DNA of 64,000 nt from Planctomycetales bacterium (lineage in GTDB: Bacteria; Planctomycetota; Phycisphaerae; SM23-33): contig JAUWNJ010000006.1 in the NCBI GenBank assembly GCA_030612725.1, positions 1 to 64,000 of the forward strand, read 5' to 3'. A model generated the notes under the pieces. That model was not told the origin of the DNA. It ran no database searches and saw only the letters and a list, made by a program, of their open reading frames with translations. Position 1 is the stretch's first letter. The number at the start of each line of letters is the position of its first letter. This document shows, in pieces, positions 1 through 64,000 of the stretch. The translations under genes were made by a program, and so were the position numbers.

Positions 1-62
1 CCAAGGCGCCCAACAAGAAGCGGCGGCGGTAGGGTACTGCGCTTAAGAGGTGGGCCAAATAA
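1..62 (+). pseudogene. 3' end of a second, interrupted copy of the small basic protein gene
   Basis: Read in the frame that starts at base 3, this stretch aligns codon for codon with the last 19 codons of the small gene at 166-333 on the other strand. Identical codons include AAG, CGG, GGT, GCG, AAG, AGG and AAA, and both end in TAA. Here the tyrosine codon TAT of the intact copy is TAG (30-32), so the reading frame stops ten codons early. The 5' part lies outside the window, so this may be a decayed paralogue or a gene with a shortened end. Confidence 0.55.
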
Positions 63-165
63 ATACCCCAATGGGTGCCGGGGCCGCGGGGTTGGCGGCC
101 ACGCTAAGGCCGACTTAGCGCAAACGTGGCCGCAAACACCGCGGCCACGGCACCCATTGGCGTAT
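63..165. terminator. Long shared hairpin between two convergent gene ends
   Basis: The sequence between the two TAA codons is a long imperfect palindrome. About 41 bases at 63-103 match the reverse complement of the right side with roughly five mismatches. The centre holds a second hairpin, CGCTAAG and CTTAGCG around a five-base loop (near 101-119). It could act as a bidirectional terminator, but there is no clear terminal T run, so the inverted duplication of the flanking genes may be the simpler reason for the symmetry. Confidence 0.5.
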
Positions 166-333
166 TTATTTCGCCAACCTCTTCAGCGCATTACCATACC
201 GACGCCGCATCTTCTTGAGCGACTTGGTTATTGCTTCGGAATTAATACCGTCGTTCGCCGAGGCCACATCCGTTTTGCGTGAATCATCGCTGTCAGAGCG
301 ATGGCCAACCAAGTTTTTCGATGTTTTGGTCAT
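166..333 (-). CDS. Small lysine/arginine-tailed protein, 55 aa, unknown function
   Basis: An ATG at 333 with GGAAG about six bases upstream opens a 55-codon frame ending in TAA at 166. The N-terminal 35 residues are polar and rich in Ser, Asp and Asn; the last 20 are strongly basic (KKMRRRYG, then ALKRLAK) and could form an amphipathic helix that binds nucleic acid. I do not recognise the family. Support for real coding comes from the second copy at 1-62, which keeps the reading frame over 19 codons apart from one stop, with several third-position differences. The two copies are tail to tail. Confidence 0.55.
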   Translation of the reverse strand: MTKTSKNLVGHRSDSDDSRKTDVASANDGINSEAITKSLKKMRRRYGNALKRLAK

Positions 334-422
334 TTAATCTTCCGGTCAACGCACCCACAAACTCCGCTGCGCTCCGTTTGAAGGTGCCACCCACGGTATT
401 CCGGTAATCCGGTATTCCCGGG

Positions 423-2117
423 CTACCGGCTACTATCCTCGACGGCGAGTTTGATGTTTTTCTGCTGGAGGCTGGTTCCGGTGATTTGCGCTAAGCGCAA
501 AAGCGCGGTGTTGAAGTCGATGATTGCCTGCATTTCGGCTTGTTCCGCCAAGGCCAGTGTGGCCTGCGACTGGAGTTTCAGGTTCAGGAATTCCGGCGTA
601 AGGCGCCCTCGGATGCGCTCGGTGTCCTCCAGCGCCTGCAACTGTGCAGCCGAAGCAGCCGTTGCGGCCTTGCGGGCCTGCATCTCCTGGAAAGCGGTTC
701 CAATATGCCGAATGACCACTCTGACATTCACTGCCACCTGGTCGGCAGTATTCTGCATCTCCGTCATGGACTGGAGTTGCTCAAACTGTCGCTGACGCAG
801 CATCGCTTTGGCGGCCCGGTTGCCCAGTGGATACTCGAACATCAGTCCTACGCTGTGGTCGAGATAATCGAAGGTCAGCGACTCTCCGCCGGCGCGTCCT
901 CCGACGCGATCGATTCCCTGCCCACCGACCGAAGCCATCAGATTCAGCGTGGGAAGCGTTTCATTCTTAGCCACGCGAACCTGCACGTCGGCGACGGAAA
1001 TCGCCAGCCGAGCCTGCTCCATCAACGGGCTGTGGCGCAGGGCGTTAACCAGTTGATCGGTCGGGTCGATGTTGACTTTGCTCGTTACCGGCTTGGTGGT
1101 CGGGACGATGGCGTATCGTCGCAGCGGGTTCATCCTCGCCACCGACAGCAATCTCGCCAGACGGTCCTGTGTATCGAAAATATTCTGCCTGGCCCTGTAC
1201 AGGATGGAGCGTCGCGTTTCGACGGCGGCTTCGGTCTGCTTTATCTCGACCTTGGAGGCGTCCACTTTAACTCGCGCGCTCACACGGTCGCGCGTTTCGA
1301 TCGTCTTGGCCAGCAGGGCGTTTTGTATCTCCAGTTCACGCCTTGCCTGCACCAGCGTCCAGTAAGTCGCCTGCACATCCGAAACGATCTGTTCGACCGT
1401 CTGGCGAAACTGGGACTTGGAAACCTTTTCGCCTATCTGTGCGATTTTCAGAGCAGAGAGATTGTAATCAGGCCAACCGCCACGCAGTAGAGGCTGGGTC
1501 AGTTGCAACGAGAGCATCGACTCGTAATTCGGATTCAGGACCGTCATGGCGCTGTTGTCGGAGTTACGAGTCAGATCCCACGCCAGTTGAGCCGTACCGC
1601 CTGTAACGGTCATCTTTCGGACGCCGACCTCTATGGGGACCGATCGGGCCTGGTAGTGCGGGAATGCTGTGGCAGTATGATGATCGGTGCGCGTGTGGCT
1701 TGCGCCGGCGAACACGACCCAGTCAAACACAGCCGCCGCCTGAACCATCTGCTCGCGCGAAATCGCCGGTTCGAAACTGACCACGCGAATATCCAGACTG
1801 TTGGATACCGCCAGACGAACCGCCTCATCCAGCGACAGTTGCACGCCGTCGGTATCGGTCAGTTTGTCTTTGGTGATTTTGTACTTCACGGAGTCGTCCG
1901 CAACCGGGCGCAGAATGTCCAGACCCTCGCTACCGGCACGTTCCTGCGGCGAGCGCGACAGGACAGACTTCTGGTAGCGAGTAACAAGGTTCTCGTCGAT
2001 TTGCCCCGGCAAAACACACCCGGAAACAAATACACAAACCAAGGCGGCAAGCAGTCCGCGATAAGCACGACCATTCAAACGGCTTGGCTTTCTGTTGTTT
2101 ATTCCTGACATCATCAT
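423..2117 (-). CDS. TolC-like outer membrane efflux lipoprotein
   Basis: This is an outer-membrane factor of the TolC/OEP type: a trimeric channel that lets efflux or type I secretion systems pass substrates through the outer membrane. I start it at the ATG at 2117, behind GGTGGAG, giving 564 aa; a longer frame to 2210 would run into the divergent mutase gene. The N terminus has a signal helix ending in VSGC, a good lipobox, so the protein is probably lipid-anchored. The body shows two long helical repeats with alternating LALAEQAEMQAIIDF-type heptads and a duplicated architecture typical of the family. No periplasmic adaptor or inner-membrane pump gene is adjacent in this window, so its partner must lie elsewhere or outside the left edge. 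It is transcribed away from the mutase gene. Confidence 0.85.
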   Translation of the reverse strand: MMMSGINNRKPSRLNGRAYRGLLAALVCVFVSGCVLPGQIDENLVTRYQKSVLSRSPQERAGSEGLDILRPVADDSVKYKITKDKLTDTDGVQLSLDEAVRLAVSNSLDIRVVSFEPAISREQMVQAAAVFDWVVFAGASHTRTDHHTATAFPHYQARSVPIEVGVRKMTVTGGTAQLAWDLTRNSDNSAMTVLNPNYESMLSLQLTQPLLRGGWPDYNLSALKIAQIGEKVSKSQFRQTVEQIVSDVQATYWTLVQARRELEIQNALLAKTIETRDRVSARVKVDASKVEIKQTEAAVETRRSILYRARQNIFDTQDRLARLLSVARMNPLRRYAIVPTTKPVTSKVNIDPTDQLVNALRHSPLMEQARLAISVADVQVRVAKNETLPTLNLMASVGGQGIDRVGGRAGGESLTFDYLDHSVGLMFEYPLGNRAAKAMLRQRQFEQLQSMTEMQNTADQVAVNVRVVIRHIGTAFQEMQARKAATAASAAQLQALEDTERIRGRLTPEFLNLKLQSQATLALAEQAEMQAIIDFNTALLRLAQITGTSLQQKNIKLAVEDSSR

Positions 2118-2184
2118 TGCAATCGGTCTCCACCAAGGCAATAATTCCAGTGAAACTAATATCGGGCTAATAAGGGTAATTATT

Positions 2185-3567
2185 ATGGACGATCTCTCAA
2201 AAGTTTTCAAGGCTTATGACATTCGCGGAATCTACGGATCCGAGATAGACGAGGACCTTGCATGGAAAATCGGTTTCGCGTCGGGGCAGTTCCTTCGCAG
2301 CCTGCTCCAGGGATACGATCGAGGCCAGACCAACGCCAATCGCCTGGTGGTCGGGCGGGACATGCGTCCTCACAGCCCGAGCCTGGCCGACAATCTGATC
2401 GAAGGCATCCTTTCCAGCGGACTGTCCTGCGTGGACATAGGGCTTTGCGATACGCCGATGATCTACTTCGCCGTCAATCATCTGGGCGCTTGCGGAGGGA
2501 TTCAGGTAACGGCTTCGCACAACCCTATCGAATATAACGGGTTTAAGATTTCCGGACAGAAGGCCCGACCCATCGGCGAAGATACCGGACTGAAGGAAAT
2601 CCGCCACATCGTTTCGACCATTCGCCGGATGCCCGCGGTCGAAAAGGACAAAAAGGCGGAGCAGATGGACTTATGGAGCGAGTATCGCAAACACGTGATG
2701 CAGTTCCTCAAACTCGCTCGCCCGCTCAAGGTCGCAGTCGATGCCTCCAACGGAATGGCCGGTAAAATGATGCCGGAAATCTTCGACGCCACGGACCTGG
2801 AAATCACGCCGCTGAATTACGAACTCGGCAGCGGGTTCGCCCATCCGCCAAACCCGCTCGTCGATGCCAACCTCGAAGAAGTCCGTTCAGCCGTCCGTAA
2901 AGGCAAGTTTGATTTCGGCATTTGCTTCGACGGCGACGCCGACCGGTGCATGTTCGTCGATGAAAACGGCGAAATTGTCCGTTGCGACATCATTACCGCA
3001 ATGCTCGCGCGGCATTTCCTCAAACTGTATCCGGCATCGACCGTGGTCTATGACCTTCGCTCCTCGCGCGTAGTGGCGGAAGAAATCTCCGCCGCCGGCG
3101 GGACGCCGCGACGCGAACGAGTCGGGCACGCATTTATGAAAAAAGCCATGGCCGACGCGCACGCCATCTTCGGCGGCGAACTTAGCGGACACTTCTACTT
3201 CCGTGATAACTACAATGCCGACAGCGGCGCTATTATCTTCGCCACGGTCGCTTCGATCGTCTCGTCACGGGAGACGCCTTTTAGCGAATTGGTCGCGCCG
3301 CTGAAGCGATACGCACCAAGCGGAGAGATAAACTTCCGCATCGAAGACAAAACCGGGAAGATGAAAGAACTGGCAGAGAAATTCGCCGACGGAAAAATCG
3401 ACCATCTCGACGGCGTAACGGTCCAGTACGACGACTGGTGGTTCAACGTCCGCCCGTCAAATACCGAGCCGTTCCTCCGCCTGAACCTCGAAGCCAAAGA
3501 CAAAGCGATGCTCAAAGACAAACTCGCCGAAATCCAAAACCTGCTCGGCGAACCGGTGGAAGAATAA
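2185..3567 (+). CDS. Phosphomannomutase / phosphoglucomutase
   Basis: An alpha-D-phosphohexomutase (ManB/AlgC type) that interconverts sugar 1- and 6-phosphates for polysaccharide and glycan synthesis. The 460-aa start at 2185 has AAGGG upstream and begins MDDLSKVFKAYDIRG. All four family signatures are visible: the phosphoserine loop TASHNP near residues 107-112, the metal loop DGDADR near 249-254, the sugar-binding loop GGELSGH, and the phosphate-binding loop RPSNTEP near 422. The length is normal for the phosphomannomutase/phosphoglucomutase branch. It is followed after 15 bases by a glycosyltransferase on the same strand, so the two are probably co-transcribed and serve cell-surface glycan or lipid-linked sugar synthesis. 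Whether mannose or glucose phosphates are preferred cannot be read from sequence alone. Confidence 0.93.
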   Translation: MDDLSKVFKAYDIRGIYGSEIDEDLAWKIGFASGQFLRSLLQGYDRGQTNANRLVVGRDMRPHSPSLADNLIEGILSSGLSCVDIGLCDTPMIYFAVNHLGACGGIQVTASHNPIEYNGFKISGQKARPIGEDTGLKEIRHIVSTIRRMPAVEKDKKAEQMDLWSEYRKHVMQFLKLARPLKVAVDASNGMAGKMMPEIFDATDLEITPLNYELGSGFAHPPNPLVDANLEEVRSAVRKGKFDFGICFDGDADRCMFVDENGEIVRCDIITAMLARHFLKLYPASTVVYDLRSSRVVAEEISAAGGTPRRERVGHAFMKKAMADAHAIFGGELSGHFYFRDNYNADSGAIIFATVASIVSSRETPFSELVAPLKRYAPSGEINFRIEDKTGKMKELAEKFADGKIDHLDGVTVQYDDWWFNVRPSNTEPFLRLNLEAKDKAMLKDKLAEIQNLLGEPVEE

Positions 3568-3582
3568 ACGCGGAGAGAATAA

Positions 3583-4539
3583 GTGTTTGAAGGCAAATCA
3601 ATTGCGGTTGTTGTTCCGTGCTATAACGAAGCAGAGCAGATCGGCGGCGTCCTGGAGACAATGCCCGAATACGTCGATTGCATTATCGTCGTCGATGACG
3701 CCAGTCCCGACGACACCGCAAGCGTAACGCGCCGGCACATCGACTCCGAAGGTTCGGAGCCTCGAACCGTCCTTATCGTCCTGCCGAAAAACCAGGGCGT
3801 CGGAGCCGCCATTTCCGCAGGCTACAAAGAGGCTGTCGAAAGGAAAATGGACGTTACCGCCGTCATGGCCGGCGACGGACAAATGGACCCGAAGCAACTT
3901 CGCCTGCTTATAGCCCCCGTCGCCGCAGGACAGGCCGATTACGCCAAGGCAAACCGCCTCTACTACCGACAGGCGTGGGCCTCCACGCCACGAACCCGCT
4001 ACCTCGGAAACGCTTTCCTGTCGATGCTGACCAAGATCGCCAGCGGATACTGGCACATTGCCGACTCGCAAACGGGTTTCACCGCCATCAGTCTTCGGGC
4101 ACTGGAAACAATCGAACTCGACAAACTGTATCCGCGTTACGGGTATCCCAACGACATGCTCGTCCGCCTGAACGTCTATAATTTCCACGTCATGGACGTG
4201 CCGATTCGCCCGGTGTACGGCGTCGGCGAGCAGTCGAAGATGAGGCTGTGGAAAGTCATCCCGACGATGAGTTGTATGATATTCAGGCGATTCTGCTGGC
4301 GCTTGTGGCGGAAATACGTCATCTACGATTTCCATCCGCTCGTGCTGTTTTACGCCGCTGCGATGTTCCTTGCCGCTGCCGGGGCGGGACTGTTCGTTCG
4401 AATGATTTACTGGCGCATTGCCCACGGCATGTTCCCTCCGATGAGCACCTTGTCGTGGATATTCTGCACCATCTCTTCGATGCAACTGGGCCTGTTCGCC
4501 ATGTGGTTCGACATGGAAATGAACAAAGACCTGAAATAG
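3583..4539 (+). CDS. Family 2 glycosyltransferase, polyprenyl-phosphate type
   Basis: A 318-aa GT-A fold glycosyltransferase resembling dolichol/undecaprenyl-phosphate mannosyl- or glucosyltransferases, which load a sugar onto a lipid carrier at the inner face of the membrane. It starts with GTG (3583) behind GGAGAG. The nucleotide-sugar site is clear: VPCYNEAEQ at residues 11-19, VDDASPDD at 37-44 and GDGQMDP at 97-103 (DXD-like). Two hydrophobic stretches near the C terminus (about 245-270 and 283-308) suggest membrane association. It sits 15 bases behind the phosphohexomutase, which fits supply of an activated sugar to the transferase. The exact donor and acceptor are unknown. Confidence 0.88.
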   Translation: MFEGKSIAVVVPCYNEAEQIGGVLETMPEYVDCIIVVDDASPDDTASVTRRHIDSEGSEPRTVLIVLPKNQGVGAAISAGYKEAVERKMDVTAVMAGDGQMDPKQLRLLIAPVAAGQADYAKANRLYYRQAWASTPRTRYLGNAFLSMLTKIASGYWHIADSQTGFTAISLRALETIELDKLYPRYGYPNDMLVRLNVYNFHVMDVPIRPVYGVGEQSKMRLWKVIPTMSCMIFRRFCWRLWRKYVIYDFHPLVLFYAAAMFLAAAGAGLFVRMIYWRIAHGMFPPMSTLSWIFCTISSMQLGLFAMWFDMEMNKDLK

Positions 4540-4545
4540 GATTTT

Positions 4546-4765
4546 CAGCCGCGGAGCGGCGTTCGTTTTTAGCCCGGGGCGCAGCCGAAGGCAAGCCCTG
4601 GGAAAACAGTTAGTCAGTCATTCAAGCCCCATCGGGGCGACCGTAATGTTTCGCAATGTTCACGAACGCCCCGCCGGGGCTGATTTCTATAGCGTCATCT
4701 CAACCCAGGGCTTGCCTTCGGCTTCGCCCTGGGCTAAAAACGATCGCCCCGCCGGGGCTTGAAGA
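4546..4765. repeat. Inverted repeat block of GGGGC-type palindromes
   Basis: The gap after the glycosyltransferase holds an inverted repeat whose 39-base arms (4564-4602 and 4704-4742) are nearly exact complements, plus short palindromes of the form GCCCC..GGGGC at 4626-4640, 4668-4680 and 4745-4760. Such repeats recur elsewhere in this window (23.4, 38.1 kb). No gene is supported here. Confidence 0.8.
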
Positions 4766-4812
4766 GACATTTCATTTTCCAGACAAGGCCTGACCGCAAA
4801 GGAGTCTTCGAT

Positions 4813-5364
4813 ATGACCGAACCGGACAACGACCAAGAAAGCGGGCGCGGTTGGCTGACGCAGTGGGTTCCGGGGGTTGCGCTGTGGCTGCTGATAGGAG
4901 CAATCCTTTTATGTGCAATTTTCATCCAGCCTTGGGACCGGCGGTCAGAAATGGCCATTCGGGCTCTGTGTGGGGCCAATCTGAATGGCATAGGCAAGGG
5001 TATCTTTTTATATCAAGACGAGCATGACGATATCCCTCCGCCGAACCTGGCGGCGCTGGTGGCGGACGGCCAACCGATGGGTTTATTTAGATGTTACGGT
5101 ACGGATACGCCAAAAGCGGCGACGACACAGCCCGCTGACATCGAAGCCCATTGCGATTACATATACGCCCCGCCCCCGGCAGATATGGAGAAAGGGAAGA
5201 AACTGGTCGTGGTCTTCGAACTGCCCGCCAACCACCAGCAGGAAGACGTGAATGTCCTGTTCAGTGATTATCATGTAGAGACCATACGGGAAATGGACCG
5301 GTTTATGTCCCTTGTGCAGGAACTGAACGATTACCACGCCAAGTTGAGGAGGGCCAAGTCATGA
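4813..5364 (+). CDS. Membrane-anchored pseudopilin-like protein
   Basis: A 183-aa protein beginning at the ATG at 4813 with GGAG eight bases upstream; a longer frame from 4759 lacks a ribosome site. A polar N terminus of about 20 residues precedes one transmembrane helix (about 27-48, VALWLLIGAILLCAIFI). After it comes CGANLNGIGKGIFLYQDEHD and a region like the N-terminal helix and loop of type II secretion/pilin-like G domains. Near the C terminus NVLFSDYHVE resembles the short motif that closes many planctomycete prepilin-like proteins. No prepilin peptidase site (G/FTLIE) is present, so it is probably a bitopic periplasmic protein rather than an assembled pilin. It overlaps the next gene by four bases, and the two appear to be diverged paralogues. 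Confidence 0.7.
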   Translation: MTEPDNDQESGRGWLTQWVPGVALWLLIGAILLCAIFIQPWDRRSEMAIRALCGANLNGIGKGIFLYQDEHDDIPPPNLAALVADGQPMGLFRCYGTDTPKAATTQPADIEAHCDYIYAPPPADMEKGKKLVVVFELPANHQQEDVNVLFSDYHVETIREMDRFMSLVQELNDYHAKLRRAKS

Positions 5365-5897
5365 AAAGAAAAACGCATACCTTCACGGTGGTAACGACTT
5401 TTTGCCTCCTGCTTGCTGTCGGCGTATGGATTGTGTTGGGAGACAGGAAGCCAAACCGCCCACCGTGCCAACCGGCTATGAGCATTTCCGAACCGCAGAT
5501 TCGTAAGGTCTGGAAGGCGATAGGTACGTTCAGCAAGGAAAATAATCACCGGCCCGATACACTTGAGATACTGACGGGTGGCGGGTATCTCAAACCGGCT
5601 GATTTGTTTGATGAACGGAGGAAAGAAACTCCTGCTCTTACCACGCAACCACACCGATTTGCGATTAATCCTGACGTGTTGTATTTCCCGGCCTTGCGGG
5701 CAGAAGACCCCGCTGATATGGTGCTGCTCTGCACTGTGCTGCTGGCCGAAGATGGCGAAAAATATCACATAATCTTCAACGACGGTCGATACGCCGCGTT
5801 GACATCTCACGAACTCGTCATGGCCCTGAACCGGACATACGAATACATCGGCTCGAAGGTCATAACGGCACCGGCTACATCCCAACCCGAAAGATAA
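5361..5897 (+). CDS. Membrane-anchored pseudopilin-like protein, second copy
   Basis: A 178-aa protein whose ATG overlaps the TGA of the upstream gene (ATGA), implying translational coupling. Residues 8-27 form a signal or anchor helix. The sequence IRKVWKAIGTFSKENNHRPD followed by LEILTGGGYL has the spacing of pseudopilin-like domains, and IIFNDGRYAAL near the C terminus matches the position of FSDYHVE in the gene before it. I infer tandem duplication and divergence. Function is unknown; exported structural or secretion-related proteins are the best guess. Confidence 0.65.
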   Translation: MKRKTHTFTVVTTFCLLLAVGVWIVLGDRKPNRPPCQPAMSISEPQIRKVWKAIGTFSKENNHRPDTLEILTGGGYLKPADLFDERRKETPALTTQPHRFAINPDVLYFPALRAEDPADMVLLCTVLLAEDGEKYHIIFNDGRYAALTSHELVMALNRTYEYIGSKVITAPATSQPER

Positions 5898-5924
5898 CCC
5901 GGTGGCGTACTTGGTCTGCTGAAA

Positions 5925-6269
5925 CTACGGGTTTTCTTTCAATAATGCCTCAACTTCGCTGAGCAGGACCGGCAGATCATTTCCTACAACGTCCCACACC
6001 ACTTGATCATCCACAATGTCGTATCCATGAATAAGGATATTGCGGAATGTTATGATGCGCTTGTAGTTTGTAATATGAGAGACGGTTGCCGAATCGGTTC
6101 GAGACAGGCGATTCAACGCTTCGCCGATTATCTCAAATTGACGTTCAACACCGGCCCGAAGGAGTACGTCATCGGAGTAATCATCGAGTGATTTGCCTTC
6201 GGTGAACTGACAAATTCGAACCGCCGCCTGCCGAATATCTTCCAAGTGCTTCTTGGACTCAAGCCGCAT
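5925..6269 (-). CDS. hepT: HepT-like HEPN-domain toxin (DUF86)
   Basis: A 114-aa HEPN protein, the toxin of a HepT/MntA type VII toxin-antitoxin pair; such toxins cleave RNA. The start is the ATG at 6269, inside the antitoxin end, since the longer open frame to 6464 only overlaps mntA. The catalytic motif RNILIHGY fits R-X4-H-X-Y, where the tyrosine is the site that the antitoxin modifies with AMP in characterised pairs. The four-helix pattern ([27 protein letters not shown]) and length are normal. It overlaps mntA by 11 bases, so translation should be coupled. The pair looks intact. Confidence 0.88.
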
Positions 6270-6570
6270 AGAGCACCACCTTATCCCTGTCGATGGACTC
6301 GCGGAAGTAAGGGTTTTTGATTGCCCGCGGCATGACCAGGTCCACCGGACAACCATATAATTTCTCCAGCGCCTCCAGAAGCCCGAAATAAGCGTCTGCG
6401 TACCGGCCCGGCTTGAGAGGAAGAAACTCCACAAGGAAGTCAAGGTCGCTGCTTTCGGAGTCAAAGCGGCTTTCGCTTACCGCAGAGCCGAAAATCTCAA
6501 GGCAGCGAACGTGATACTTTATGCACAACTTCCTGACCTCTTCAATCCTGTTCTCAATCAGAGAATTCAT
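6259..6570 (-). CDS. mntA: MntA-like nucleotidyltransferase antitoxin
   Basis: A 103-aa minimal nucleotidyltransferase. In studied homologues it adds AMP to the toxin's tyrosine and so silences it. The signature is present: [13 protein letters not shown], then [10 protein letters not shown] (GS-X12-DxD), and a third acidic site in CPVDLV. The ATG at 6570 has GAGGAG nine bases upstream. It is the first gene of the pair, which favours antitoxin made before toxin. A -10 like box, TATAAT, lies 21 bases upstream of the start. Confidence 0.88.
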
Positions 6571-6590
6571 TGTACGTTCTCCTCGATTGC

Positions 6591-6596
6591 ATTATA
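6591..6596 (-). promoter_or_regulatory. -10 box of the mntA-hepT operon
   Basis: The minus strand reads TTATATAATGC here, a perfect TATAAT upstream of the mntA ribosome site GAGGAG. I find no good -35 hexamer at the usual distance, so this may be weak or need an activator. Confidence 0.45.
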
Positions 6597-6682
6597 TAAC
6601 CAACTCGACCCGAATTGTATGGGAAGATGAATAGTCTTTTATGTATTTTTCCAGCCCGAAAGCGTTACAATCCCTCCCGATA

Positions 6683-8485
6683 ATGTCGCACAGTAAAAGT
6701 CCAATACGGAAACCGGAAGAATTGTCCCAAGCCTCGGCAGGTTGGCTGGCGGATTTTTCGCCTCGGCGGTGGCATTTGCTGCTGGCGGCTGCGTGCGTCG
6801 CTGTGATTTATCTCGCCGGCGTAACGGGCAAGTGGTGGCCTACACCCGACAGCGCGCTGTACCTTAGCTTGGCGCGCTCACTGGCCAACGGCGAGGGTTA
6901 TCGCTTCAACGGTTCGCCCTGCAACATAGTAACGCCGGGGCTTCCCGCCATCCTCGCAGGATTGCGAATGTTATTCGGGCCTGGCTTTTGGGCTCCGAAC
7001 CTTTTTATGGCCTTGTGCGGGTTGGGATCGCTCGCGTTGATTTATCTGTCGGTCGCCCGCCTGAGCGACAAGCGAACAGCCCTGGCGGTGGCGCTGGCGA
7101 CGGGATTGTCATATACGTACTTCTTCAGTTCTCACCGAATACTCACCGATGCGCCATTCGCAGCCTTGTTCTGGGCGATCCTATACGCCTATATCCGATA
7201 TCGCTCCGGAAGCGCCCGCTGGCTGATATTGGCGGGATTATTGAGCGTATCGGCTGTGGCTGTACGCGCTCCGGGGATACTTTTCCTCGGTGCGCTGGCT
7301 GTCAGCGTCATACCGGATCGCCCACCGGGCGTGTCGAGTCGAAAAGGGCTGATCCCCGCCGGCGTTATCCTGGCGATTCTCGTCGTGCTGGGCGTCGGGT
7401 TCTTCATCGTCGCTCGCATGGCCTCCAATGAGACACAGATATACGCCGGGGCGATTATGTCGAAGGTCAATGCCGCTCCAATGGTACACCTGCGAAATAT
7501 CGGTATGGGGCTGCGGCAACTACCCATGACCGTCTCGGAAATGTTCACCAGCCAGGAAACATATTTCGTCGGCCTGCCGGCGCTGGGGCTGATTGGTATC
7601 GGGGGCGCAGGCCTCTGGAGACGCCGGCAGCGGTTTATCCTTCCGCTTATCGTGATAAGCGTCCTTGCCCTGGCGCTCTACGGCAGCGGCCACATGGTTC
7701 GCCCCCGTTACCTGATGCCGATTCAACCGCTGCTGATTCTGGCGATGATCGAGGGGCTTTGCTGGAGCATGGAACGATTGCCCCGATGGTGGAAGTGGGT
7801 CGCCAAGTCGGTTCTGTTTTTGAAGATCGTCAATGTCTTCACTTACATTATGAGGCCATTGGCCAAATGGTGGAAGTGGGTCGCTAAGTCAGTTCTGTTT
7901 CTGAAGATCGTTAATATCTTCACTTACATTGTGAGACCATTGGCCAAATGGTGGAAGTGGGTCGCCAAGTCAGTTCTGTTTCTGAATATCGTTAAGGTCT
8001 TCACTTACATTGTGAGGCCATTGGCCAAATGGTGGAAAAAAGCTAATCTGTTTTTGAAGGTCGTTACAGTATTTACCATTCTGATCATTGTGTGCAATGC
8101 GAAACTGCTCCGCAATGCCGTTTATTACAGTTACCTCAGTTATACACCACGCTATTACGAGGTCGTCAAGGGCGGCAAGTTTGCCGAGTTGTTCGACGTT
8201 GCCGAGATAATCCGTCGGGACCATTCCGATAACAAAAAAGCCGCGACAAACTCCGATGAAGTGTCCATCCTGCACTACATTAGCGAACGGACTGTAATTT
8301 CCCTGCCTGAAGCACCACGCAACCGACCTGCCAAAATCAAAAAAGTTTATGATTCCATTATCTCGCGCACCGACTTGAAATTCATCGTTCTGGAGAACGG
8401 CACATTGGAGGAATTGCTCGAAAACACGCCCGGCCTCAAACTCCGCCACGATGGAAAGCGTTACAGAGTGTATGAAAGGGAATAG
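6683..8485 (+). CDS. Polytopic GT-C type glycosyltransferase-like membrane protein
   Basis: A 600-aa integral membrane protein of the dolichyl-phosphate-mannose mannosyltransferase (GT39/ArnT-like) kind, which would move a sugar from a lipid carrier to a surface acceptor. After a polar N terminus the first helix (about 30-48) leads to GKWWPTPDSALYLSLARSLA, the acidic first loop typical of GT-C enzymes, then about ten further helices up to residue 370. Residues 369-450 are unusual: a 27-residue unit starting WWKWVAKSVLFL is repeated three times with a fourth partial copy, encoded by an 81-bp tandem repeat. A soluble C-terminal domain of about 130 residues follows. The start is the ATG at 6683. 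Its substrate is unknown. Confidence 0.75.
   Translation: MSHSKSPIRKPEELSQASAGWLADFSPRRWHLLLAAACVAVIYLAGVTGKWWPTPDSALYLSLARSLANGEGYRFNGSPCNIVTPGLPAILAGLRMLFGPGFWAPNLFMALCGLGSLALIYLSVARLSDKRTALAVALATGLSYTYFFSSHRILTDAPFAALFWAILYAYIRYRSGSARWLILAGLLSVSAVAVRAPGILFLGALAVSVIPDRPPGVSSRKGLIPAGVILAILVVLGVGFFIVARMASNETQIYAGAIMSKVNAAPMVHLRNIGMGLRQLPMTVSEMFTSQETYFVGLPALGLIGIGGAGLWRRRQRFILPLIVISVLALALYGSGHMVRPRYLMPIQPLLILAMIEGLCWSMERLPRWWKWVAKSVLFLKIVNVFTYIMRPLAKWWKWVAKSVLFLKIVNIFTYIVRPLAKWWKWVAKSVLFLNIVKVFTYIVRPLAKWWKKANLFLKVVTVFTILIIVCNAKLLRNAVYYSYLSYTPRYYEVVKGGKFAELFDVAEIIRRDHSDNKKAATNSDEVSILHYISERTVISLPEAPRNRPAKIKKVYDSIISRTDLKFIVLENGTLEELLENTPGLKLRHDGKRYRVYERE
7787..8080 (+). repeat. In-frame 81-bp tandem repeat, three copies plus a partial fourth
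   Basis: Unit starts at 7787, 7868, 7949 and 8030; the first three are nearly identical and the fourth decays after about 50 bases. Each encodes a 27-residue segment combining a Trp/Lys-rich stretch, a hydrophobic helix and RPLAK. Confidence 0.93.
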
Positions 8486-8494
8486 GGGAAAACA

Positions 8495-8518
8495 GGGACT
8501 AGGGACTTGGGACTTGGG
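8495..8518 (+). repeat. G-quadruplex heptamer array, copy 1
   Basis: Four GGG tracts separated by exactly four bases (ACTA, ACTT, ACTT), G-rich on the coding strand just after the stop of the preceding gene. It is followed by A-rich sequence and, at 8558-8592, short AATCAACCAGTC-type repeats. Confidence 0.85.
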
Positions 8519-8591
8519 ATTAGGCAAAAACAGAAAAAACGGAATCTAAAACCGATTCACCAATCAACCAGTCAACCAGTCAACCAATCAA

Positions 8592-9104
8592 CTACTTACC
8601 CAACTGTTCCCGCAGTTTTTTGTCTTTGGCGAGTGTTTTCTCGGCTTGGGCTGATTTGAACTCGGCGAGTTTGTCGGCCAGTACAGCGTCGGAAACAGCG
8701 AGGATTTCAACGGCGAGGACGGCGGCATTGACCGCGCCGGCGGTTCCTATTCCGGTGCAGCCTACAGCCACGCCCGGCGGCATCTGAACGGTGGAAAGCA
8801 GCGCGTCGATTCCCGCCAACGGACCCGACGCAATGGCTACGCCCAGCACAGGCAGCGTCGTCCTGCCGGAAATCGCACCTGCCAAGGCCGCGCTCATACC
8901 GGCGGCTGCGATGATTACCTTGATTCCGTTATCGGCAGCGCTTGCGGCGAACTCATCCACTGCCCCCGGCGTTCGGTGTGCGCTGAGTACGCGGACTTCC
9001 GGCTCAATCCCGAACGCCCCCAACTGCTCGATACAGCGGCTCATCACCTCGAAGTCGTTGTCGGAACCCATCACTATCGCCACTTTTGTATTTGATTCGC
9101 TCAT
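8592..9104 (-). CDS. purE: N5-carboxyaminoimidazole ribonucleotide mutase
   Basis: A 170-aa class I PurE, which moves the carboxyl group of N5-CAIR to give CAIR in purine synthesis. Diagnostic motifs are GSDNDFEVM near the start, SAHRTPGAVDEFA with the catalytic histidine, AAAGMSAALAG, and PPGVAVGCTGIG. The start is the ATG at 9104 with GGAG eleven bases upstream; the longer frame to 9146 adds residues absent from the family. No purK follows; the gene stands alone between repeats. Confidence 0.95.
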   Translation of the reverse strand: MSESNTKVAIVMGSDNDFEVMSRCIEQLGAFGIEPEVRVLSAHRTPGAVDEFAASAADNGIKVIIAAAGMSAALAGAISGRTTLPVLGVAIASGPLAGIDALLSTVQMPPGVAVGCTGIGTAGAVNAAVLAVEILAVSDAVLADKLAEFKSAQAEKTLAKDKKLREQLGK

Positions 9105-9161
9105 AAAAGCATTATCTCCAAAATCGCCCCACGCGCCAAGTTCCAAAGCCGTTAAAGAAAA

Positions 9162-9249
9162 GATAGCAGGATTTCAGGGATTTTAAGATTACGGGATAAG
9201 AAAAAAACAAATCCCTATAATCCAGTAATCTCCGTAATCCTGCTATTCT
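9162..9249. repeat. Dispersed palindromic element (AGCAGGATT family), copy 1
   Basis: Arms beginning GATAGCAGGATT and ending AATCCTGCTATTC enclose about 60 bases of further imperfect complementarity (GGGATTTTAAGATTACGGGA against its partner). Related copies lie at 14886-14955 and 59861-59957. Confidence 0.8.
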
Positions 9250-9271
9250 GTTCGTTTTTTTTGCAATCGAC

Positions 9272-10519
9272 TTATCCGAATCGAAACGCCACCTTGACGC
9301 TTTCATGGCGGGCCTTGTGCATTGCGACGGACAGTGCTTCGGTGAAATCCGCCTGCGGAAATGTGTGCGTCAACAGGGGCGACACGTCGGCTTCGCCTGC
9401 GAGCATGAGTTCGTGAACCAGTTGGTAGGTCTGCTTGCGCCTTCCGGTGAAATCCTCGACGCTCCTGCCATAAACGCCGATAACCGTCAGTTCCCTGAAC
9501 CACATTGCCGTCATGTCCGTTCCGCGCCCGTGCCCCGTCCCGACGAGTATTACCTGCCCGCGAGCAGCCGTCCACTTCAAGGCCTCTTCGATTGAGTTTT
9601 CGCTTCCGACACATTCGAAGACGGCGTCGTATCCGCCCGAGAGCATATAGTTTCCGAATCGCGCCCGCGTCAGGCGTGCGCCGGTTCTTTCAGACATGGC
9701 TTCGAACCGCTCACGCTTACCGGAAGGCAGGAAAATCGCCTCGTCAGCGCCGAATGCCTCAGCCAATCGGCCTTGGTGGCGGTGGCGGGCGATGATGTCA
9801 ATCTTCCCGCTGTAACCAACTGCCCGCAACGCCCAGACGACCCCAAGCCCCAGAATCCCAGCCCCATAAACCAGAATACGCTCAGCCTTTGACAAATCCG
9901 CCCGTAGCGTCGCATGCAGGCTACAGGCCAACGGATCGGTCAGGATTGCCAGCGCGTCGGGTATCTGCTGCGGTATCTCGATAAGTTGCGAAACGTGTGC
10001 GACGAAGTATTCGCCCCACGACCCGCCCACAGGCCCGCAGTATCCCAGCGACGTTCCCGGCGGAAGTTTCGCCGAACCGATCCCGTCGGCGGAGAAATTT
10101 TCGCAGGCTCCGAACTGTCCGGCTTGGCAGGGTTTGCAGGCCGGAGCGATTCCGCGTACCCGGCAGCAGAGCGTCGGCTCGACGCAGACCCTCTTACCGA
10201 CCCAGGCGGAATCCACGTCGGACCCGACCTGCTCGACAACCGCGACATTCTCATGCCCCAACACCATCGGCAAGGTCGTGAAGGATTGCAGGAAGGAGTT
10301 CGGAGGCTGACGCTGGGCGATAACCGCAACGTCCGAGCCGCAAATACCGCCTAGAACGGTTCGGCAAAGCACCCAATCGTCGCCCGGCAACGCCGGCGGG
10401 TCCATCTCACGCAGGACCAGGCCGTTCAACCGGCTCAGCAGACACCCGGGCCAGAAAAATTTCAGCCACTTGCACGTGCCCCATCCGACAGGGTTGACGT
10501 TATAGACAATCGCTTTCAT
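9272..10519 (-). CDS. Zinc-dependent alcohol dehydrogenase family protein (MDR)
   Basis: A 415-aa medium-chain dehydrogenase/reductase, likely oxidising an alcohol or polyol with NAD(P). The ATG at 10519 (MKAIVYNVNP) matches the family N terminus. CGSDVAVI carries the catalytic zinc cysteine, GHENVA the histidine-glutamate pair, and a four-cysteine lobe (CRVRG..CKPC..GQFGACEN) suits the structural zinc. The Rossmann motif is VYGAGILGLGVVWALRAVG. An insertion of about 20 residues after the N terminus (GTCKWLKFFWPGCLLSRL) makes it longer than a typical 350-aa member. Substrate unknown. Confidence 0.85.
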   Translation of the reverse strand: MKAIVYNVNPVGWGTCKWLKFFWPGCLLSRLNGLVLREMDPPALPGDDWVLCRTVLGGICGSDVAVIAQRQPPNSFLQSFTTLPMVLGHENVAVVEQVGSDVDSAWVGKRVCVEPTLCCRVRGIAPACKPCQAGQFGACENFSADGIGSAKLPPGTSLGYCGPVGGSWGEYFVAHVSQLIEIPQQIPDALAILTDPLACSLHATLRADLSKAERILVYGAGILGLGVVWALRAVGYSGKIDIIARHRHQGRLAEAFGADEAIFLPSGKRERFEAMSERTGARLTRARFGNYMLSGGYDAVFECVGSENSIEEALKWTAARGQVILVGTGHGRGTDMTAMWFRELTVIGVYGRSVEDFTGRRKQTYQLVHELMLAGEADVSPLLTHTFPQADFTEALSVAMHKARHESVKVAFRFG

Positions 10520-10541
10520 CTTGATATAAATACATACGTCA

Positions 10542-10605
10542 GGTGGCACAGGTTTGCAACCTGTGCTTTTTCACAAAAGGACACAGGTTGAAAACCTGTG
10601 CCACC
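10542..10605. repeat. Inverted repeat of the GGTGGCACAGG type
   Basis: Arms GGTGGCACAGGTT / AACCTGTG and ACACAGGTTG / CCTGTGCCACC form two nested hairpins between the divergent dehydrogenase and lipoprotein genes. It resembles REP-type elements; no gene is present. Confidence 0.8.
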
Positions 10606-10686
10606 ACCGGGACAATGAAAAGATGATTTTGCAGCCGGGGGTTTTAAACGGTATCATACTCGGAAAATTTTATGGAGTTGTCGCCA

Positions 10687-12144
10687 ATGATTAAAAATTC
10701 CAAATTGATTTTGATGATATTGTTGTTTTCGATGGCGTGGTTGATCCTGCCGGGCTGTAACGGAGCGGTAGCATTCCCCGCCAAACCGATTGCGACGAAC
10801 GACGCCCGCGCCGACTATGACACCGACGGCGACGGACAGGCCGATTTCTTCTGCATGTTCGATTCGACTGGCAGGATTACCAAAATCGCCTACGACCGCA
10901 GCGGCGACGCCAAGCCGGACGAAATCATCCACCTCGACGCCATTAAACCCGGTTTCTGCCGGCATCTGGTGCTGGTGCTGGATGGTTTCCCCGTTGACGT
11001 AGTGAAGGAGTTTTACGATTCCGGGCATTTGCGGATGTTCCATCGCCCTGCGGTGGTAATCGCGCCGTATCCCACGATGACGGACCTGTGCCTGGAGGAC
11101 GCCTTCGGGTACTTCCCGTGCAGCGGATACGAAGCCAGATACTACCATCGAACCAAACGCGCCCTCGTTGGCGGGACGAGCGATTACCTGGCTGGAAAAA
11201 ATGAACCGTTCGCCAGGATCATCCAATATCGCGCTTCGCCGCTCGACGACGGAACCGCTTATATGAATCCCAAGGCCATGCTCGAAAAGGAACTCACAAG
11301 CGTCAAACGCATCTGGGACCGCCGCGAGACAATGGAGGTAATCGCATACTTCGTTTCCACCGCCGGTATGGGTTCACGCTACGGAAAGGAAGGGCAACTC
11401 ATCACGCTGCAACGGTGCGAGCAACTCATCCTCCAGATGCTCTTCGAAACGCACGGACTTGTGAAGGTAACAATGTTCGCCGATCACGGACAGACCAACA
11501 CGCCATACGAAGTCGCAGGGTTGGATAAGTATCTAAAGGCCAAAGGGTGGCGTCTGGTCAATCGCCTTCAGAGGGACAAGGACGTGGCGATGATTAAATT
11601 CGGCCTGGTAACATACGCAGCCTTCAATACTCTCGCTCCGTCCAAACTCGCCGACGACCTTCTGGCTTCCAAAACGGTGGAACTAGCCAGTTACGTCGAG
11701 GGCGACGCCGTCATCGTCCGCACCAAAGACGCCAAGGCCATTATTAAATCAACCGACGGAAAGACATTCGATTATAATCCGATTGTCGGCGACCCGCTTA
11801 AACTCGGCAGAAAAGGTAAAATTGACGGGCGGGAACTGCTTAAGGCAGCCACCGATGGTAAATGCGGATATCCCGACGCACTGTACCGACTCTGGAGGGC
11901 ACATTTCGGACTGGTCGAAAACCCAGCCGACGTTATCGTCAGCCTCCATGACCAGTATTGCAACGGGTCGGGGTTCTTCTCGGGCGTTATGGAAAGAGCA
12001 TCAACCCATGGCGCGTTGAACTGGAAGAACTCCGCAACGTTCATCATGTCCACAGCCGGGGCCGTCAAAGGACCGCTCCGAAGCGAGGATATACCCGACG
12101 TGATAGGAAAAATCTTCAACAGGCCTTTCCCGGCAATGAAATAG
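10687..12144 (+). CDS. Alkaline-phosphatase-superfamily lipoprotein
   Basis: A 485-aa exported protein. The ATG at 10687 has GGAG nine bases upstream. Residues 1-24 form a signal ending LILPGC, a lipobox. A short acidic segment follows with two calcium-loop-like repeats (DYDTDGDGQADF and DRSGDAKPDEI). The core has the fold marks of the alkaline phosphatase / sulfatase / phosphodiesterase superfamily: LVLVLDGFPVDVV near residue 98 with the first metal aspartate, MFADHGQTN in the middle, and STHGALNW near the end. The nucleophile position after LDGF is not a clear Ser/Thr/Cys, so catalytic class is uncertain. It may be a phosphodiesterase or a phosphoglycerate-mutase-like hydrolase acting outside the cytoplasm. 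Confidence 0.75.
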   Translation: MIKNSKLILMILLFSMAWLILPGCNGAVAFPAKPIATNDARADYDTDGDGQADFFCMFDSTGRITKIAYDRSGDAKPDEIIHLDAIKPGFCRHLVLVLDGFPVDVVKEFYDSGHLRMFHRPAVVIAPYPTMTDLCLEDAFGYFPCSGYEARYYHRTKRALVGGTSDYLAGKNEPFARIIQYRASPLDDGTAYMNPKAMLEKELTSVKRIWDRRETMEVIAYFVSTAGMGSRYGKEGQLITLQRCEQLILQMLFETHGLVKVTMFADHGQTNTPYEVAGLDKYLKAKGWRLVNRLQRDKDVAMIKFGLVTYAAFNTLAPSKLADDLLASKTVELASYVEGDAVIVRTKDAKAIIKSTDGKTFDYNPIVGDPLKLGRKGKIDGRELLKAATDGKCGYPDALYRLWRAHFGLVENPADVIVSLHDQYCNGSGFFSGVMERASTHGALNWKNSATFIMSTAGAVKGPLRSEDIPDVIGKIFNRPFPAMK

Positions 12145-12207
12145 TAGTCTGTAATATCTGGATTATCGGCCTCGGTAAAAAAATGCCTGTTTTTTTCGTT
12201 TTTTCTC

Positions 12208-12241
12208 TTGCGAAGGGGGGGGGGAGCAATGGTGGTATAAT
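12208..12241 (+). promoter_or_regulatory. Possible promoter with a G10 tract in its spacer
   Basis: A perfect TATAAT (12236-12241) lies 47 bases upstream of the ribosome site of the PEP-CTERM gene. The nearest -35 like hexamer, TTGCGA (12208-12213), is 22 bases away, and ten consecutive G residues (12215-12224) lie between them. A change in tract length would change the spacing. Confidence 0.4.
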
Positions 12242-12293
12242 GCCCCAAAATGCTAAAGCCGGAATAATCGCAACGCTAATAAGGAGAATGCTC

Positions 12294-13160
12294 ATGGATG
12301 CGGCAAAATTGTTGGGATGGATCGTGGTACTGACGGCTGGGGTTTTGGTTGGTCCGGCAGAAGCCGAGGCTGCGGTTCTGTTGGGGTGCGGGGCGGATGG
12401 CATCCTGTACGACATCGACCCTGTTACCGGAGCGGCAAGCAATCCCCGCGATACGAGTATCGAGCATCTTGGCGGGATCGCTTTTTCAGCGGACGGTATG
12501 TTTTATGGATTTAGCGCGTCCAGGATTCCCGAATTGGATAGTGGGGTCATCTATTTAATCGACCCCGTTACCGGCGCATCTGGAGGGGGACATTACTTCC
12601 AGGTGGCGTACGGGGAAGGGGACTTGGCCTTCGACCCGAGAGGCGATTTGGTCTATGTTGTAACATCATATTCCACATTTCCGGACGGAACGCCCGCCGG
12701 AGCAGGCAACGATTCGTTGTTCCAATTTGACTTTTTAACAAGGGTGCAGCGTACCGTTGGGCACATCAGCGGCCATCTGGACGCGTCGGGTTTGGCCTTC
12801 GACGATTCCGGTACGCTATACGCCCTTGACACATACGGCGAGCGTCTCATTACGCTTGATACGTCAAATGCGGACATCCTGAGCAGCGTGCCCCTGAGCG
12901 TTCCGCTGGGCGCGGTGGCGGGGATGACCTTCAACCCCGCGACTGGGCTGATGTATGTGGCTGACGGTTACGACGACGGAACGAAGATGCTCTACACTCT
13001 GGACCCGGATACCGGCGTCCTGACTGCAATCGGCCCGACGGGTCTTGACGACGGCTTGGCGGGGCTAGCCTTTATTCCCGAACCGGGGACGTTAGTGCTT
13101 CTGGTCGCAGGCAGCCTGACTCTCGTGCGACGGACTTCCAGGGGAAATAGGGGACGCTAA
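12294..13160 (+). CDS. PEP-CTERM beta-propeller-like secreted protein
   Basis: A 288-aa exported protein. AAGGAG lies seven bases before the ATG at 12294; an ATG at 12288 is too close to it. A signal peptide (about 1-27, ending PAEAEA) precedes repeats of the form YDIDPVTGA, LAFDPRGDLVYVV, LAFDDSGTLYALD and YTLDPDTGVL, typical of six- or seven-bladed NHL/DUF4394-like propellers. The tail is IPEPGTLVLLVAGSLTLVRR: a PEP motif, hydrophobic helix and basic end, the sorting signal used by exosortase. The last residues, GNRGR and stop, are encoded by an inserted palindromic repeat (13144-13170). Confidence 0.85.
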   Translation: MDAAKLLGWIVVLTAGVLVGPAEAEAAVLLGCGADGILYDIDPVTGAASNPRDTSIEHLGGIAFSADGMFYGFSASRIPELDSGVIYLIDPVTGASGGGHYFQVAYGEGDLAFDPRGDLVYVVTSYSTFPDGTPAGAGNDSLFQFDFLTRVQRTVGHISGHLDASGLAFDDSGTLYALDTYGERLITLDTSNADILSSVPLSVPLGAVAGMTFNPATGLMYVADGYDDGTKMLYTLDPDTGVLTAIGPTGLDDGLAGLAFIPEPGTLVLLVAGSLTLVRRTSRGNRGR

Positions 13161-13253
13161 CCTATTTTTGCTTTTTCTCCCTATCATTTCAATCAATATC
13201 AGCGTCAATCGGCAGTTTGTTAGCCGCAAAATAGGTTAGCGTCCCCTATTTTC
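13144..13253. repeat. Inverted repeat of the GGGGACGCTAACC type
   Basis: Arms AATAGGGGACGCTAACCTAT (13149-13168) and its exact complement (13231-13250) flank about 60 bases. The left arm overlaps the end of the PEP-CTERM gene and supplies its stop codon. The rest of the gap to 13488 holds a short palindrome (TTTCGAGA..TCGAAAT region near 13375-13410) and no gene. Confidence 0.88.
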
Positions 13254-13488
13254 ACCATTTTCACCGCTCCCTGGCGGTCACGGCTCGCAGGGCGCTCCCC
13301 ATACAAGGCGCGTTAACTTTTGTGCGCCGCGTATTACCTAACGGCAGGCAAGCCGATACGATAAGCATGCACTTTTTCGAGAGTATTTCATGTTTATTGT
13401 CGAAATATCGCTGTCATCGACAAATAGATTCTTTCATTATTGATCGTAATTGGTTACAAACACACATCGTTTGTCCATAGGAGAAAAA

Positions 13489-14871
13489 ATGTTACCTGAA
13501 GAAGTTACAAAATATCTGGCGGAGCATCGTCAGGAACACCTTGAGCAGTTGTTCGAGGTGCTGCGATTCCCGTCGGTCAGTTCGCAGAGCGCCCACGAGG
13601 CCGACGGCTTGGCCTGTGCCGAACACATCGCCGGACATCTGCAAGGGTTGGGATTCTCCGCCGAATTGCGACCATGGCGGAAACATCCGATTATTCTCGC
13701 CAGAAGCACACCTGAAATTGCCGATCCGTCGGCTCCGACGGTATTGATTTACGCCCATTACGACGTCCAGCCGCCGGATCCGGTGGACTTATGGACCAGT
13801 CCCCCGTTCGAGCCGACCATCCGCGACGGAGCAATCTATGCCCGCGGCGCCAGCGACGATAAGGGGCTGCTGATGTCCTGTATCAACGGATGCGAAGCCT
13901 TCATCCGCACCGTCGGACAACTGCCGATGAACGTACTGTTCTTCTCCGAAGGCGAGGAGGAGATCGGCTCTCCGGAACTGGAGGATTTTATAACGGCTGC
14001 CGCCGATGACCTCAAGAGCGACTTCGCGCTCGTGATGGACCTCGGTTTCTTCGCACCCGGGATGCCGACGATCCTGACAGGTCTGCGCGGACTGGTGTAT
14101 CTGGAATTGACGCTGAACGGTCCGTCAGTCGACCTTCACAGCGGTCAGCACGGCGGCGCGGTGGTCAACCCGCTCAACGCCCTGGCCAAAATGATCGCCG
14201 CAATGCACGATGAGGACGACAGGGTAACGCTACCGGGATTCTACGACGACGTGGTTGAACCGAGCGATGAAGAACTGCAAGCGTGGAAATCGCTGCCTTT
14301 CAACAAGAGCGAATACGCCAAAGAAGTAGGCGTCGAACCGGCAGGAGGCGAACGCCGAAGGAGCATTCTGGAGCGACGATGGTCGCGCCCGACGCTGGAT
14401 TGCAACGGTATCATCGGAGGTTATCAGGGCGAAGGGGCCAAGACGGTCCTTCCGGCTTCGGCGACAGCGAAGATTTCGATGCGACTTGTCCCGAACCAGA
14501 GACCCGAAAAGGCACTGGCTGCGTTTGATGAGTTTGTGTCCTCCAATACGCCGCCCGGCGTGCGGGCAAGCGTGAAGGTGTTGAGCCGCTCGCGCCCGTT
14601 CTTGATCCGGCCCGACAGTCCGGCCATTGGCGCAGTCAAGGACGCCATGTATGAGGCATTCGACGCCGACACCGTCCTTGCCCGGGCAGGCGGGTCAGTG
14701 CCTATATCAGAACTGATTCAGAGAATCCTGAAAGTCGATCCGGTCGTTACCGGATTCGCCCTTTCCGACGACAACATCCACTCGCCCAACGAGCGCCTGA
14801 AACTGGAGCAGTTCCACACAGGCGCTGTCGCCACTGCTGCAATGCTGAACAACCTGGCGAGATTGAAATGA
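13489..14871 (+). CDS. M20-family dipeptidase
   Basis: A 460-aa zinc metallopeptidase of the M20 (CNDP/PepV-like dipeptidase) family, which cleaves dipeptides in the cytoplasm. The ATG at 13489 follows AGGAG; an upstream frame from 13450 lacks one. Metal ligands and catalytic residues are visible in YAHYDVQPPDP, GASDDKGLL, SEGEEEIGSPEL and, at the C terminus, SDDNIHSPNERL. The dimerisation/lid domain lies between about residues 200 and 360 (LHSGQHGGAVVNPLNAL). Length fits the family. It is monocistronic between repeats. Confidence 0.92.
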   Translation: MLPEEVTKYLAEHRQEHLEQLFEVLRFPSVSSQSAHEADGLACAEHIAGHLQGLGFSAELRPWRKHPIILARSTPEIADPSAPTVLIYAHYDVQPPDPVDLWTSPPFEPTIRDGAIYARGASDDKGLLMSCINGCEAFIRTVGQLPMNVLFFSEGEEEIGSPELEDFITAAADDLKSDFALVMDLGFFAPGMPTILTGLRGLVYLELTLNGPSVDLHSGQHGGAVVNPLNALAKMIAAMHDEDDRVTLPGFYDDVVEPSDEELQAWKSLPFNKSEYAKEVGVEPAGGERRRSILERRWSRPTLDCNGIIGGYQGEGAKTVLPASATAKISMRLVPNQRPEKALAAFDEFVSSNTPPGVRASVKVLSRSRPFLIRPDSPAIGAVKDAMYEAFDADTVLARAGGSVPISELIQRILKVDPVVTGFALSDDNIHSPNERLKLEQFHTGAVATAAMLNNLARLK

Positions 14872-14885
14872 TTACAACAAAAGCA

Positions 14886-14955
14886 GAATAGCAGGATTAT
14901 GGAGATTTTTTTATTTTTATCCCCTAATCTTAAAATCCCTGTAATCCTGCTATTC
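14886..14955. repeat. Dispersed palindromic element (AGCAGGATT family), copy 2
   Basis: GAATAGCAGGATTATGGAGA at the left is complementary to the right end ending TAATCCTGCTATTC, with a T-rich centre. It could also end transcription of the dipeptidase gene. Confidence 0.8.
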
Positions 14956-14975
14956 CGCTTCTTCATTTTTAAGTA

Positions 14976-15004
14976 TTGACTTTCAGATGAAATAGGCCAT
15001 AATT
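14976..15004 (+). promoter_or_regulatory. Likely sigma-70 promoter of rplU
   Basis: TTGACT (14976-14981) and CATAAT (14998-15003) are 16 bases apart, 42 bases before the L21 start. A second TATAAT at 15013-15018 has no matching -35. Confidence 0.6.
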
Positions 15005-15044
15005 CAGCATTCTATAATCAAACTGAATGAAAGAGGAATTACCC

Positions 15045-15362
15045 GTGTATGCAATAATAGAAGACGGTGGACGACAGTTCAAGGTCAGCGAAGGCGACCT
15101 TCTGCGGATAGATTTGATTGACGTTGACGACGAGACCAAAACGGTCGAGTTCGAACGTGTCCTTCTGGTGGCTGACGGGGATAAGATTACTGTCGGCACA
15201 CCGGTGGTCGATGGAGCAAAGGTCGTTGGTGAAATAACCAATGAACGTCTCGCCGGTCAGAAGGTCTATATCCTGAAGTTCAAGCGCCGCAAGAGAGAGC
15301 GCCGACGCAAGGGACATCGTCAAAAATACACCGAAGTCCGCGTTACGAAAATTGTCGCATAA
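15045..15362 (+). CDS. rplU: 50S ribosomal protein L21
   Basis: A 105-aa L21 of the large ribosomal subunit. The GTG at 15045, with AGAGGA eight bases upstream, gives the normal N terminus YAIIEDGGRQFKV. The middle carries VLLVADGDKITVGTP, and the end is KFKRRKRERRRKGHRQ followed by the RNA-binding tail. In many bacteria rpmA (L27) and obg follow; here the next gene is a secreted protein of another kind, so the usual cluster is broken. Confidence 0.97.
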   Translation: MYAIIEDGGRQFKVSEGDLLRIDLIDVDDETKTVEFERVLLVADGDKITVGTPVVDGAKVVGEITNERLAGQKVYILKFKRRKRERRRKGHRQKYTEVRVTKIVA

Positions 15363-15375
15363 TCGTTCCAATTCA

Positions 15376-16407
15376 GTGAAACCACCTGAAACGTCCAGGT
15401 TGCGATTCTGGACGCGCTTAGCGGTTTTGGTCGTAGCGGCGGCGCTGATAAAGTCGGCTTCGAGCGGATCGGTAACACCAACCCAGAAAGCATCAACCAC
15501 AACCAAACGGGCAACCGCCCTGTCGCGCCCGATTCACGTCGGGCGACTCGACCAGCCCGCTCTGGAGGAATCCTCAGGCCTGGTCGCCAGTCGAAAATAT
15601 CCGGGCATCTACTGGAGCATGAACGACTCAGGGCATAAGCCCGAACTGTTCGCCGTCGATTCCAAAGGTAAGGGCATAGGACGCATCGGCCTGACCGGTG
15701 CGAGGAATATCGACTGGGAAGATATCGCCATTGACGCCGACGGCGTGCTCTATATCGGCGACATCGGAAACAATTCACGCGGGCGAAAAACCCTGACCAT
15801 CTACGCCGTCGATGAACCAGACCCGAAAGGCAAATCCAAAACGGCCACCGTCAAGGCAAAATACCACTTCCGGTATCCCGCCGCTCATGGGACGTTCGAT
15901 TGCGAAGCCATGTTCGTCCGTAAGGGGTGGGCGTACCTGATTACCAAAGAAAAGCCGAAAGCAAGGCTTTATCGCGTCTGTCTGGACCCGGTTTTATCGG
16001 CGAAGGGTAAAATCATTCAGGCTGAATATCTTGGTCTGCTCGGCGGCGCCCAATGGGTAACGGCAGCGGACATCTGTCCGGATGGACGGCTAATTACAGC
16101 GCTATCGTACCTGGGCATCTGGGTATATCAATTGGATAAACCCATAGAGAATCTCGTCGCCGCTGCGAAATCCCCAACCCAGCCGGCGGCGACAACACGA
16201 ACAGCACCGGCAACTCGCCCCGCTCGGGCGATTCGGATCGTTCAGGTCAAACCGCTCAGGCGCAGCGTCATGCTCGGCCAAGCCGAGGCTGTCTGTTGGG
16301 AAGCAGGCCGATTGCCCAAGTCGCTTCTGATTACAAATGAACAGCGCCGGGTGTATCGGATAAAACTGGTTTTCCCGGATGCGAAGAGACCTTCGCGTTC
16401 TCGCTGA
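15376..16407 (+). CDS. Secreted propeller-like protein of unknown function
   Basis: A 343-aa protein from the GTG at 15376; a TTG at 15352 overlapping the rplU stop is also possible, and neither has a strong ribosome site. A signal or anchor helix (about 12-30, LAVLVVAAALIKSASSG) is followed by a Ser/Thr/Lys-rich linker. The body contains ESSGLVASRKYPGIYWSMND, WEDIAIDADGVLYIGDIGNN and FDCEAMF, the pattern of SdiA-regulated/esterase-like beta-propellers with acidic loops. A Pro/Ala/Thr-rich linker interrupts it near 275-290. It may be co-transcribed with rplU, as the gap is short. The reaction is unknown. Confidence 0.7.
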   Translation: MKPPETSRLRFWTRLAVLVVAAALIKSASSGSVTPTQKASTTTKRATALSRPIHVGRLDQPALEESSGLVASRKYPGIYWSMNDSGHKPELFAVDSKGKGIGRIGLTGARNIDWEDIAIDADGVLYIGDIGNNSRGRKTLTIYAVDEPDPKGKSKTATVKAKYHFRYPAAHGTFDCEAMFVRKGWAYLITKEKPKARLYRVCLDPVLSAKGKIIQAEYLGLLGGAQWVTAADICPDGRLITALSYLGIWVYQLDKPIENLVAAAKSPTQPAATTRTAPATRPARAIRIVQVKPLRRSVMLGQAEAVCWEAGRLPKSLLITNEQRRVYRIKLVFPDAKRPSRSR

Positions 16408-16420
16408 GCGCAAAAAAAGC

Positions 16421-16720
16421 GGGCGAGACAGCACTTGCTCAAGGCACTGTCATCGCCCTTTGCCCTGGTAGAGGCCCCTCTCTCATCAATGAGGCTCTTT
16501 TTCAGCGTAATCCCGTAAAGGAGGAAGAAAACGGGAATTTATTCCGGTGGGAGCTCAACCCCACCATATACGCATAAAGCCTTTGACCTCTACCTCAAGG
16601 ACTCTCCGACGAACACCTGGAGGACAGGTGGGCACTGCGGACAGGAGCTCAACCCTGCCCAGACCAAATCGTCATAATGTTGAGAATCCTCGCATGAGGC
16701 TCATCGTGATAATTACAAAC
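16421..16720. repeat. Tandem structured element, copy 1
   Basis: A noncoding block of about 300 bases that recurs 409 bases later. It begins with a long hairpin (GGGCGA..TCGCCC outer stem), then CCCGT..ACGGG, two hairpins whose loops both contain GAGCTC (16551-16556 and 16645-16650), and CACCTG..CAGGTG. Open frames across it have no ribosome site. The strand of any transcript is unknown. The 110 bases after it are a more diverged spacer. Confidence 0.85.
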
Positions 16721-16829
16721 ATCCCCCTCAAACTTACATGTACAACCAGACTCATCAGTCGTTATCTCATAAAACGCAGCACAGCGAGCTTAAGGCTCAC
16801 ATCGCAATACGCTTTCGATCTAATATAGT

Positions 16830-17240
16830 GGGCGAGACAGTGCTTGCTCAAGGCACTGTCATCGCCCTTTGCCCTGGTAGAGGCCCCTCTCTCATCAATG
16901 AGGCTCTTTTTCAGCGTAATCCCGTAAAGGAGGAAGAAAACGGGAATTTATTCCGGCGGGAGCTCAACCCCACCATATACGCATAAAGCCTTTGACCTCT
17001 ACCTCAAGGACTCTCCGACGAACACCTGGAGGACAGGTGGGCACTGCGGACAGGAGCTCAACCCTGCCCAGGCCAAATCGTCATAATGTTGAGAATCCTC
17101 GCATGAGGCTCATCGTGATAATTATAAGCATCCAATACTCCCTCAAACTTCATGTAAAACTAGGCTCCTCGGCCACTCCAAGGTTCTCGCCTTATAACTC
17201 TCAAAACGCAGCACAGCGAACGAGAAGTCTTCAGATCGCG
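16830..17240. repeat. Tandem structured element, copy 2
   Basis: The first 300 bases match copy 1 with only a handful of substitutions, and the following spacer shares the stretch CTCCCTCAAACTT and AAAACGCAGCACAGCGA. The opening stem GACAGTGC/GCACTGTC is perfect here. GAGCTC loops lie at 16960-16965 and 17054-17059. No gene is supported between 16408 and 17304. Confidence 0.85.
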
Positions 17241-17304
17241 AACTACAACGATTCCAAAGCCTCCCTATTGAGACTCCTCAAAGCCGAGTTGATTCGTTTG
17301 CTCT

Positions 17305-17733
17305 TTACTTCGCAGTTACCGCATCTATGCCCGTCGAGAGCACGTGCTCCACCAGTCCGGCCCATTGTTGCGAGCTTACCGGACGGGTGAGGTAACTGGC
17401 TCCGCCCTTTCTGGCGGCAATTTCCATTTCGCCTCCACCCGTCTCGCCAATAACAACGGCGGGACAGCGGGGCCAACGGTGCCGCATCCAGGACAGGATT
17501 CTACCTGTCGTCTCAGGATCGTCGCTGTTCGCAAGGATTATCAACGCGACGCGCCCGGACGGACAATTCAGCATTACATCCTCCGCCCGACGATAGGTTA
17601 TCAGAGCTCCATTATTCACTTGTGAAAGCTGCCTACCTACATGGGCCGCTTCGCCCAGGTCCTCACAGGCCATTACAATATAGAACCGCTCACCGGTTCC
17701 CAAGCCGACACTATTTTTCCCTAACCTCGACAC
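17305..17733 (-). CDS. Degenerate response-regulator receiver protein
   Basis: A stand-alone receiver fold of 142 aa. I place the start at the GTG at 17733, which has GAGGG six bases upstream and lies 19 bases after the predicted sigma-54 start site; an ATG at 17760 would lie upstream of that site. Beta-1 is RFYIVMACEDLGEA, but the usual aspartate pocket is reduced, the phospho-acceptor strand reads ALIILANSDDPE without the Asp in the standard place, and the switch lysine is replaced (YLTRPVSS). It probably does not take phosphate in the usual way and may act as a protein-binding domain. Its neighbours are a sigma-54 activator, a histidine kinase and a GGDEF regulator. Confidence 0.75.
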   Translation of the reverse strand: MSRLGKNSVGLGTGERFYIVMACEDLGEAAHVGRQLSQVNNGALITYRRAEDVMLNCPSGRVALIILANSDDPETTGRILSWMRHRWPRCPAVVIGETGGGEMEIAARKGGASYLTRPVSSQQWAGLVEHVLSTGIDAVTAK

Positions 17734-17763
17734 TTCAATCCCTCGCCTCCGTAGTAACATATA

Positions 17764-17778
17764 ACAACTACCGTGCCA
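17764..17778 (-). promoter_or_regulatory. Sigma-54 promoter upstream of the degenerate receiver gene
   Basis: The minus strand reads TGGCACGGTAGTTGTT, which matches the -24/-12 consensus TGGCACG-N4-TTGC with only the C of the GC pair changed to T. The -24 and -12 elements have the required spacing. The implied start leaves a 19-base leader containing GGAGG and GAGGG before the GTG. Confidence 0.72.
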
Positions 17779-17790
17779 CCATTGATGTCG

Positions 17791-17808
17791 CCGGTAACGA
17801 TTTACCGG
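17791..17808. promoter_or_regulatory. Possible activator site, inverted repeat
   Basis: CCGGTAA and TTACCGG, perfect 7-base arms around CGAT, lie just upstream of the sigma-54 promoter. A related CCCGGTTACCG sequence is at 17868-17878. Either could be a binding site for the Fis-type activator; this is inference. Nothing else is supported between 17809 and 17991. Confidence 0.4.
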
Positions 17809-17991
17809 AACTTCTTTGCCGGAAGGTAATTACACCGATGGAAATTTTTTTGAGCCCGTCAATGACCTCCCGGTTACCGTTGTGGAGTGTAGCAAAACGC
17901 CGCAGTGGCCGATGCACGACGAGGCGCAATTGCAGCGTATTGCTGCGCCGACGATTATCGAGTGAATTTGATCAGATAACAAAAAGAACCC

Positions 17992-18016
17992 CACCGCAGT
18001 CCTACGGACTGCGGTG
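17992..18016 (-). terminator. Intrinsic terminator of the sigma-54 activator gene
   Basis: CACCGCAGTCC and GGACTGCGGTG form a perfect 11-bp stem around a three-base loop; on the minus strand it is followed by GGGTTCTTTTTG. It lies 17 bases after the stop. Confidence 0.88.
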
Positions 18017-18033
18017 AACTTTGTTGTGGTCTA

Positions 18034-19080
18034 TCAGAACAGGTCGTCCAGCCCGTGGTTGCGTATCTTTCTCAGAAGTGTGGAGCGGTGAATTTCCAGA
18101 AGTCTTGCAGCGGCAGAACGGTTCCATCCGGTCCGTTTCAGTGCGGTAATGATTGCCGAACGTTCGGCTTGGGCGAGGGTATAGATAAGCGGACTGTCGT
18201 TGATTTGGGTAATCCTTCCCGGTTTGGGTTCCAGGAGAGGTTGGCTCTGGGCATGTCGGACATCTTCAACCCACGTCGTTGTCATCGCCGGTGGAAGAGG
18301 GGGCAGATCGGCTGCATACAACCGTTCAACGTAGTTGCACAGTTCCCTGACGTTTCCAGGCCAGGGGTAATCCCGAATCTGTCGGCGGATACTTTCGCCC
18401 AACACGCGCATGGGCATTGAATACTGCTCAGAATAGAATTCGAGGTAATAGTCCAGGATCGGGTCGATGTCTTCGGTCCGGCAGCGCAGCGGTGGAACCT
18501 CGATGCGGACAATGTTGAGGCGATGATACAGGTCCGGGCGGAACCGACCGCTTTCCACAGCCTTTTGCATGCTTACATTTGTGGTCGCTATAAACCGCAC
18601 GTCAACCGGGACAGGCCTGGTCCCGCCGACGGGAATAATTTCCCGCTCCTGGAGCAGGCGAAGCAATTTCGCCTGAAGATGCAGGGGAATTTCGCTGACT
18701 TCATCAAGCAGCAGCGTTCCACCTTCTGCCGCTCGCACAACGCCGAGAGTCTCGGAAACAGCCCCCGTGAATGCGCCCCGAACATGCCCGAAAAACTGGC
18801 TCTCAAACAGGCTCTCGCTGATCCCGGCGCAGTTGACGGGAATAAAGGGATTGTCTTTTCGCGTGGATTGAACGTGAATGTGCCTGGCAAGCAGTTCCTT
18901 TCCGGTACCGCTTTCGCCTTCAATCAGAACGACGCAGTCATTTGTCGCTACAGCGCCGGCGATAGCCATGACGTTCCTGAACAAGGAACTCGGGCCTATT
19001 AAGACCCACCCAAAGCCATAGCCTTCACCGCGCGGCGAGCACACCGCACCGTGCCAAGATGTCTGGCCTCCTGTCCGCAT
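18034..19080 (-). CDS. Sigma-54-dependent Fis-family transcriptional activator
   Basis: An enhancer-binding protein of about 348 aa that uses ATP to open sigma-54 promoters. It has no receiver domain: a short N-terminal tail leads directly to the AAA+ core with GESGTGKE (Walker A), GAFTGA (sigma-54 contact loop), GGTLLLDEVSE (Walker B) and the arginine-finger region, ending in a Fis-type helix-turn-helix (NRSAAARLLEIHRSTLLRKI). With no regulatory domain it is probably controlled by a partner protein or by its level. The start is uncertain: I use the ATG at 19080, but a TTG at 19095 is open too. A strong terminator follows, and the next gene has a sigma-54 promoter. Confidence 0.9.
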   Translation of the reverse strand: MRTGGQTSWHGAVCSPRGEGYGFGWVLIGPSSLFRNVMAIAGAVATNDCVVLIEGESGTGKELLARHIHVQSTRKDNPFIPVNCAGISESLFESQFFGHVRGAFTGAVSETLGVVRAAEGGTLLLDEVSEIPLHLQAKLLRLLQEREIIPVGGTRPVPVDVRFIATTNVSMQKAVESGRFRPDLYHRLNIVRIEVPPLRCRTEDIDPILDYYLEFYSEQYSMPMRVLGESIRRQIRDYPWPGNVRELCNYVERLYAADLPPLPPAMTTTWVEDVRHAQSQPLLEPKPGRITQINDSPLIYTLAQAERSAIITALKRTGWNRSAAARLLEIHRSTLLRKIRNHGLDDLF

Positions 19081-19511
19081 CCTCTGAGCTTGCAAAAATC
19101 GAGCAAAATCCGCATCTAATTGATAGAGATATGCATCTAATGCTGCCTGGGGACTGCTGAGCCTCCGTTATGCTCTCCCAAATGGCAACTAACTATCTCC
19201 CTTATACACTAAAAGTCCGATTTTGACAAGGGGAAAAAAAAGAAAATCGCCCTAAATCGCCGAGTTTTCGTTAGGTAGCGACAGGTGCGGATGTTCGAAC
19301 TTTGATCCGGATGTAACGCAAGCGTCCTCCGATAGATGCCGATATTCACCAGAGTCAGCCCGAAGACCGGACGGGACGGTGTAAATTCAGGTTTTTCGAA
19401 CATCGGCGGGTATCAGGTCCGAAAGGGTCTTTTGTTGCGATGTTCCCGCACTGAACTACCGGTGTTCTGCCGGGTCTGGGCAAAGATTCCATAACAACAG
19501 GGATGTTTTGA
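19081..19511. other. 431-bp divergent intergenic region with paired repeats
   Basis: Between the activator and kinase genes, GCATCTAAT occurs twice (19112-19120, 19133-19141), 21 bp or two helix turns apart. GATGTTCGAA (19290-19299) and its complement TTCGAACATC (19395-19404) form a 10-bp inverted repeat. These could be regulator sites for the divergent genes. I see no gene and no clear sigma-54 promoter for the kinase. Confidence 0.45.
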
Positions 19512-21116
19512 ATGGGTTTGCGTAAACCGGAACCTCGATTAAGAATAGGACTTCAGGTCAAATCAATCCTTGTCCTGACGATAGTGGCCCTGACGGCGAC
19601 AACGATCGGCGGATGGTTTTTTTACGTCGTCTCGCGTAACGCCCTCCATCGGAAAGACCGCAGCCATGCCCAGGCATTTATCGGGAACCTGGTAGTTTCC
19701 GCCGCTCCGGAACTTATGGACCAGAACCGCGAAACCCTTCAGCGACTGGTAATGTCTCTGGCCGAACGCCCAAACGTCTATCACGTCAGCATCCTGGATC
19801 GTAATGGTAAAACCGTAGCCGTTTCCGAACGGGTTACAGATCGACTCGTACCGGTGAACCGACCCGTGAGCCTGTCGTACACAATACCCAGGGACGACGA
19901 TTTCCTGGAGGCAGGTCATCCGGTCGTACCTTCCGACGGTAAAGACAAGGGCTCGCTTCTCGGAGCGGTCCGCCTGGTGCTGGATACGCGAGAGACAGCC
20001 AGGATTCTCACCCGCGTCCGTCGCGAAATAATGGTCATAGCCGTCATTATCGTTCTGTGCGCTATCCCGCTGGGATATTTATTGACCCGCCGGGTGTTGG
20101 TAACGCCCGTTCGCCGACTCATGAAGGCGACCCGTCAACTTGCGGCTGGCGACTTCTCCGCACACGTCGAAACTTCCCGGAACGACGAAATAGGCGAACT
20201 GGCCAGATCGTTCGACATCATGGTCGAAAAAGTTCGCTATTCGCAAAGGAACCTTCGCAAAGCGAATGAATCGCTCGAGCAGAAAGTAACCGAACGAACC
20301 GACGAACTTGAGCGTTCAAACCGCAGGCTGACCGAAGAGATATCCGAAAAGGAGGATTTCCTCCGCGCCGTCAGCCACGACCTTAACGCGCCTCTACGAA
20401 ACATCGCAGGCATGGCTACCATGATCTCCGTGAAGTACCGCCAGCAGTTGCCCGAAGAGGTAATCGCACGCCTCCAGCGCATCGGGGCAAACGTCGATGC
20501 CGAAACAGAACTTATCAGCGAATTACTGGAACTGAGCCGGATAAAAACCCGTCCCGAAAGACGCTCAATGCTGGACTTCGCCGGGATGTTCCAATCGTTG
20601 GCCCAAGCCTTCGAGTACGAACTCAAGACCAGGGGCATCACGCTCGAAATCGACGAGAATATGCCTCGCCTGTTCGCCGAACAAAATCGGATGCGCCAAG
20701 TGTTCCAGAACCTCATCGACAACGCCATCAAATACATGCCGGACCGACCGGATGGGAAAATCCGAATCGGATACCGCCCGGTCGATGGAATGCACCGCTT
20801 CAGCGTAACCGACAACGGCCAGGGTATTTCGCAGGCGGACAGGGAGCGGATTTTCCAGGTTTTCCGGCGTGCTTCGACGACCGATTCGACCCGGATACCG
20901 GGGAAAGGCGTGGGGCTGTCCCTGGTCAAGAGCGTGGTGAGCAACTACGACGGACAGGTATGGGTCGAGTCTTCGCCCGAAACAGGCTCGGTGTTCTACG
21001 TCTCGCTCAGCGCGAAAAATACCGTCGAACCGGACTATACGCACGAATACACCACCGTCGATAATAGCGACTTCTCGAACCAACGCGCCGAAATGGCGAC
21101 TAATTACACGGACTGA
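19512..21116 (+). CDS. Membrane sensor histidine kinase with HAMP domain
   Basis: A 534-aa inner-membrane kinase. Transmembrane helix 1 (about 19-38) and helix 2 (about 177-196) bound a periplasmic sensor of about 130 residues. A HAMP domain (TPVRRLMKATRQLAAGDFSA) and a coiled linker lead to the phospho-acceptor helix AVSHDLNAPLRN near residue 290, then the ATPase domain with NLIDNAIKYM (N box), VTDNGQGIS (G1) and GKGVGLSLV (G2). The H-box sequence places it with phytochrome-like HisKA kinases. It is 20 bases before a receiver-GGDEF gene, its most likely partner. Confidence 0.93.
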   Translation: MGLRKPEPRLRIGLQVKSILVLTIVALTATTIGGWFFYVVSRNALHRKDRSHAQAFIGNLVVSAAPELMDQNRETLQRLVMSLAERPNVYHVSILDRNGKTVAVSERVTDRLVPVNRPVSLSYTIPRDDDFLEAGHPVVPSDGKDKGSLLGAVRLVLDTRETARILTRVRREIMVIAVIIVLCAIPLGYLLTRRVLVTPVRRLMKATRQLAAGDFSAHVETSRNDEIGELARSFDIMVEKVRYSQRNLRKANESLEQKVTERTDELERSNRRLTEEISEKEDFLRAVSHDLNAPLRNIAGMATMISVKYRQQLPEEVIARLQRIGANVDAETELISELLELSRIKTRPERRSMLDFAGMFQSLAQAFEYELKTRGITLEIDENMPRLFAEQNRMRQVFQNLIDNAIKYMPDRPDGKIRIGYRPVDGMHRFSVTDNGQGISQADRERIFQVFRRASTTDSTRIPGKGVGLSLVKSVVSNYDGQVWVESSPETGSVFYVSLSAKNTVEPDYTHEYTTVDNSDFSNQRAEMATNYTD

Positions 21117-21136
21117 AACAAAACGGCTATCTCCTT

Positions 21137-22207
21137 ATGGATTATAGAGAAATGACAAACGAATCGGCCCGTGCATCTTCGGCAGGGCCACGGGTGCTGA
21201 TCGTCGAGGACGATCCCGACCAGCGCGAACTTATCTGCGAAGCCCTGCGGATACACTTCGCAGACCGGCGGGACGCGGAATTTGTCGGCGTCGGTACCGG
21301 GGCTGATTGCCTGGAACAGCGATTGTGTGATTTCGACGTCATTCTGCTCGATTACAACCTTCCCGACACCTCCGGCATCGACCTGCTGGAGCAAATCACA
21401 GGCCTGTGCGATGTTCCGGTCGTCTTCGTAACGGGAAACAGCGACATTTCCGCCGCCGCCCAGGCCATTCGCAAAGGCGCTCAGGACTACATAGTCAAAC
21501 TCGGCGATTACCTCTTCGGACTTCCGATTGTGGTCGAGAAAAATATCCGCCTGCACGCGCTCAAGCAGGAAAACGCAAGCCTCCAGGCGAAACTGACAGC
21601 CACGCTGGAAAAAATGAGACTCAAAAATATAGCCTTGGAACAGTCCATGCAAAAACTGCAAACCATGGCGGCCACTGATCACCTTACCGGACTATCCAAC
21701 CGAAGAGTCTTCGCCGAAATACTGGACCACTGCTACAATGAAGCCGCTCGCTACAAATTCGACCTCGCCTGCCTGATGGGCGACCTTGACTACTACAAAG
21801 CCATAAACGACACGCTGGGACATCAGGTGGGCGATAAAATCCTCGTCGCTACTGCCGATGTCATCCGCTCGAACCTCCGCACCAGCGACCACGCCGCACG
21901 ATACGGAGGAGATGAGTTCGTCATACTGCTTCCACACACATCCATAGAAAAGGCGATAAAAGTCAGCAAACGCATCTGCCGGCAAATGGTGCCCGCCACA
22001 AGCCAACACACGCGAACCAGTACGGGGATAACGCTGTCAATTGGGGTTTCCTCCATGAAAATGGATCAACCGGCATCAGCCGACGCAATGGTAACAATGG
22101 CCGACCGCGCCCTGTATGTAGCCAAGGACCGCGGTAAAAATCGTATCGTCGTGTTCAGCGAAATAGGCTCAACCCCTCAATCGCTAATCACACGATCAGC
22201 CGGTTGA
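21137..22207 (+). CDS. Response regulator with GGDEF diguanylate cyclase domain
   Basis: A 356-aa regulator that should make cyclic di-GMP when phosphorylated. The receiver keeps the acidic pocket (IVEDDPDQ), the acceptor Asp near 72 (ILLDYNLPD), Thr in FVTGNS and Lys in YIVKLG. A coiled helix (about 135-175) leads to the cyclase DHLTGLSNRR and an intact GGDEF at about 257-261. RTSD five residues earlier is a good RxxD inhibitory site, so product feedback is likely. It follows the kinase by 20 bases. A PilZ protein at 27.4 kb could be one receptor of the signal. Confidence 0.93.
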   Translation: MDYREMTNESARASSAGPRVLIVEDDPDQRELICEALRIHFADRRDAEFVGVGTGADCLEQRLCDFDVILLDYNLPDTSGIDLLEQITGLCDVPVVFVTGNSDISAAAQAIRKGAQDYIVKLGDYLFGLPIVVEKNIRLHALKQENASLQAKLTATLEKMRLKNIALEQSMQKLQTMAATDHLTGLSNRRVFAEILDHCYNEAARYKFDLACLMGDLDYYKAINDTLGHQVGDKILVATADVIRSNLRTSDHAARYGGDEFVILLPHTSIEKAIKVSKRICRQMVPATSQHTRTSTGITLSIGVSSMKMDQPASADAMVTMADRALYVAKDRGKNRIVVFSEIGSTPQSLITRSAG

Positions 22208-22262
22208 TTGGTTGATTGGTTGACCGGTGAATTGGTTGACTGGTTGATTGGTTCATCTGCTT
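22208..22262 (+). repeat. TTGATTGG-type short tandem repeats
   Basis: About seven imperfect copies of an eight-base unit (TTGATTGG, TTGACTGG) follow the GGDEF gene. The same unit recurs at 23023-23062, and as its complement at 8558-8592. Confidence 0.8.
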
Positions 22263-22319
22263 TCACGTAGTGACACTTCGTGTTCCCTACGCCCTATGCC
22301 CTACGCCCTATCTTCTAGT

Positions 22320-22343
22320 CCCTAAACCCTGGTCCCAAGTCCC
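22320..22343 (-). repeat. G-quadruplex heptamer array, copy 2
   Basis: On the minus strand, four GGG tracts with four-base loops (ACTT, ACCA, TTTA) lie directly downstream of the small gene that ends at 22350. Related GGGACTAGG sequence overlaps that gene's last two codons and stop. Confidence 0.8.
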
Positions 22344-22349
22344 TGGTTC

Positions 22350-22601
22350 CTAGTCCCTATCCGTCAGTTTCTCCGCTGATCGACGAGCAGCCTCCGATTC
22401 GAGCAAATATGACACCGCCGCTTTCGTTACGGGCACATCGTCCCGCTTTGCCCGTGCGGTAACGTCGTCAGTGGCTACTGTGAATTGACTGTAGATTTGA
22501 CCGGCGCGCACGAAAATGTCAGGGCTGTCGGGACGGTGCCCGACGTAATATCCGCCCAGAAAGACCGCCAGCAACAGGATGAGTTTTATTAGCCTCCGCA
22601 T
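22350..22601 (-). CDS. Small membrane-anchored protein, 83 aa
   Basis: A signal or anchor helix (IKLILLLAVFLGGYYVG) is followed by a polar domain of about 60 residues with a possible amphipathic helix (AAVSYLLESEAARRSAEKL). GGGAGG lies 12 bases before the ATG at 22601. I do not recognise the family. Its final Arg-Asp-stop is encoded by the start of the neighbouring G-rich repeat (ATAGGGACTAG), so the original end may have been replaced. Confidence 0.55.
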   Translation of the reverse strand: MRRLIKLILLLAVFLGGYYVGHRPDSPDIFVRAGQIYSQFTVATDDVTARAKRDDVPVTKAAVSYLLESEAARRSAEKLTDRD

Positions 22602-22805
22602 CGCCCAATGCCTCCCAAAATAACCGCACTGCCGTAGGCATTCCTACGGAACAATAGAAACCCGTTCGACACAACTGCTTCTTCACCGAGACAACTGTAC
22701 TGTACGATACGAACCTGCCCTCGTGCAAATTTTTTTATGGAGAAATGTCCGAAAATCCCGCAGGGCTTCGAAAAAATAGACCGACATTTCCAAACCCGCC
22801 GAAAA

Positions 22806-22916
22806 CGGAACGAAACGGAACGATTCGGAACAATTCGGAACGATTCGGAACAATTGGGAACGAATGGGAACGAATGGGAACGAATGGGAACAATTGGGAA
22901 CAATTGGGAAAGTTTC
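22806..22916 (+). repeat. Decamer tandem array (GGAACGATTC type)
   Basis: Eleven consecutive 10-base units, each containing GGAA, change along the array from CGGAACGATT to GGGAACGAAT and GGGAACAATT. Frames through it on both strands are open only because of the repeat and have repetitive translations. Confidence 0.9.
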
Positions 22917-23139
22917 CAAAATTCACAAATCCTTGGCGGGCAAGCAGTTGCGGTTTTTGAGGTCATTTTTACGCCCATTTTAAAAAATCCGCCATTGCCT
23001 ATCTTGCCTAAACGGCCCAAGTTGATGGTTGATTGGTTGACTGGTTGACTGGTTGACTGGTTCATCTGTTTTTCTGTTCCCTAATCCCTACGCCCTATGA
23101 CCTACGACCTATCTTCTAGTCCTCTACATTAACTTTTCC

Positions 23140-23276
23140 GTTCGCGTTTGCGCGCGCAAACGCGAACACAAAACGGATAGCGACGCCATAAGTCCTTGGC
23201 GGCCTTGGGAAAAGTTTTTTTGGAATTTTTCGTGACCCCGATTTTTACGTTCGCGTTTGCGCGCGCAGATGCGAAC
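23140..23276. repeat. Two 28-bp palindromes built on CGCGTTTGCGCGC
   Basis: The copy at 23140-23167 is a perfect 28-base palindrome starting GTTCGCGTTTGCGC. The second, at 23249-23276, shares the first 21 bases and differs by two in the right arm. Short T-rich runs lie between them. Confidence 0.9.
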
Positions 23277-23319
23277 GCAGCGCGATCAAGTTGGCCTGCC
23301 CCTAAGGTCGGAGCGACAC

Positions 23320-23815
23320 GTAGTGTCCTGCCGTAGGCATCCCTATGGGGCTACGGGAAGCGGAGACTCGCCGCGGCGAGGGCTTGGGATGGTAGCCGGG
23401 GGTGAAGCCCCCGGTGGACGACAAACCAAAAAACTCAGTCCCAAAGGGACGGCGGTGTCTATTCTGTCAGGCGGGAAAAGATATCCGACGTCCCTTTGGG
23501 ACTGATTTTCCAGTCGAACTTTTCCGGGGGCTATGCGAAGCATCCCTTTGGGAAACCGCCCCCGGCTACTGTCCCCCGGCCCTCCGGGCCGTTACGCACC
23601 CAAGGGGTTTCCGCTATCGCTCCAACTTCACTCATCTGCCGGCTTTAAGAAACAACTTCTACATAACACGAGGAACTGCACTTGCCCCGACCACCGGCCG
23701 AATGCCAAGAGATAATACGTCTGTCCCCGTAACCCCGTAACCCCCGACAGCCGACTACCGGAGTAAGGGGACGTAGGCTGGGACAAAGCGGAGCGAAGTC
23801 CCACCTTTGGCCTGA
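23320..23815. repeat. Cluster of GC-rich palindromic repeats in gene-free DNA
   Basis: The stretch holds CCGTAGG..CCTA-type, AGCCGGGGG..CCCCCGG-type and CCCAAAGGGAC..GTCCCTTTGGG-type palindromes, and at 23772-23809 a copy of the GGCTGGGAC..GTCCCACC repeat. I see no gene between 22602 and 23821. Confidence 0.75.
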
Positions 23816-23821
23816 CCAATT

Positions 23822-24190
23822 TCATTTTTTTGCGTTTATTATCAACGTCAACCCGTTTACTAATAACGCCCCTATGATACCCCCAAGAAAGCTGAGGATG
23901 AGCCAAAACCAATGGTCTTTGTATTCTGCGAACCAAAGGCCGCTCCGCCCCCACCATGAGCCGTTGTATATTTTCCCTAATCGTATCCCCTCACGAGTTA
24001 GACTAACTCTCAATTCTGCAAGTGCAGGTTCAAAAGCGGTCTTGATTAGGCCTAAGCTCTTAAGATGACGGTCTGCTACTTCGTCCATTGGCTTCCTACA
24101 CGGGAAAGAAAGTTTCCCATGAGCCCATTCCCGATAGTAATAAACCAGTAATGTTCTCTTGTTTTTGTCCTTTTTTTCTGACAGCCACAT
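23822..24190 (-). CDS. Small C-terminally anchored membrane protein, 122 aa
   Basis: The ATG at 24190 has GGGAGA about six bases upstream. The first 90 residues are charged and aromatic-rich (LLVYYYREWAHGKLSF, GSWWGRSGLWFAEYKDHWFW), then one transmembrane helix (about 92-116, LILSFLGGIIGALLVNGLTL) ends the protein. I do not recognise the family. The gene is on the same strand as the HAF protein, 24 bases after its stop codon region, but the ribosome site suggests independent translation. Confidence 0.6.
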   Translation of the reverse strand: MWLSEKKDKNKRTLLVYYYREWAHGKLSFPCRKPMDEVADRHLKSLGLIKTAFEPALAELRVSLTREGIRLGKIYNGSWWGRSGLWFAEYKDHWFWLILSFLGGIIGALLVNGLTLIINAKK

Positions 24191-24214
24191 ATACTTCTCC
24201 CGGGATTTAACCTG

Positions 24215-25297
24215 TTAGCGTTTCCTTCTCAAAAACGCTAGCCCGCCCAGGGCCAGCAACGACAGCGTCGCCGGTTCAGGAACAGGCGTCAGCAAGAAGG
24301 CTTCGGTCTGGCCCGCAAAGCTGCCGTAGCCGACAATCTGGCCGTTGTCGTTGATGGCTTGGGCAGAGTTCAGGGACCAGCCGGAAGCCGGGTCGATCAG
24401 GCTGTTAAGGCCGGTCATCGAGCCGTTGCTGTAGAGGAAGGCGTATGTCCCGGACCCGGGTGTCCAAGAATATCCGACGATCTGCTCGGCATCGTTGATG
24501 TCGGCGGCGTAACTTGACGAACTGCCCGGCAGGGTTCCGAGGTCGGTCATGATGCCGCCACTGTAGAGGAAGGCGTGAAATATGGCGTCAATGGTTGAAA
24601 TGTGAGCATAGCCGACGATCTGCCCCGTGTTGTTGATGGCGGAGGCTTCGCTCTCGTCCCCTCCCGGAAGGGTTCCTATGTCGGTCATAACGCCGTCGCT
24701 GTAGAGGAAGGCGCGCTGTGCGCTGCCGGTCGTGTAAGACTTCCCGACGACCTGCCCGGAGTCGTTGATGCCGTAGGCGTAGCTCTCGTATCCCCCCGGC
24801 AGGGTTCCGAGATCGACCATAACGCCACCGCTGTAGAGGAAGGCGTGACTAATTGTGTCACTGGTTGTGCCAGACACCCCGACGACCTGCCCGGAGTCGT
24901 TGATGCCGTAGGCGTTGCTGGAGCCCAACCCCCCCAGGGTTCCCAGGTCGGTCATAACGCCGTCGCTGTAGAGGAAGGCGTGACCTTCACCGTTGGCCGT
25001 GTAAGAATGGCCGACGACCTGCCCGGTGTTGCTAATGCCACGGGCGTTGCTGTACAACCCGCCCAGAGTGCCCAGATCGGTCATCGACCCGTTGCTGTAG
25101 AGGAAGGCGTGTGCATAGCCGCCGGTAGTGGTATAGGAATAGCCGACGACTTGCCCTGCGTCGTTGATGCCGTAGGCGTAACTACCATTGCCCCCCGGCA
25201 GGGTTCCCATGCCTGTGACAGTGTACTGCACCGCGCCGAGCGCCGCCAAAGCATGGACCGCCAATACCACCGCCGCAATTATCGTCCGTATTTGCAT
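24215..25297 (-). CDS. HAF-repeat PEP-CTERM extracellular protein
   Basis: A 360-aa exported protein made almost entirely of seven repeats of about 45 residues in which TDLGTLPGG, YGINDSGQVVG and HAFLYS recur (HAF family). The ATG at 25297 has AAGGG upstream and opens a signal peptide. The tail is VPEPATLSLLALGGLAFLRR, a textbook PEP-CTERM sorting signal, so exosortase-dependent processing is expected. The repeats probably fold as a beta-propeller or solenoid. No exosortase gene lies in the window. Repeat codons are alike, suggesting recent unit exchange. Confidence 0.9.
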   Translation of the reverse strand: MQIRTIIAAVVLAVHALAALGAVQYTVTGMGTLPGGNGSYAYGINDAGQVVGYSYTTTGGYAHAFLYSNGSMTDLGTLGGLYSNARGISNTGQVVGHSYTANGEGHAFLYSDGVMTDLGTLGGLGSSNAYGINDSGQVVGVSGTTSDTISHAFLYSGGVMVDLGTLPGGYESYAYGINDSGQVVGKSYTTGSAQRAFLYSDGVMTDIGTLPGGDESEASAINNTGQIVGYAHISTIDAIFHAFLYSGGIMTDLGTLPGSSSSYAADINDAEQIVGYSWTPGSGTYAFLYSNGSMTGLNSLIDPASGWSLNSAQAINDNGQIVGYGSFAGQTEAFLLTPVPEPATLSLLALGGLAFLRRKR

Positions 25298-25451
25298 GTT
25301 TCTGCCCTTTCCTGTTTCACGCCGTACACCCCGAATCAATCTACAAGGCTGATGAAACAGGTGAGCGGCCCATTCTCTCAGCGCACAACAACACCGCCGA
25401 ACGATTTAGCGAACTTTTCCCCAAAGGATAAAAACCCAACTTCTAGTGTGG

Positions 25452-25479
25452 ATTGTACATTATTCCGCCGATTTGTCAA
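25452..25479 (-). promoter_or_regulatory. Sigma-70 promoter of the HAF protein gene
   Basis: The minus strand has TTGACA (25474-25479) and TACAAT (25452-25457) 16 bases apart, about 150 bases upstream of the start, leaving a long untranslated leader. Confidence 0.65.
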
Positions 25480-25540
25480 TAAAAAACGCTGGAGCGACCA
25501 CGGCAACCGGTTATTTGCACTTTGTTAAAACTAGACAGAG

Positions 25541-25583
25541 CCGTTACGCTCACAAGGCTTTTTCGATTGTCAGCATTCGTCGT
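25541..25583. repeat. Direct repeat A bracketing rhuM
   Basis: These 43 bases match 26674-26716 with three mismatches. They contain the stop codon region of the RhuM gene. In the other copy the same bases encode the last ten residues of Ogt. Confidence 0.88.
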
Positions 25584-26562
25584 CTTCGGCTTGGGATTCT
25601 TCCGTCAGCCGGCGATGGTTGAACTTCTCGTACTGCTCCAAAGCCAGCGATTGGGCGACTTCCATCGACACCTTTCCCGCATTGAGCAAAATGTCGCGTT
25701 CGTTGAAACGCAGGAAAGCATCCAGCCTTTCGCGCCAATCCCGCATGTAAAGCGGCTGACGGCGGTGGGCATGGTCTTCAGCGTAGTCCAGGTACATGGT
25801 AACGATGCGATTGAGGCCTCGGATTTCATCTTCGTTGAGATAGTTCTTGGCGACGGTAACGTCGGCCTGGCGTACTTTCGCGCCCTTCCATGTTGCCAGG
25901 CCCATATTGGGTTCGGCGGCATTGGCCCGCTCGGTGATAATCTCGGCGGCTGTCATGCCCGTAATCGCCCAATGCAACTTGTTCTGCGTAATCTGGAAGA
26001 ACTCTTTGGTCTGCCCGGCCTGCGGGTCGTAGTCGATGGACAATTTGTAGATGTCGCGTATTTTCTGGTAGAAACGCTTCTCCGAGGCGCGGATGTCCCG
26101 GATGCGTTCGAGCAGTTCGTCGAAATAGTCTGCCCCGATATTTCGGCCTTCCTTGAGTCGCTCGTCGTCCAGCGTGAAACCTTTGACAAGGTACTCCCGC
26201 AGCCGCTCGGTAGCCCATCGGCGAAACTGCGTACCCCGGATGCTGTTAACGCGATATCCCACAGAGACTATTGCGTCGAGATTGAAGTACTCCAACTCTC
26301 GCTGAACCGAACGATTTCCCTCTTGGCGAACCGTTGCAAAATTTGCAACAGTTGCTTCCCGTCGCAATTCGCCCGTTTCGTAGATGTTCTTTAAGTGACG
26401 GGACACGCCGGACTTATCAATCTGAAAAAGCTCCGCTATCTGTCCGAGGGTCAGCCAGACCGTCTCATTTTCCAGACGGACGGACATTCGGCTTTGGCCG
26501 TCTTCGGTCTGATAGAAAATAATCTCCGAAGCGGGAACTTTTTCCGGCGGATTCTCCGTCAT
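25570..26562 (-). CDS. rhuM: RhuM-family protein
   Basis: A protein of about 330 aa of the RhuM (virulence protein, Fic/DOC-associated) family, found on genomic islands and near toxin and restriction genes; its biochemical role is not established. Family features are IIFYQTEDGQSR at the N terminus, a helix-turn-helix-like WLTLGQIAELFQIDKSGVSR, HLKNIYETGEL, the conserved VGYRVNSIRGTQFRRWATE and a long helical C-terminal part. I start at the ATG at 26562 because family members begin just before the IxxYQTEDG motif; an ATG-less extension to 26616 is possible. The gene is bracketed by 43-bp direct repeats that duplicate the end of ogt, and looks like a mobile single-gene insert. Confidence 0.88.
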   Translation of the reverse strand: MTENPPEKVPASEIIFYQTEDGQSRMSVRLENETVWLTLGQIAELFQIDKSGVSRHLKNIYETGELRREATVANFATVRQEGNRSVQRELEYFNLDAIVSVGYRVNSIRGTQFRRWATERLREYLVKGFTLDDERLKEGRNIGADYFDELLERIRDIRASEKRFYQKIRDIYKLSIDYDPQAGQTKEFFQITQNKLHWAITGMTAAEIITERANAAEPNMGLATWKGAKVRQADVTVAKNYLNEDEIRGLNRIVTMYLDYAEDHAHRRQPLYMRDWRERLDAFLRFNERDILLNAGKVSMEVAQSLALEQYEKFNHRRLTEESQAEDDEC

Positions 26563-26642
26563 GCCCTCGTTCTTAACCGTTTTTATCGCATGTTGCAACA
26601 GATTCTGCGCCTGCATAACGGGGCGGAACGTTCAACTGGATA

Positions 26643-26675
26643 AAAGGTGGGACTCGTTCCTCGGCCCAGCCTACC
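26643..26675. repeat. GGTGGGAC..GCCCAGCC palindromic repeat, copy 2
   Basis: Member of a dispersed hairpin family (AAGGTGGGAC..GTCCCAGCCTACC); here the loop is diverged. It sits between rhuM and ogt, next to direct repeat B. Confidence 0.75.
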
Positions 26676-26716
26676 GTTGCACTCACAGGGCTTTTTCGAT
26701 TGTCAGCATTCGTCGT
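26674..26716. repeat. Direct repeat B, 3' end of ogt
   Basis: Counterpart of 25541-25583; it contains the stop codon and the last codons (RRMLTIEKAL) of ogt. Confidence 0.88.
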
Positions 26717-27228
26717 TTGAGTTCGATGCCGCCGGAGGCTGAGAAGCCCCCTATCGCCCCGCCGGCGTGGATGACGCGGTGGCAGGGAATTACCAGAGGC
26801 AGGGGATTTCTGCCGAGAGCAGCCGCGACTGCCCGTGCGCCCGTCGGCTTGCCCACAGCCCCGGCCAGCCAGGAATAACTCCGCGTCTGGCCGTAAGGGA
26901 TGCCCCGGCAGGCTCGCAACACCTTGCCGGTAAAAGTCTTCTCCGAAGGCAAATCGCAGGCGATATCGTCGAATCCGACGGCCTGGCCGTTGAAATATGC
27001 CCGCGACTTCTCGGCAATATCGGCGAACTCGTCGGATTTTTCGGCAGAGCCTGGATGCTCGAAGGCCAGTAAGTCTTTCAGGTCGGATGCGATATAGTGT
27101 GGCAGGACGATTCGCACAAGTCCGCCGGACTTCGGCGAGCTCAGTCGAGCCGGGCCCCTGACGCCCCCCATCGCCCCGGCAGCGGTCGTCCAGACGCCAT
27201 AGACCATTGATGATGAAGGTGAGTTCAT
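26683..27228 (-). CDS. ogt: Methylated-DNA--protein-cysteine methyltransferase
   Basis: A 181-aa O6-alkylguanine repair protein that transfers the alkyl group to its own cysteine. The active site is IPCHRVI, preceded by the helix-turn-helix YGQTRSYSWLAGAVG and the arginine finger region GARAVAAALGRNPLP. The N-terminal part (VWTTAAGAMG) resembles the RNase-H-like domain of Ogt. The ATG at 27228 begins MNSPSSS. The end of this gene is duplicated beyond rhuM. Confidence 0.92.
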   Translation of the reverse strand: MNSPSSSMVYGVWTTAAGAMGGVRGPARLSSPKSGGLVRIVLPHYIASDLKDLLAFEHPGSAEKSDEFADIAEKSRAYFNGQAVGFDDIACDLPSEKTFTGKVLRACRGIPYGQTRSYSWLAGAVGKPTGARAVAAALGRNPLPLVIPCHRVIHAGGAIGGFSASGGIELKRRMLTIEKAL

Positions 27229-27358
27229 GTGGGAATGATAATACTACAGCGCAATTTTATAAAGGTTCGTACCTGTAAATCCGAAGTCCGAATCTCGAAA
27301 TCCGAAACAATATCAAATGACCGAGATTCGGATTTCGATATTCGTCGGGTGGTGTGCT

Positions 27359-28120
27359 TTACGCGGCTCCGCCGGAGACTCGTCGTCGGCCATTGTGTCG
27401 CTGGAATTTACGGACGATCTGAGCGATGTGCTCAAGCGTACCCTGCCCGCGTTGAGATTCATTAAGCCCCACAAACTGGAACCCCAACATCACTACGCCT
27501 CGATCGTCGCTTATCTGCTGACGGAATTGCGCGTCGGCCAGCACAGGTTCAAACTCCTGCCCGACCTTAATGCAAATGCCGATAATATCGCCGTCGTCGA
27601 TGTCCGGGGCAGCCTGGCTGGGAAGCCTGATCTGGAAACCGCCGGCGGAGATGTTCGTTACCCACCCCTCCCACTTTACGGAGCGGTCTCCGTCCTGCCC
27701 GCCATGCCAGAACGTCGCCAATACCGACCGGCTTGCGGGGATATTGACGCGGTTAAACGCACGCCGCTGTACCCGCTGCATCTTCAGCGGGACGGGCACG
27801 CACACAGCCTTAATCGCCTGTCCGCCATCGACATTTACCTGGCAAATCGTTTCGACCGGTATATTGAAAATATGCTTGTGATGCCCCAGTTTGAACGTCA
27901 AACCGAGCATCAGACCTTCGGTTACTTCGGGTTCGGAGCCGGAGCGACTCGTAGGAAATTGAAGCCAGAGTTTATCGTGGCCTTGCTTGATGATCCCGCT
28001 GCGCAGGTTGTGCCAGACGCCTCTGACCCGGCACGTTACGGAGATTGGAACCCGCCGGCGAACAGCCTCACAAAAGCAGGTGTCGATCTGGCCCCGATTC
28101 AGTTCCTGTATTAAAGCCAT
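27359..28120 (-). CDS. PilZ-domain protein, likely cyclic di-GMP receptor
   Basis: A 253-aa YcgR-like protein. AGGGAAAG before the ATG at 28120 fixes the start. The N-terminal half is a PilZN-like beta domain; the C-terminal PilZ domain has QRRAFNRVNIP (RxxxR) and VTNISAGGFQI (the [D/N]xSxxG motif), the two binding motifs for cyclic di-GMP. YcgR-type proteins act as motility or secretion brakes. The window also encodes a GGDEF cyclase, but the two are not linked. Confidence 0.88.
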   Translation of the reverse strand: MALIQELNRGQIDTCFCEAVRRRVPISVTCRVRGVWHNLRSGIIKQGHDKLWLQFPTSRSGSEPEVTEGLMLGLTFKLGHHKHIFNIPVETICQVNVDGGQAIKAVCVPVPLKMQRVQRRAFNRVNIPASRSVLATFWHGGQDGDRSVKWEGWVTNISAGGFQIRLPSQAAPDIDDGDIIGICIKVGQEFEPVLADAQFRQQISDDRGVVMLGFQFVGLNESQRGQGTLEHIAQIVRKFQRHNGRRRVSGGAA

Positions 28121-28210
28121 TTCTTTCCCTCGCTGCACCGATCCTGTAAGGTTAGTTTCGGTAAGTAAGGGACGCGACTTTACCAGTTCCCAACACGGAA
28201 ATGCCCGCTT

Positions 28211-29242
28211 TCAATCGGTCAATTCCGCCCGGATTTGTTCTGCACGTGGTAATTTCGGTCCGGTCCAGGCCACCACAAGACCCGGAAGCGAACAGAACAT
28301 CGGTACAAGCCTGGCCACCAGCGCCAAGGCCAGGACTTCACTTTCAGAAACCGCGCCAACGGCAAAGAACGCCAGGAAGAAAAACTCGACCACCCCAAGC
28401 CCGCCGGGGCTTATCGGAACCGCCGCGATAATGTAAATAATCGGAACGTACAGGAAAAACTTATACCACGCCACGTCAAGACCAAGGCTCCATGCCGACA
28501 GCATGATACCGATTATGAAAACCGTCTGACCGACGAACGTTATCCCGACGGCATTGGTCAGCGACGCCTTCCGCCGACCATAAAGACTAACTGCCTCGCC
28601 GGCCAAGGTGATGTACCTTTGCATAGGCAAACGCGAAATAATCTTCCCAAGCCGGAGAAACCGTCGGAGCCTTCCGCTCAAGAGCACCGCCAGCGTAACG
28701 ACCGTAACGACCAGCACTGCCGATACGATAATGGCTGGGGTCGTCAACCTGTCGGTCCCTTCAGCGCCGAGAGCGTACATAACCGCGATAACCACCGCCG
28801 GCAGCATCACAAACTCCAGCAGCCCCAGCGCGCGGTCGATGAATACGCTCACAAGCACTGCGATTTTGCGGTCGGTATGTTTGGCGGCGTAGTAGGCCTT
28901 GACCAGGTCTCCGCTGACAGCGCCGGGCACGACGTAGTTGAAAAACGTTCCAAGAAACGTCAGGCGGACCACCTCGCGGAAGGAAATCTCTATCCTCTGA
29001 AGCCTCAAAAGATACCACCAGCGAAACGCCAGAATAAACAGCGGCGTCAGAAAGCACACGAACGCAGCCACCAGAAGATAAGGATCGGCCTGGGTAATCG
29101 TCGCGGCAAATCCCTGGTGGACTTGCCCGTCCGGTCCGACATAATCGCTCCAGTGAACTTTGCGAATCACCATCGCCAGCAAAGCCGCTGCGACGAGCAA
29201 CTTGACTGTGAGGATTAATATCTTTCGGGTTTTTTTCTTCAT
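28211..29242 (-). CDS. Flippase-like (UPF0104/AglD) membrane protein
   Basis: A 343-aa polytopic protein with about eight helices, of the lysylphosphatidylglycerol synthase transmembrane / AglD family, whose members move or modify lipid-linked molecules. Signatures include TFLGTFFNYVVPGAVSGDLV in the first half and PISPGGLGVVEFFFL near the C terminus. The ATG at 29242 (MKKKTRK) is preferred over a longer frame to 29296. It lies 90 bases downstream of the PilZ gene's start and is transcribed first, so the two may share a message. Confidence 0.85.
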   Translation of the reverse strand: MKKKTRKILILTVKLLVAAALLAMVIRKVHWSDYVGPDGQVHQGFAATITQADPYLLVAAFVCFLTPLFILAFRWWYLLRLQRIEISFREVVRLTFLGTFFNYVVPGAVSGDLVKAYYAAKHTDRKIAVLVSVFIDRALGLLEFVMLPAVVIAVMYALGAEGTDRLTTPAIIVSAVLVVTVVTLAVLLSGRLRRFLRLGKIISRLPMQRYITLAGEAVSLYGRRKASLTNAVGITFVGQTVFIIGIMLSAWSLGLDVAWYKFFLYVPIIYIIAAVPISPGGLGVVEFFFLAFFAVGAVSESEVLALALVARLVPMFCSLPGLVVAWTGPKLPRAEQIRAELTD

Positions 29243-29434
29243 TGAGGCTGCACCGACAAAGAAATCAGATTCGGCGACATTATCCGCATATCGCACCTGT
29301 AACGCAAATGTCGATTCGGAGTCTGCCGCATTCCCCTTGCCGTTTTGCTATAGCCGGATATAATGAGAAGCGCAGAACGCAGAACGCAAAACGATAATCG
29401 TCTGTATCATTGATGTTCAGGAGAGACTTGTAAA

Positions 29435-29692
29435 ATGACCGAGCAAGAGCAAAGCCAGGCGACATTGGCCGAACGAGTTAAGGACGTAATCGAGCGGATT
29501 CGCCCGCCTATCCAGGCTGACGGCGGCGACATTGAACTTGTCGATATAGACCCTGCCGCCGGTAAGGTTTCCATCCGCTTCCAGGGCGCATGTAGAGGAT
29601 GTCCGATGGCGGCGATGACGCTGAAAATGGGCGTCGAGAAACATATGAAGGAACTTGTCCCCGAAATATCCGAAGTAGTGGCAGTAGATTAA
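29435..29692 (+). CDS. NifU C-terminal (Nfu) iron-sulfur scaffold domain protein
   Basis: An 85-aa protein consisting only of the Nfu domain, which carries or delivers Fe-S clusters. RPPIQADGGDIELVDID and the cluster motif CRGCPMAAMTLK are clear. AGGAGAG lies nine bases before the ATG at 29435. The gene is monocistronic; a G-quadruplex array begins seven bases after its stop. Confidence 0.93.
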   Translation: MTEQEQSQATLAERVKDVIERIRPPIQADGGDIELVDIDPAAGKVSIRFQGACRGCPMAAMTLKMGVEKHMKELVPEISEVVAVD

Positions 29693-29698
29693 AAGATA

Positions 29699-29722
29699 GG
29701 GACCAGGGACCAGGGACTTGGG
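29699..29722 (+). repeat. G-quadruplex heptamer array, copy 3
   Basis: Four GGG tracts with loops ACCA, ACCA and ACTT, directly after the Nfu gene. It faces copy 4 in inverted orientation about 80 bases away; the arms extend into GGCAAAAACAGAA and its complement. Confidence 0.88.
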
Positions 29723-29803
29723 ACTTGGCAAAAACAGAATTTCCGATTTCCCAAGTCAATCCGGCCATTCTTCCTTTTTTTGCTTTTGTATTTTTCTGCC
29801 AAG

Positions 29804-29828
29804 TCCCTAGTCCCTAGTCCCCAGTCCC
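29804..29828 (-). repeat. G-quadruplex heptamer array, copy 4
   Basis: C-rich on the plus strand (CCC at 29804, 29811, 29819 and 29826); it forms the other arm of the facing pair with copy 3. Confidence 0.85.
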
Positions 29829-29956
29829 TGTCTGTTACATTTTTTCCGAAACTTCCCGCCCCTTACCTCATTAAACTTTTCAGGTAACTCATATCAGGTG
29901 CGGGTGGTGCGCATTTGATGCACGCATCAGCCACCATGCAAAAGGAGTTGTTTTTT

Positions 29957-31021
29957 ATGACTGAGAAGAAAACGGGTAAATCCGACACACCGACAACAGC
30001 GCCGGCGGCTGTTGACGGCGACGACATCCAGGCAGTCAAACACCTCAACGAATCGTACAGGAAGATGACGAAAATGCTTTCCCGCGCCATTGTCGGGCAG
30101 AACGATGTCATCGAGCAGGTGCTGGTTTCAATGTTCTGCCGGGGGCACGCACTGCTTGTGGGCGTTCCCGGGCTGGCCAAGACTCTGCTGATATCCACTA
30201 TCGCGCAGGTCCTGCACCTGTCGTTCAAGCGGATCCAGTTCACGCCGGACCTTATGCCCTCCGACATCACCGGCACCGACGTGCTGGAGGAGGACCGCAC
30301 CACAGGCAAGCGGGTTTTCCGCTTCGTACATGGCCCTTTATTCGCCAACATGGTCCTTGCCGACGAAATTAACCGCACGCCGCCCAAAACCCAGGCCGCC
30401 CTTCTCGAAGCCATGCAGGAGCGGCACGTTACCGTCGGCGAGGAGACTTTTCACCTGCCGGACCCGTTCTTCGTCCTTGCGACGCAGAACCCCATCGAGC
30501 AGGAAGGAACCTACCCGCTGCCCGAAGCCCAACTCGACCGCTTCATGTTCATGATCATGGTCGATTACCCCACGGCAGAGGAAGAAGTTCAGATAATGAA
30601 GCAGGTTACAAGCGCGTACCAGGCCGAGTTGTCCGTCGCGCTGACGGGCGAGGATATTTTGCGTTTGCAGGATATTGTCCGTCGCGTTCCTGTGGCTGAC
30701 CATGTTTTTCAGTACGCCCGCGATTTGGCGCGTGCGTCCCGCCCAGCCGAGTCTGAAGCGCCCGATTTCATCAATGAACTGGTCAACTGGGGCGCAGGTC
30801 CGCGAGCGGGGATTTACATGATCCTCGCCGGTAAGGCCCGGGCGATCCTGCACGGGCGATACCACGTAACGACCGACGACATCCGCGCGGTGGCTCCGCC
30901 GGTGCTTCGGCATCGAATTATCACGACCTTCAACGCCGAAGCCGCCGGAGTTACAAGCGACGAAATCGTCCAGCGACTCCTGGCAGAAATCAGACCGGCA
31001 GTAGAGGAACAAGTGGCGTAA
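29957..31021 (+). CDS. MoxR-family AAA+ ATPase
   Basis: A 354-aa chaperone-like ATPase, first gene of a large envelope operon. AAGGAG precedes the ATG at 29957. Motifs are [11 protein letters not shown] (Walker A, GxPGxAKT), [16 protein letters not shown] (Walker B), [19 protein letters not shown] (sensor 1 region) and LDRFM. MoxR proteins act with VWA proteins to assemble or insert metal cofactors into partner complexes, and here DUF58 and two VWA genes follow. It is followed by two short hairpins. Confidence 0.94.
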
Positions 31022-31070
31022 CACGGGCGTCTCGCCCGTGATAAAAAAACATGGCCGGGACGGCCATGAT
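31022..31070. repeat. Two adjacent REP-like hairpins
   Basis: CACGGGCG..CGCCCGTG and CATGGCC..GGCCATG lie between the MoxR and DUF58 genes, separated by an A run. They could slow transcription or stabilise the upstream message. Confidence 0.8.
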
Positions 31071-31078
31071 ACGAAACC

Positions 31079-32017
31079 ATGAATGGTAACGGACAACCTG
31101 AATATATGTCGCTTCTGGACGGCGAGGCGCTGGCGAAGATGCAGCGGCTTGAACTTATCGCGCGGGGCGTGGTCGAGGGTTTCATTTCCGGTCGGCATAA
31201 GAGTCCCTACAAGGGTTTCAGCGTCGAGTTCGCCGAGCACCGCGAGTATGTCCCCGGCGACAATATCCGCGACCTTGACTGGCGCGTCTTCGGGCGGTCC
31301 GACCGGTACTACATCAAGCAGTACATTGAGGAGACCAACCTCCGGTCGCTTATCCTGCTGGACGCCTCCGGCTCGATGAAGTACACCGGCGACCTGGCGG
31401 CGAAACACAACGGGGAATTATTGAGCAAGTTTCAGTACGCCCGGATGCTGGCGGCTTCGCTTGGGCATCTGATGATCCATCAGCAGGACGCCGTGGGGTT
31501 GGCGACGTTCGACACGTCGCTTCGTCGTTACATTCCCGCCCGAAGCCGGGCCAGCCACCTCCGCGTAATCCTGGCTGAACTCGCCGCAACCGAGCCGGGA
31601 GCGGAAACCTCCGTCGCCAAAATCTTTCACGATCTGGCTGACCGCGTACGTCGGCGCGGGTTAATCGTCATAATCTCCGACCTGTTCGACAACGTCGATG
31701 AGATACTCAAATCTCTGCACCATTTCCGTTATCGCAGGCACGAGGTGCTGCTGCTGCACGTAATGGCTGAGGAGGAATTGACCTTCCCGTTTGACCGCTG
31801 GAGCGTCTTCAAAAACCTCGAACGGTCAGGCCATCACATTCCACTTGACCCATTGAGCCTGCGAAGTGAATACCTGGGAAAAGTCCGCAATTTCATCCGC
31901 CGACTGGAAATCGGATGCGGACAGATGAACATCGACTACGTGCAAATGTCCACGAAACAGAACTTCGATATCGCGCTGGCGCATTACCTCGCGCAAAGGA
32001 TGTCGAGGGCGAGATGA
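31079..32017 (+). CDS. DUF58-domain protein
   Basis: A 312-aa member of the DUF58 family, regularly encoded beside MoxR. The family core [20 protein letters not shown] is followed by a VWA-like fold with the metal-site motif LLDASGSM (DxSxS type) near residue 98. No transmembrane helix is seen, so it is cytoplasmic or peripheral. A MoxR/DUF58 pair is thought to form a chaperone unit. The start is the ATG at 31079; no strong ribosome site is present because a hairpin precedes it. Confidence 0.92.
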
Positions 32018-32031
32018 GGGAAGGGATTACA

Positions 32032-32055
32032 GGGACTTGGGACTAGGGACTTGGG
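32032..32055 (+). repeat. G-quadruplex heptamer array, copy 5
   Basis: Four GGG tracts with loops ACTT, ACTA and ACTT, 15 bases after the DUF58 stop. It faces copy 6 across the four-helix-bundle gene. Confidence 0.9.
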
Positions 32056-32088
32056 ACTAGGAAAAAAGACAAGAAGAGGAAAATTGAC

Positions 32089-32460
32089 ATGAGTGATGAG
32101 ATACGAAGTTATCGGGATTTGGTTGCCTGGCAAAAGGCTATGGCGCTGGCGAAGCGCGTTTATGGCGCTACGAAACTGTTTCCCAAGGAAGAAATGTACG
32201 GACTGGTTCAGCAGATAAGAAGGGCGGCAGTATCCGTACCGTCGAATATCGCGGAAGGATATGGACGAGGCAGCCGAGCGGACTATGTTCGGTTTCTATA
32301 CACGGCAAGGGGTAGTCTCTACGAAGTGGAGACCCAAGCACTAATTTCCGGAGATTTGGGCTATCTGACAGATAAGCAAGCCGATTCGCTGTTGGAAGAT
32401 ACGGATGAATGTTCGCGTCTACTCGGCGGCCTGATAAAGAGCTTGAAAACGAAAAAATAA
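32089..32460 (+). CDS. Four-helix-bundle (S23/Avd-like) protein
   Basis: A 123-aa protein of the family first seen as open frames in 23S rRNA intervening sequences. Diagnostic motifs are YRDLVAWQKAMALAKRVY, QIRRAAVSVPSNIAEGYGR and the region LYTARGSLYEVETQ. Homologues in diversity-generating retroelements bind RNA, but here there is no rRNA or reverse transcriptase. The gene sits inside an otherwise continuous MoxR/DUF58/BatA operon and is flanked by facing G-quadruplex arrays, which suggests a mobile insert. Function here is unknown. Confidence 0.93.
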   Translation: MSDEIRSYRDLVAWQKAMALAKRVYGATKLFPKEEMYGLVQQIRRAAVSVPSNIAEGYGRGSRADYVRFLYTARGSLYEVETQALISGDLGYLTDKQADSLLEDTDECSRLLGGLIKSLKTKK

Positions 32461-32509
32461 CCGGACTGGAAAATCGGGACTTCCGTTTTTACTTCTGCTT
32501 TTGCCAAGT

Positions 32510-32533
32510 CCCTAGTCCCAAGTCCCTAGTCCC
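32510..32533 (-). repeat. G-quadruplex heptamer array, copy 6
   Basis: CCC tracts at 32510, 32517, 32524 and 32531 on the plus strand, ten bases before the next gene; inverted partner of copy 5. Confidence 0.9.
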
Positions 32534-32543
32534 TTGACATAAA

Positions 32544-34817
32544 ATGACATTTCTCAATGGAATAATGTTGCTTGGACTGATCGGAGTGAGTATTCCGATA
32601 ATCATCCACATCCTCAACCGTCGTCGGGCGAGGATGGTGGACTGGGGGGCGATGCACTTTCTGGAAAGTTCACTCGCCTCACGCAATCGACGAATTCTCA
32701 TCGAAGAGATTATCCTAATGGTCATCCGTTGCAGCCTGCTGGCCTTGCTGGCGTTCGCGCTGGCGAGACCATTTCTGAAGGCGGGAAAGTTGCTTCCGGG
32801 AACCGGCGGCGACGCGCAGGACCTGGCGATAGTAATCGACGCTTCGCTGAGCATGACGCTCGAAACGGACGGTTCGAGCAATTTCCAGCGCGCAATCGAC
32901 GAGGCCCACCAGTTGGTCCGGTCATGCCGGAGCGGCGACGCCGTAAGCATCGTCCTTGCCGGTCCGGTCGCCCAGCCAATACTCCCCGCTCCCATATCCG
33001 ACCGCGACGAAATCCACGAATCGCTGGACAAACTCACGCCGGCCGGCGGGTCCATGCGCGTTCTGGAGGCGATTAATACAGCGATGGAGACGCTATCGGC
33101 CGGGACGAATCCCGCCAAAAGAATCGTCCTTATCACTGACGCCCAGGACGTCGGGTGGGATTTATCGGCATCGAAACGGTGGGATTTCCTCGCCGAAGCA
33201 GTCGATGCGATGCCGATAAAACCCATCGTCATCGTCCGAACGCTCGATGTGCCCGAAAAGTGGCGTAACGTATCGGCAACGGGGATGAATTTCTCCCGTA
33301 CCGTCGTCGGGACGGACCGAACGGTGAAAATCACCGCCACAATCGCTAATACCGGCGAAGGTTCAGTCCATCCCGAAGCCGTCGAATTGACCATCGACGG
33401 AAAAACGGCAGAGCGCGAAACAATCGGCGCAATAGCCGAAGGCGCGTCCGCCTCGGTCGTATTCGAACATCAGTTCGCCTCCCCCGGCCCGCACGTGGTA
33501 TCGGTCCGTATCGCCTGCGACGATGACCTTTCCGGAGATAACGAAACCGCCCGCGTCGTGAACGTTTTGCAAACGCTGAAGGTGCTCATCGTCGAGGGAA
33601 ACTCATCGACCGAACCGTTCAAAAGCGACGCGGATTACATTTACCTGGCAACGGCCCTGCCGGACGAAAACGCAAAGCCCGGCAGCACGCTGATTTCCCC
33701 GACGGTAGTTTCGGCTGCCGACATATCGTCGGCGAAACGATTTTCCGATTACGCTGTTGTGGTTCTGGCCGACGTGCCGCGCCTTCCCGCGCCGAAAGCG
33801 AAGGAATTGGGCGATTTCGTCGCCAAAGGCGGCGGGCTGCTGATAGCGCCGGGCGAAAAGGCGAACAGGGATTTCTACAATAACTGGAAGGCATCCGACG
33901 GGAAGCGTCTTGCCGGCTGTCGATTCGTAAATATCCGGGCGGGTTCGCGGACCGGCCAGAATGATGAAACCTTCACTCGCATAGCGACGGGAAAGATTAA
34001 TCACCCTGCAATGATGCTGCTCGCCGATCAGGCTGAAAACAACCTTCGCTCCGCTCATATCAACAGGCACTGGGTATTAGAGGCCGACGAGAAGGAAAAA
34101 ACCGTTTCTCTCGGCGCTCTTCTGGACAACGGACTGCCGTGGCTGGTTCAGCGCAAAGACGCGCGTGGCGTGGTGCTGACGCTGGCGGCCCCGCTCGACC
34201 TGAAATTTACCCACCTTCCGCTGCGCGAGTGCTTTGTTCCGCTCGTTCACGAACTGGTTCATTACCTTGCCGTACCGGCCCAGCCTGAGATGAACATCCT
34301 TCCGGGCAGGCAGTTTGTCTATACGATACCGGACGAAACTTTGTCCGGGTCGGAAACGGAAGCAGAAGTCGCCGACCCCGCCGGTCGGCGAACCGCAGTC
34401 CGCCTGCGAAAACAGGACAAGCACCGGCAGGTGAATTACTCGCTGACCGCCAGGCCGGGGGTGTACAGGCTGATTCTGCCCAATGGCGACGACGACGCAA
34501 AAGGCGTCCCATTCGTCGTCCTCGGCGATCCCGACGAGAGCAAACTAGACCTGCTGAGCGACGACGATTACGACCGGGCGGATAAATTTATTCCGCTGAC
34601 CCGTGCTCAAAACCTCGGCGAACTGACGGCTGCTATCGCCGGCGGAGTGCCCGGTAGCGAAATCTGGCGACACATAGCCCTTATTATCCTCGCCCTGCTG
34701 ATAGCAGAGATCGTTACCACAAGGCTCATCGCGCAAAAACGAAAAATGCACCTGGCCGAACCGATTGCTTTCGGCGCAGACCGGAATACCGTCAGACCGA
34801 AAGAGGTGTCCGCATAA
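32544..34817 (+). CDS. BatA/VWA-domain membrane protein
   Basis: A 757-aa inner-membrane protein. The N terminus is the BatA domain: one helix (GIMLLGLIGVSIPIIIHIL) followed by NRRRARMVDWGAMHFL, a second helix near 57-75, then a VWA domain with VIDASLSM near 97. CARDB/Ig-like beta segments follow (TATIANTGEGSVHPEAVELT), then a class I amidotransferase-like fold of the type common in these proteins (LIVEGNSS..; FVAKGGGLLIAPG), and a C-terminal helix (IALIILALLIAEIVT). It is expected to work with MoxR and DUF58 in envelope or cofactor assembly. Its stop overlaps the next start. Confidence 0.85.
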   Translation: MTFLNGIMLLGLIGVSIPIIIHILNRRRARMVDWGAMHFLESSLASRNRRILIEEIILMVIRCSLLALLAFALARPFLKAGKLLPGTGGDAQDLAIVIDASLSMTLETDGSSNFQRAIDEAHQLVRSCRSGDAVSIVLAGPVAQPILPAPISDRDEIHESLDKLTPAGGSMRVLEAINTAMETLSAGTNPAKRIVLITDAQDVGWDLSASKRWDFLAEAVDAMPIKPIVIVRTLDVPEKWRNVSATGMNFSRTVVGTDRTVKITATIANTGEGSVHPEAVELTIDGKTAERETIGAIAEGASASVVFEHQFASPGPHVVSVRIACDDDLSGDNETARVVNVLQTLKVLIVEGNSSTEPFKSDADYIYLATALPDENAKPGSTLISPTVVSAADISSAKRFSDYAVVVLADVPRLPAPKAKELGDFVAKGGGLLIAPGEKANRDFYNNWKASDGKRLAGCRFVNIRAGSRTGQNDETFTRIATGKINHPAMMLLADQAENNLRSAHINRHWVLEADEKEKTVSLGALLDNGLPWLVQRKDARGVVLTLAAPLDLKFTHLPLRECFVPLVHELVHYLAVPAQPEMNILPGRQFVYTIPDETLSGSETEAEVADPAGRRTAVRLRKQDKHRQVNYSLTARPGVYRLILPNGDDDAKGVPFVVLGDPDESKLDLLSDDDYDRADKFIPLTRAQNLGELTAAIAGGVPGSEIWRHIALIILALLIAEIVTTRLIAQKRKMHLAEPIAFGADRNTVRPKEVSA

Positions 34818-37800
34818 TGACAGCGTCCGGGATTGGACAAATTGTTCTATCGGAGCATTGGCCGACCTGGCTGTTGGTTGTCGGAGCGACCATCGGTGTG
34901 GGCGGATGGATGACGCTCTATCGTTTCGGCCGAAAGAATAAAGGTGGGACTTCGCTTCGTTACGTCCCAGCCTACGGGTTAATCGCCGCCGCTGGGCGTA
35001 TCGCCCTGGCATTCGGGGGCGTCTGGCTGATCTTCTGCCTGATGGGACGGATATTCCTGCTGGCGACGAACTGGCCGATATGGTCGATGGCGCTGGTCGG
35101 CGTAGTCGTGGCTGAAGCGCTGCTATGGTTGTACGAACTGGAGCGGCGTATCGTCCCGCGAAGGACGGGGATGCTGCTGGTCGGATTGAGGCTCGCACTG
35201 CTTGGCCTGGTGATACTCATGCTGCTCCAGCCTGTAATCGCGTCCGTATGGAGCGAGACCACCCGGCGAAAAGTCGTCGTGCTCGTGGACGAATCGACCT
35301 CGATGCGGATTTCAGACGCTGGAAACCTCGCGCCGCACGAGTCGCTCAGGCTGGCGGAAAGTTTGTCTCTCCAGGCTGCCCGCAGGACTTGGAAACTCGA
35401 TGAAATCGCCGCTTCAGGACGAAAAATCGCCGACGACCTCGTGGGCGAACTGGAATGGATGGATCGCATCGGCAAAGGCCCGAAAGATTCCGTCGCAACC
35501 CAACTATCGAACCATCGAAAGGCGCTGCACGAGAAGATAACCAAATGGTCCGACACCGTCGCCGAGCAGGTTGAAACCCTCGAAACACTGCTCATGGATT
35601 CGCCGACTCTCGCCAAACCGATGCGAACGGCCATTCTCGACGCCAAGGCGCAATTGAGCAGGCAGGTTCGAGGCCGGTTTTTGACCGTGGCCGGGTGGGC
35701 GCACGAGGAAAACGCTTCGTCCCTGGGCGGTAATTTCAATCGTCTGCGCACGGCGCTCCGGCAAGCATCGACTGGGCTTGGAGAGACATGCCCGACGTTG
35801 GAGCGGGTGGGCGTGAGGCTGGATGAACTGCTCTATGAGCAACTTTCTGCTTCCGATCGCGCCGCCGTCGATGCCGTCGCCGGACAGACCCGCCTGGAAC
35901 TGGCGAAGGCTGCACTGACGCATGATCCCGACGGCGACGACAAGAGCCTGCTGGAGCACCTCGGCGAACAATACGACGTCAAGGTCTATACCTTCGCCGG
36001 CGACTTGAGCGAGGTCTCTTCAGCCAGTTTGACCGACCCTATTTCCGCCGCTTCGGACCAGTCCGATGAGCGCAATAATCGAACCGACCTCGCCGGCGCG
36101 TTGCGAAAAATTGTCGCCGATGCCGGTCAGGACGCCCCCGCCGCTGTGGTTGTTCTGACCGACGGACAGGACAACAGCAATCTCAGCGCCGATGCCGGCG
36201 CTCGCGCGCTCGGCGGGGCAGGGTCCGCCCTCTGCGCGATAGTGATGGGCGGGGCCAGTCCGCCCGCCGACGCCGCCGTCGTCTCAATCGAAGCGCCTGA
36301 AACGGTCTATCTGAACGATAAAATGCTCATCAACGCCGAACTGAAACTCGACGGACTGAAAGGCAAAACCGTCGGCATAAAACTACTGCGAGGAGATAAA
36401 CAGGTCGATTCGCGGGACATTCGAATCGTCGATGACGTCTTCCGCACGCACATCCAACTGGGCGACGAACCCAAAACCGTCGGCCTGCACTCCTACCGCG
36501 TCGAAATCGACGAATGCGAAGGCGAAGTCTTCACGGACAACAATTCGTATCCGCTGACACTTTCGGTTACGGACGACAAGACGAAGGTTCTCCTGGTCGA
36601 TTCGCGCCCTCGTTGGGAGTTTCGCTATCTCAAGAACCTCTTTACCGGGCGGGACAAGACCGTCTCTTTGCAATACGTCCTGACGAAGCCGGACACGTTC
36701 ACAGGTCAGAAACCTCGCGGCGAGATACCCGCTTCAGTCGGCAGGGTCGTCGCCGAAGCGACCGTCCTTCCCAAAGAACCCTCCGAGTGGATGAAATTCG
36801 ACGTGATTATCGTCGGGGACGTCAGGCCCGGTGAATTTTCCGTCGAGAACGCCGGAAACCTCCGCAAATTCGTTACCGACCGAGGCGGGACGGTCATCTT
36901 CATTTCCGGGGCGAATTTCATGCCGACCGGATACGCCGATACGAGCCTGGCCGAACTCATCCCACTCCGCCTGAACAAAAAGGACAAGCCCACGGAAATC
37001 CCGACCGGCGGTTTTCGCGTCGCGCTGACACCGGCTGGTACTGATCATGTAATAGGCCGGCAGGACGTGAAACCGGAAAAGTCGCTGGAGGTCTGGAAAT
37101 CGTTCCCGCCGATATTCTGGCGAAGCGATTGCACGCAGGCAAGCCCCGCCGGAATAGTCCTCGCTTATGCAATCGACCCGAACGCTCCGCAATGGCTGAC
37201 CGCAGCGCCCCACAACGGCTCACCGGCGTCGAATCCTCAAAGCCTCCTGAAGCGCAGAGAAAAATACTATCGTAACCACGCACTGATTACGACGGCATCG
37301 CACGGGCTTGGCAAAGTGATGATCCTCGGTTTCGACCGTACGTGGCGGATGAGGTATCGCACCGGCGACACCTATCATCACAAGTTCTGGGGGCAGATTC
37401 TCCGATGGGCGACGGCTGGGAAACTCCCGGCTGGGACGAGGCTGGTGAAACTCGGAACCGACAAGACCCGTTATCCGCCCCACAGCCGGCCCGTCGTCCG
37501 GGCACGCCTCGTGCTCGACGATTTCTCGCCGGTAATAACCGACCAACTCGCAGTGAAGGTCTTCAGGAAGAACAAATGCGTCGCTCGCGCCACGATGAAA
37601 TACGTCAAGGATTCGCCCGGTATGTACACCGCCAGGCTGGAGGAACTACCGGCTGGGGCGTATCGTCTCGAACTTGACGGACCGGCTGTGGATGAACTGC
37701 TGATCGGAGCCGACGTCGATAAGGTCGCCACGGAAATATCGGTCGATCCGTCGTCGCCGACCGAGCAGATAGAACTCGCCGCCAATCGGGACCTGCTGAA

Positions 37801-38002
37801 TCGCCTTGCCGGGCTGAGCCACAACGGCGTGGTCGTCCCAGTCTGCCAGGCCCGACGGATACTCGACGCCCTCCCGGCAGGGAAAATAACGAAGAAACAT
37901 CGCCGACAATTTCTGCTGTGGGATTCATGGGTGCTGCTGGCGCTGTTCTGCGCCGTCGCGGCGACAGAATGGATACTCCGCAAACGAGTCGGACTGACGT
38001 AA
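34817..38002 (+). CDS. Large VWA-domain membrane protein with amidotransferase-like domain
   Basis: A 1061-aa protein translationally coupled to the gene before it (TAATG). Three or four helices occupy residues 1-155; then VLVDESTSMRIS (metal-site motif), a coiled-coil segment of about 150 residues inserted in the VWA fold, VVVLTDGQDNSN, Ig-like domains, and a domain with LLVDSRPRWEFRYLKNLF that is a hallmark of these planctomycete VWA/amidotransferase-like proteins. A last helix is at 1035-1053. The loop between helices 1 and 2 (about residues 42-53, KGGTSLRYVPAYG) is encoded by a copy of the dispersed GGTGGGAC hairpin repeat. Confidence 0.83.
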   Translation: MTASGIGQIVLSEHWPTWLLVVGATIGVGGWMTLYRFGRKNKGGTSLRYVPAYGLIAAAGRIALAFGGVWLIFCLMGRIFLLATNWPIWSMALVGVVVAEALLWLYELERRIVPRRTGMLLVGLRLALLGLVILMLLQPVIASVWSETTRRKVVVLVDESTSMRISDAGNLAPHESLRLAESLSLQAARRTWKLDEIAASGRKIADDLVGELEWMDRIGKGPKDSVATQLSNHRKALHEKITKWSDTVAEQVETLETLLMDSPTLAKPMRTAILDAKAQLSRQVRGRFLTVAGWAHEENASSLGGNFNRLRTALRQASTGLGETCPTLERVGVRLDELLYEQLSASDRAAVDAVAGQTRLELAKAALTHDPDGDDKSLLEHLGEQYDVKVYTFAGDLSEVSSASLTDPISAASDQSDERNNRTDLAGALRKIVADAGQDAPAAVVVLTDGQDNSNLSADAGARALGGAGSALCAIVMGGASPPADAAVVSIEAPETVYLNDKMLINAELKLDGLKGKTVGIKLLRGDKQVDSRDIRIVDDVFRTHIQLGDEPKTVGLHSYRVEIDECEGEVFTDNNSYPLTLSVTDDKTKVLLVDSRPRWEFRYLKNLFTGRDKTVSLQYVLTKPDTFTGQKPRGEIPASVGRVVAEATVLPKEPSEWMKFDVIIVGDVRPGEFSVENAGNLRKFVTDRGGTVIFISGANFMPTGYADTSLAELIPLRLNKKDKPTEIPTGGFRVALTPAGTDHVIGRQDVKPEKSLEVWKSFPPIFWRSDCTQASPAGIVLAYAIDPNAPQWLTAAPHNGSPASNPQSLLKRREKYYRNHALITTASHGLGKVMILGFDRTWRMRYRTGDTYHHKFWGQILRWATAGKLPAGTRLVKLGTDKTRYPPHSRPVVRARLVLDDFSPVITDQLAVKVFRKNKCVARATMKYVKDSPGMYTARLEELPAGAYRLELDGPAVDELLIGADVDKVATEISVDPSSPTEQIELAANRDLLNRLAGLSHNGVVVPVCQARRILDALPAGKITKKHRRQFLLWDSWVLLALFCAVAATEWILRKRVGLT
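34941..34975 (+). repeat. GGTGGGAC..GTCCCAGCC palindromic repeat inside a coding region, copy 3
   Basis: AAGGTGGGACTTCGCTTCGT continuing to GTCCCAGCCTAC is nearly identical to the intergenic copies at 23.8, 51.9 and 52.1 kb, yet lies in frame in the VWA gene. Confidence 0.85.
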
Positions 38003-38325
38003 CGGTTTATTACTTCATGTATTTCTAATGTCCGGTGGACCAGGCCCGAAGGGCCGATCAGAAGTTAGCCGTGGGCGTAAGCCCACGGTGAGAGACGCCC
38101 CTTATTGGCAGAGCCCCGAAGGGGCGAAAGAATATTGTTGGTAAAAAGTTCTGCCGCCCCTCCGGGGCTTGATGGTATTGGAATCGTCATCCGGGGGCTT
38201 ACGCCCCCGGCTAACTTCTGTCGCCCCGTTGGGGCTAATGGAAGCGAACATTATTTATACAGGACTCAATAACCATCGCTGGCTTGCGGTGAACGAGGCG
38301 AACCGGCGACACGGAGACTGATGTC
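38003..38325. repeat. REP-like palindrome cluster in operon gap
   Basis: This 323-bp gap holds GGCCCGAAGGGCC, CCGTGGGC..GCCCACGG, GCCCCGAAGGGGC, GCCCCTCCGGGGC and GGGGGC..GCCCCC hairpins; the segment at 38068-38095 and that at 38191-38220 form an inverted repeat with shared AGAAGTTAGCC ends. No gene is supported. Confidence 0.8.
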
Positions 38326-41300
38326 ATGACACAAATAACCGCTGAAAACAAGTCGTTACCGGCGACGATTGAAGCGACGCTGCGCGGATTGATTCGTCGT
38401 GCTCGGGCTGCCATTATCGTTCGCGGGGTGCTGTTGACGCTGGCGGCTGCGATTTTGGGAATGCTGGCGTCCATGGGAATCGCGGTCAGTTGGCTCCCGT
38501 CGGAACCCTGGCAGCATTACGCGTTGACGTTTCTGTGGCTTGGGGCCGCTGGGGCGGCGGCGATTATCTGGCTTCTGCGTCCCATGGCGAAGAGTTTTTC
38601 GCTTTCAGGTATCGCCCGCGTCATCGAGCAGCGGCATCCGGAATTGCAGGAGCGGATAAGTTCGACCGTAGAGTTGCTCGGAAGCGACGATTCGCCGGAG
38701 ATTCGCGGATCGCAGGTTCTCATCGACGCCCTGGCAGCCGAAGCCGTCGGCGACGCACGCACCGTCCGACCAAAACGCGAGATAACATTCCGAAAGGTCC
38801 GCCCGCCGTTGTATGTCCTGGGCTCAGCAGTAGCCGTCATTGTCGTCCTGCTGTCGCTTTATCCCAAACCAATGGGGAGGCTCCTGGCGAAGACCGTCGC
38901 GCCGTATCTGAACCTTCCGAATGTCTATGCCGACGACCTGAAAATTACTCCCGGAGACTGTGTCCTCGCCGAAAACATGAGGCTGGAGGTAACGGCTTCA
39001 TCGACCCGCAAGGTGCGTTCGGTCGGGATGAGAATCGAGCGGACAAGCGGAACGAAGAACATCTTCAAGATGACCGACCTTCCGGACGGGTCTTTCGTAT
39101 ATACCTCAGGACCGCTCTCGGCGGACGGGCCATGGGGCGCAGAATTCCGATACCGCATTCACGCCGGCGACGCGCAAAGCCAATACTACTCGGTAAAAAT
39201 CGTCCCCCTGCCCGCAGCAAAAAGTGTCGAAGTGGGATATAAACATCCCGATTACATGCAACGACCCGACACACCGATGCTCGCCGGATCGGGAATGATC
39301 ACAGGACCGACCGGAGCGACAGCCGTCGTCCGCATCCGTCTGAATAAACCGGCTGACGAGGTGAAACTGACCATAAACGATGCCGACGCCGAAATAACGC
39401 AGGCCGATGCTCTTACGTACACTTTCAGACACAAACTCGACAAAGACTCGGCTGGACAATGGCGACTGGCGCTGAAAGACGAGTACGGATTCGGTAGCGA
39501 CCCGATCGGCGGGGAGATTGTCGTCAAACCGGACACGCCGCCGGACGTCCGCATCCTCCACCCGACAGGGCGGGAAAAACTGAAACTCAGCCCGACCGAC
39601 CGCCTTGAGGTAACCAGCCGCCTGAGCGACGACTTCGGCGTCAAGCGGGCCCAAATGCAGATTTTAATCGACGGTAAGGAACAAAAGCCCATCAACCTGA
39701 AAGTCGCCGACGAGACCTCGACCACGCTCAATTTAGCGGCGATGGACCTTTCAGGCGCAAGGCGGGTTACTTTCAAGGTCCGGGCGTGGGACAACATGCC
39801 CGACTCGCTCGGCGGGGGCCAGGAAGGCGTTTCCGAAACGCGAACAATTGAACTGGATGTAAAAGCGCGGGCGTACACCTTCCAGGTGCAATTGGCGCTG
39901 GACATCAGGATGCGGGAATCGCTGCGGCAAATCTACGTGCAACTCAAGTCCGCCAAAAAAATCTCCGAACCGCTCCGACGATCCATGCCGGGCACGAAGA
40001 AACTCACTCGTCAGACAACCGATAAAATCGACCGGATGCGAGAGAACCTGCTGGCGGCGGAGGAAACATCTCGCAGCCTCGCCGAACTCACAGCCGGGGC
40101 CTATCCGAAGGTTTCGGAAAAACTGACCAAACTCACCGACGACCACATCTCCAAGGCGCGTGAATTGGCGGGGCTTGTAAAAATCACCGACGCGCAGAAA
40201 CAACGGAGCGAACTTACCGACGAAGCGGACTTCCAGATCGACCGCGCCCTGGCGATAGTTTCGGAAATGCTCAAGGAACTGCACGTCCTGACGGATTTGG
40301 CGGAGCGGGCGGTTGCGCTGGAGGAACTGGCCAAACGCCAGGAAGAACTCGCAGCGGCAAAGATGCCGACGACAACCACCAGGCCCGGCGACGCGGCTCA
40401 GGGCAGGCCCGGCGACGAAGGGCTTCGCGAACTCTCGGGACAGAAATGGCAACAGGCCCAGCGACAGGTCGCAGCGGAAACGGCCGGCATGGTTCGCCAG
40501 ACACCGCGAGCGATGCACGAGGCCCTCAAGGAAAAGTCAAAACAAACGACCGACCTGGCCAAAGTAGCCAAACAACTCCAGCGGGCACAACAGGCCTTGG
40601 CAAAAAGCGCCGACGACGAACAGAGCATCGCCGAGATGAAAAAGCAGTTGACCAAACTCGCAGCCGAGCAGGCCGGACTCGCCAAACAGGCCCAACAGTT
40701 GGCCCGTCAGTCAGCCAAGGTATCGCCGACAAAAACACCGTCTGCCGATGCCGCCAAATCCGCCGCAGATGCCGCCAAGGCGCTGAAGACGACCAAACCG
40801 AAATCCGCTATCGCGCATCAGGCCAAAGCCGTCAAATCACTCGAACAGACCGCCCGTCGCGCCGCAGCCGAACAACTCGCAGACGCCGCCGAAGCACTGT
40901 CCAAAAAGCAGCAGGACCTGGCAAAGCATTCCGAAGCCGCCAAAAAACATCAGGCCGACGCCGACGCCGCCCGCAAAAACGCCGCCGAACAACAGATTAA
41001 ACAGAAGCAAATCCAGGACGAAGTGGCAAAGCGTTCAACCGACCTGGCGGCAAGGCAGTCTGACTTGGCGAAACAGGCGCAGCAGTTGGAAAAAGCGACC
41101 AACCCGTCGAAGCAGTCCCGCCCGTCCGGGGATATGAAATCGGCTGCCGATAATCTGCGTAAGGGAAATCTCGACCAGGCCAAGCGTCAGACCGCCGGGG
41201 CGTCCGAGCAGGCGCGCAAACTGGACGAAGAACTTTCCAAACGCGCCGAATCATCTGCAAAAGCCGCCGAACAGGCCGACGCAAAAGCCGCCGCCAGTCA

Positions 41301-43041
41301 GAACTATGCCGCCGCGAAATCCGCACAGCAACAGGCCCACGCCAAATCGCAGGCAGCGAAGCGTCAATCCGAAACGGCAAAACAACTTGCCCGGGGGCAG
41401 GCTCGTCTGGCGGAAGACGTCGCCGACGCTGCGAAGCGCGAATCGGCCAACCTCGCCGCTGCACGCCAGGCCGGTCAAAAAGCGGCAGCGCATCAGTCCG
41501 CCGCACAAAAAGCCACCGGAAAAATCCAGAACCTCGCCGACGCCCAAACCAAACTCACCAAACAGGTCGGACAACTGAAAGAACTGGCCAAACAGGCGAC
41601 ACGCCAAGCCGCCGCTGCAATGTCAACAAACGACCCGACGGGTAAAATGCAACAAGCAGAGGGCAGGCTACGAAGTAACAGACCCGACCAGGCAACGAAG
41701 CCCCAGACAGACGCGGCTGAAAAACTCCGCCGGATCGCCAAGGCTGCACGCAGCGGAGCCAAACCCGCAGCCCCGTCCGCAACTACCGGTCGAATCGCTT
41801 CATCGGCTCGCAAACTAGCGACCGAGCAGGAGCAACTCCGAAAACGAACAGCCGACCTGACAGGCAAACTCGCGCGGACGCAGGTCCGAAGGCAAAGTCA
41901 GGAATTGACGCGCCTCCGCGCCGAGCAGCAGAAAATCGCAAAACAGTCAGCCAAACTCTCCGACGACGTCAAGACCCAATCGCCCCAACCGGATCGCCTC
42001 GACACACACGCAGCCCGCTCGGCGGCGGAGGCGTCGAAACAGTTGGCGAAAAATCGTCTGGGCGAGGCCGCCAAGTCGGCAAACAAGGCTGCCGGTGAAC
42101 TGGGCGAACTGGCTGGGCGACTCGCAAAGGCCCAGGCCGATGCGCCGCAGGCGGATGCACAGAGAGAGGCTGAACGTCGCGGAAAACTCGCCGGAAGGGC
42201 CCGGCAGTTGGCGAAACGCCAGCAGCAGGCATCTCGCCAGATCGCCGACCTCGCAGCCGGGAAGATGTCGCAGGTCCTTGCCGGTCGGCAGGGACAAATC
42301 GCCGAGCAGACCAAAAAGACAGCCGAGGACGTCGAACTCCTCAAAGAGCACATCGCCGAACTGCTTCCGAACGCCCAGGCCCGCAAGTCTGCACAATCGG
42401 CGGCGAAATCGCTTCAGCAGGCGTCTTCCGCTCAACGCAGGTCTCGCAGGGCAATGTCGTCGGGCAAACCCGGACAGTCCGTCCCGTCCCAGCAGGCAAG
42501 CGCAAAGTCGCTGGGCCGGGCAGCGGCGGCGCTGGCACAACTCGGTCGGAATTTCGCCGCACAGGCGCGAAAAAATCCCCCCACGCCCGCAGGTAAAGGC
42601 GCCGATGAAGCCCCCGGCCAATTGGCCCAGGCATACGATGCGGCACAATCGGCTGCGAAGAACCAGTCAGCCGGCGAGGCCGCCAAGGCTGCCCGACTCC
42701 TCGCCTCGCTGGCTAAACAGGCGCTCCAGCAGGCAGGTGCAATGGGAATGGCGCCCGGCGCAATAGGCAAGCAAGGGATGGGAATGGCGCGAGGATCAAC
42801 GCCGGACTCGAACGCACGCATCGGAACGGCGGGAACGGACTTACGGGCCGGTGAACTCATCGAACTGGGCATCGGCGCCGACGACTGGGCACGTCTTCCG
42901 GGTCAACTGAAGGATAAAATACTCCAGGCCTCTCGCACAGACGGACCCGAAGAATACCGCACTCTCATAAAACGATACTTCCGGGCTTTGGCCAAAAAAG
43001 CCGCCGAAAAAAACTCCGACCGGAAGGAGGAGAAAAAATGA
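38326..43041 (+). CDS. Giant Ala/Lys/Gln-rich coiled-coil membrane protein (DUF4175-like)
   Basis: A 1571-aa protein. Two N-terminal helices (about 25-50 and 63-82) and a third near 160-180 anchor it; residues 185-520 form beta-rich Ig-like domains (LKITPGDCVLAENMRLEV, PPDVRILHPTGREKL). From about 520 to 1450 it is almost pure helix of very low complexity, dominated by Ala, Lys, Gln and Asp (KQAQQLARQSAK, KQQDLAKHSEAAKKH), enough for a coiled coil of more than 100 nm if continuous. The end (GIGADDWARLPGQLKDKIL, then EEYRTLIKRYFRALAKK) is well conserved in form with other planctomycete DUF4175-type proteins. It may span the periplasm as part of the MoxR/VWA system. It overlaps the next gene by four bases. 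Confidence 0.8.
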   Translation: MTQITAENKSLPATIEATLRGLIRRARAAIIVRGVLLTLAAAILGMLASMGIAVSWLPSEPWQHYALTFLWLGAAGAAAIIWLLRPMAKSFSLSGIARVIEQRHPELQERISSTVELLGSDDSPEIRGSQVLIDALAAEAVGDARTVRPKREITFRKVRPPLYVLGSAVAVIVVLLSLYPKPMGRLLAKTVAPYLNLPNVYADDLKITPGDCVLAENMRLEVTASSTRKVRSVGMRIERTSGTKNIFKMTDLPDGSFVYTSGPLSADGPWGAEFRYRIHAGDAQSQYYSVKIVPLPAAKSVEVGYKHPDYMQRPDTPMLAGSGMITGPTGATAVVRIRLNKPADEVKLTINDADAEITQADALTYTFRHKLDKDSAGQWRLALKDEYGFGSDPIGGEIVVKPDTPPDVRILHPTGREKLKLSPTDRLEVTSRLSDDFGVKRAQMQILIDGKEQKPINLKVADETSTTLNLAAMDLSGARRVTFKVRAWDNMPDSLGGGQEGVSETRTIELDVKARAYTFQVQLALDIRMRESLRQIYVQLKSAKKISEPLRRSMPGTKKLTRQTTDKIDRMRENLLAAEETSRSLAELTAGAYPKVSEKLTKLTDDHISKARELAGLVKITDAQKQRSELTDEADFQIDRALAIVSEMLKELHVLTDLAERAVALEELAKRQEELAAAKMPTTTTRPGDAAQGRPGDEGLRELSGQKWQQAQRQVAAETAGMVRQTPRAMHEALKEKSKQTTDLAKVAKQLQRAQQALAKSADDEQSIAEMKKQLTKLAAEQAGLAKQAQQLARQSAKVSPTKTPSADAAKSAADAAKALKTTKPKSAIAHQAKAVKSLEQTARRAAAEQLADAAEALSKKQQDLAKHSEAAKKHQADADAARKNAAEQQIKQKQIQDEVAKRSTDLAARQSDLAKQAQQLEKATNPSKQSRPSGDMKSAADNLRKGNLDQAKRQTAGASEQARKLDEELSKRAESSAKAAEQADAKAAASQNYAAAKSAQQQAHAKSQAAKRQSETAKQLARGQARLAEDVADAAKRESANLAAARQAGQKAAAHQSAAQKATGKIQNLADAQTKLTKQVGQLKELAKQATRQAAAAMSTNDPTGKMQQAEGRLRSNRPDQATKPQTDAAEKLRRIAKAARSGAKPAAPSATTGRIASSARKLATEQEQLRKRTADLTGKLARTQVRRQSQELTRLRAEQQKIAKQSAKLSDDVKTQSPQPDRLDTHAARSAAEASKQLAKNRLGEAAKSANKAAGELGELAGRLAKAQADAPQADAQREAERRGKLAGRARQLAKRQQQASRQIADLAAGKMSQVLAGRQGQIAEQTKKTAEDVELLKEHIAELLPNAQARKSAQSAAKSLQQASSAQRRSRRAMSSGKPGQSVPSQQASAKSLGRAAAALAQLGRNFAAQARKNPPTPAGKGADEAPGQLAQAYDAAQSAAKNQSAGEAAKAARLLASLAKQALQQAGAMGMAPGAIGKQGMGMARGSTPDSNARIGTAGTDLRAGELIELGIGADDWARLPGQLKDKILQASRTDGPEEYRTLIKRYFRALAKKAAEKNSDRKEEKK

Positions 43042-44120
43042 AACGCCTCATCGCCGTACTGTTTTGTTTCTGTGCGATTGCGATTGTAATAATTCCGCCG
43101 AGCAGTATCCGCGCCGACCAGGCAGCGCCGACACTGGCGAAGTACGACAAGCCAATCGAACAGGCCGTCGCAAAAGCGCTGACCTACCTGGCAAAACACC
43201 AGCACGCCGAAGGTTACTTCCCCAGCGGGATGGGCAAGAACACCGCCGTTACTTCGCTGTCGGTCATGGCGTTCCTCGGAGCCGGTTACACCCCCGGATG
43301 CGGACCCTACGGAACCGTCATCAACAAGGGAATCGACTTCGTTATGGCAAGTGCGAGACCCAACGGGATGCTGACGGGCAATTCGTCCCATGGACCGTGG
43401 TACAGCCACAGCATTTCAACGCTGATGCTATCGGAAGTCTCCGGAATGCTGGACGCCAAGCGCCAGGAACGCCTCGATAAAGTCCTGCCGAAGGCGCTGA
43501 AGTTAATCCTGACTGCCCAGCAGATAAAAAAGCCTGCGCGTTACCAGGGCGGGTGGCGTTACCAGCCCACCAGCAGAGACAGCGATATTTCATGCACCGG
43601 ATGGGCGCTGATGTCGCTGCGATCAGCCAGAAACAACGGAGCCGCCATCCCAAAGAAAGCCATCGACGACGCAGTAAAATTCGTCCTCCGCTGCCGATAC
43701 AAACCCAAACCGGGCAGACCCAAAGGCGGAATAGGATTCGGGTACCAGCCGGGCGGCGCGGCGGGTGTGGCAAGAACGGGCACTGCTGTACTCTGCCTGG
43801 AACTGTGCGGAAAACACCACTCCATAGAATCACTCGCAGGCGGAGACTGGTTACTCGCCCACCCGGTCAGGAGTTACGGAAGTTCTTTTTTCTACTATGG
43901 CCTGTACTACTGCGCGCAGGCGATGTTCCAACTGGGCGGGAAACACTGGGAGCAATACGCACCGCAAATGTACGAAATGATGCTCAAGCATCAGCGTAAG
44001 GACGGCTCCTGGCCTCAGGGTTCGTCAAACGAATCCCGCGCGGGAACCTGCTACTCAACGGCAATGGGCGTACTGGCGATTTCCGTCAGTTATAGACAAT
44101 TACCGATTTACCAGCGATAA
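43038..44120 (+). CDS. Terpenoid cyclase/prenyltransferase-fold (alpha-toroid) secreted protein
   Basis: A 360-aa protein with a signal peptide (about 1-30) whose ATG overlaps the preceding stop. The body is built of squalene-cyclase-type QW-like repeats: ALTYLAKHQHAEGYFP, KNTAVTSLSVMAFLGAGY, LKLILTAQQ..QGGWRYQP, TGWALMSLRSARNNG and HQRKDGSWPQG. The catalytic DXDD of cyclases is absent, so it is likely a toroid binding protein. Last gene of the operon. Its final ~55 codons recur as a fragment at 47509-47679. Confidence 0.85.
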   Translation: MKRLIAVLFCFCAIAIVIIPPSSIRADQAAPTLAKYDKPIEQAVAKALTYLAKHQHAEGYFPSGMGKNTAVTSLSVMAFLGAGYTPGCGPYGTVINKGIDFVMASARPNGMLTGNSSHGPWYSHSISTLMLSEVSGMLDAKRQERLDKVLPKALKLILTAQQIKKPARYQGGWRYQPTSRDSDISCTGWALMSLRSARNNGAAIPKKAIDDAVKFVLRCRYKPKPGRPKGGIGFGYQPGGAAGVARTGTAVLCLELCGKHHSIESLAGGDWLLAHPVRSYGSSFFYYGLYYCAQAMFQLGGKHWEQYAPQMYEMMLKHQRKDGSWPQGSSNESRAGTCYSTAMGVLAISVSYRQLPIYQR

Positions 44121-44121
44121 T

Positions 44122-44158
44122 CGGCAGGATGGGACGGAGCGCAGCGGAGTCCCATCTT
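44122..44158. repeat. GGCTGGGAC..GTCCCACC palindromic repeat, copy 4
   Basis: AGGATGGGACGGAGC..AGCGGAGTCCCATCTT hairpin directly after the toroid gene; the matching position after the duplicated fragment carries copy 5. Confidence 0.85.
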
Positions 44159-44342
44159 AAATGCTATTTTTGCTGTTTTTCAGGACAAGCATGGTAGTAT
44201 CCCGGCATGCCGGGAGTTGCGGTTGACCTGCCGAAATGGGCTGGAAGAAAGGATGCAGAAAAAGTACCCGATCCTTTTTCCAGGCCGACCAGGAAAGAAT
44301 GGAACAAAGCAAAATGTATCCTTTAACCTTCAGGAGAGACAC

Positions 44343-47300
44343 ATGCGACTTATTTGCTCTGGGTTGATCGCAATGTTGGCGGCTGGGACGAGTTGTGCCC
44401 TGGGCGCCGGGAAGGACACACCCATGCCTTTGGAGATTTTCGTGGCCGGTCGCGGCAAGGACACCGACGCCGGAACTCGGGACAAGCCCTTCGCCACGCT
44501 GGAGCGTACCCGCCGGGAGGTTCGCCGGCTCCGCAAGGACCCATCCTTCGGCAAGAGCGGTATTACGGTCTGGATTGCCGGCGGGCGATACGAGCGGACC
44601 AGGACGTTCGTCCTCGGCCCGGAGGACTCCGGCAGCAAGAACGCGCCGGTCGTATGGCGAGCGTGCGAGGGGCAGGAAGTGCGTCTTTCCGGCGGGCGGC
44701 GTCTGCCGTCATCCGCCTTCCGACCCGTAACCGACCAGGCGATACTCCGACGACTCGACCCTGCCGCCCGTGGCAAGGTCTTGATGACCGACCTGAAGGC
44801 ACTGGGCATTTCCGATTTCGGGACGTTGCAGCCGCGCGGCTTCGGCCACTCCTTCACCACCTCCGCGCTGGAGTTGTTCTTCAACGACAAACCCATGACG
44901 CCGGCCCGCTGGCCCAACGAAGGCTTCGTCAAAACCGGCAAGGTGATTGACACTGGAGCAGAGATTGTCCGTCCCGGAGCAGTACGCACCAAGAAGGAGG
45001 ACCTAAGCAAATTGAGGCCTTGCTTCGTTTTCTCCAACGACCGCATTAAGCGTTGGACAACGGCCGAGGACATCTGGGCCTACGGCTACTGGCGATGGGA
45101 TTGGGCAGACGAATCGCTTCCGGTCCAGACCGTCGATGCCGAAAAGGGACAGATCAAACTTAAGCGGGGGCACCATTACGGCCTGAAGGAGGGTAAGCGT
45201 TTCTACGTCTTCAACCTGCTGGAGGAAATTGACAGTCCGGGCGAATGGTGGCTCGACCGGAAGTCGGGAATCCTGTACCTCTGGCCGCCTGAGCCTATCG
45301 AGAAAGCCCGTGTCGTCGTCTCTCTGTTGGACGGGCCAATCGTCGAGATGAAGGGCTGTTCGGGCGTGGTGCTCCGAGGCCTGACCATCGAGGCTGGTCG
45401 CGGCGTAGGTGTGCGAATCGAAGGCGGTGCCGACAACCTGGTCGCCGGCTGCACGCTGCGAAATCTCGGCACTTGGGCCGTACAGATCGGCAAGCGGTTA
45501 GCCGGACACGCGGTGCAACGTACCCATGGCGGCAGGCGCAACGGCGTCCGGTCCTGCGAAATCACCCTGACCGGAGAGGGCGGAATCCACCTGGCCGGCG
45601 GCGACCGCAAAACCCTCACGCCCGGAAACAACTTCGCCGTCAATAACCACATCCACCACTGGAGCCGCACCGCTCGGACCTACCAGGCGGCCGTCCATCT
45701 CCTCGGTGTAGGCAACCGCGTGGCGCACAACCACATCCACGACGCGCCACACACGGCGGTGTTCTTCTGGGGCAACGATCACATCGTTGAATATAACGAC
45801 GTTCATGATGTCTGCCAGGAGACCGCCGACGCCGGGGCGTTCTACATCGGCCGGGACTGGTCCATGCGAGGCAACATTCTTCGGTACAATTACATCCACC
45901 AGGTGGGTCGGTACGCTAGCGTCGTGGGCGGATTTCATGGGACCATGGCGATCTACCTCGACGACTGGGCCAGCGGCACGCTGGTCGAGGGCAACCTCAT
46001 CGTCGGCGCGTACTACGGAATCATGGTCGGTAGCGGGCGCGACAATGTGCTGAAGAACAACATATTCGCTGAATGCAGCAAGGGCGCCGTCTCTTTTGAC
46101 GCCCGCGGACTGGGCTGGGCCAGGAATTACTTTAACGGAAAGACAAATACCCTTTTCGACCGCCTCAAGGCCGTCGCCCACGACCGCCCGCCATACAGCA
46201 AGCGATACCCCAAACTGGCGGGAATCCTCAAGGACGAGCCGGTTTTGCCCAAGGGCAACCGCTTCATTCACAACGTGTGCGTGGGCGGGCAATGGATCGT
46301 TTACCACAACGGCATGACCGCCGCCATCACCGTGCAGAAGGGGAACCTGACGTCCGGCGACGTCGGACTGGTGGCTCCGGACAAGGGCGACTTCCGCCTG
46401 CGCCCGGACGGACCGGCGGTCAAGGCCGGCGTCAAACCGCTCCCGCTCGATAAAATCGGCCAGCAGCCGGACGAGTACCGGTCAGGAGGAACAGCCTTGC
46501 AAAAGAAACGCGTTCACCGCACCGACTGGATGCACAAAGGGAGCTTCGGTGTGATGGTTCATTATCTGGTCTATCCGCAAGGCAAGACGGCGGACGAAAA
46601 GACGGCGTCGTTGAACCGGATCGTGGACGGCTTCGATCTGGACCTGTTCGTGAAGCAGTTCGAGGAAAGCGGCGCGGACTGGCTCATTTTCACGCTGGGT
46701 CAGAACAGCGGCTACTACTGCAGCCCGAACGCCTGGCTGGATAAGGCCTTGCCGGGCCATACGTCCAGGCGGGACTTGGCGTTGGAGATATCCAAGCGGG
46801 TGAAGGCTCTCGGCAAGCATTTCATTGCTTATCTGCCGGCGGAGGTGAAGGGCCAGTGCGCAGATGTCCACAAGGCTTTTGCCTGGAACAGCGACGACCA
46901 GAGCGAATTTGAGAAGCGTTATCCGGCGTTCATCCGGGCGTACGCGCTCAAGTTCGGCAAGAACCTGGACGGCTGGTGGTACGACGGTTGCTACATGAAG
47001 CTGCCGTTCATGACCAAGTATGATTGGCCGGTCTGGCTGGCGGCGTCCAGAGCCGGGAATCCGGAGGCCATCGTGGCCTTCAACGCAGCGGAATTCATAA
47101 AGGGCAGGGAGAAGCCGATCACCGGTCTGGAAGACTACATCGCCGGCGAAATTTTCAAACTTCCTCCGCCATGCATGCCCAAATCGCGCTTTGTTGAGGG
47201 CGTGCAATGGCACGCGCTGATGCCGCTGGACGGAACGTTCACCGGGGGCAAGCCGCATTCTTACGAGGACAAGATCCTTTTCGACTGGGTCAAGAGAGTC

Positions 47301-47477
47301 AAGGACGTCGGCGGCGCTGTGACACTGAATATCCCCATCAGCGTCGGCCAAGGCGGAACCATGCAATGGTTTCCGGAGGTGAAAGACGCCGTGAACGGCC
47401 AGATGCACCTGCCGACCATTGCGCAGTTGAAACGGTTGAGCAAGGCGATCAAAGCAACGCAGAAACGATATGAATGA
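44343..47477 (+). CDS. Right-handed beta-helix protein fused to a fucosidase-like domain
   Basis: A 1044-aa secreted enzyme. AGGAGAG five bases before the ATG at 44343 decides the start; a signal peptide ends near residue 21. Residues 30-700 are a parallel beta-helix of the pectate-lyase/glycosidase kind: EIFVAGRGKDTDAGT..KPFATLERT opens it, with stacked turns such as GVRIEGGADNLVAGCTLRN and VAHNHIHDAPHTAVFF. From about 765 a second domain begins (DWMHKGSFGVMVHYLVYP) that resembles GH29 alpha-L-fucosidases; DGWWYDGCY would hold the nucleophile Asp. Such fusions fit degradation of fucosylated or complex polysaccharides. The gene lies between the toroid gene and a duplicate of that gene's end. 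Confidence 0.82.
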   Translation: MRLICSGLIAMLAAGTSCALGAGKDTPMPLEIFVAGRGKDTDAGTRDKPFATLERTRREVRRLRKDPSFGKSGITVWIAGGRYERTRTFVLGPEDSGSKNAPVVWRACEGQEVRLSGGRRLPSSAFRPVTDQAILRRLDPAARGKVLMTDLKALGISDFGTLQPRGFGHSFTTSALELFFNDKPMTPARWPNEGFVKTGKVIDTGAEIVRPGAVRTKKEDLSKLRPCFVFSNDRIKRWTTAEDIWAYGYWRWDWADESLPVQTVDAEKGQIKLKRGHHYGLKEGKRFYVFNLLEEIDSPGEWWLDRKSGILYLWPPEPIEKARVVVSLLDGPIVEMKGCSGVVLRGLTIEAGRGVGVRIEGGADNLVAGCTLRNLGTWAVQIGKRLAGHAVQRTHGGRRNGVRSCEITLTGEGGIHLAGGDRKTLTPGNNFAVNNHIHHWSRTARTYQAAVHLLGVGNRVAHNHIHDAPHTAVFFWGNDHIVEYNDVHDVCQETADAGAFYIGRDWSMRGNILRYNYIHQVGRYASVVGGFHGTMAIYLDDWASGTLVEGNLIVGAYYGIMVGSGRDNVLKNNIFAECSKGAVSFDARGLGWARNYFNGKTNTLFDRLKAVAHDRPPYSKRYPKLAGILKDEPVLPKGNRFIHNVCVGGQWIVYHNGMTAAITVQKGNLTSGDVGLVAPDKGDFRLRPDGPAVKAGVKPLPLDKIGQQPDEYRSGGTALQKKRVHRTDWMHKGSFGVMVHYLVYPQGKTADEKTASLNRIVDGFDLDLFVKQFEESGADWLIFTLGQNSGYYCSPNAWLDKALPGHTSRRDLALEISKRVKALGKHFIAYLPAEVKGQCADVHKAFAWNSDDQSEFEKRYPAFIRAYALKFGKNLDGWWYDGCYMKLPFMTKYDWPVWLAASRAGNPEAIVAFNAAEFIKGREKPITGLEDYIAGEIFKLPPPCMPKSRFVEGVQWHALMPLDGTFTGGKPHSYEDKILFDWVKRVKDVGGAVTLNIPISVGQGGTMQWFPEVKDAVNGQMHLPTIAQLKRLSKAIKATQKRYE

Positions 47478-47508
47478 TGACGACTAATGGACATCAGTAT
47501 CGCATTGA

Positions 47509-47679
47509 CGGCAGTACGCGCCGCAGATGTACGCGATGATGCTCAAGTATCAGCGGGCCGACGGCTCCTGGCCTCAGGGTTCATCAAACGAATCCCGTGC
47601 GGGAACCTGTTACTCAACGGCAATGGGCGTACTGGCAATCTCCGTCAGTTATAGACAATTGCCGATATATCAGCGATAA
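47509..47679 (+). pseudogene. Duplicated 3' fragment of the toroid-fold gene
   Basis: Bases 47509-47679 match 43952-44120 at about 88 percent, keep the reading frame (QMYAMMLKYQRADGSWPQG onwards) and end at the same stop. There is no start or upstream part. Most differences are silent or conservative. Confidence 0.9.
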
Positions 47680-47681
47680 TC

Positions 47682-47714
47682 GGTAGGCTGGGCTGGAGCA
47701 CGGCGAAGTCCCAG
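47682..47714. repeat. GGCTGGGAC..GTCCCACC palindromic repeat, copy 5
   Basis: GGTAGGCTGGGCTGGAGC..GCGAAGTCCCAGC follows the duplicated fragment as copy 4 follows the original. From here to 47982 I see no supported gene; a 72-codon frame at 47725 lacks support. Confidence 0.75.
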
Positions 47715-47982
47715 CGATTGCTACTTGAAGAGTTTGCTGAAAAACCATCTGAAAGGGCCAAATCGAAACACTCCGAACGTACTTTTGTTTTTCCCTCCAA
47801 GAGGAACCGAAATCCCCCACCTCTTGCGCCAAATACTGAAGCGCGCCCCGGACGGGCCGATTGTAAACTTCCGGATTCGTATCCTTAGTCCCATTTTGCT
47901 ATCGCGCTTTCTTACCTGTTTTCGTAATCCCGATAGCCCATAGGCAAGCGTATGAGCCAGTTGACGCCTATTGTTGCTAAGG

Positions 47983-48192
47983 CTACTTGATCATGCCAAA
48001 ATGCCTTAAGGCGCCATCAATCATGTCCCGTTTCCCGGGCGGGCAAGGATATTTCCGAGACGGTCCTTTTAGCATATGAGGTCGTCCGGTAGTGAGGCCA
48101 TGGAAAATCTTACGGTCGGATATCCAACAGGGCTTGACTGTGTAACCATACTTTTCTTTCACCCATTCTGCTATTTGTTTGTATGTTGCCAT
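47983..48192 (-). CDS. Small conserved protein, 69 aa
   Basis: A complete 69-aa protein with the pattern YKQIAEWVKEKYGYTVKPCW, then a basic middle and PCPPGKRDMIDGALRHFGMI at the end. I recognise this as a widespread small family of unknown function found near restriction, phage and metabolic genes; two conserved cysteines and the HFGMI end are typical. GGAAC-GAGAG lies before the ATG at 48192. Confidence 0.85.
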   Translation of the reverse strand: MATYKQIAEWVKEKYGYTVKPCWISDRKIFHGLTTGRPHMLKGPSRKYPCPPGKRDMIDGALRHFGMIK

Positions 48193-48270
48193 TTCTCTCG
48201 TTCCTTAAACGAATGAACGTATTTGTTATTTTACCCGATTTGTTGGATGAGGACAATATCACAAGGATAT

Positions 48271-48300
48271 AAAGGTGGGCCTGTCGGCCCAGCCTACCGG
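48271..48300. repeat. GGTGGGCC..GGCCCAGCC palindromic repeat, copy 6
   Basis: Short variant of the dispersed hairpin, at the end of the histidine kinase gene on the minus strand. Confidence 0.75.
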
Positions 48301-48306
48301 TTGCTT

Positions 48307-49122
48307 TTATGCGCTACGGGCGATGGGCTGCTTGTGGGATATGCGGCGGGATTTGGCGGCGGCGGTTTTAACCGGAAGGGAGACGGTGAAAACGGTTCCC
48401 TTGCCCACCTGGCTTCGGACGGTCAACCGGCCTTTCATTGATTTGATAATCTGTTTGCAAACGGCCAGGCCTAAACCTGAACCGTTTTTGTCGTGCGTGG
48501 TGAAGAACGGTTCGAAGATGTGTTTTTTGATTTCCGGCGCAATTCCCGCGCCGGTGTCGGCCACTCGCAGAACAATCGCGTCGCCGGACTGCTCAGCCGA
48601 GATTGAGATGTTCTTATCGCCGCCCTTTTCCATCACGGCTACGCGAGCGTTCAGGAGAAGGTTCAGCAGGACTTGCTTCAGTTCCGACGGCTTGGTTGTA
48701 ACCTTCAGGCGTGCGGGTATTTTTCTGACCAGGCGGATTCCGTCCTTACTGAAATCCCGCCCCATCGCCGAAATCGTTTCATCAAGCAGATCCAGCAGCG
48801 AGACCCTTTGCGGCGTCTGGCATTCGTTTTTGGTGATGTCGAGCAGCGCCCTGCATATTTCCGCAGCCCTGGCGGATCCTTCCAGTGTGTGACGAATTGC
48901 CTTGTCCCGCATTTCCTCGTCGCCGTCGGCGGCAAGGCGAGCGTAATTCGACATGGGCGTAAGGATGTTGTTGAATTCGTGGGCCACCATGGCGGCCATG
49001 GTTCCAACTGTCGCCCGACGTTGTGTACGGGCCAACTGTTCCCGAAGAGACCGAACCTCTTCGGCGAGTTGTACCGGCGCTCCCTGACGGCTGCTCTTGC
49101 GATGAGTCGATAACACGCTCAC
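48307..49122 (-). CDS. Soluble histidine kinase
   Basis: A 271-aa kinase without membrane helices. An N-terminal coiled coil (VQLAEEVRSLREQLARTQ) leads to the phospho-acceptor helix MAAMVAHEFNNILTPMSN and an ATPase domain with LLNLLLNARVAV (N box), VADTGAGIAPEI (G1), FEPFFTTHDKNGSGLGLAV (F and G2). NtrB-like kinases of this form feed sigma-54 activators, so the activator at 18 kb is one possible target, though the genes are far apart. No receiver is adjacent. Confidence 0.92.
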   Translation of the reverse strand: MSVLSTHRKSSRQGAPVQLAEEVRSLREQLARTQRRATVGTMAAMVAHEFNNILTPMSNYARLAADGDEEMRDKAIRHTLEGSARAAEICRALLDITKNECQTPQRVSLLDLLDETISAMGRDFSKDGIRLVRKIPARLKVTTKPSELKQVLLNLLLNARVAVMEKGGDKNISISAEQSGDAIVLRVADTGAGIAPEIKKHIFEPFFTTHDKNGSGLGLAVCKQIIKSMKGRLTVRSQVGKGTVFTVSLPVKTAAAKSRRISHKQPIARSA

Positions 49123-49294
49123 AAATCCTGCCCTTTCATCGATTGCTCATTATCGCACGGTTCGACATGACTGACCGAAATCCGATAACGGCTAAGCGAA
49201 CTGTTGGTACAGAACCTCACCCGACCATATGAATTATCGGACGCCGGGGGCTGAAAACTTGATACTGCTTTGGATGGAGATTACTATCTGTGTT

Positions 49295-49708
49295 ATGACA
49301 ATCGCAGCCCACGGTATCGATATGGTCGATTGCAAGCGTCTCGGCGAGATGATCGAGCGCTATGGCGAGAGGTTTCTCAATCGCGTATTCACGCCGGTGG
49401 AACTGGAATACTGCCGAGACCGAAAGCGGCGGATCGAACACCTCGCCGGACGCTTCGCAGCGAAAGAGGCTGTGATGAAGGTTCTGGGGACGGGCCTGCG
49501 AAAAGGTGTTAGCTGGCTCGATATTGAAGTGGTCAACGAACCGTCGGGCAGGCCCAGGATTAACCTCACAGGAAGAGGACGGGAAATCGCGGACGAGCAG
49601 GAACTCACCGAGATAATCATCTCAATAAGCCACATCACCACGCACGCAATCGCCTCGGCGGTAGCATCGGTGAAAGAAAGGGACCAGGGACCAGGGACTA
49701 GGGACTAG
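49295..49708 (+). CDS. acpS: Holo-[acyl-carrier-protein] synthase
   Basis: A 137-aa AcpS that transfers phosphopantetheine to acyl carrier protein. HGIDMVDCKRLGEMIERYG, FTPVELEYC and HLAGRFAAKEAVMKVLGTG include the magnesium and coenzyme A ligands. I use the ATG at 49295, which gives the normal N terminus; an ATG at 49274 is open too. The last nine residues (ERDQGPGTRD end) are translated from a G-quadruplex repeat and replace the native end. Confidence 0.93.
   Translation: MTIAAHGIDMVDCKRLGEMIERYGERFLNRVFTPVELEYCRDRKRRIEHLAGRFAAKEAVMKVLGTGLRKGVSWLDIEVVNEPSGRPRINLTGRGREIADEQELTEIIISISHITTHAIASAVASVKERDQGPGTRD
49680..49703 (+). repeat. G-quadruplex heptamer array, copy 7
   Basis: Four GGG tracts with loops ACCA, ACCA and ACTA inside the last codons of acpS. 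It is followed by three ATCCGCA heptamers (49717-49737). Confidence 0.88.
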
Positions 49709-49736
49709 GAAAAAATCCGCAATCCGCAATCCGCAA

Positions 49737-50795
49737 TCAGGCGTTGTTACCGGCCTTTCCGAATATCATTCTTCCTGCCGACGTCTGGAGTGTTGAAGTA
49801 ACCACGACGGCAATGTCTTCGCCGATATGATTTCGCCCCTGCTCAACGACGACCATAGTTCCGTCGTCGAGGTATCCTATCCCCTGTCCTGATTCTTCAC
49901 CGGGTTTGATAATCTTGACGGTAATGGCTTCGCCCGGAAGTACGACGGGTTTGAGCGCGTTGGCAAGGTCGTTGATATTAATCACATCCACGCCTCGAAG
50001 TTGGGCGACCTTGTTGAGGTTGTAATCGTTCGTAACGATTTTTCCGTCCATATGTTCAGCCAGGGCGACCAGTTTATGATCGACTTCGGAGGCTTCCTCG
50101 ACGGCGGGGATACGCGCATCGTGCAGTTGGACTTCGATTTTGTCGTTGCTCTGGAGTTTATTGAGCATATCCAGACCTCTGCGCCCCCGGCTTCGCCTGA
50201 GTTTATCCGACGAGTCGGCGATATTCTGGGTCTCTTCGACGACGAAACGCGGAACGACCAGAACCCCCTCCAGTATTCGCGTTTCGGCGATGTCGGCTAT
50301 TCGTCCGTCGATAATGGCCGACGTGTCCAGAATCAGCGGATGCGAACCCTTGCTCTGGCGTGAAAACTCCACGTAGGGAATGATGAACCTGAAATCGTCC
50401 TTCGTCTGCATAACAAAGGACACGCACAAATAGATTGCACAGGCGCCCACGAGCAGTTTGGTCATAATCACCAATCCGACATCCTCATAATTGACTACGA
50501 AAACCGAGGCTGCAAGATCGACTATCATCCCCAGGATATACGCAAAGAACACGCCGGCTACGACACCGAAGAACAGTCCGCTGATACTGGTGAGGCTTTT
50601 GTGGTGAAATCCCATATCCACAAGTATCAGCCCAACGGCAAGTATTACGGGAATGATCATTACCATTGCCATCCTCGTAACCATTATTTCTTCACCGGCC
50701 TTCGGATCGCCTCGCACTTCGGTAGTCAATGCCGAACTGATGGCAATACCAAGAACGACCAGGACAAATATCACTCGAATGACATGAAGCACCAT
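49737..50795 (-). CDS. Membrane PIN-TRAM domain protein
   Basis: A 352-aa YacL-like protein: four transmembrane helices (about 5-25, 40-62, 75-98, 108-125), a PIN nuclease domain ([16 protein letters not shown] with the first Asp; [21 protein letters not shown] with the others) and a C-terminal TRAM RNA-binding domain ([20 protein letters not shown]). It probably processes RNA at the membrane. AAAGGAT precedes the ATG at 50795. Confidence 0.92.
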
Positions 50796-50890
50796 TTCAG
50801 AATCCTTTTAAGAAGACAACGTAATAATTACTCGTATATACGTTCCACGGAATATAACATCTTTTCTCCCCGAAGACTACATGGAATCAA

Positions 50891-51856
50891 TTATCCGAAC
50901 TGCTTCCATGCGTTACCGGCGGCTCCGATTACACCTGCGTCGTTACCGAGCGACGCCAAAGCCAGGACTGTCTTCTGCGTGTCGATTGTCCAGTGAAGCC
51001 GGGTGAAATGCCTTCGCAGCGGCTCGGTCAGGTCGTCGCCCGCCTTTGCCATACCTCCGCCCAGAACGATAAGGTCCGGGTCCAGCAGGCGTGTAATACT
51101 TACGCATCCGACGGCAAGGTAACTAATTGCGCGGTCCCAGGCCTCGGCTGCCAGATCGTCTCCGGCGCGTCTGGCTTCGTTAACGTCGGCGGCGTCAAGG
51201 TCGCCTTTCCGCCCAAGCACTTCGGTCAGGATGCTCTTGCGATTTTCCCGCTCAATGAGTTGCCGGGCGTATCTCGCCACAGCCGATGCCGACGCATACC
51301 GCTCCAGACATCCCCGCTGTCCGCAAGGACACTGTTCACCGTCCGGTTCAACAATCAGGTGTCCGGGTTCTGCACCGATTCCGTGCGCGCCGCGAGCAAG
51401 GTTTCCTGCGATGACTATCCCCCCTCCGACACCCGTTCCCAATGTCAGCATGACCATTACGTCCGTGCCTTTACCGGACCCGCAGAGGTATTCGCCCAGG
51501 GCGGCGGCATTGGCGTCGTTTTCCAGAACGGTCTGAATACCAAGCCCGTCGCCGACGCGATCGCGGAGCGGGACATTGACAAAATCGGACATGTTCGGCG
51601 TTCCTATGACTACACCGGCGTCCAGGTCCAGAGGACCCGGCGAGCCGATACCGACACCCACTACATCACCAGCCGATACACCTTCACGATCAAGCAGTTC
51701 AGTCGCGCCGGAAATCATCGTTTCGATTACACCGTCAGGCCCCGCTGAAGCAGGCGTGGGCAACTGAAGCGCACCGGCCAGCGACATGCTTTCATCCAAC
51801 AGCGCGAACTTGATAAACGTCCCGCCTAAATCTATACCAATGCAAACCCTGGACAT
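50891..51856 (-). CDS. ROK-family glucokinase
   Basis: A 321-aa sugar kinase, probably phosphorylating glucose. The phosphate motif is IGIDLGGTFIKFALLD; the catalytic Asp lies in ENDANAAALGEY; LGTGVGGGIV binds ATP phosphate; and CPCGQRGCLERYAS is the ROK zinc site. AAAGG precedes the ATG at 51856. No DNA-binding domain, so it is an enzyme rather than a repressor. Confidence 0.93.
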   Translation of the reverse strand: MSRVCIGIDLGGTFIKFALLDESMSLAGALQLPTPASAGPDGVIETMISGATELLDREGVSAGDVVGVGIGSPGPLDLDAGVVIGTPNMSDFVNVPLRDRVGDGLGIQTVLENDANAAALGEYLCGSGKGTDVMVMLTLGTGVGGGIVIAGNLARGAHGIGAEPGHLIVEPDGEQCPCGQRGCLERYASASAVARYARQLIERENRKSILTEVLGRKGDLDAADVNEARRAGDDLAAEAWDRAISYLAVGCVSITRLLDPDLIVLGGGMAKAGDDLTEPLRRHFTRLHWTIDTQKTVLALASLGNDAGVIGAAGNAWKQFG

Positions 51857-51894
51857 TCAATAAACCTTTCTAATAAAAAATGAACCACAAAGCC

Positions 51895-52099
51895 GGTAGG
51901 CTGGGACGGAGCGAAGCGGAGTCCCACCTTTTTTGAATAATGAATATTGAACAAGGAATGTCGAATTTTGAAGTAAAAGAAACTAGCCACCTATGAGGAA
52001 TGCTTTTTTTACTTCGTCATTCAAAATTCTCTGTTCAATATTCAATATTCTCTTTTACAGGGGTAAGGTGGGACTCCGCTTCGCTCCGTCCCAGCCTAC
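51895..52099. repeat. Nested ~205-bp palindrome with GGCTGGGAC repeats as outer arms
   Basis: Copies 7 (51895-51930) and 8 (52065-52099) of the dispersed hairpin face each other. Inside them, GAATATTGAACAAGGAATGT and following bases are complementary to the right inner arm ending TGTTCAATATTC. The whole could fold into one long hairpin. Its right end overlaps the last codons of the HEAT gene. Confidence 0.88.
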
Positions 52100-54507
52100 A
52101 AATTCTTAATCCACCCATCCAGCGTTTTTAGTCGTTCTGCCAGGGCGGCCTTTGGGTCGTAACCTTTCAATTTCGGCTCCAACGTCAGGAGGACGTCAAG
52201 GACGGTCTTTTCGCTTGCGGGATCCGGTTTCTCCGAAGATATTATTTTTCGCAGTTGCTCGATAAGCGGTTTGACCGCCCTGTCCTTCATCCTTTCCAGT
52301 TCCCCCGCGGCGGCTTGGCGTGCGGTATCGTCCGTTCCGGTCAGTCTGACGAGAAGCGTCGCAACCCGTTGCTTATCGGCAAGTTGTCGCTGGACTTTCG
52401 CTTTGCGGAGGATTTTGGTCAGTGCTTCGACCTGCGTCTTACTCAGATGCTTGGGCAACCGCTGTAGCGCCGCTTCGGAGAGGCGTACGACCGCGTTCCA
52501 GTCTTTCTCTGCCGACAAGGCATTGAGACGTTCCTGAAGCGCAGCAATAGCCGCGTTGAATTGCTCGGCGTCTTCGGTGCCAGTATTATCAATTTCCACC
52601 AAGACCGACGCGTCTCCCGACGCCAGCAGGATTTTTATCCATTCGATCCACACCTTCGGCGCTCGCGGGTCTTTGGTCTTGATCATTGCCGCGTGAACAG
52701 CCGACAGTTCAACGGCGCTTTCAGCCGATCGCTCCGCCTTCAACAACAAACGACCCAGACGAAGACGAACGGGAATCCATTTATCCATCTGCCCGGCGGG
52801 GATTCTTTCCGACCAGAGTTTCAGCACGTCGATAAGATATTCATCCGCGTCGCCTCGCTTGGTAAGTTTCTTCGTCAATTCCTGCAACTTCGCCGTATCG
52901 GCCTTCTTCAACAGGTCCATAACGACCGACCATGCCTGTTTGCGAACGGCAGCATCCGATTCGACCTTCGCATCGGTGCGAGCGAGGATCGTATCGACAT
53001 GCTCGACACCACCAAGCAAACCGACCGCCGCTATGGCGGCAAGACGCACACCACGGTCGTTATCTCGCACCAGCGGCGCTATCGACGAAACGCTATCGGA
53101 AAACCTGATCCGCCCAAGAGCCTTGATTCCGCTGAGTCGCACCGTAGCGGCAGGGTCCTTCAGCGCCGACGTCATCAGCCCGGCAAGACGCTCGTCATTC
53201 AGTACGCCCATTGCCTCGAGCAACGCCTCGCGCAGACCGGCGGAACCGTTACCTGCCTCGGTTTTATAACGCTTCGTCAGCGCCGACGACGCTTCTGCCC
53301 GTCGCTTATCGGAAAGACCGTTTTTCTCGACTATTCTCGCCATCGCACCGGCAGCCGACGAGGCGACTTTCCGGTCGGGTTCGGAAACACCCTTCAGAAT
53401 CCACCCCCACGCCGAGGCATCTCCCAGCAATCCAAGCCCCTGATAAATCGCCCGGCGAACTTCGTCGGATTGTTCGACTTTCAATCGACCTGTGAGAATT
53501 TTTGATGCATGCTTCTCGGCAATGTTCGCTAGCAGGACAACCGCAACAGCCCTGACGGCGGGGTCCGTATCCGTTACCTTCGTAAGGATTTGCGCCTTCA
53601 AAGCAGTTTCGGGTTCCAGACCGGCAGACAGACGCTGCTGGATAATTCTGACACCGACCAGGCGGACTTCCGCCAACGGGTCCGACAGCATCTCTCTCAA
53701 CAGCGCGTCCTGCCCGCCCGGCGGAGTGGATGCGTACAAATCATTCATTGCCGCTGCAAGACGACGACGAAGTTCGGCGTTTTGATACTTAAGGTCCAGT
53801 TTCTCCCCGGAAAGGTTATCGGCAAGGTCGGCCAACCACTCCGAACGACGCCGAGACCGATTCTTCGACCACCATCCTTTCCACTGCTTCGGATTCCGAC
53901 CAAATGTCCGAATACTCGTTAAATTGACCAGGGCATCGCAGGAAGCGTTGCGGATTGTCTCGTCCTTTTCATCCAGGAAGGATACCAAAACATCAATGGC
54001 CCTTTTATCCAGAACTCGCTGCATTGCCGAAATTATCACCAGCCGCACATCCCGATCAGTTCGTCGGTTCGAGACGATACGAATAAGTTCGTCAAGCCCG
54101 CCGCAGTCTTTGCAGGTCGCCAGCGCTTCCGCCGCCGGGGTGCGAATCCCCGGTTCGTCGGAAATAAGCATCGCCACGAGCGGTTTGACAAATTGTTTGT
54201 CGGTATGTCCGGATCGAACAATAGCGCCGGCGACAGCGACCTGGGCCGGACGGTTGGACGCATCCGCCAGGAAATCGCGCAGCGCGACAGAGGCCTGTGG
54301 ATAAGGTTGCCTCAAGAGCAGAATCGCCGCCTCTGCTTTTGTTTTGGCGGTTCGCTCTGGGTCGGAAAGTTGGGTCTTGAGGGTTTTCAGTTCGGCTTGC
54401 TGGTCCGGTGTCAGCGGCGGCAACTCATAAGGCACAGCGCAGGTCATCGCGCCAACAGCCACCACACCGACGACCACCCAACAAATATGCCTGAAAATCT
54501 TCACCAT
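52096..54507 (-). CDS. Secreted HEAT-repeat protein
   Basis: An 803-aa protein with a signal peptide (about 1-25, ending in GAMTCAVP) from the ATG at 54507, behind AAGGTGG. Residues 60-560 form about ten HEAT/Armadillo-like repeats (LLRQPYPQASVALRDFLADA, VAMLISDEPGIRTPAAEALA, GIKALGRIRFSDSVSSIAPL); the last 250 are helical. Such solenoids bind proteins. The same family is common in planctomycete genomes; the partner is unknown. Its terminal residues DGWIKNL run into the palindromic repeat. Confidence 0.88.
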   Translation of the reverse strand: MVKIFRHICWVVVGVVAVGAMTCAVPYELPPLTPDQQAELKTLKTQLSDPERTAKTKAEAAILLLRQPYPQASVALRDFLADASNRPAQVAVAGAIVRSGHTDKQFVKPLVAMLISDEPGIRTPAAEALATCKDCGGLDELIRIVSNRRTDRDVRLVIISAMQRVLDKRAIDVLVSFLDEKDETIRNASCDALVNLTSIRTFGRNPKQWKGWWSKNRSRRRSEWLADLADNLSGEKLDLKYQNAELRRRLAAAMNDLYASTPPGGQDALLREMLSDPLAEVRLVGVRIIQQRLSAGLEPETALKAQILTKVTDTDPAVRAVAVVLLANIAEKHASKILTGRLKVEQSDEVRRAIYQGLGLLGDASAWGWILKGVSEPDRKVASSAAGAMARIVEKNGLSDKRRAEASSALTKRYKTEAGNGSAGLREALLEAMGVLNDERLAGLMTSALKDPAATVRLSGIKALGRIRFSDSVSSIAPLVRDNDRGVRLAAIAAVGLLGGVEHVDTILARTDAKVESDAAVRKQAWSVVMDLLKKADTAKLQELTKKLTKRGDADEYLIDVLKLWSERIPAGQMDKWIPVRLRLGRLLLKAERSAESAVELSAVHAAMIKTKDPRAPKVWIEWIKILLASGDASVLVEIDNTGTEDAEQFNAAIAALQERLNALSAEKDWNAVVRLSEAALQRLPKHLSKTQVEALTKILRKAKVQRQLADKQRVATLLVRLTGTDDTARQAAAGELERMKDRAVKPLIEQLRKIISSEKPDPASEKTVLDVLLTLEPKLKGYDPKAALAERLKTLDGWIKNL

Positions 54508-54732
54508 ACCCACCACCTTCACATTTTCATATATCGACAAGACGTAACTTTATATCTATTGAATCCTCCCGTCCATCGTCCGTAGCGGAGAAAAACAAAA
54601 TTTATCCGTTGCTCTTACTCAAGACGACCCTGCCCCATGCCGATTGGTTTTGTGGGCGTCATTGCATACGGGCCGATGAAGGCCTCGCGGTAAAAGGCAA
54701 AAACGTCGTAAAAATCTGCAAGGAATATCACC

Positions 54733-55149
54733 GTGTCCATGAAAATATTGGTCGTAGATTCCGATTGGTCGTTCCTCCGCCAGACAAGAGACCTTCTTGA
54801 ACCGCGCGGGCATTACGTCGTTCACGAAGCCGACACCGACCGGGCGCTTCGGCGGTCGCTGAAATGGCATCCCGACGTTATCATGGTCTCCACGGAGTAC
54901 AAATCCTGCTGCGACGGCAACCTGCTTAACGATTTGGCGCGCCTTACACCGCGCCCGGCAATCCTCCTGATCTCCACAATGACCGACTTCGAGAAGGCAT
55001 GGCGAGCCTGGCAGCGTGGCGGCGACGAAGTCCTCTTCAAACCGCTGCTGCACTCAAGCGAGTTGCATACCGCCATTATGAGCGCAAGGCAAAACGCCAT
55101 CTGCCCATCACGCCGACCCGCCGCCAGACCACTGGCAATGTCAGCGTAA
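54733..55149 (+). CDS. Receiver-like protein lacking the phospho-acceptor Asp
   Basis: A 138-aa stand-alone receiver fold. AAGGA lies eight bases before the GTG at 54733; an ATG follows two codons later. ILVVDSDWSFLRQ gives the acidic strand, but the acceptor site reads VIMVSTEY, with Ser in place of Asp. LLISTMTD keeps the switch Thr/Ser and VLFKPL the Lys. It is the second degenerate receiver in the window, and likely signals without phosphorylation. The last 20 residues are a Pro/Arg-rich tail. Confidence 0.8.
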   Translation: MSMKILVVDSDWSFLRQTRDLLEPRGHYVVHEADTDRALRRSLKWHPDVIMVSTEYKSCCDGNLLNDLARLTPRPAILLISTMTDFEKAWRAWQRGGDEVLFKPLLHSSELHTAIMSARQNAICPSRRPAARPLAMSA

Positions 55150-55246
55150 AAAAAGACAAATCCCCATCAAACCGGTGGTAAAACTTGCTTCACTGCGCCG
55201 AGAAGTCTATGATAAGAGCAGCCGAACTTGCAGGAGAGCAACAACG

Positions 55247-55453
55247 ATGAGTCAGGTCATTGATGGAATAATAACAATAGTTTCCGGACTTCCGGCAAAC
55301 AAAAAGTCGGAACTCGTGGAGCGGCTTGTTTCCTCCGGCACTCTCACTGATTCATGCGAAGACGCCTTGGTTATAGAGTCCCGTCGAAACGAACCGACGA
55401 CGCCGTACCGGAAATTCCGCCGCCAGTTGAAGAGTAAAGGCGCGCTCCGGTGA
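55247..55453 (+). CDS. RelB/ParD-like antitoxin
   Basis: A 68-aa protein with GGAG ten bases before the ATG at 55247. The N-terminal helix (SQVIDGIITIVSGLPANKKS) and C-terminal polar tail fit antitoxins of the RelE/ParE systems, but sequence alone is weak; the case rests on the four-base overlap with the toxin gene. The tail (PYRKFRRQLKSKG) is the likely toxin-binding part. Confidence 0.75.
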   Translation: MSQVIDGIITIVSGLPANKKSELVERLVSSGTLTDSCEDALVIESRRNEPTTPYRKFRRQLKSKGALR

Positions 55454-55704
55454 CCTGGGTTGTCCATATCGCCAAGCCGGCACAGAAAGAAATGTCAAAC
55501 CTGCCCGCCGGAGTCGTCACCCGCGTTGATGAAGCCATCATCAAATTAGAGACGAACCCGTATGTAACAGGTTCGCGTAAATTGAGGGGAATCAGGGGGT
55601 ACAGATTTCGCGTAGGTCGATATCGAATTCTTTACGACATTGATCAGACAGCGAGAATAGTAACGATTTTCGGTATCCGCCATCGTAAAGATGCCTACCG
55701 GTAG
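55450..55704 (+). CDS. RelE/ParE-family toxin
   Basis: An 84-aa toxin of the RelE fold, which in RelE members cleaves mRNA on the ribosome. It starts with GTG overlapping the antitoxin TGA. VVHIAKPAQKEMSNLP, then LRGIRGYRFRVGRYRILYDI and FGIRHRKDAYR carry the basic residues typical of the family. Confidence 0.9.
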   Translation: MTWVVHIAKPAQKEMSNLPAGVVTRVDEAIIKLETNPYVTGSRKLRGIRGYRFRVGRYRILYDIDQTARIVTIFGIRHRKDAYR

Positions 55705-55710
55705 AAAAAA

Positions 55711-56187
55711 ATGCCGATGAACAACAAAGAATTCATGAAGGCGGCGATAGACGTTGCAACCGAAGGCATCAAGGCCGGGCAGACGCCCTTCGGAGCCTGC
55801 ATCGTACGCGACGGCGAAATCATCTCTGCCGCTCATAATTCCGTCTGGAGCAACACCGACATCACCGCCCACGCCGAAATCCAAACCATCAGAGACGCCT
55901 GCCGGAAACTTGATACTGTCGATCTGACTGGCTGTGTGATTTACTCGACCTGCGAGCCTTGCCCGATGTGCTTCGCAGCCTGCCACTGGGCGAAGATTTC
56001 CAAAATCGTCTTCGGCGCGCGAATCGCCGACGCCGAACAGGCCGGTTTCAGCGAACTGACCATCTCCAACGAGCAGATGAAAACGCTTGGCAGAAGCGGC
56101 GTCGAAATCACCGGCGACTTCCTCCGCGATGAATGTGCCAAACTCTTCAAAACCTGGGTAGAACGCAAGGATAACCGGCCTTATTAG
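55711..56187 (+). CDS. Zinc nucleoside/guanine deaminase
   Basis: A 158-aa cytidine-deaminase-fold enzyme, closest in motif spacing to guanine deaminase (GuaD-like) and tRNA adenosine deaminase relatives. The catalytic site is THAEIQT-like HAEIQTI with proton-shuttle Glu, and CEPCPMCFAAC holds the zinc cysteines. GQTPFGACIVRDGEIIS is the N-terminal beta hairpin. It lies seven bases after the toxin gene and 93 before the next toxin-antitoxin pair. Substrate not provable from sequence. Confidence 0.88.
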   Translation: MPMNNKEFMKAAIDVATEGIKAGQTPFGACIVRDGEIISAAHNSVWSNTDITAHAEIQTIRDACRKLDTVDLTGCVIYSTCEPCPMCFAACHWAKISKIVFGARIADAEQAGFSELTISNEQMKTLGRSGVEITGDFLRDECAKLFKTWVERKDNRPY

Positions 56188-56280
56188 AATTTCCGTTAAA
56201 CGGTTAAATGATTGGGCTTGCTTTGCCGATTATGGATACGTACAATAACGGTACAGGAGTACGTACAGGAGATTTCGACG

Positions 56281-56532
56281 ATGCCCAAACTTACACTCAG
56301 CGCCGACGGTGAGGTGATCAAGCAGGCCAAGCAGTTCGCGGCGAAGAACCATACCAGCGTTTCGGCTATGTTCAGCCGATTCGTGCTGACTCTGACCAAA
56401 GAGGACAGAACACCCGCACAGACCGGCAGGATTGCACGGAAGGCCTCCGGTATCATCAAGATGCCTAAAGGTAAATCGCAGCGGGATGTCCTGGCCGAGT
56501 CGCTGATGGACAAGTATGGACTGCGACGATGA
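56281..56532 (+). CDS. DUF6364/VapB-like antitoxin
   Basis: An 83-aa ribbon-helix-helix-like antitoxin: LTLSADGEVIKQAKQFAAKN, then SVSAMFSRFVLTL. AGGAG precedes the ATG at 56281 by nine bases. It overlaps the toxin by four bases (ATGA). Likely represses its own operon. Confidence 0.85.
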   Translation: MPKLTLSADGEVIKQAKQFAAKNHTSVSAMFSRFVLTLTKEDRTPAQTGRIARKASGIIKMPKGKSQRDVLAESLMDKYGLRR

Positions 56533-56945
56533 AAGTCTTTATCGACACCAACGTGCTGCTGGACGTCATGCTCGAACGAAGGGGCTTTTATCGGGATTCG
56601 TTGACGGTCTGGTCGCTGGCGGAGCAGGATGAAATCACGGGGCAAATTTCCGTCATAAGTTTCAACAACATTTACTACATCGTCCGCAAAATCAAAGGGT
56701 TGAAAACCGCCGACTGCGTGCTGGCGATGCTCCGTGACGTCTTTACTCCGATAGCCCTTGACAGCAAAATACTCAACCAGTCCATTGCCGCCGGATTTAA
56801 GGACTTTGAAGACGCCATCCAGTACCACAGCGCTCTGCGCGCGGGAGCATCATGTATCATCAGCCGGAATCCGGACCATTTCCCGCAGCCCGATCTTCCC
56901 GTCCTGTCACCGGCTGAATTCATGGCGGCTTATTCCCAGAGGTGA
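56529..56945 (+). CDS. VapC-like PIN-domain toxin
   Basis: A 138-aa PIN ribonuclease: VFIDTNVLLDVMLER with the first catalytic Asp, and GFKDFEDAIQYHSAL with the later acidic residues, then IISRNPDHF. Toxin of the pair with the gene before it. Confidence 0.92.
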   Translation: MKVFIDTNVLLDVMLERRGFYRDSLTVWSLAEQDEITGQISVISFNNIYYIVRKIKGLKTADCVLAMLRDVFTPIALDSKILNQSIAAGFKDFEDAIQYHSALRAGASCIISRNPDHFPQPDLPVLSPAEFMAAYSQR

Positions 56946-56980
56946 GCCGGTCGCTGCCCTCCGGCGCCGGAGAGCGATTT

Positions 56981-57014
56981 ATACCGCCGCCAATTAATTA
57001 ATTGGCGGCGGTAT
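56981..57014. terminator. Perfect bidirectional terminator
   Basis: A 34-base perfect palindrome with arms ATACCGCCGCCAATTAA and its complement separates the convergent vapC and D-aminoacylase genes. Its last base is the end of the D-aminoacylase stop codon. Confidence 0.88.
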
Positions 57015-58609
57015 TACTTGTGTCGCAGGACTTTACCGGCAAGTTGACCGGTGTAGTCGCCGTTCTCCACCACGACCTGGCCATTGACCATAACGTAATC
57101 TATCCCGACCGGATACTGATGCGGGTCTTCAAACGTAGCCTGGTCGATGACGGTTTCGGGGTTGAACACAACCACATCTGCGAAGGCGCCTTCTTCCAGA
57201 ACGCCCCTGCCGGTCAAACCTATCTTCTGCGCGGACATTGAAGTCATTTTACGAACGGCTTGCTCCATCGTAAAAAGTCCCTCGTCGCGGGCGTATTTGC
57301 CCAGCACGCGCGGGAACGTACCATAGCACCGCGGGTGAGGCCTGCCCTGGGCGAGGACTCCGTGGTCGGCCAAGGCGTAACTGTCCGATCCGATCCGCAT
57401 CAGAGGATGCTTGAGGATGGTGCGGACGTCGTCCTCACTCATTGCGAAGTAGTTCGCCCGCAATGCCGGTTCCGCTTCAATCAGGTCGAAGGCGGTCTCG
57501 GGCGGCTCCTTGCCCAGTTTCTTTGCTATCTCGGCGACGCTCCTGCCGTCGATGCTCTCGTCGCGCACGCTGTGGACGATCCTGACGCCGTCCCACCCGA
57601 CGCCCTTGAAAAAGATCACCTCGCCGGCGGAAATTTCCTCCTTCGCTTTGCGGCGTAATTCCGGCTGCTTCAGCCGCTGAACCACTTTTTCGGTTCCGCC
57701 TTCCTGCATCCACGACGGAAGTATCGTTCGCAGCATCGTATGTCCGGCGGTGTATGGATAGGCGTCGGCGCCGACGTCAACACCCTCGGCGTTGGCGTCG
57801 TCCATCATTCTCAGGAATTCGTCGGCCTTGCCCCACAGGCCCTTTCCGTACAACTTGAAATGGGAAATTTCGACGGGGATATTCGCCTGCCTGCCGATTT
57901 CAATGGCCTCGGCAATGGCGTCCTTGAGGAGCGGGTCGTGCTCGCCCCGGATGTGACTGGTGTAAATCCCGCCGGCGGCAGCGGCTACCTTTGCAAGTTC
58001 GATTATCTCGTCTGTGTCGGAATAAAGCGCCGGCAGGTAAATCAGCCCCGAAGACAACCCCCACGCGCCCTCGGCCATACACTGGGCGACAATCTGCTTC
58101 ATCTGCTCCATTTCGTCCGCGTCGGCGGCGCGGTCGTCGAAGCCCATCACCGACGCCCGGACAGTCCCGTGCCCCACGAGCAAAATGTAATTGGTAATAA
58201 CGCCCTGCTTATCCAGGTAGTCCAGATGCTCGCCCATCGACGACCAGGGGATGTCAATCTCGCCGGCTGCCTCGCCGAAGGTCTGAAGCATTGACCTGAC
58301 GGCCGGGACGCCCCTTCCCTGGGAAGGCGCCAGCGACATCCCGCAGTTGCCCGTTACCTCGGTCGTAACGCCCTGGCGGAGTTTGCTGTCGGCGTGCGAG
58401 TCGGCCAGGATGGAATACTCGTGGGCGTGCATGTCGATGAAACCCGGAGCCACGATAAGCCCGTCGGCGTCGATAACGCGTGAAGATTCCTCGCCGGACA
58501 TCTCGCCGATTTTGACTATCTTGTCGCCCTTGATACCCACATCCGCACGGAACCTCTCGCTGCCGGTACCGTCTATCACCTGACCATTCTTGATAATTAC
58601 GTCGAACAT
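57014..58609 (-). CDS. N-acyl-D-amino-acid deacylase family amidohydrolase
   Basis: A 531-aa D-aminoacylase-type enzyme that hydrolyses N-acyl-D-amino acids. The ATG at 58609 has AAGGAG ten bases upstream. Metal and family residues: APGFIDMHAHEYS, GVTTEVTGNCGMS, HIRGEHDPLL, VEISHFKLYG and IGSDSYAL. Its role may be use of peptidoglycan fragments or D-amino acid conjugates. It is divergent from the dehydrogenase at 58811. Confidence 0.9.
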   Translation of the reverse strand: MFDVIIKNGQVIDGTGSERFRADVGIKGDKIVKIGEMSGEESSRVIDADGLIVAPGFIDMHAHEYSILADSHADSKLRQGVTTEVTGNCGMSLAPSQGRGVPAVRSMLQTFGEAAGEIDIPWSSMGEHLDYLDKQGVITNYILLVGHGTVRASVMGFDDRAADADEMEQMKQIVAQCMAEGAWGLSSGLIYLPALYSDTDEIIELAKVAAAAGGIYTSHIRGEHDPLLKDAIAEAIEIGRQANIPVEISHFKLYGKGLWGKADEFLRMMDDANAEGVDVGADAYPYTAGHTMLRTILPSWMQEGGTEKVVQRLKQPELRRKAKEEISAGEVIFFKGVGWDGVRIVHSVRDESIDGRSVAEIAKKLGKEPPETAFDLIEAEPALRANYFAMSEDDVRTILKHPLMRIGSDSYALADHGVLAQGRPHPRCYGTFPRVLGKYARDEGLFTMEQAVRKMTSMSAQKIGLTGRGVLEEGAFADVVVFNPETVIDQATFEDPHQYPVGIDYVMVNGQVVVENGDYTGQLAGKVLRHK

Positions 58610-58810
58610 AAGATAAAACTCCTTCTCCGGGGGAAATCCCGGCTCCATCAACAACACTTATCTTGACAGGAACGAATCCCGCCGACTACGCTTGAGTCAA
58701 AGATCGGCATTGTATCACCCGGCATCCCGAAATCACGGATTTTTACGCGGATTTGTTATGACGGGTGTGTCCCGCTCTCAAAATCGGATGCGGACGAGCA
58801 GGAGTAACCA

Positions 58811-59806
58811 GTGAAGTCGAAGGGAATATTTATTCTGGGCGCTGATGCGTATGAGGATATCTTCGGCCAGGCGCTGCGCGACGAAGCGGCCCGGCTTATT
58901 GACATTTACGCCCCGCCGCAGACGCCCGAATCCGTAAAGGAAAACCCGTCGGTCCTGCGCGACGCCGACGTAATCATCTCCGGCTGGGGCGGACCTGCAA
59001 TAGATGAGGAATTTCTCGCCGCAGCGCCGAATCTCAAGGCCGTCTTCTACGGGGCAGGGACAATCAAGAACGTCGTAACCGAGGCGTTCTGGGACCGCGG
59101 TATCGTCATCACCAGCGCCTACGCCGCCAACGCCGTGCCCGTGGCGGAGTACGCACTCTCGCAGATACTGTTCTGCCTGAAGCGAGGATGGCGCTACGCC
59201 CTGACAATCAAACGCGACGGAAAATACCCGCCGAGGGAATCCGTACCCGGCGTTTACGGCAGTATCGTCGGGATTATATCGCTGGGCATGATAGGCCGGG
59301 GCGTGTGCAAACTGCTTGAGCCGTTCGACGTGAAGATAATCGCATACGATCCTTTCGCCACGCCGGAAACAGCGGCCGAACTGAATGTCGAACTTTGCGG
59401 CCTTGATGAGGTCTTCCGTCGCGCCGACGTCGTCTCGCTGCACACCCCCTGGCTGAAGGAAACCGAGGGGATGATCACTGGCGCACATTTTTCGGCAATG
59501 AAGCCGAACGCATCGTTTATCAACACTGCCCGCGGGGCGATTGTTCGTGAGGATGAGATGATTGAGGTTCTCCGCCGCCGGAGCGACCTGACGGCGGTGC
59601 TCGACGTAACCTTCCCTGAGCCGCCCGATCATGGCTCGCCGCTGTACACTCTGGATAATGTTATCCTGACGCCGCACATCGCCGGGGCAATGGGCCACGA
59701 GTGTCGGCGAATGGGCGAATATGCAATCGAAGATCTGCGGCGATGGCTGAACGGCGAGCCGCTGAAATGGCGGATTACACGGGAAAAAGCGGCGATAATG
59801 GCGTAA
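58811..59806 (+). CDS. D-2-hydroxyacid dehydrogenase family protein
   Basis: A 331-aa NAD-dependent enzyme of the phosphoglycerate dehydrogenase family. The GTG at 58811 follows AGGAG by six bases. The cofactor loop is IISLGMIGRGVCKLL (variant GxGxxG, here SLGMIG); catalytic Arg is in NTARGAIV, Glu in DVTFPEPP, His in LTPHIAGAMG. It lacks the ACT or ASB domains of true SerA. Substrate unknown; sugar-acid use is suggested by neighbours. Confidence 0.88.
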   Translation: MKSKGIFILGADAYEDIFGQALRDEAARLIDIYAPPQTPESVKENPSVLRDADVIISGWGGPAIDEEFLAAAPNLKAVFYGAGTIKNVVTEAFWDRGIVITSAYAANAVPVAEYALSQILFCLKRGWRYALTIKRDGKYPPRESVPGVYGSIVGIISLGMIGRGVCKLLEPFDVKIIAYDPFATPETAAELNVELCGLDEVFRRADVVSLHTPWLKETEGMITGAHFSAMKPNASFINTARGAIVREDEMIEVLRRRSDLTAVLDVTFPEPPDHGSPLYTLDNVILTPHIAGAMGHECRRMGEYAIEDLRRWLNGEPLKWRITREKAAIMA

Positions 59807-59860
59807 AAAGATTGAAAGTGCCTGAAAAATACTCATCACCAGATACAAGTGGGCAAAGAG

Positions 59861-59957
59861 AGCGGGATTAGGAGATTACTGGATTACAGAGATTTTTTTG
59901 TTTCAAAATAATTTCAAAATCCCCGAAATCCAGTAATCCCTGAAATCCCGCTATTCC
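59861..59957. repeat. Dispersed palindromic element (AGCAGGATT family), copy 3
   Basis: AGCGGGATTAGGAGATTACT at the left pairs with AGTAATCCCTGAAATCCCGC at the right. It sits between two same-strand catabolic genes. Confidence 0.82.
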
Positions 59958-60000
59958 GTTTCAGAGATGGTAGAAAATTACACACAAAAGGAGCGCGAAT

Positions 60001-60756
60001 ATGATCAAATCAGGATTGGTCTCGATTACTTTCAGGAAACTCTCGCCCGAAGAAGTAGTGGCATTGGTGTCCAAAGCCGGCCTCGACGGGATCGAATGGG
60101 GCGGGGACATCCACGTCCCCCACGGCGACACGAAACGGGCCGCCGAGGTCCGCAAAATGACGGCCGACGCCGGTCTGGCAGTTGCCGCTTATGGCTCTTA
60201 TTATAAGGTCGGGCACGAGGAAGACTCGGTCCCGTTTGAGGCCGTCGTGGCCACTGCCGTCGAACTGGGCGCGCCGACCATCCGCGTCTGGCCTGGCGCC
60301 AAAGGCTCCGCCGACGCCGACGACGAATACCGAAGCCTCGTTGTGAGCGAATCGCAAAGGATAGCAGACCTGGCCGGTAAGGCGAAAATCACCGTCTCCT
60401 ACGAGTTCCACCCGAACACGCTTACCGACACCAACGAATCAGCCCTCAAACTGCTCCAGGAGGTCGCGCACGAGAACATCCGCACCTACTGGCAGCCGCC
60501 GAGCAAGTGGGAACCTGACCTCTGCCTCGAAGGCCTCAATGCAGTGTCGCCCTGGCTGACCAATGTCCACGCCTATTATTGGGACAAGACCACCGGAGAG
60601 CACCTTACTCTTGCCGAGGGACAAGACGCATGGAAACGTTACCTGCCGGTAGTCGCCGCCCTGGAGGCCGAGCACTACGTGATGCTGGAGTTCGTCAAGG
60701 ACAACAGCCCCGAAGTATTCCTGACCGACGCGGCGACGCTCAAGGGCTGGCTGTAG
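60001..60756 (+). CDS. Sugar phosphate isomerase/epimerase (xylose-isomerase-like TIM barrel)
   Basis: A 251-aa AP-endonuclease-2-fold TIM barrel. AGGAG is seven bases before the ATG. VSITFRKLSPEEVVALVSKA and LDGIEWGGDIHVPHGD open the barrel; VSYEFHPNTLTDTNESALKL and MLEFVKDNSPEVFL carry likely metal-binding Glu and His residues. The exact sugar is unknown. Its end overlaps the convergent gene by 17 bases. Confidence 0.88.
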   Translation: MIKSGLVSITFRKLSPEEVVALVSKAGLDGIEWGGDIHVPHGDTKRAAEVRKMTADAGLAVAAYGSYYKVGHEEDSVPFEAVVATAVELGAPTIRVWPGAKGSADADDEYRSLVVSESQRIADLAGKAKITVSYEFHPNTLTDTNESALKLLQEVAHENIRTYWQPPSKWEPDLCLEGLNAVSPWLTNVHAYYWDKTTGEHLTLAEGQDAWKRYLPVVAALEAEHYVMLEFVKDNSPEVFLTDAATLKGWL

Positions 60757-61750
60757 CCGGGTTTCGCCCGATTTTCGCGATTGCCTTGAGGTTGGCAAGC
60801 GGCGTTGTCAGCGGGATGGCGCATTCCGGGCCTATGATGTCAATGTCGGCTTTGACGGCTGCGACGGCGTCGGCGGCGATTGTTTCCGGGTCGTCCTTGA
60901 GCAGTTTGTAGTTGCTGATCCCGCCCATCAATGACAGTTCATCTCCGGCGAGTTCGCGCGCCTTTTCAGAGGCCCCAAGTTTCGTGTCCCAGTGGAAACA
61001 CGCTAAACCGGTCTGTGCGATCATCCCGATCCGGTCGGCGGTGTCGCCGCAAATGTGCAGGATTAACGGGACTTCAATCTGCCGGGCCAGTTCGCCGTGC
61101 ATCTCCGCCAGGAAATCCCGATACGCGTCCGGGCTGCACAGGTCGCGCGTGGCGTGGTCTGCCAGCAGCAGGCAGTCAGCCCCGGCGTCGATCTGCGCGC
61201 GGGCGAAACGCAAAGTTACCGGCATCAATTTCTCAAGGATGCGATGCGTCCCGTCCGGGTCGTCGATCGTGCCGATGAGGAAATTCTCCACGCCGAAAAG
61301 GTGATACGCCAGCGTCCACGAGCCGAAGACCTTCCCGCAGACGGCTGCGTCGTCGCCGAGCCGTTTTTTCAGAATCGAGATCGCTTCGAGCGGAACTTTG
61401 CATCCGGGCCTGTCCGGCAGGTCGTCGGGTATCTTTATATCGTCGGCATCGCCGTATATGGGCTTGCCGCTTTCCGGCATCGCATCCGGGCCGCCCCAGT
61501 TGACGTTGCAGCCCAGCGCAGCGGCCTCGTGGCAAACCGAAAACAGCGGCATCACCACGTCGAACCCCAGCACCGTATGCCCCGCAGCCGCCAGGGCGAC
61601 CATTTTCTCAGCCTCAAGGTGCGCATCGGGGAACCACACGCCCACCTGCTCCATCAATTCCTGACATGCGATGGACGTCCCGGTCCCGAAGACCGTTTGG
61701 CCTGAGTCGTTGTCCCGAACCACAGCGTCCATAAAAAGCGATTTGCTCAT
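60740..61750 (-). CDS. Uroporphyrinogen decarboxylase family methyltransferase
   Basis: A 336-aa protein of the MtaA/MtbA/CmuA type, which moves methyl groups between corrinoid proteins and a thiol or folate. Zinc ligands appear in LILHICGDTADRIG (HxC) and IGPECAIP (C). True HemE motifs are absent. A partner corrinoid protein is not in the window. Such genes are abundant in planctomycete sugar-catabolism clusters and may act in demethylation of methylated sugars. Confidence 0.85.
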   Translation of the reverse strand: MSKSLFMDAVVRDNDSGQTVFGTGTSIACQELMEQVGVWFPDAHLEAEKMVALAAAGHTVLGFDVVMPLFSVCHEAAALGCNVNWGGPDAMPESGKPIYGDADDIKIPDDLPDRPGCKVPLEAISILKKRLGDDAAVCGKVFGSWTLAYHLFGVENFLIGTIDDPDGTHRILEKLMPVTLRFARAQIDAGADCLLLADHATRDLCSPDAYRDFLAEMHGELARQIEVPLILHICGDTADRIGMIAQTGLACFHWDTKLGASEKARELAGDELSLMGGISNYKLLKDDPETIAADAVAAVKADIDIIGPECAIPLTTPLANLKAIAKIGRNPATASP

Positions 61751-61766
61751 GCTTCTGCTCTCCGTT

Positions 61767-62183
61767 CTACTTCAGACCGCCCCCAGACAAGCTCAGCAGC
61801 GGAAGATAGATTCCCAGCAGCACCGCGACCGCTGCAGCGGCGAGGATTATCAGCAGAAGCGTACTGATGAGAACGGTCAGACGCACCGGCAAGACAAACG
61901 GCAGGACCAGCATTCCCGCCATGATCGCCCCTGTCAACGGCACGAATACATGCCACTGATTTCTCGCGACATCCGAAGCCGACATCACCACGACGGTCAA
62001 TGCGGGCACTTCCTCCAAAAGTTCAGTGAGGCTGCCGCAGAACCTCGGCACAACGTAAATCAGGATCGCAAGCAGTATCCCCGTCAGAAGGCAGCACTCC
62101 ACCATCCGAACGAATCCGACACCGAAGCGCTTGGCCTTGGCCGGTAGCGGCGGAACCGCGGGTTGTTTGTCGATCTCGGACAT
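61767..62183 (-). CDS. Small membrane protein, 138 aa
   Basis: Three hydrophobic helices (about 29-48, 80-98, 104-130) and a short cytoplasmic N terminus. MVECCLLTGILLAILIYVVP and FVPLTGAIMAGMLVLPFVLP have some likeness to GspF-type secretion proteins, but it is too short and I do not assign it. It lies 16 bases before the methyltransferase gene and 76 after the glycosidase-like gene, all on one strand. Confidence 0.7.
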   Translation of the reverse strand: MSEIDKQPAVPPLPAKAKRFGVGFVRMVECCLLTGILLAILIYVVPRFCGSLTELLEEVPALTVVVMSASDVARNQWHVFVPLTGAIMAGMLVLPFVLPVRLTVLISTLLLIILAAAAVAVLLGIYLPLLSLSGGGLK

Positions 62184-62259
62184 TGCGGCTTCAATCTAAC
62201 ACTGAACGCATGAACCGTCAATCATAAGGCTCTCTGAACAAAACCCGCGGGGTTGGCGG

Positions 62260-64000
62260 TTACTCGCCGTATTCGACTCTTATTCTCAACTCGCCGTGCA
62301 GGCCGGACAGATCAACGGTCTCGGCCCCGGCGTCGAAACAGCGATGGTCTTCACCATTAACGGTTACTTTCCTGATCCCCTTCGCCTCCGGCGTCCTGAG
62401 CGTGATTACTGTTTTGGTCAATCCTTCCCGGCGCGGCATCTTCACCGTAGCGGAGATCGCGCCTGTGTCGATCTCCGAACGGACGTGAACGCTTACCTCG
62501 CCGAAGCAGGTCGGCGCATCTTCGACCACGATTTCTTCGCCGTCCCTGAGCCAGTCTCTCGGGGTGGCGTGGAATAACAGCAGAGTGTCGTAAAGGCCGT
62601 CGTTGCCGGAGTCGCGCTCCATCAGGAGCATATACCTGAGGCTTTGCAGAAACAGAGCGCCGCTGGTTGTGTTCGGCGCCAGGCCAAGCAGTCTTCTGAA
62701 CGTCTCGCCTTCGGCCAACTTGACGGAACTGGCCTCCGTTCCGATGAAGGTCTCCCGCGTCAGGCCGTGGGCGAGTTTCGCGTAGAAACCGACGAGAAAC
62801 TTCTCGACCTCACTCCTTTTCAGGAGCGCAAAGGTGTACCTCAGTGTATAAAGATCGTCCAGTCCGTCCGAGAACCTGATCAGGCCCAGGAGCAGTCCGC
62901 CCCTCTTTTCCAGTGTTTCCATAATGTAGCCGGTTCGCTTGTCGTCCGGGCTGAAAATGTCCGAACCAAGGACATAGGGAATCACCAGGTTGTAGTAGCC
63001 GCCATAGCGGGATGCGGTCAGTTTTTCGAACGGCTTGGCCTCTTCGAGCAGTCTGAGTGGAACGAATGGCGGGTCGAATTCTCCGACTACGCTCTTATCG
63101 ACGGCGGAGAGGATCGCCTCTCGCAGTTCTTCTGCTTCCTTTGAATAGCGTTCCGCCAGGCGATCTCTGCCGATCATCGCCAGGACGAGGGACATATCCC
63201 GCAGGCCTCGCCAGGCGTTGGCGTTGGAACTCAGATTATCAACCAGGTCGGGAATGTCGCCGGCAAAGCGTTCCCTGGGGATCAAACCGGACTCGGATTC
63301 CTTCCTCGAAGCCGAGATTGACTCGCAGGCCTCGATTAAAACGGGCAGGTCCCTTTCGATGACACGGATATCGCGGAAGAGGAGGTAATATTGAGCGAAT
63401 TCCTGGAGCCTGAAGGCGTCATTATGATATTCCAGTCCGGCCTGCTTGTAGTATTGAAGCCGCCGGAGATATTTGATCGCTTCTTCTTCGTATCCGAGCA
63501 TTGCAAGGGCCAGGATGGCGTCGCCGCACTCGGCCAAATACTGCCTGTCATAAATGTTTCCGGAACTGTATCGCACCTCGTCCCGCACGGTCAGAATGAA
63601 GGTCTGGACGATAAGCGCCCGGAGTGCGTCGTTGACGATTTTCTCCGGCACGGTTATCTGTACCGCCCGGCTGAGTATTGCTTCCCAGTATTCGGACAGG
63701 TCCCGCTTTGCCTGTTCATACGCAGCCTCATTCAAAGGCTCCAGAGGAGTGAAGGACAGGGGACGGTTGGGAATGAGCAGGAAAGCACTTGCTTCGGTTC
63801 GTCCGGCCAGGTCGAAGTCGTATGTCAGCGTGCTCGCCTCCGGGTCGAATCGCCAACCCGGGTTGAATTGGCAGCAGTATCTCTGGGCCTCATCCATCAA
63901 CAGGTCGCCTTCGGCGGTGAATCGGCTCGGCGTCTCGAAGCGGACGGAGACGCTCGCCTTGCGCGTGCCGCTCCGGCCTGACGCTTTTGCAGTCAATTTG
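62260..64000 (-). CDS. Six-hairpin glycosidase-like protein, 5' end outside window
   Basis: At least 579 residues; the frame is open to the window edge, so the N terminus is missing. The start at 63996 would be a TTG and is not credible as the true start. Residues 1-110 are beta-rich, then a long helical domain (LRALIVQTFILTVRDEVRYS, ECGDAILALAMLGYEEEAIK, YRRL-type repeats) has the (alpha/alpha)6 barrel pattern of GH15/GH63/GH78-like enzymes, followed by a C-terminal beta domain. EVRYSSGNIYDRQYLAECGD may hold an acidic catalytic residue. It probably cleaves oligosaccharides in the cytoplasm or periplasm. Confidence 0.8.
   Translation of the reverse strand, partial: KLTAKASGRSGTRKASVSVRFETPSRFTAEGDLLMDEAQRYCCQFNPGWRFDPEASTLTYDFDLAGRTEASAFLLIPNRPLSFTPLEPLNEAAYEQAKRDLSEYWEAILSRAVQITVPEKIVNDALRALIVQTFILTVRDEVRYSSGNIYDRQYLAECGDAILALAMLGYEEEAIKYLRRLQYYKQAGLEYHNDAFRLQEFAQYYLLFRDIRVIERDLPVLIEACESISASRKESESGLIPRERFAGDIPDLVDNLSSNANAWRGLRDMSLVLAMIGRDRLAERYSKEAEELREAILSAVDKSVVGEFDPPFVPLRLLEEAKPFEKLTASRYGGYYNLVIPYVLGSDIFSPDDKRTGYIMETLEKRGGLLLGLIRFSDGLDDLYTLRYTFALLKRSEVEKFLVGFYAKLAHGLTRETFIGTEASSVKLAEGETFRRLLGLAPNTTSGALFLQSLRYMLLMERDSGNDGLYDTLLLFHATPRDWLRDGEEIVVEDAPTCFGEVSVHVRSEIDTGAISATVKMPRREGLTKTVITLRTPEAKGIRKVTVNGEDHRCFDAGAETVDLSGLHGELRIRVEYGE

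Follow-up and report, generated by a model that had tools for sequence, protein, structure and literature searches.

What is a gene of the S23 family doing inside a MoxR-DUF58-BatA operon, enclosed by two facing repeat arrays, and is the segment that it occupies a mobile unit? The window in which this question arises is the whole stretch of DNA that was analysed, 64,000 nucleotides from a Planctomycetales bacterium. A sequence-only reading of it had described an Avd-like four-helix-bundle gene that breaks the continuity of the operon and lies in a cassette with inverted ends. The position of the gene between inverted arrays inside the operon is borne out by the sequence and by Pfam profiles, and the A-rich sequence described toward the gene is present at both arrays. 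The features of the segment and its surroundings are:

29915-31021: MoxR, a gene of the operon
31079-32017, plus strand: DUF58, the operon gene upstream (PF01882, 145 bits)
32032-32059, plus strand: left heptamer array, GGGACTW x4, G-rich on the sense strand (from the sequence)
32060-32088, plus strand: A-rich inner left end, a partial complement of the inner right end
32089-32460, plus strand: S23 / 23S_rRNA_IVP / TIGR02436 four-helix-bundle gene, 123 aa (PF05635 and TIGR02436 profiles)
32461-32505, plus strand: inner right end, T-rich on the plus strand
32506-32533, minus strand: right heptamer array, the left array inverted (from the sequence)
32544-34817, plus strand: BatA-like gene with a VWA domain, the operon gene downstream (PF07584, PF13519)

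The left array, GGGACTTGGGACTAGGGACTTGGGACTA, is 28 bp long and returns on the right as an inverted copy of the same length. Each array contains four GGG tracts with four-base loops (32032-32055 and 32510-32533), a pattern for which no match is expected from 100 dinucleotide shuffles of the window. In the predicted RNA structure (MFE -188.9, z -5.8), the two arrays close the element as a long terminal stem that is further lengthened by the A-rich inner ends. S23 is the sole gene in segment 32032-32533, which encodes neither a recombinase nor any other enzyme and differs from a classical insertion sequence or MITE in having neither a transposase of its own nor a cognate family copy.

The product of 32089-32460 scores 138 bits against PF05635 (cut-off 33.8) and 135 bits against TIGR02436 (cut-off 24), and its AlphaFold2 model consists of four helices with a pLDDT of 93.9. 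The best PDB matches to this model are 2gsc, the solved S23 protein XCC0516 of Xanthomonas campestris, and 2rld, each composed of five chains; these are followed by Avd (4dwl, TMq 0.77) and by the ribonucleoprotein of a diversity-generating retroelement (DGR). The proposed likeness to Avd therefore holds for the fold, a four-helix bundle with a five-chain PDB assembly, and fails against the Avd model itself (NF033474), which gives 25.8 bits where the cut-off is 80. Because a PF00078 search of the genome, which is 96% complete, returned no reverse transcriptase match, we place the S23 gene outside any DGR here; membership in a DGR is ruled out by this result together with the low Avd score. A defence system (no PADLOC match), a known RNA family (hairpin-type matches only, far under gathering scores) and carriage by phages (S23 is absent from 50,697 phage records) were likewise considered and rejected. 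None of the loci fetched places S23 within a 23S rRNA gene. The S23 coding sequence is under purifying selection, with a dN/dS of about 0.03-0.19. Many bacterial genomes have annotated TIGR02436 proteins; to our knowledge, no function has been ascribed to them beyond 23S rRNA inserts and Avd.

The inverted flanks are a general property of S23 loci. We compared 148 loci in two samples, one of 79 cross-phylum loci drawn from 84,980 scanned species genomes and including Planctomycetota, Acidobacteriota, Bacteroidota, Cyanobacteria, Clostridia, Proteobacteria, Chloroflexi, Patescibacteria and archaea, and the other of 69 loci from planctomycete relatives; metagenome assemblies supplied most of the loci, and those that are related do not count as independent. 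The left flank was aligned with the reverse complement of the right flank, and a score of at least 16 was counted as a match. By this measure, 53% of the 79 cross-phylum loci have matching inverted flanks, as compared with 0.5% when flanks of different loci are paired and 11% in direct orientation. For the 69 loci of planctomycete relatives the value is 67%, against 1.3% with the flanks of other genomes and 1.1% with those of the same genome's other S23 loci. In the cross-phylum sample, offset controls, in which pseudo-genes were placed 1.4 kb away, yielded 0 of 146 flank matches, and shuffles yielded none. By this score, clear paired arrays are lacking at roughly one-third to one-half of S23 loci, and the values of 53% and 67% are underestimates because the S23 ORF sometimes reads through the right array, as at locus L004. 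This genome contains seven S23 genes; among these and the S23 genes of relatives, most have inverted period-7 arrays, each of another word. The question of whether bundle genes elsewhere bear the same kind of flanks is thus answered in the affirmative, within the genome and in other phyla, with the qualification that the heptamers are different ones.

Periodicity was found at lag 7 in 84 of 229 flanks, at lag 8 in 16 and at lag 9 in one (control windows, 9 of 404), with a median of 4.4 units per side. Nearly every locus has a private heptamer that is the same on both sides: left and right consensus heptamers are identical at 20 of 37 loci and agree at six or more of the seven positions at 29 of 37, where the null expectation is 6%. 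The heptamers at S23 genes include GGGCRTA, TATAGGC, GCGGATT, CTAAATG, TCTAATG, TAGTTCC and AGTGGTT, and G-rich words (GGGCRTA, GGGAGTA, GGGAATA) are present in several copies. Because the words differ from locus to locus, the G-quadruplex potential of the arrays is incidental. Alignment of the words by rotation brings out a sense-strand TAGK (5.09 bits vs 4.21 ± 0.15); the common feature of S23 arrays is a degenerate TAGKNNN with a period of 7, sometimes 8, and not GGG tracts. As a genome-wide counter TAGKNNN performs poorly, since its reversed control catches real arrays of other heptamers. The S23 gene is co-directional with both neighbours at 86 loci and opposite to both at 10, a bias whose p value (3e-16) overstates independence because related loci are counted. 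The median distance is 3 bp from the upstream stop to the beginning of the left array and 14 bp from the end of the right array to the downstream start. In two genera, S23 elements (L055 and L064) lie between rpoB and rpoC, in a highly conserved operon.

Comparison of the same operon across relatives, which the sequence-only reading had put forward as the check on mobility, shows the DUF58-BatA junction in empty, gene-less and filled states (G000 denotes this genome at all compared junctions). In G045 the junction is 25 bp and empty. G003 and G042 instead have gene-less inverted array pairs of 141 and 144 bp with recognisable inner ends, including sequence related to the inner right end at 32461-32505, and G010 has an array on one side only. 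The junction in G000 is 526 bp long with the S23 gene, and the full element is also present in G018, whose junction has the same sequence as in Phycisphaerae bacterium SM23_33. G001 and G002 (loci L068 and L069), which are the closest relatives, have the junction filled by an unrelated palindromic repeat of about 250 bp with TAGCCCC/GGGGCTA ends.

Other sites are similarly variable. Within the genus, the S23 gene most similar to this one (78% aa) is in G003; it has GGGACYW words and is situated between phoH and the gene for an HD-type membrane protein, a site at which G000 and G002 have gene-less inverted pairs built on another word. The L003 site is empty in G002 and G003, the L002 site is gene-less in G002, and the L004 site retains the gene in G002 and is one-sided in G001. 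Insertion at L003 was not simple, because about 45 bp of native sequence are replaced there. At the nrdB-nrdA junction, a Nostoc plasmid has S23 with GGGAGTA arrays, and the element is missing from this junction on a Calothrix plasmid. The rpoB-rpoC (G013, G020) and lysS (G001, G003) sites look old and are consistent with vertical inheritance. No target-site duplication was recognised at filled/empty pairs, whose flanks are diverged, and no circle, excision product, or excision or insertion event was seen in the compared loci. The discrete cassette with inverted ends that had been proposed as a mobile unit is thus upheld; its mobility is supported by the presence/absence comparison, which points to an array-bounded unit that has probably been gained and lost.

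Two candidates for recent movement were set aside. Transfer between G001 and G003, suggested by an S23 identity of 97.6% aa, is ruled out by their sharing the same inherited lysS site, and the case of two Calothrix plasmids that share an S23 gene is uninformative about a jump because the shared segment is far longer than the element. At the lysS-S23-permease site (L229 and L231), dS is 0.38 for S23, as compared with 0.73 for lysS and 1.10 for the permease in the same genome pair; this low value may reflect conversion or local constraint.

Arrays also occur apart from S23 genes. GGGACTW arrays give 105 matches in this genome (GGGACTWGGGACTWGGG, both strands), as compared with 0 for the reversed control, and all four genomes of the genus have them, as against none of 22 other relatives; de novo genome-wide array counts derive from a 464-kb sample. 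The window includes the following arrangements:

8494-8519, plus strand: GGGACTW array, then a facing period-8 CCARTCA array
22285-22357, minus strand: GGGCRTA array beside a degenerate GGGACYW array in the same orientation
29699-29828, minus strand: gene-less pair in which about 75 bp separate inverted GGGACYW arrays (29699-29726, 29801-29828)
49678-49740, plus strand: mosaic gene-less pair, a GGGACYA array (49678-49709) facing an AATCCGC array (49713-49740)

The pair at 29699-29828 lies 2.3 kb upstream of the full element, and its interior, as judged by eye, resembles the element's inner right end in reverse. AATCCGC is the heptamer of the resident S23 gene L004, and the pair at 49678-49740 combines the ends of two S23 families; CCARTCA is the word of an S23 gene found in G001 and G003. 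Of 69 GGGACTW clusters in the genome, 24 face period-8 CCARTCA, 6 face AATCCGC and about 9 face their own complement. There are six convergent same-family pairs, and the arrays are separated by more than 200 bp only in the S23-bearing one. Gene-less pairs with their own complement number five, the majority of clusters being mosaic or lacking a partner. This mosaic pairing is at odds with a strict rule that the two ends must match and is the most puzzling feature of the arrays. Across 40 related genomes, array number rises with S23 number (rho 0.56, p 1.6e-4), a crude correlation in which kinship is ignored; the five S23-less genomes among them have 0-1 arrays.

Several known systems share parts of this anatomy. 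The intervening sequences (IVSs) of 23S rRNA genes that carry an S23p ORF have been described in Coxiella, Leptospira, Brucella and Xanthomonas, where their distribution is sporadic and mobility has been suggested in the past; that of Coxiella has a 28-bp terminal stem and GACAGAT tandem heptamers directly upstream of the ORF, and is excised by RNase III (PMC4990558). The element described here shares with these IVSs its protein family, inverted repeats of about 28 bp at the ends, an ORF in sense to the host transcript and a scattered occurrence. In contrast to the IVSs, the present element lies in a protein-coding operon (DUF58/BatA) rather than in helix 9, 25 or 45 of 23S rRNA, and it has heptamer arrays as its ends, a private word per copy and dispersed gene-less copies.

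The GGGNATC/GGGGAYT heptamers of Xanthomonas and Nostoc, which in Xanthomonas form 70-75 inverted pairs, were not found to be associated with mobile elements (Rehm et al. 2015, PMC4692102). Like the arrays here, these heptamers and the cyanobacterial STRR have a period of 7, a preference for four units and an intergenic location, and the Xanthomonas/Nostoc heptamers are positioned in sense just past stops and in antisense just before starts (PMC4692102). The arrays at our locus are, in the same manner, tandem G-rich heptamers of about four units between co-directional ORFs. They differ in flanking an S23 gene, whereas S23 is unmentioned in PMC4692102. The TAACTGA repeats of Beggiatoaceae (PMC4679880) are also tandem heptamers, plentiful between genes and with stop codons inside the unit, in a paper that likewise does not mention S23. 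The REPIN/RAYT system (PMC3116915) is the closest analogy in functional terms and offers a partial parallel, in which repeats border one helper-like gene and gene-less inverted doublets are dispersed in extragenic space; however, RAYT is a Y1 transposase and S23 is without a catalytic domain, and the repeats are tandem heptamers here as opposed to GTAG-type palindromes.

We favour the reading that S23 genes and their arrays constitute a widespread minimal element, a mobile unit akin to IVSs and REPINs in which S23 would recognise the arrays while enzymes act in trans, and we assign it a probability of about 0.55. Such an element would comprise an S23 gene between inverted arrays of some 4-5 seven-base units, with a word private to almost every copy, and would usually be tucked between the stop and start of neighbouring genes in the same reading direction. 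Because S23 structures have five chains and Avd occurs in an RNA-protein complex, the simplest proposal is that a five-subunit S23 ring binds the tandem units of its own arrays, with about one repeat per subunit, on either the RNA or the single-stranded DNA of a hairpin formed by the inverted arrays. Host enzymes acting in trans could then excise and copy the element, with mobility on an evolutionary timescale as the likely cause of its patchy distribution. If the enzymes do act in trans, then gene-less array pairs could proliferate as dependents, in the manner proposed for REPINs and RAYTs.

We found no description of a general unit of S23 and heptamer arrays in the full-text literature, subscription papers and preprints aside, and any novelty of the class is provisional. 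If S23 genes are regularly bounded by arrays, the family would gain a testable role as the array-binding proteins of small mobile elements, and three puzzles would be joined, namely the 23S rRNA IVSs, the heptamers of cyanobacteria and Xanthomonas, and the origin of the Avd ring in DGRs. Operon-junction sites such as rpoB-rpoC would show how inserts survive in essential operons. A more sweeping form of the proposal, which we advance tentatively, is that S23 elements are an enzyme-less mobile class across bacteria and archaea, in which the ring reads one heptamer per subunit, the word co-evolves with its copy, the hairpin is moved by the machinery of the host, and the STRR, the G4 heptamers and the 23S rRNA IVSs, each familiar on its own for decades, originate from gene-less copies.

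The best of the competing explanations, though an unlikely one, is that the element is now an immobile RNA-processing or regulatory module. The arrays would pair in the mRNA, RNase III would cut the stem and split upstream from downstream mRNA, S23 would bind its own transcript, and the patchiness would result from repeated loss of an old element. This explanation is in keeping with the strength of the predicted terminal stem and of the co-directional bias, with the old shared sites and gene-less remnants, and with the RNase III excision published for the Coxiella 23S rRNA IVS (PMC4990558). It is harder to reconcile with the genus-specific multiplication of one heptamer family, with a congener's S23 gene that has the same heptamers at another site, and with the empty sites of close relatives; loss alone, moreover, leaves new heptamer families at fixed sites unexplained.

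We consider it improbable that the arrays are neutral microsatellites, grown by slippage and kept alike on the two sides by hairpin template switching (quasi-palindrome correction), with S23 as a passenger. Both sides do change together at one site (GGGCATA in G000, GGGTGTA in G001), and gene-less pairs are numerous, but the concentration of arrays at S23 genes relative to the offset controls and control windows, and the tracking of S23 number by array number across the 40 related genomes, argue against it. Still less credence can be given to a Y1 (RAYT/IS200-like) transposase that would recognise the array ends in trans with S23 as cargo: the genome has six Y1_Tnp genes and the inverted-pair layout is like that of REPINs (PMC3116915), but among the Y1 genes in the fetched loci none lies between two arrays, one is close to an array, and the arrays do not have the palindromic REP form. 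The original suggestion that G-quadruplex-forming ends are the functional signal of a mobile unit draws on the four GGG tracts per array here and on the G-rich words of several other copies, but it is very doubtful and is rejected as a general principle, as most S23 copies are without GGG tracts while the inverted layout is unchanged.

The Y1_Tnp genes are located on contigs C6, C9, C18, C32 and C43, with two on C6 that are 2.5 kb apart and near a GGGACTW array. Near-identical composite units of the form GGGACTW - AAAAACAGATG - AACCAATCAACC recur genome-wide, in the manner of an amplified gene-less element (L011, L020, L025, L031, L037, L281, L286, L289, L292 and L294). A separate repeat family is represented in the window by a period-10 tandem array of GGGAACGAAT/GGGAACAATT units at 22856-22908, and it is also found at L011, L025 and L037.
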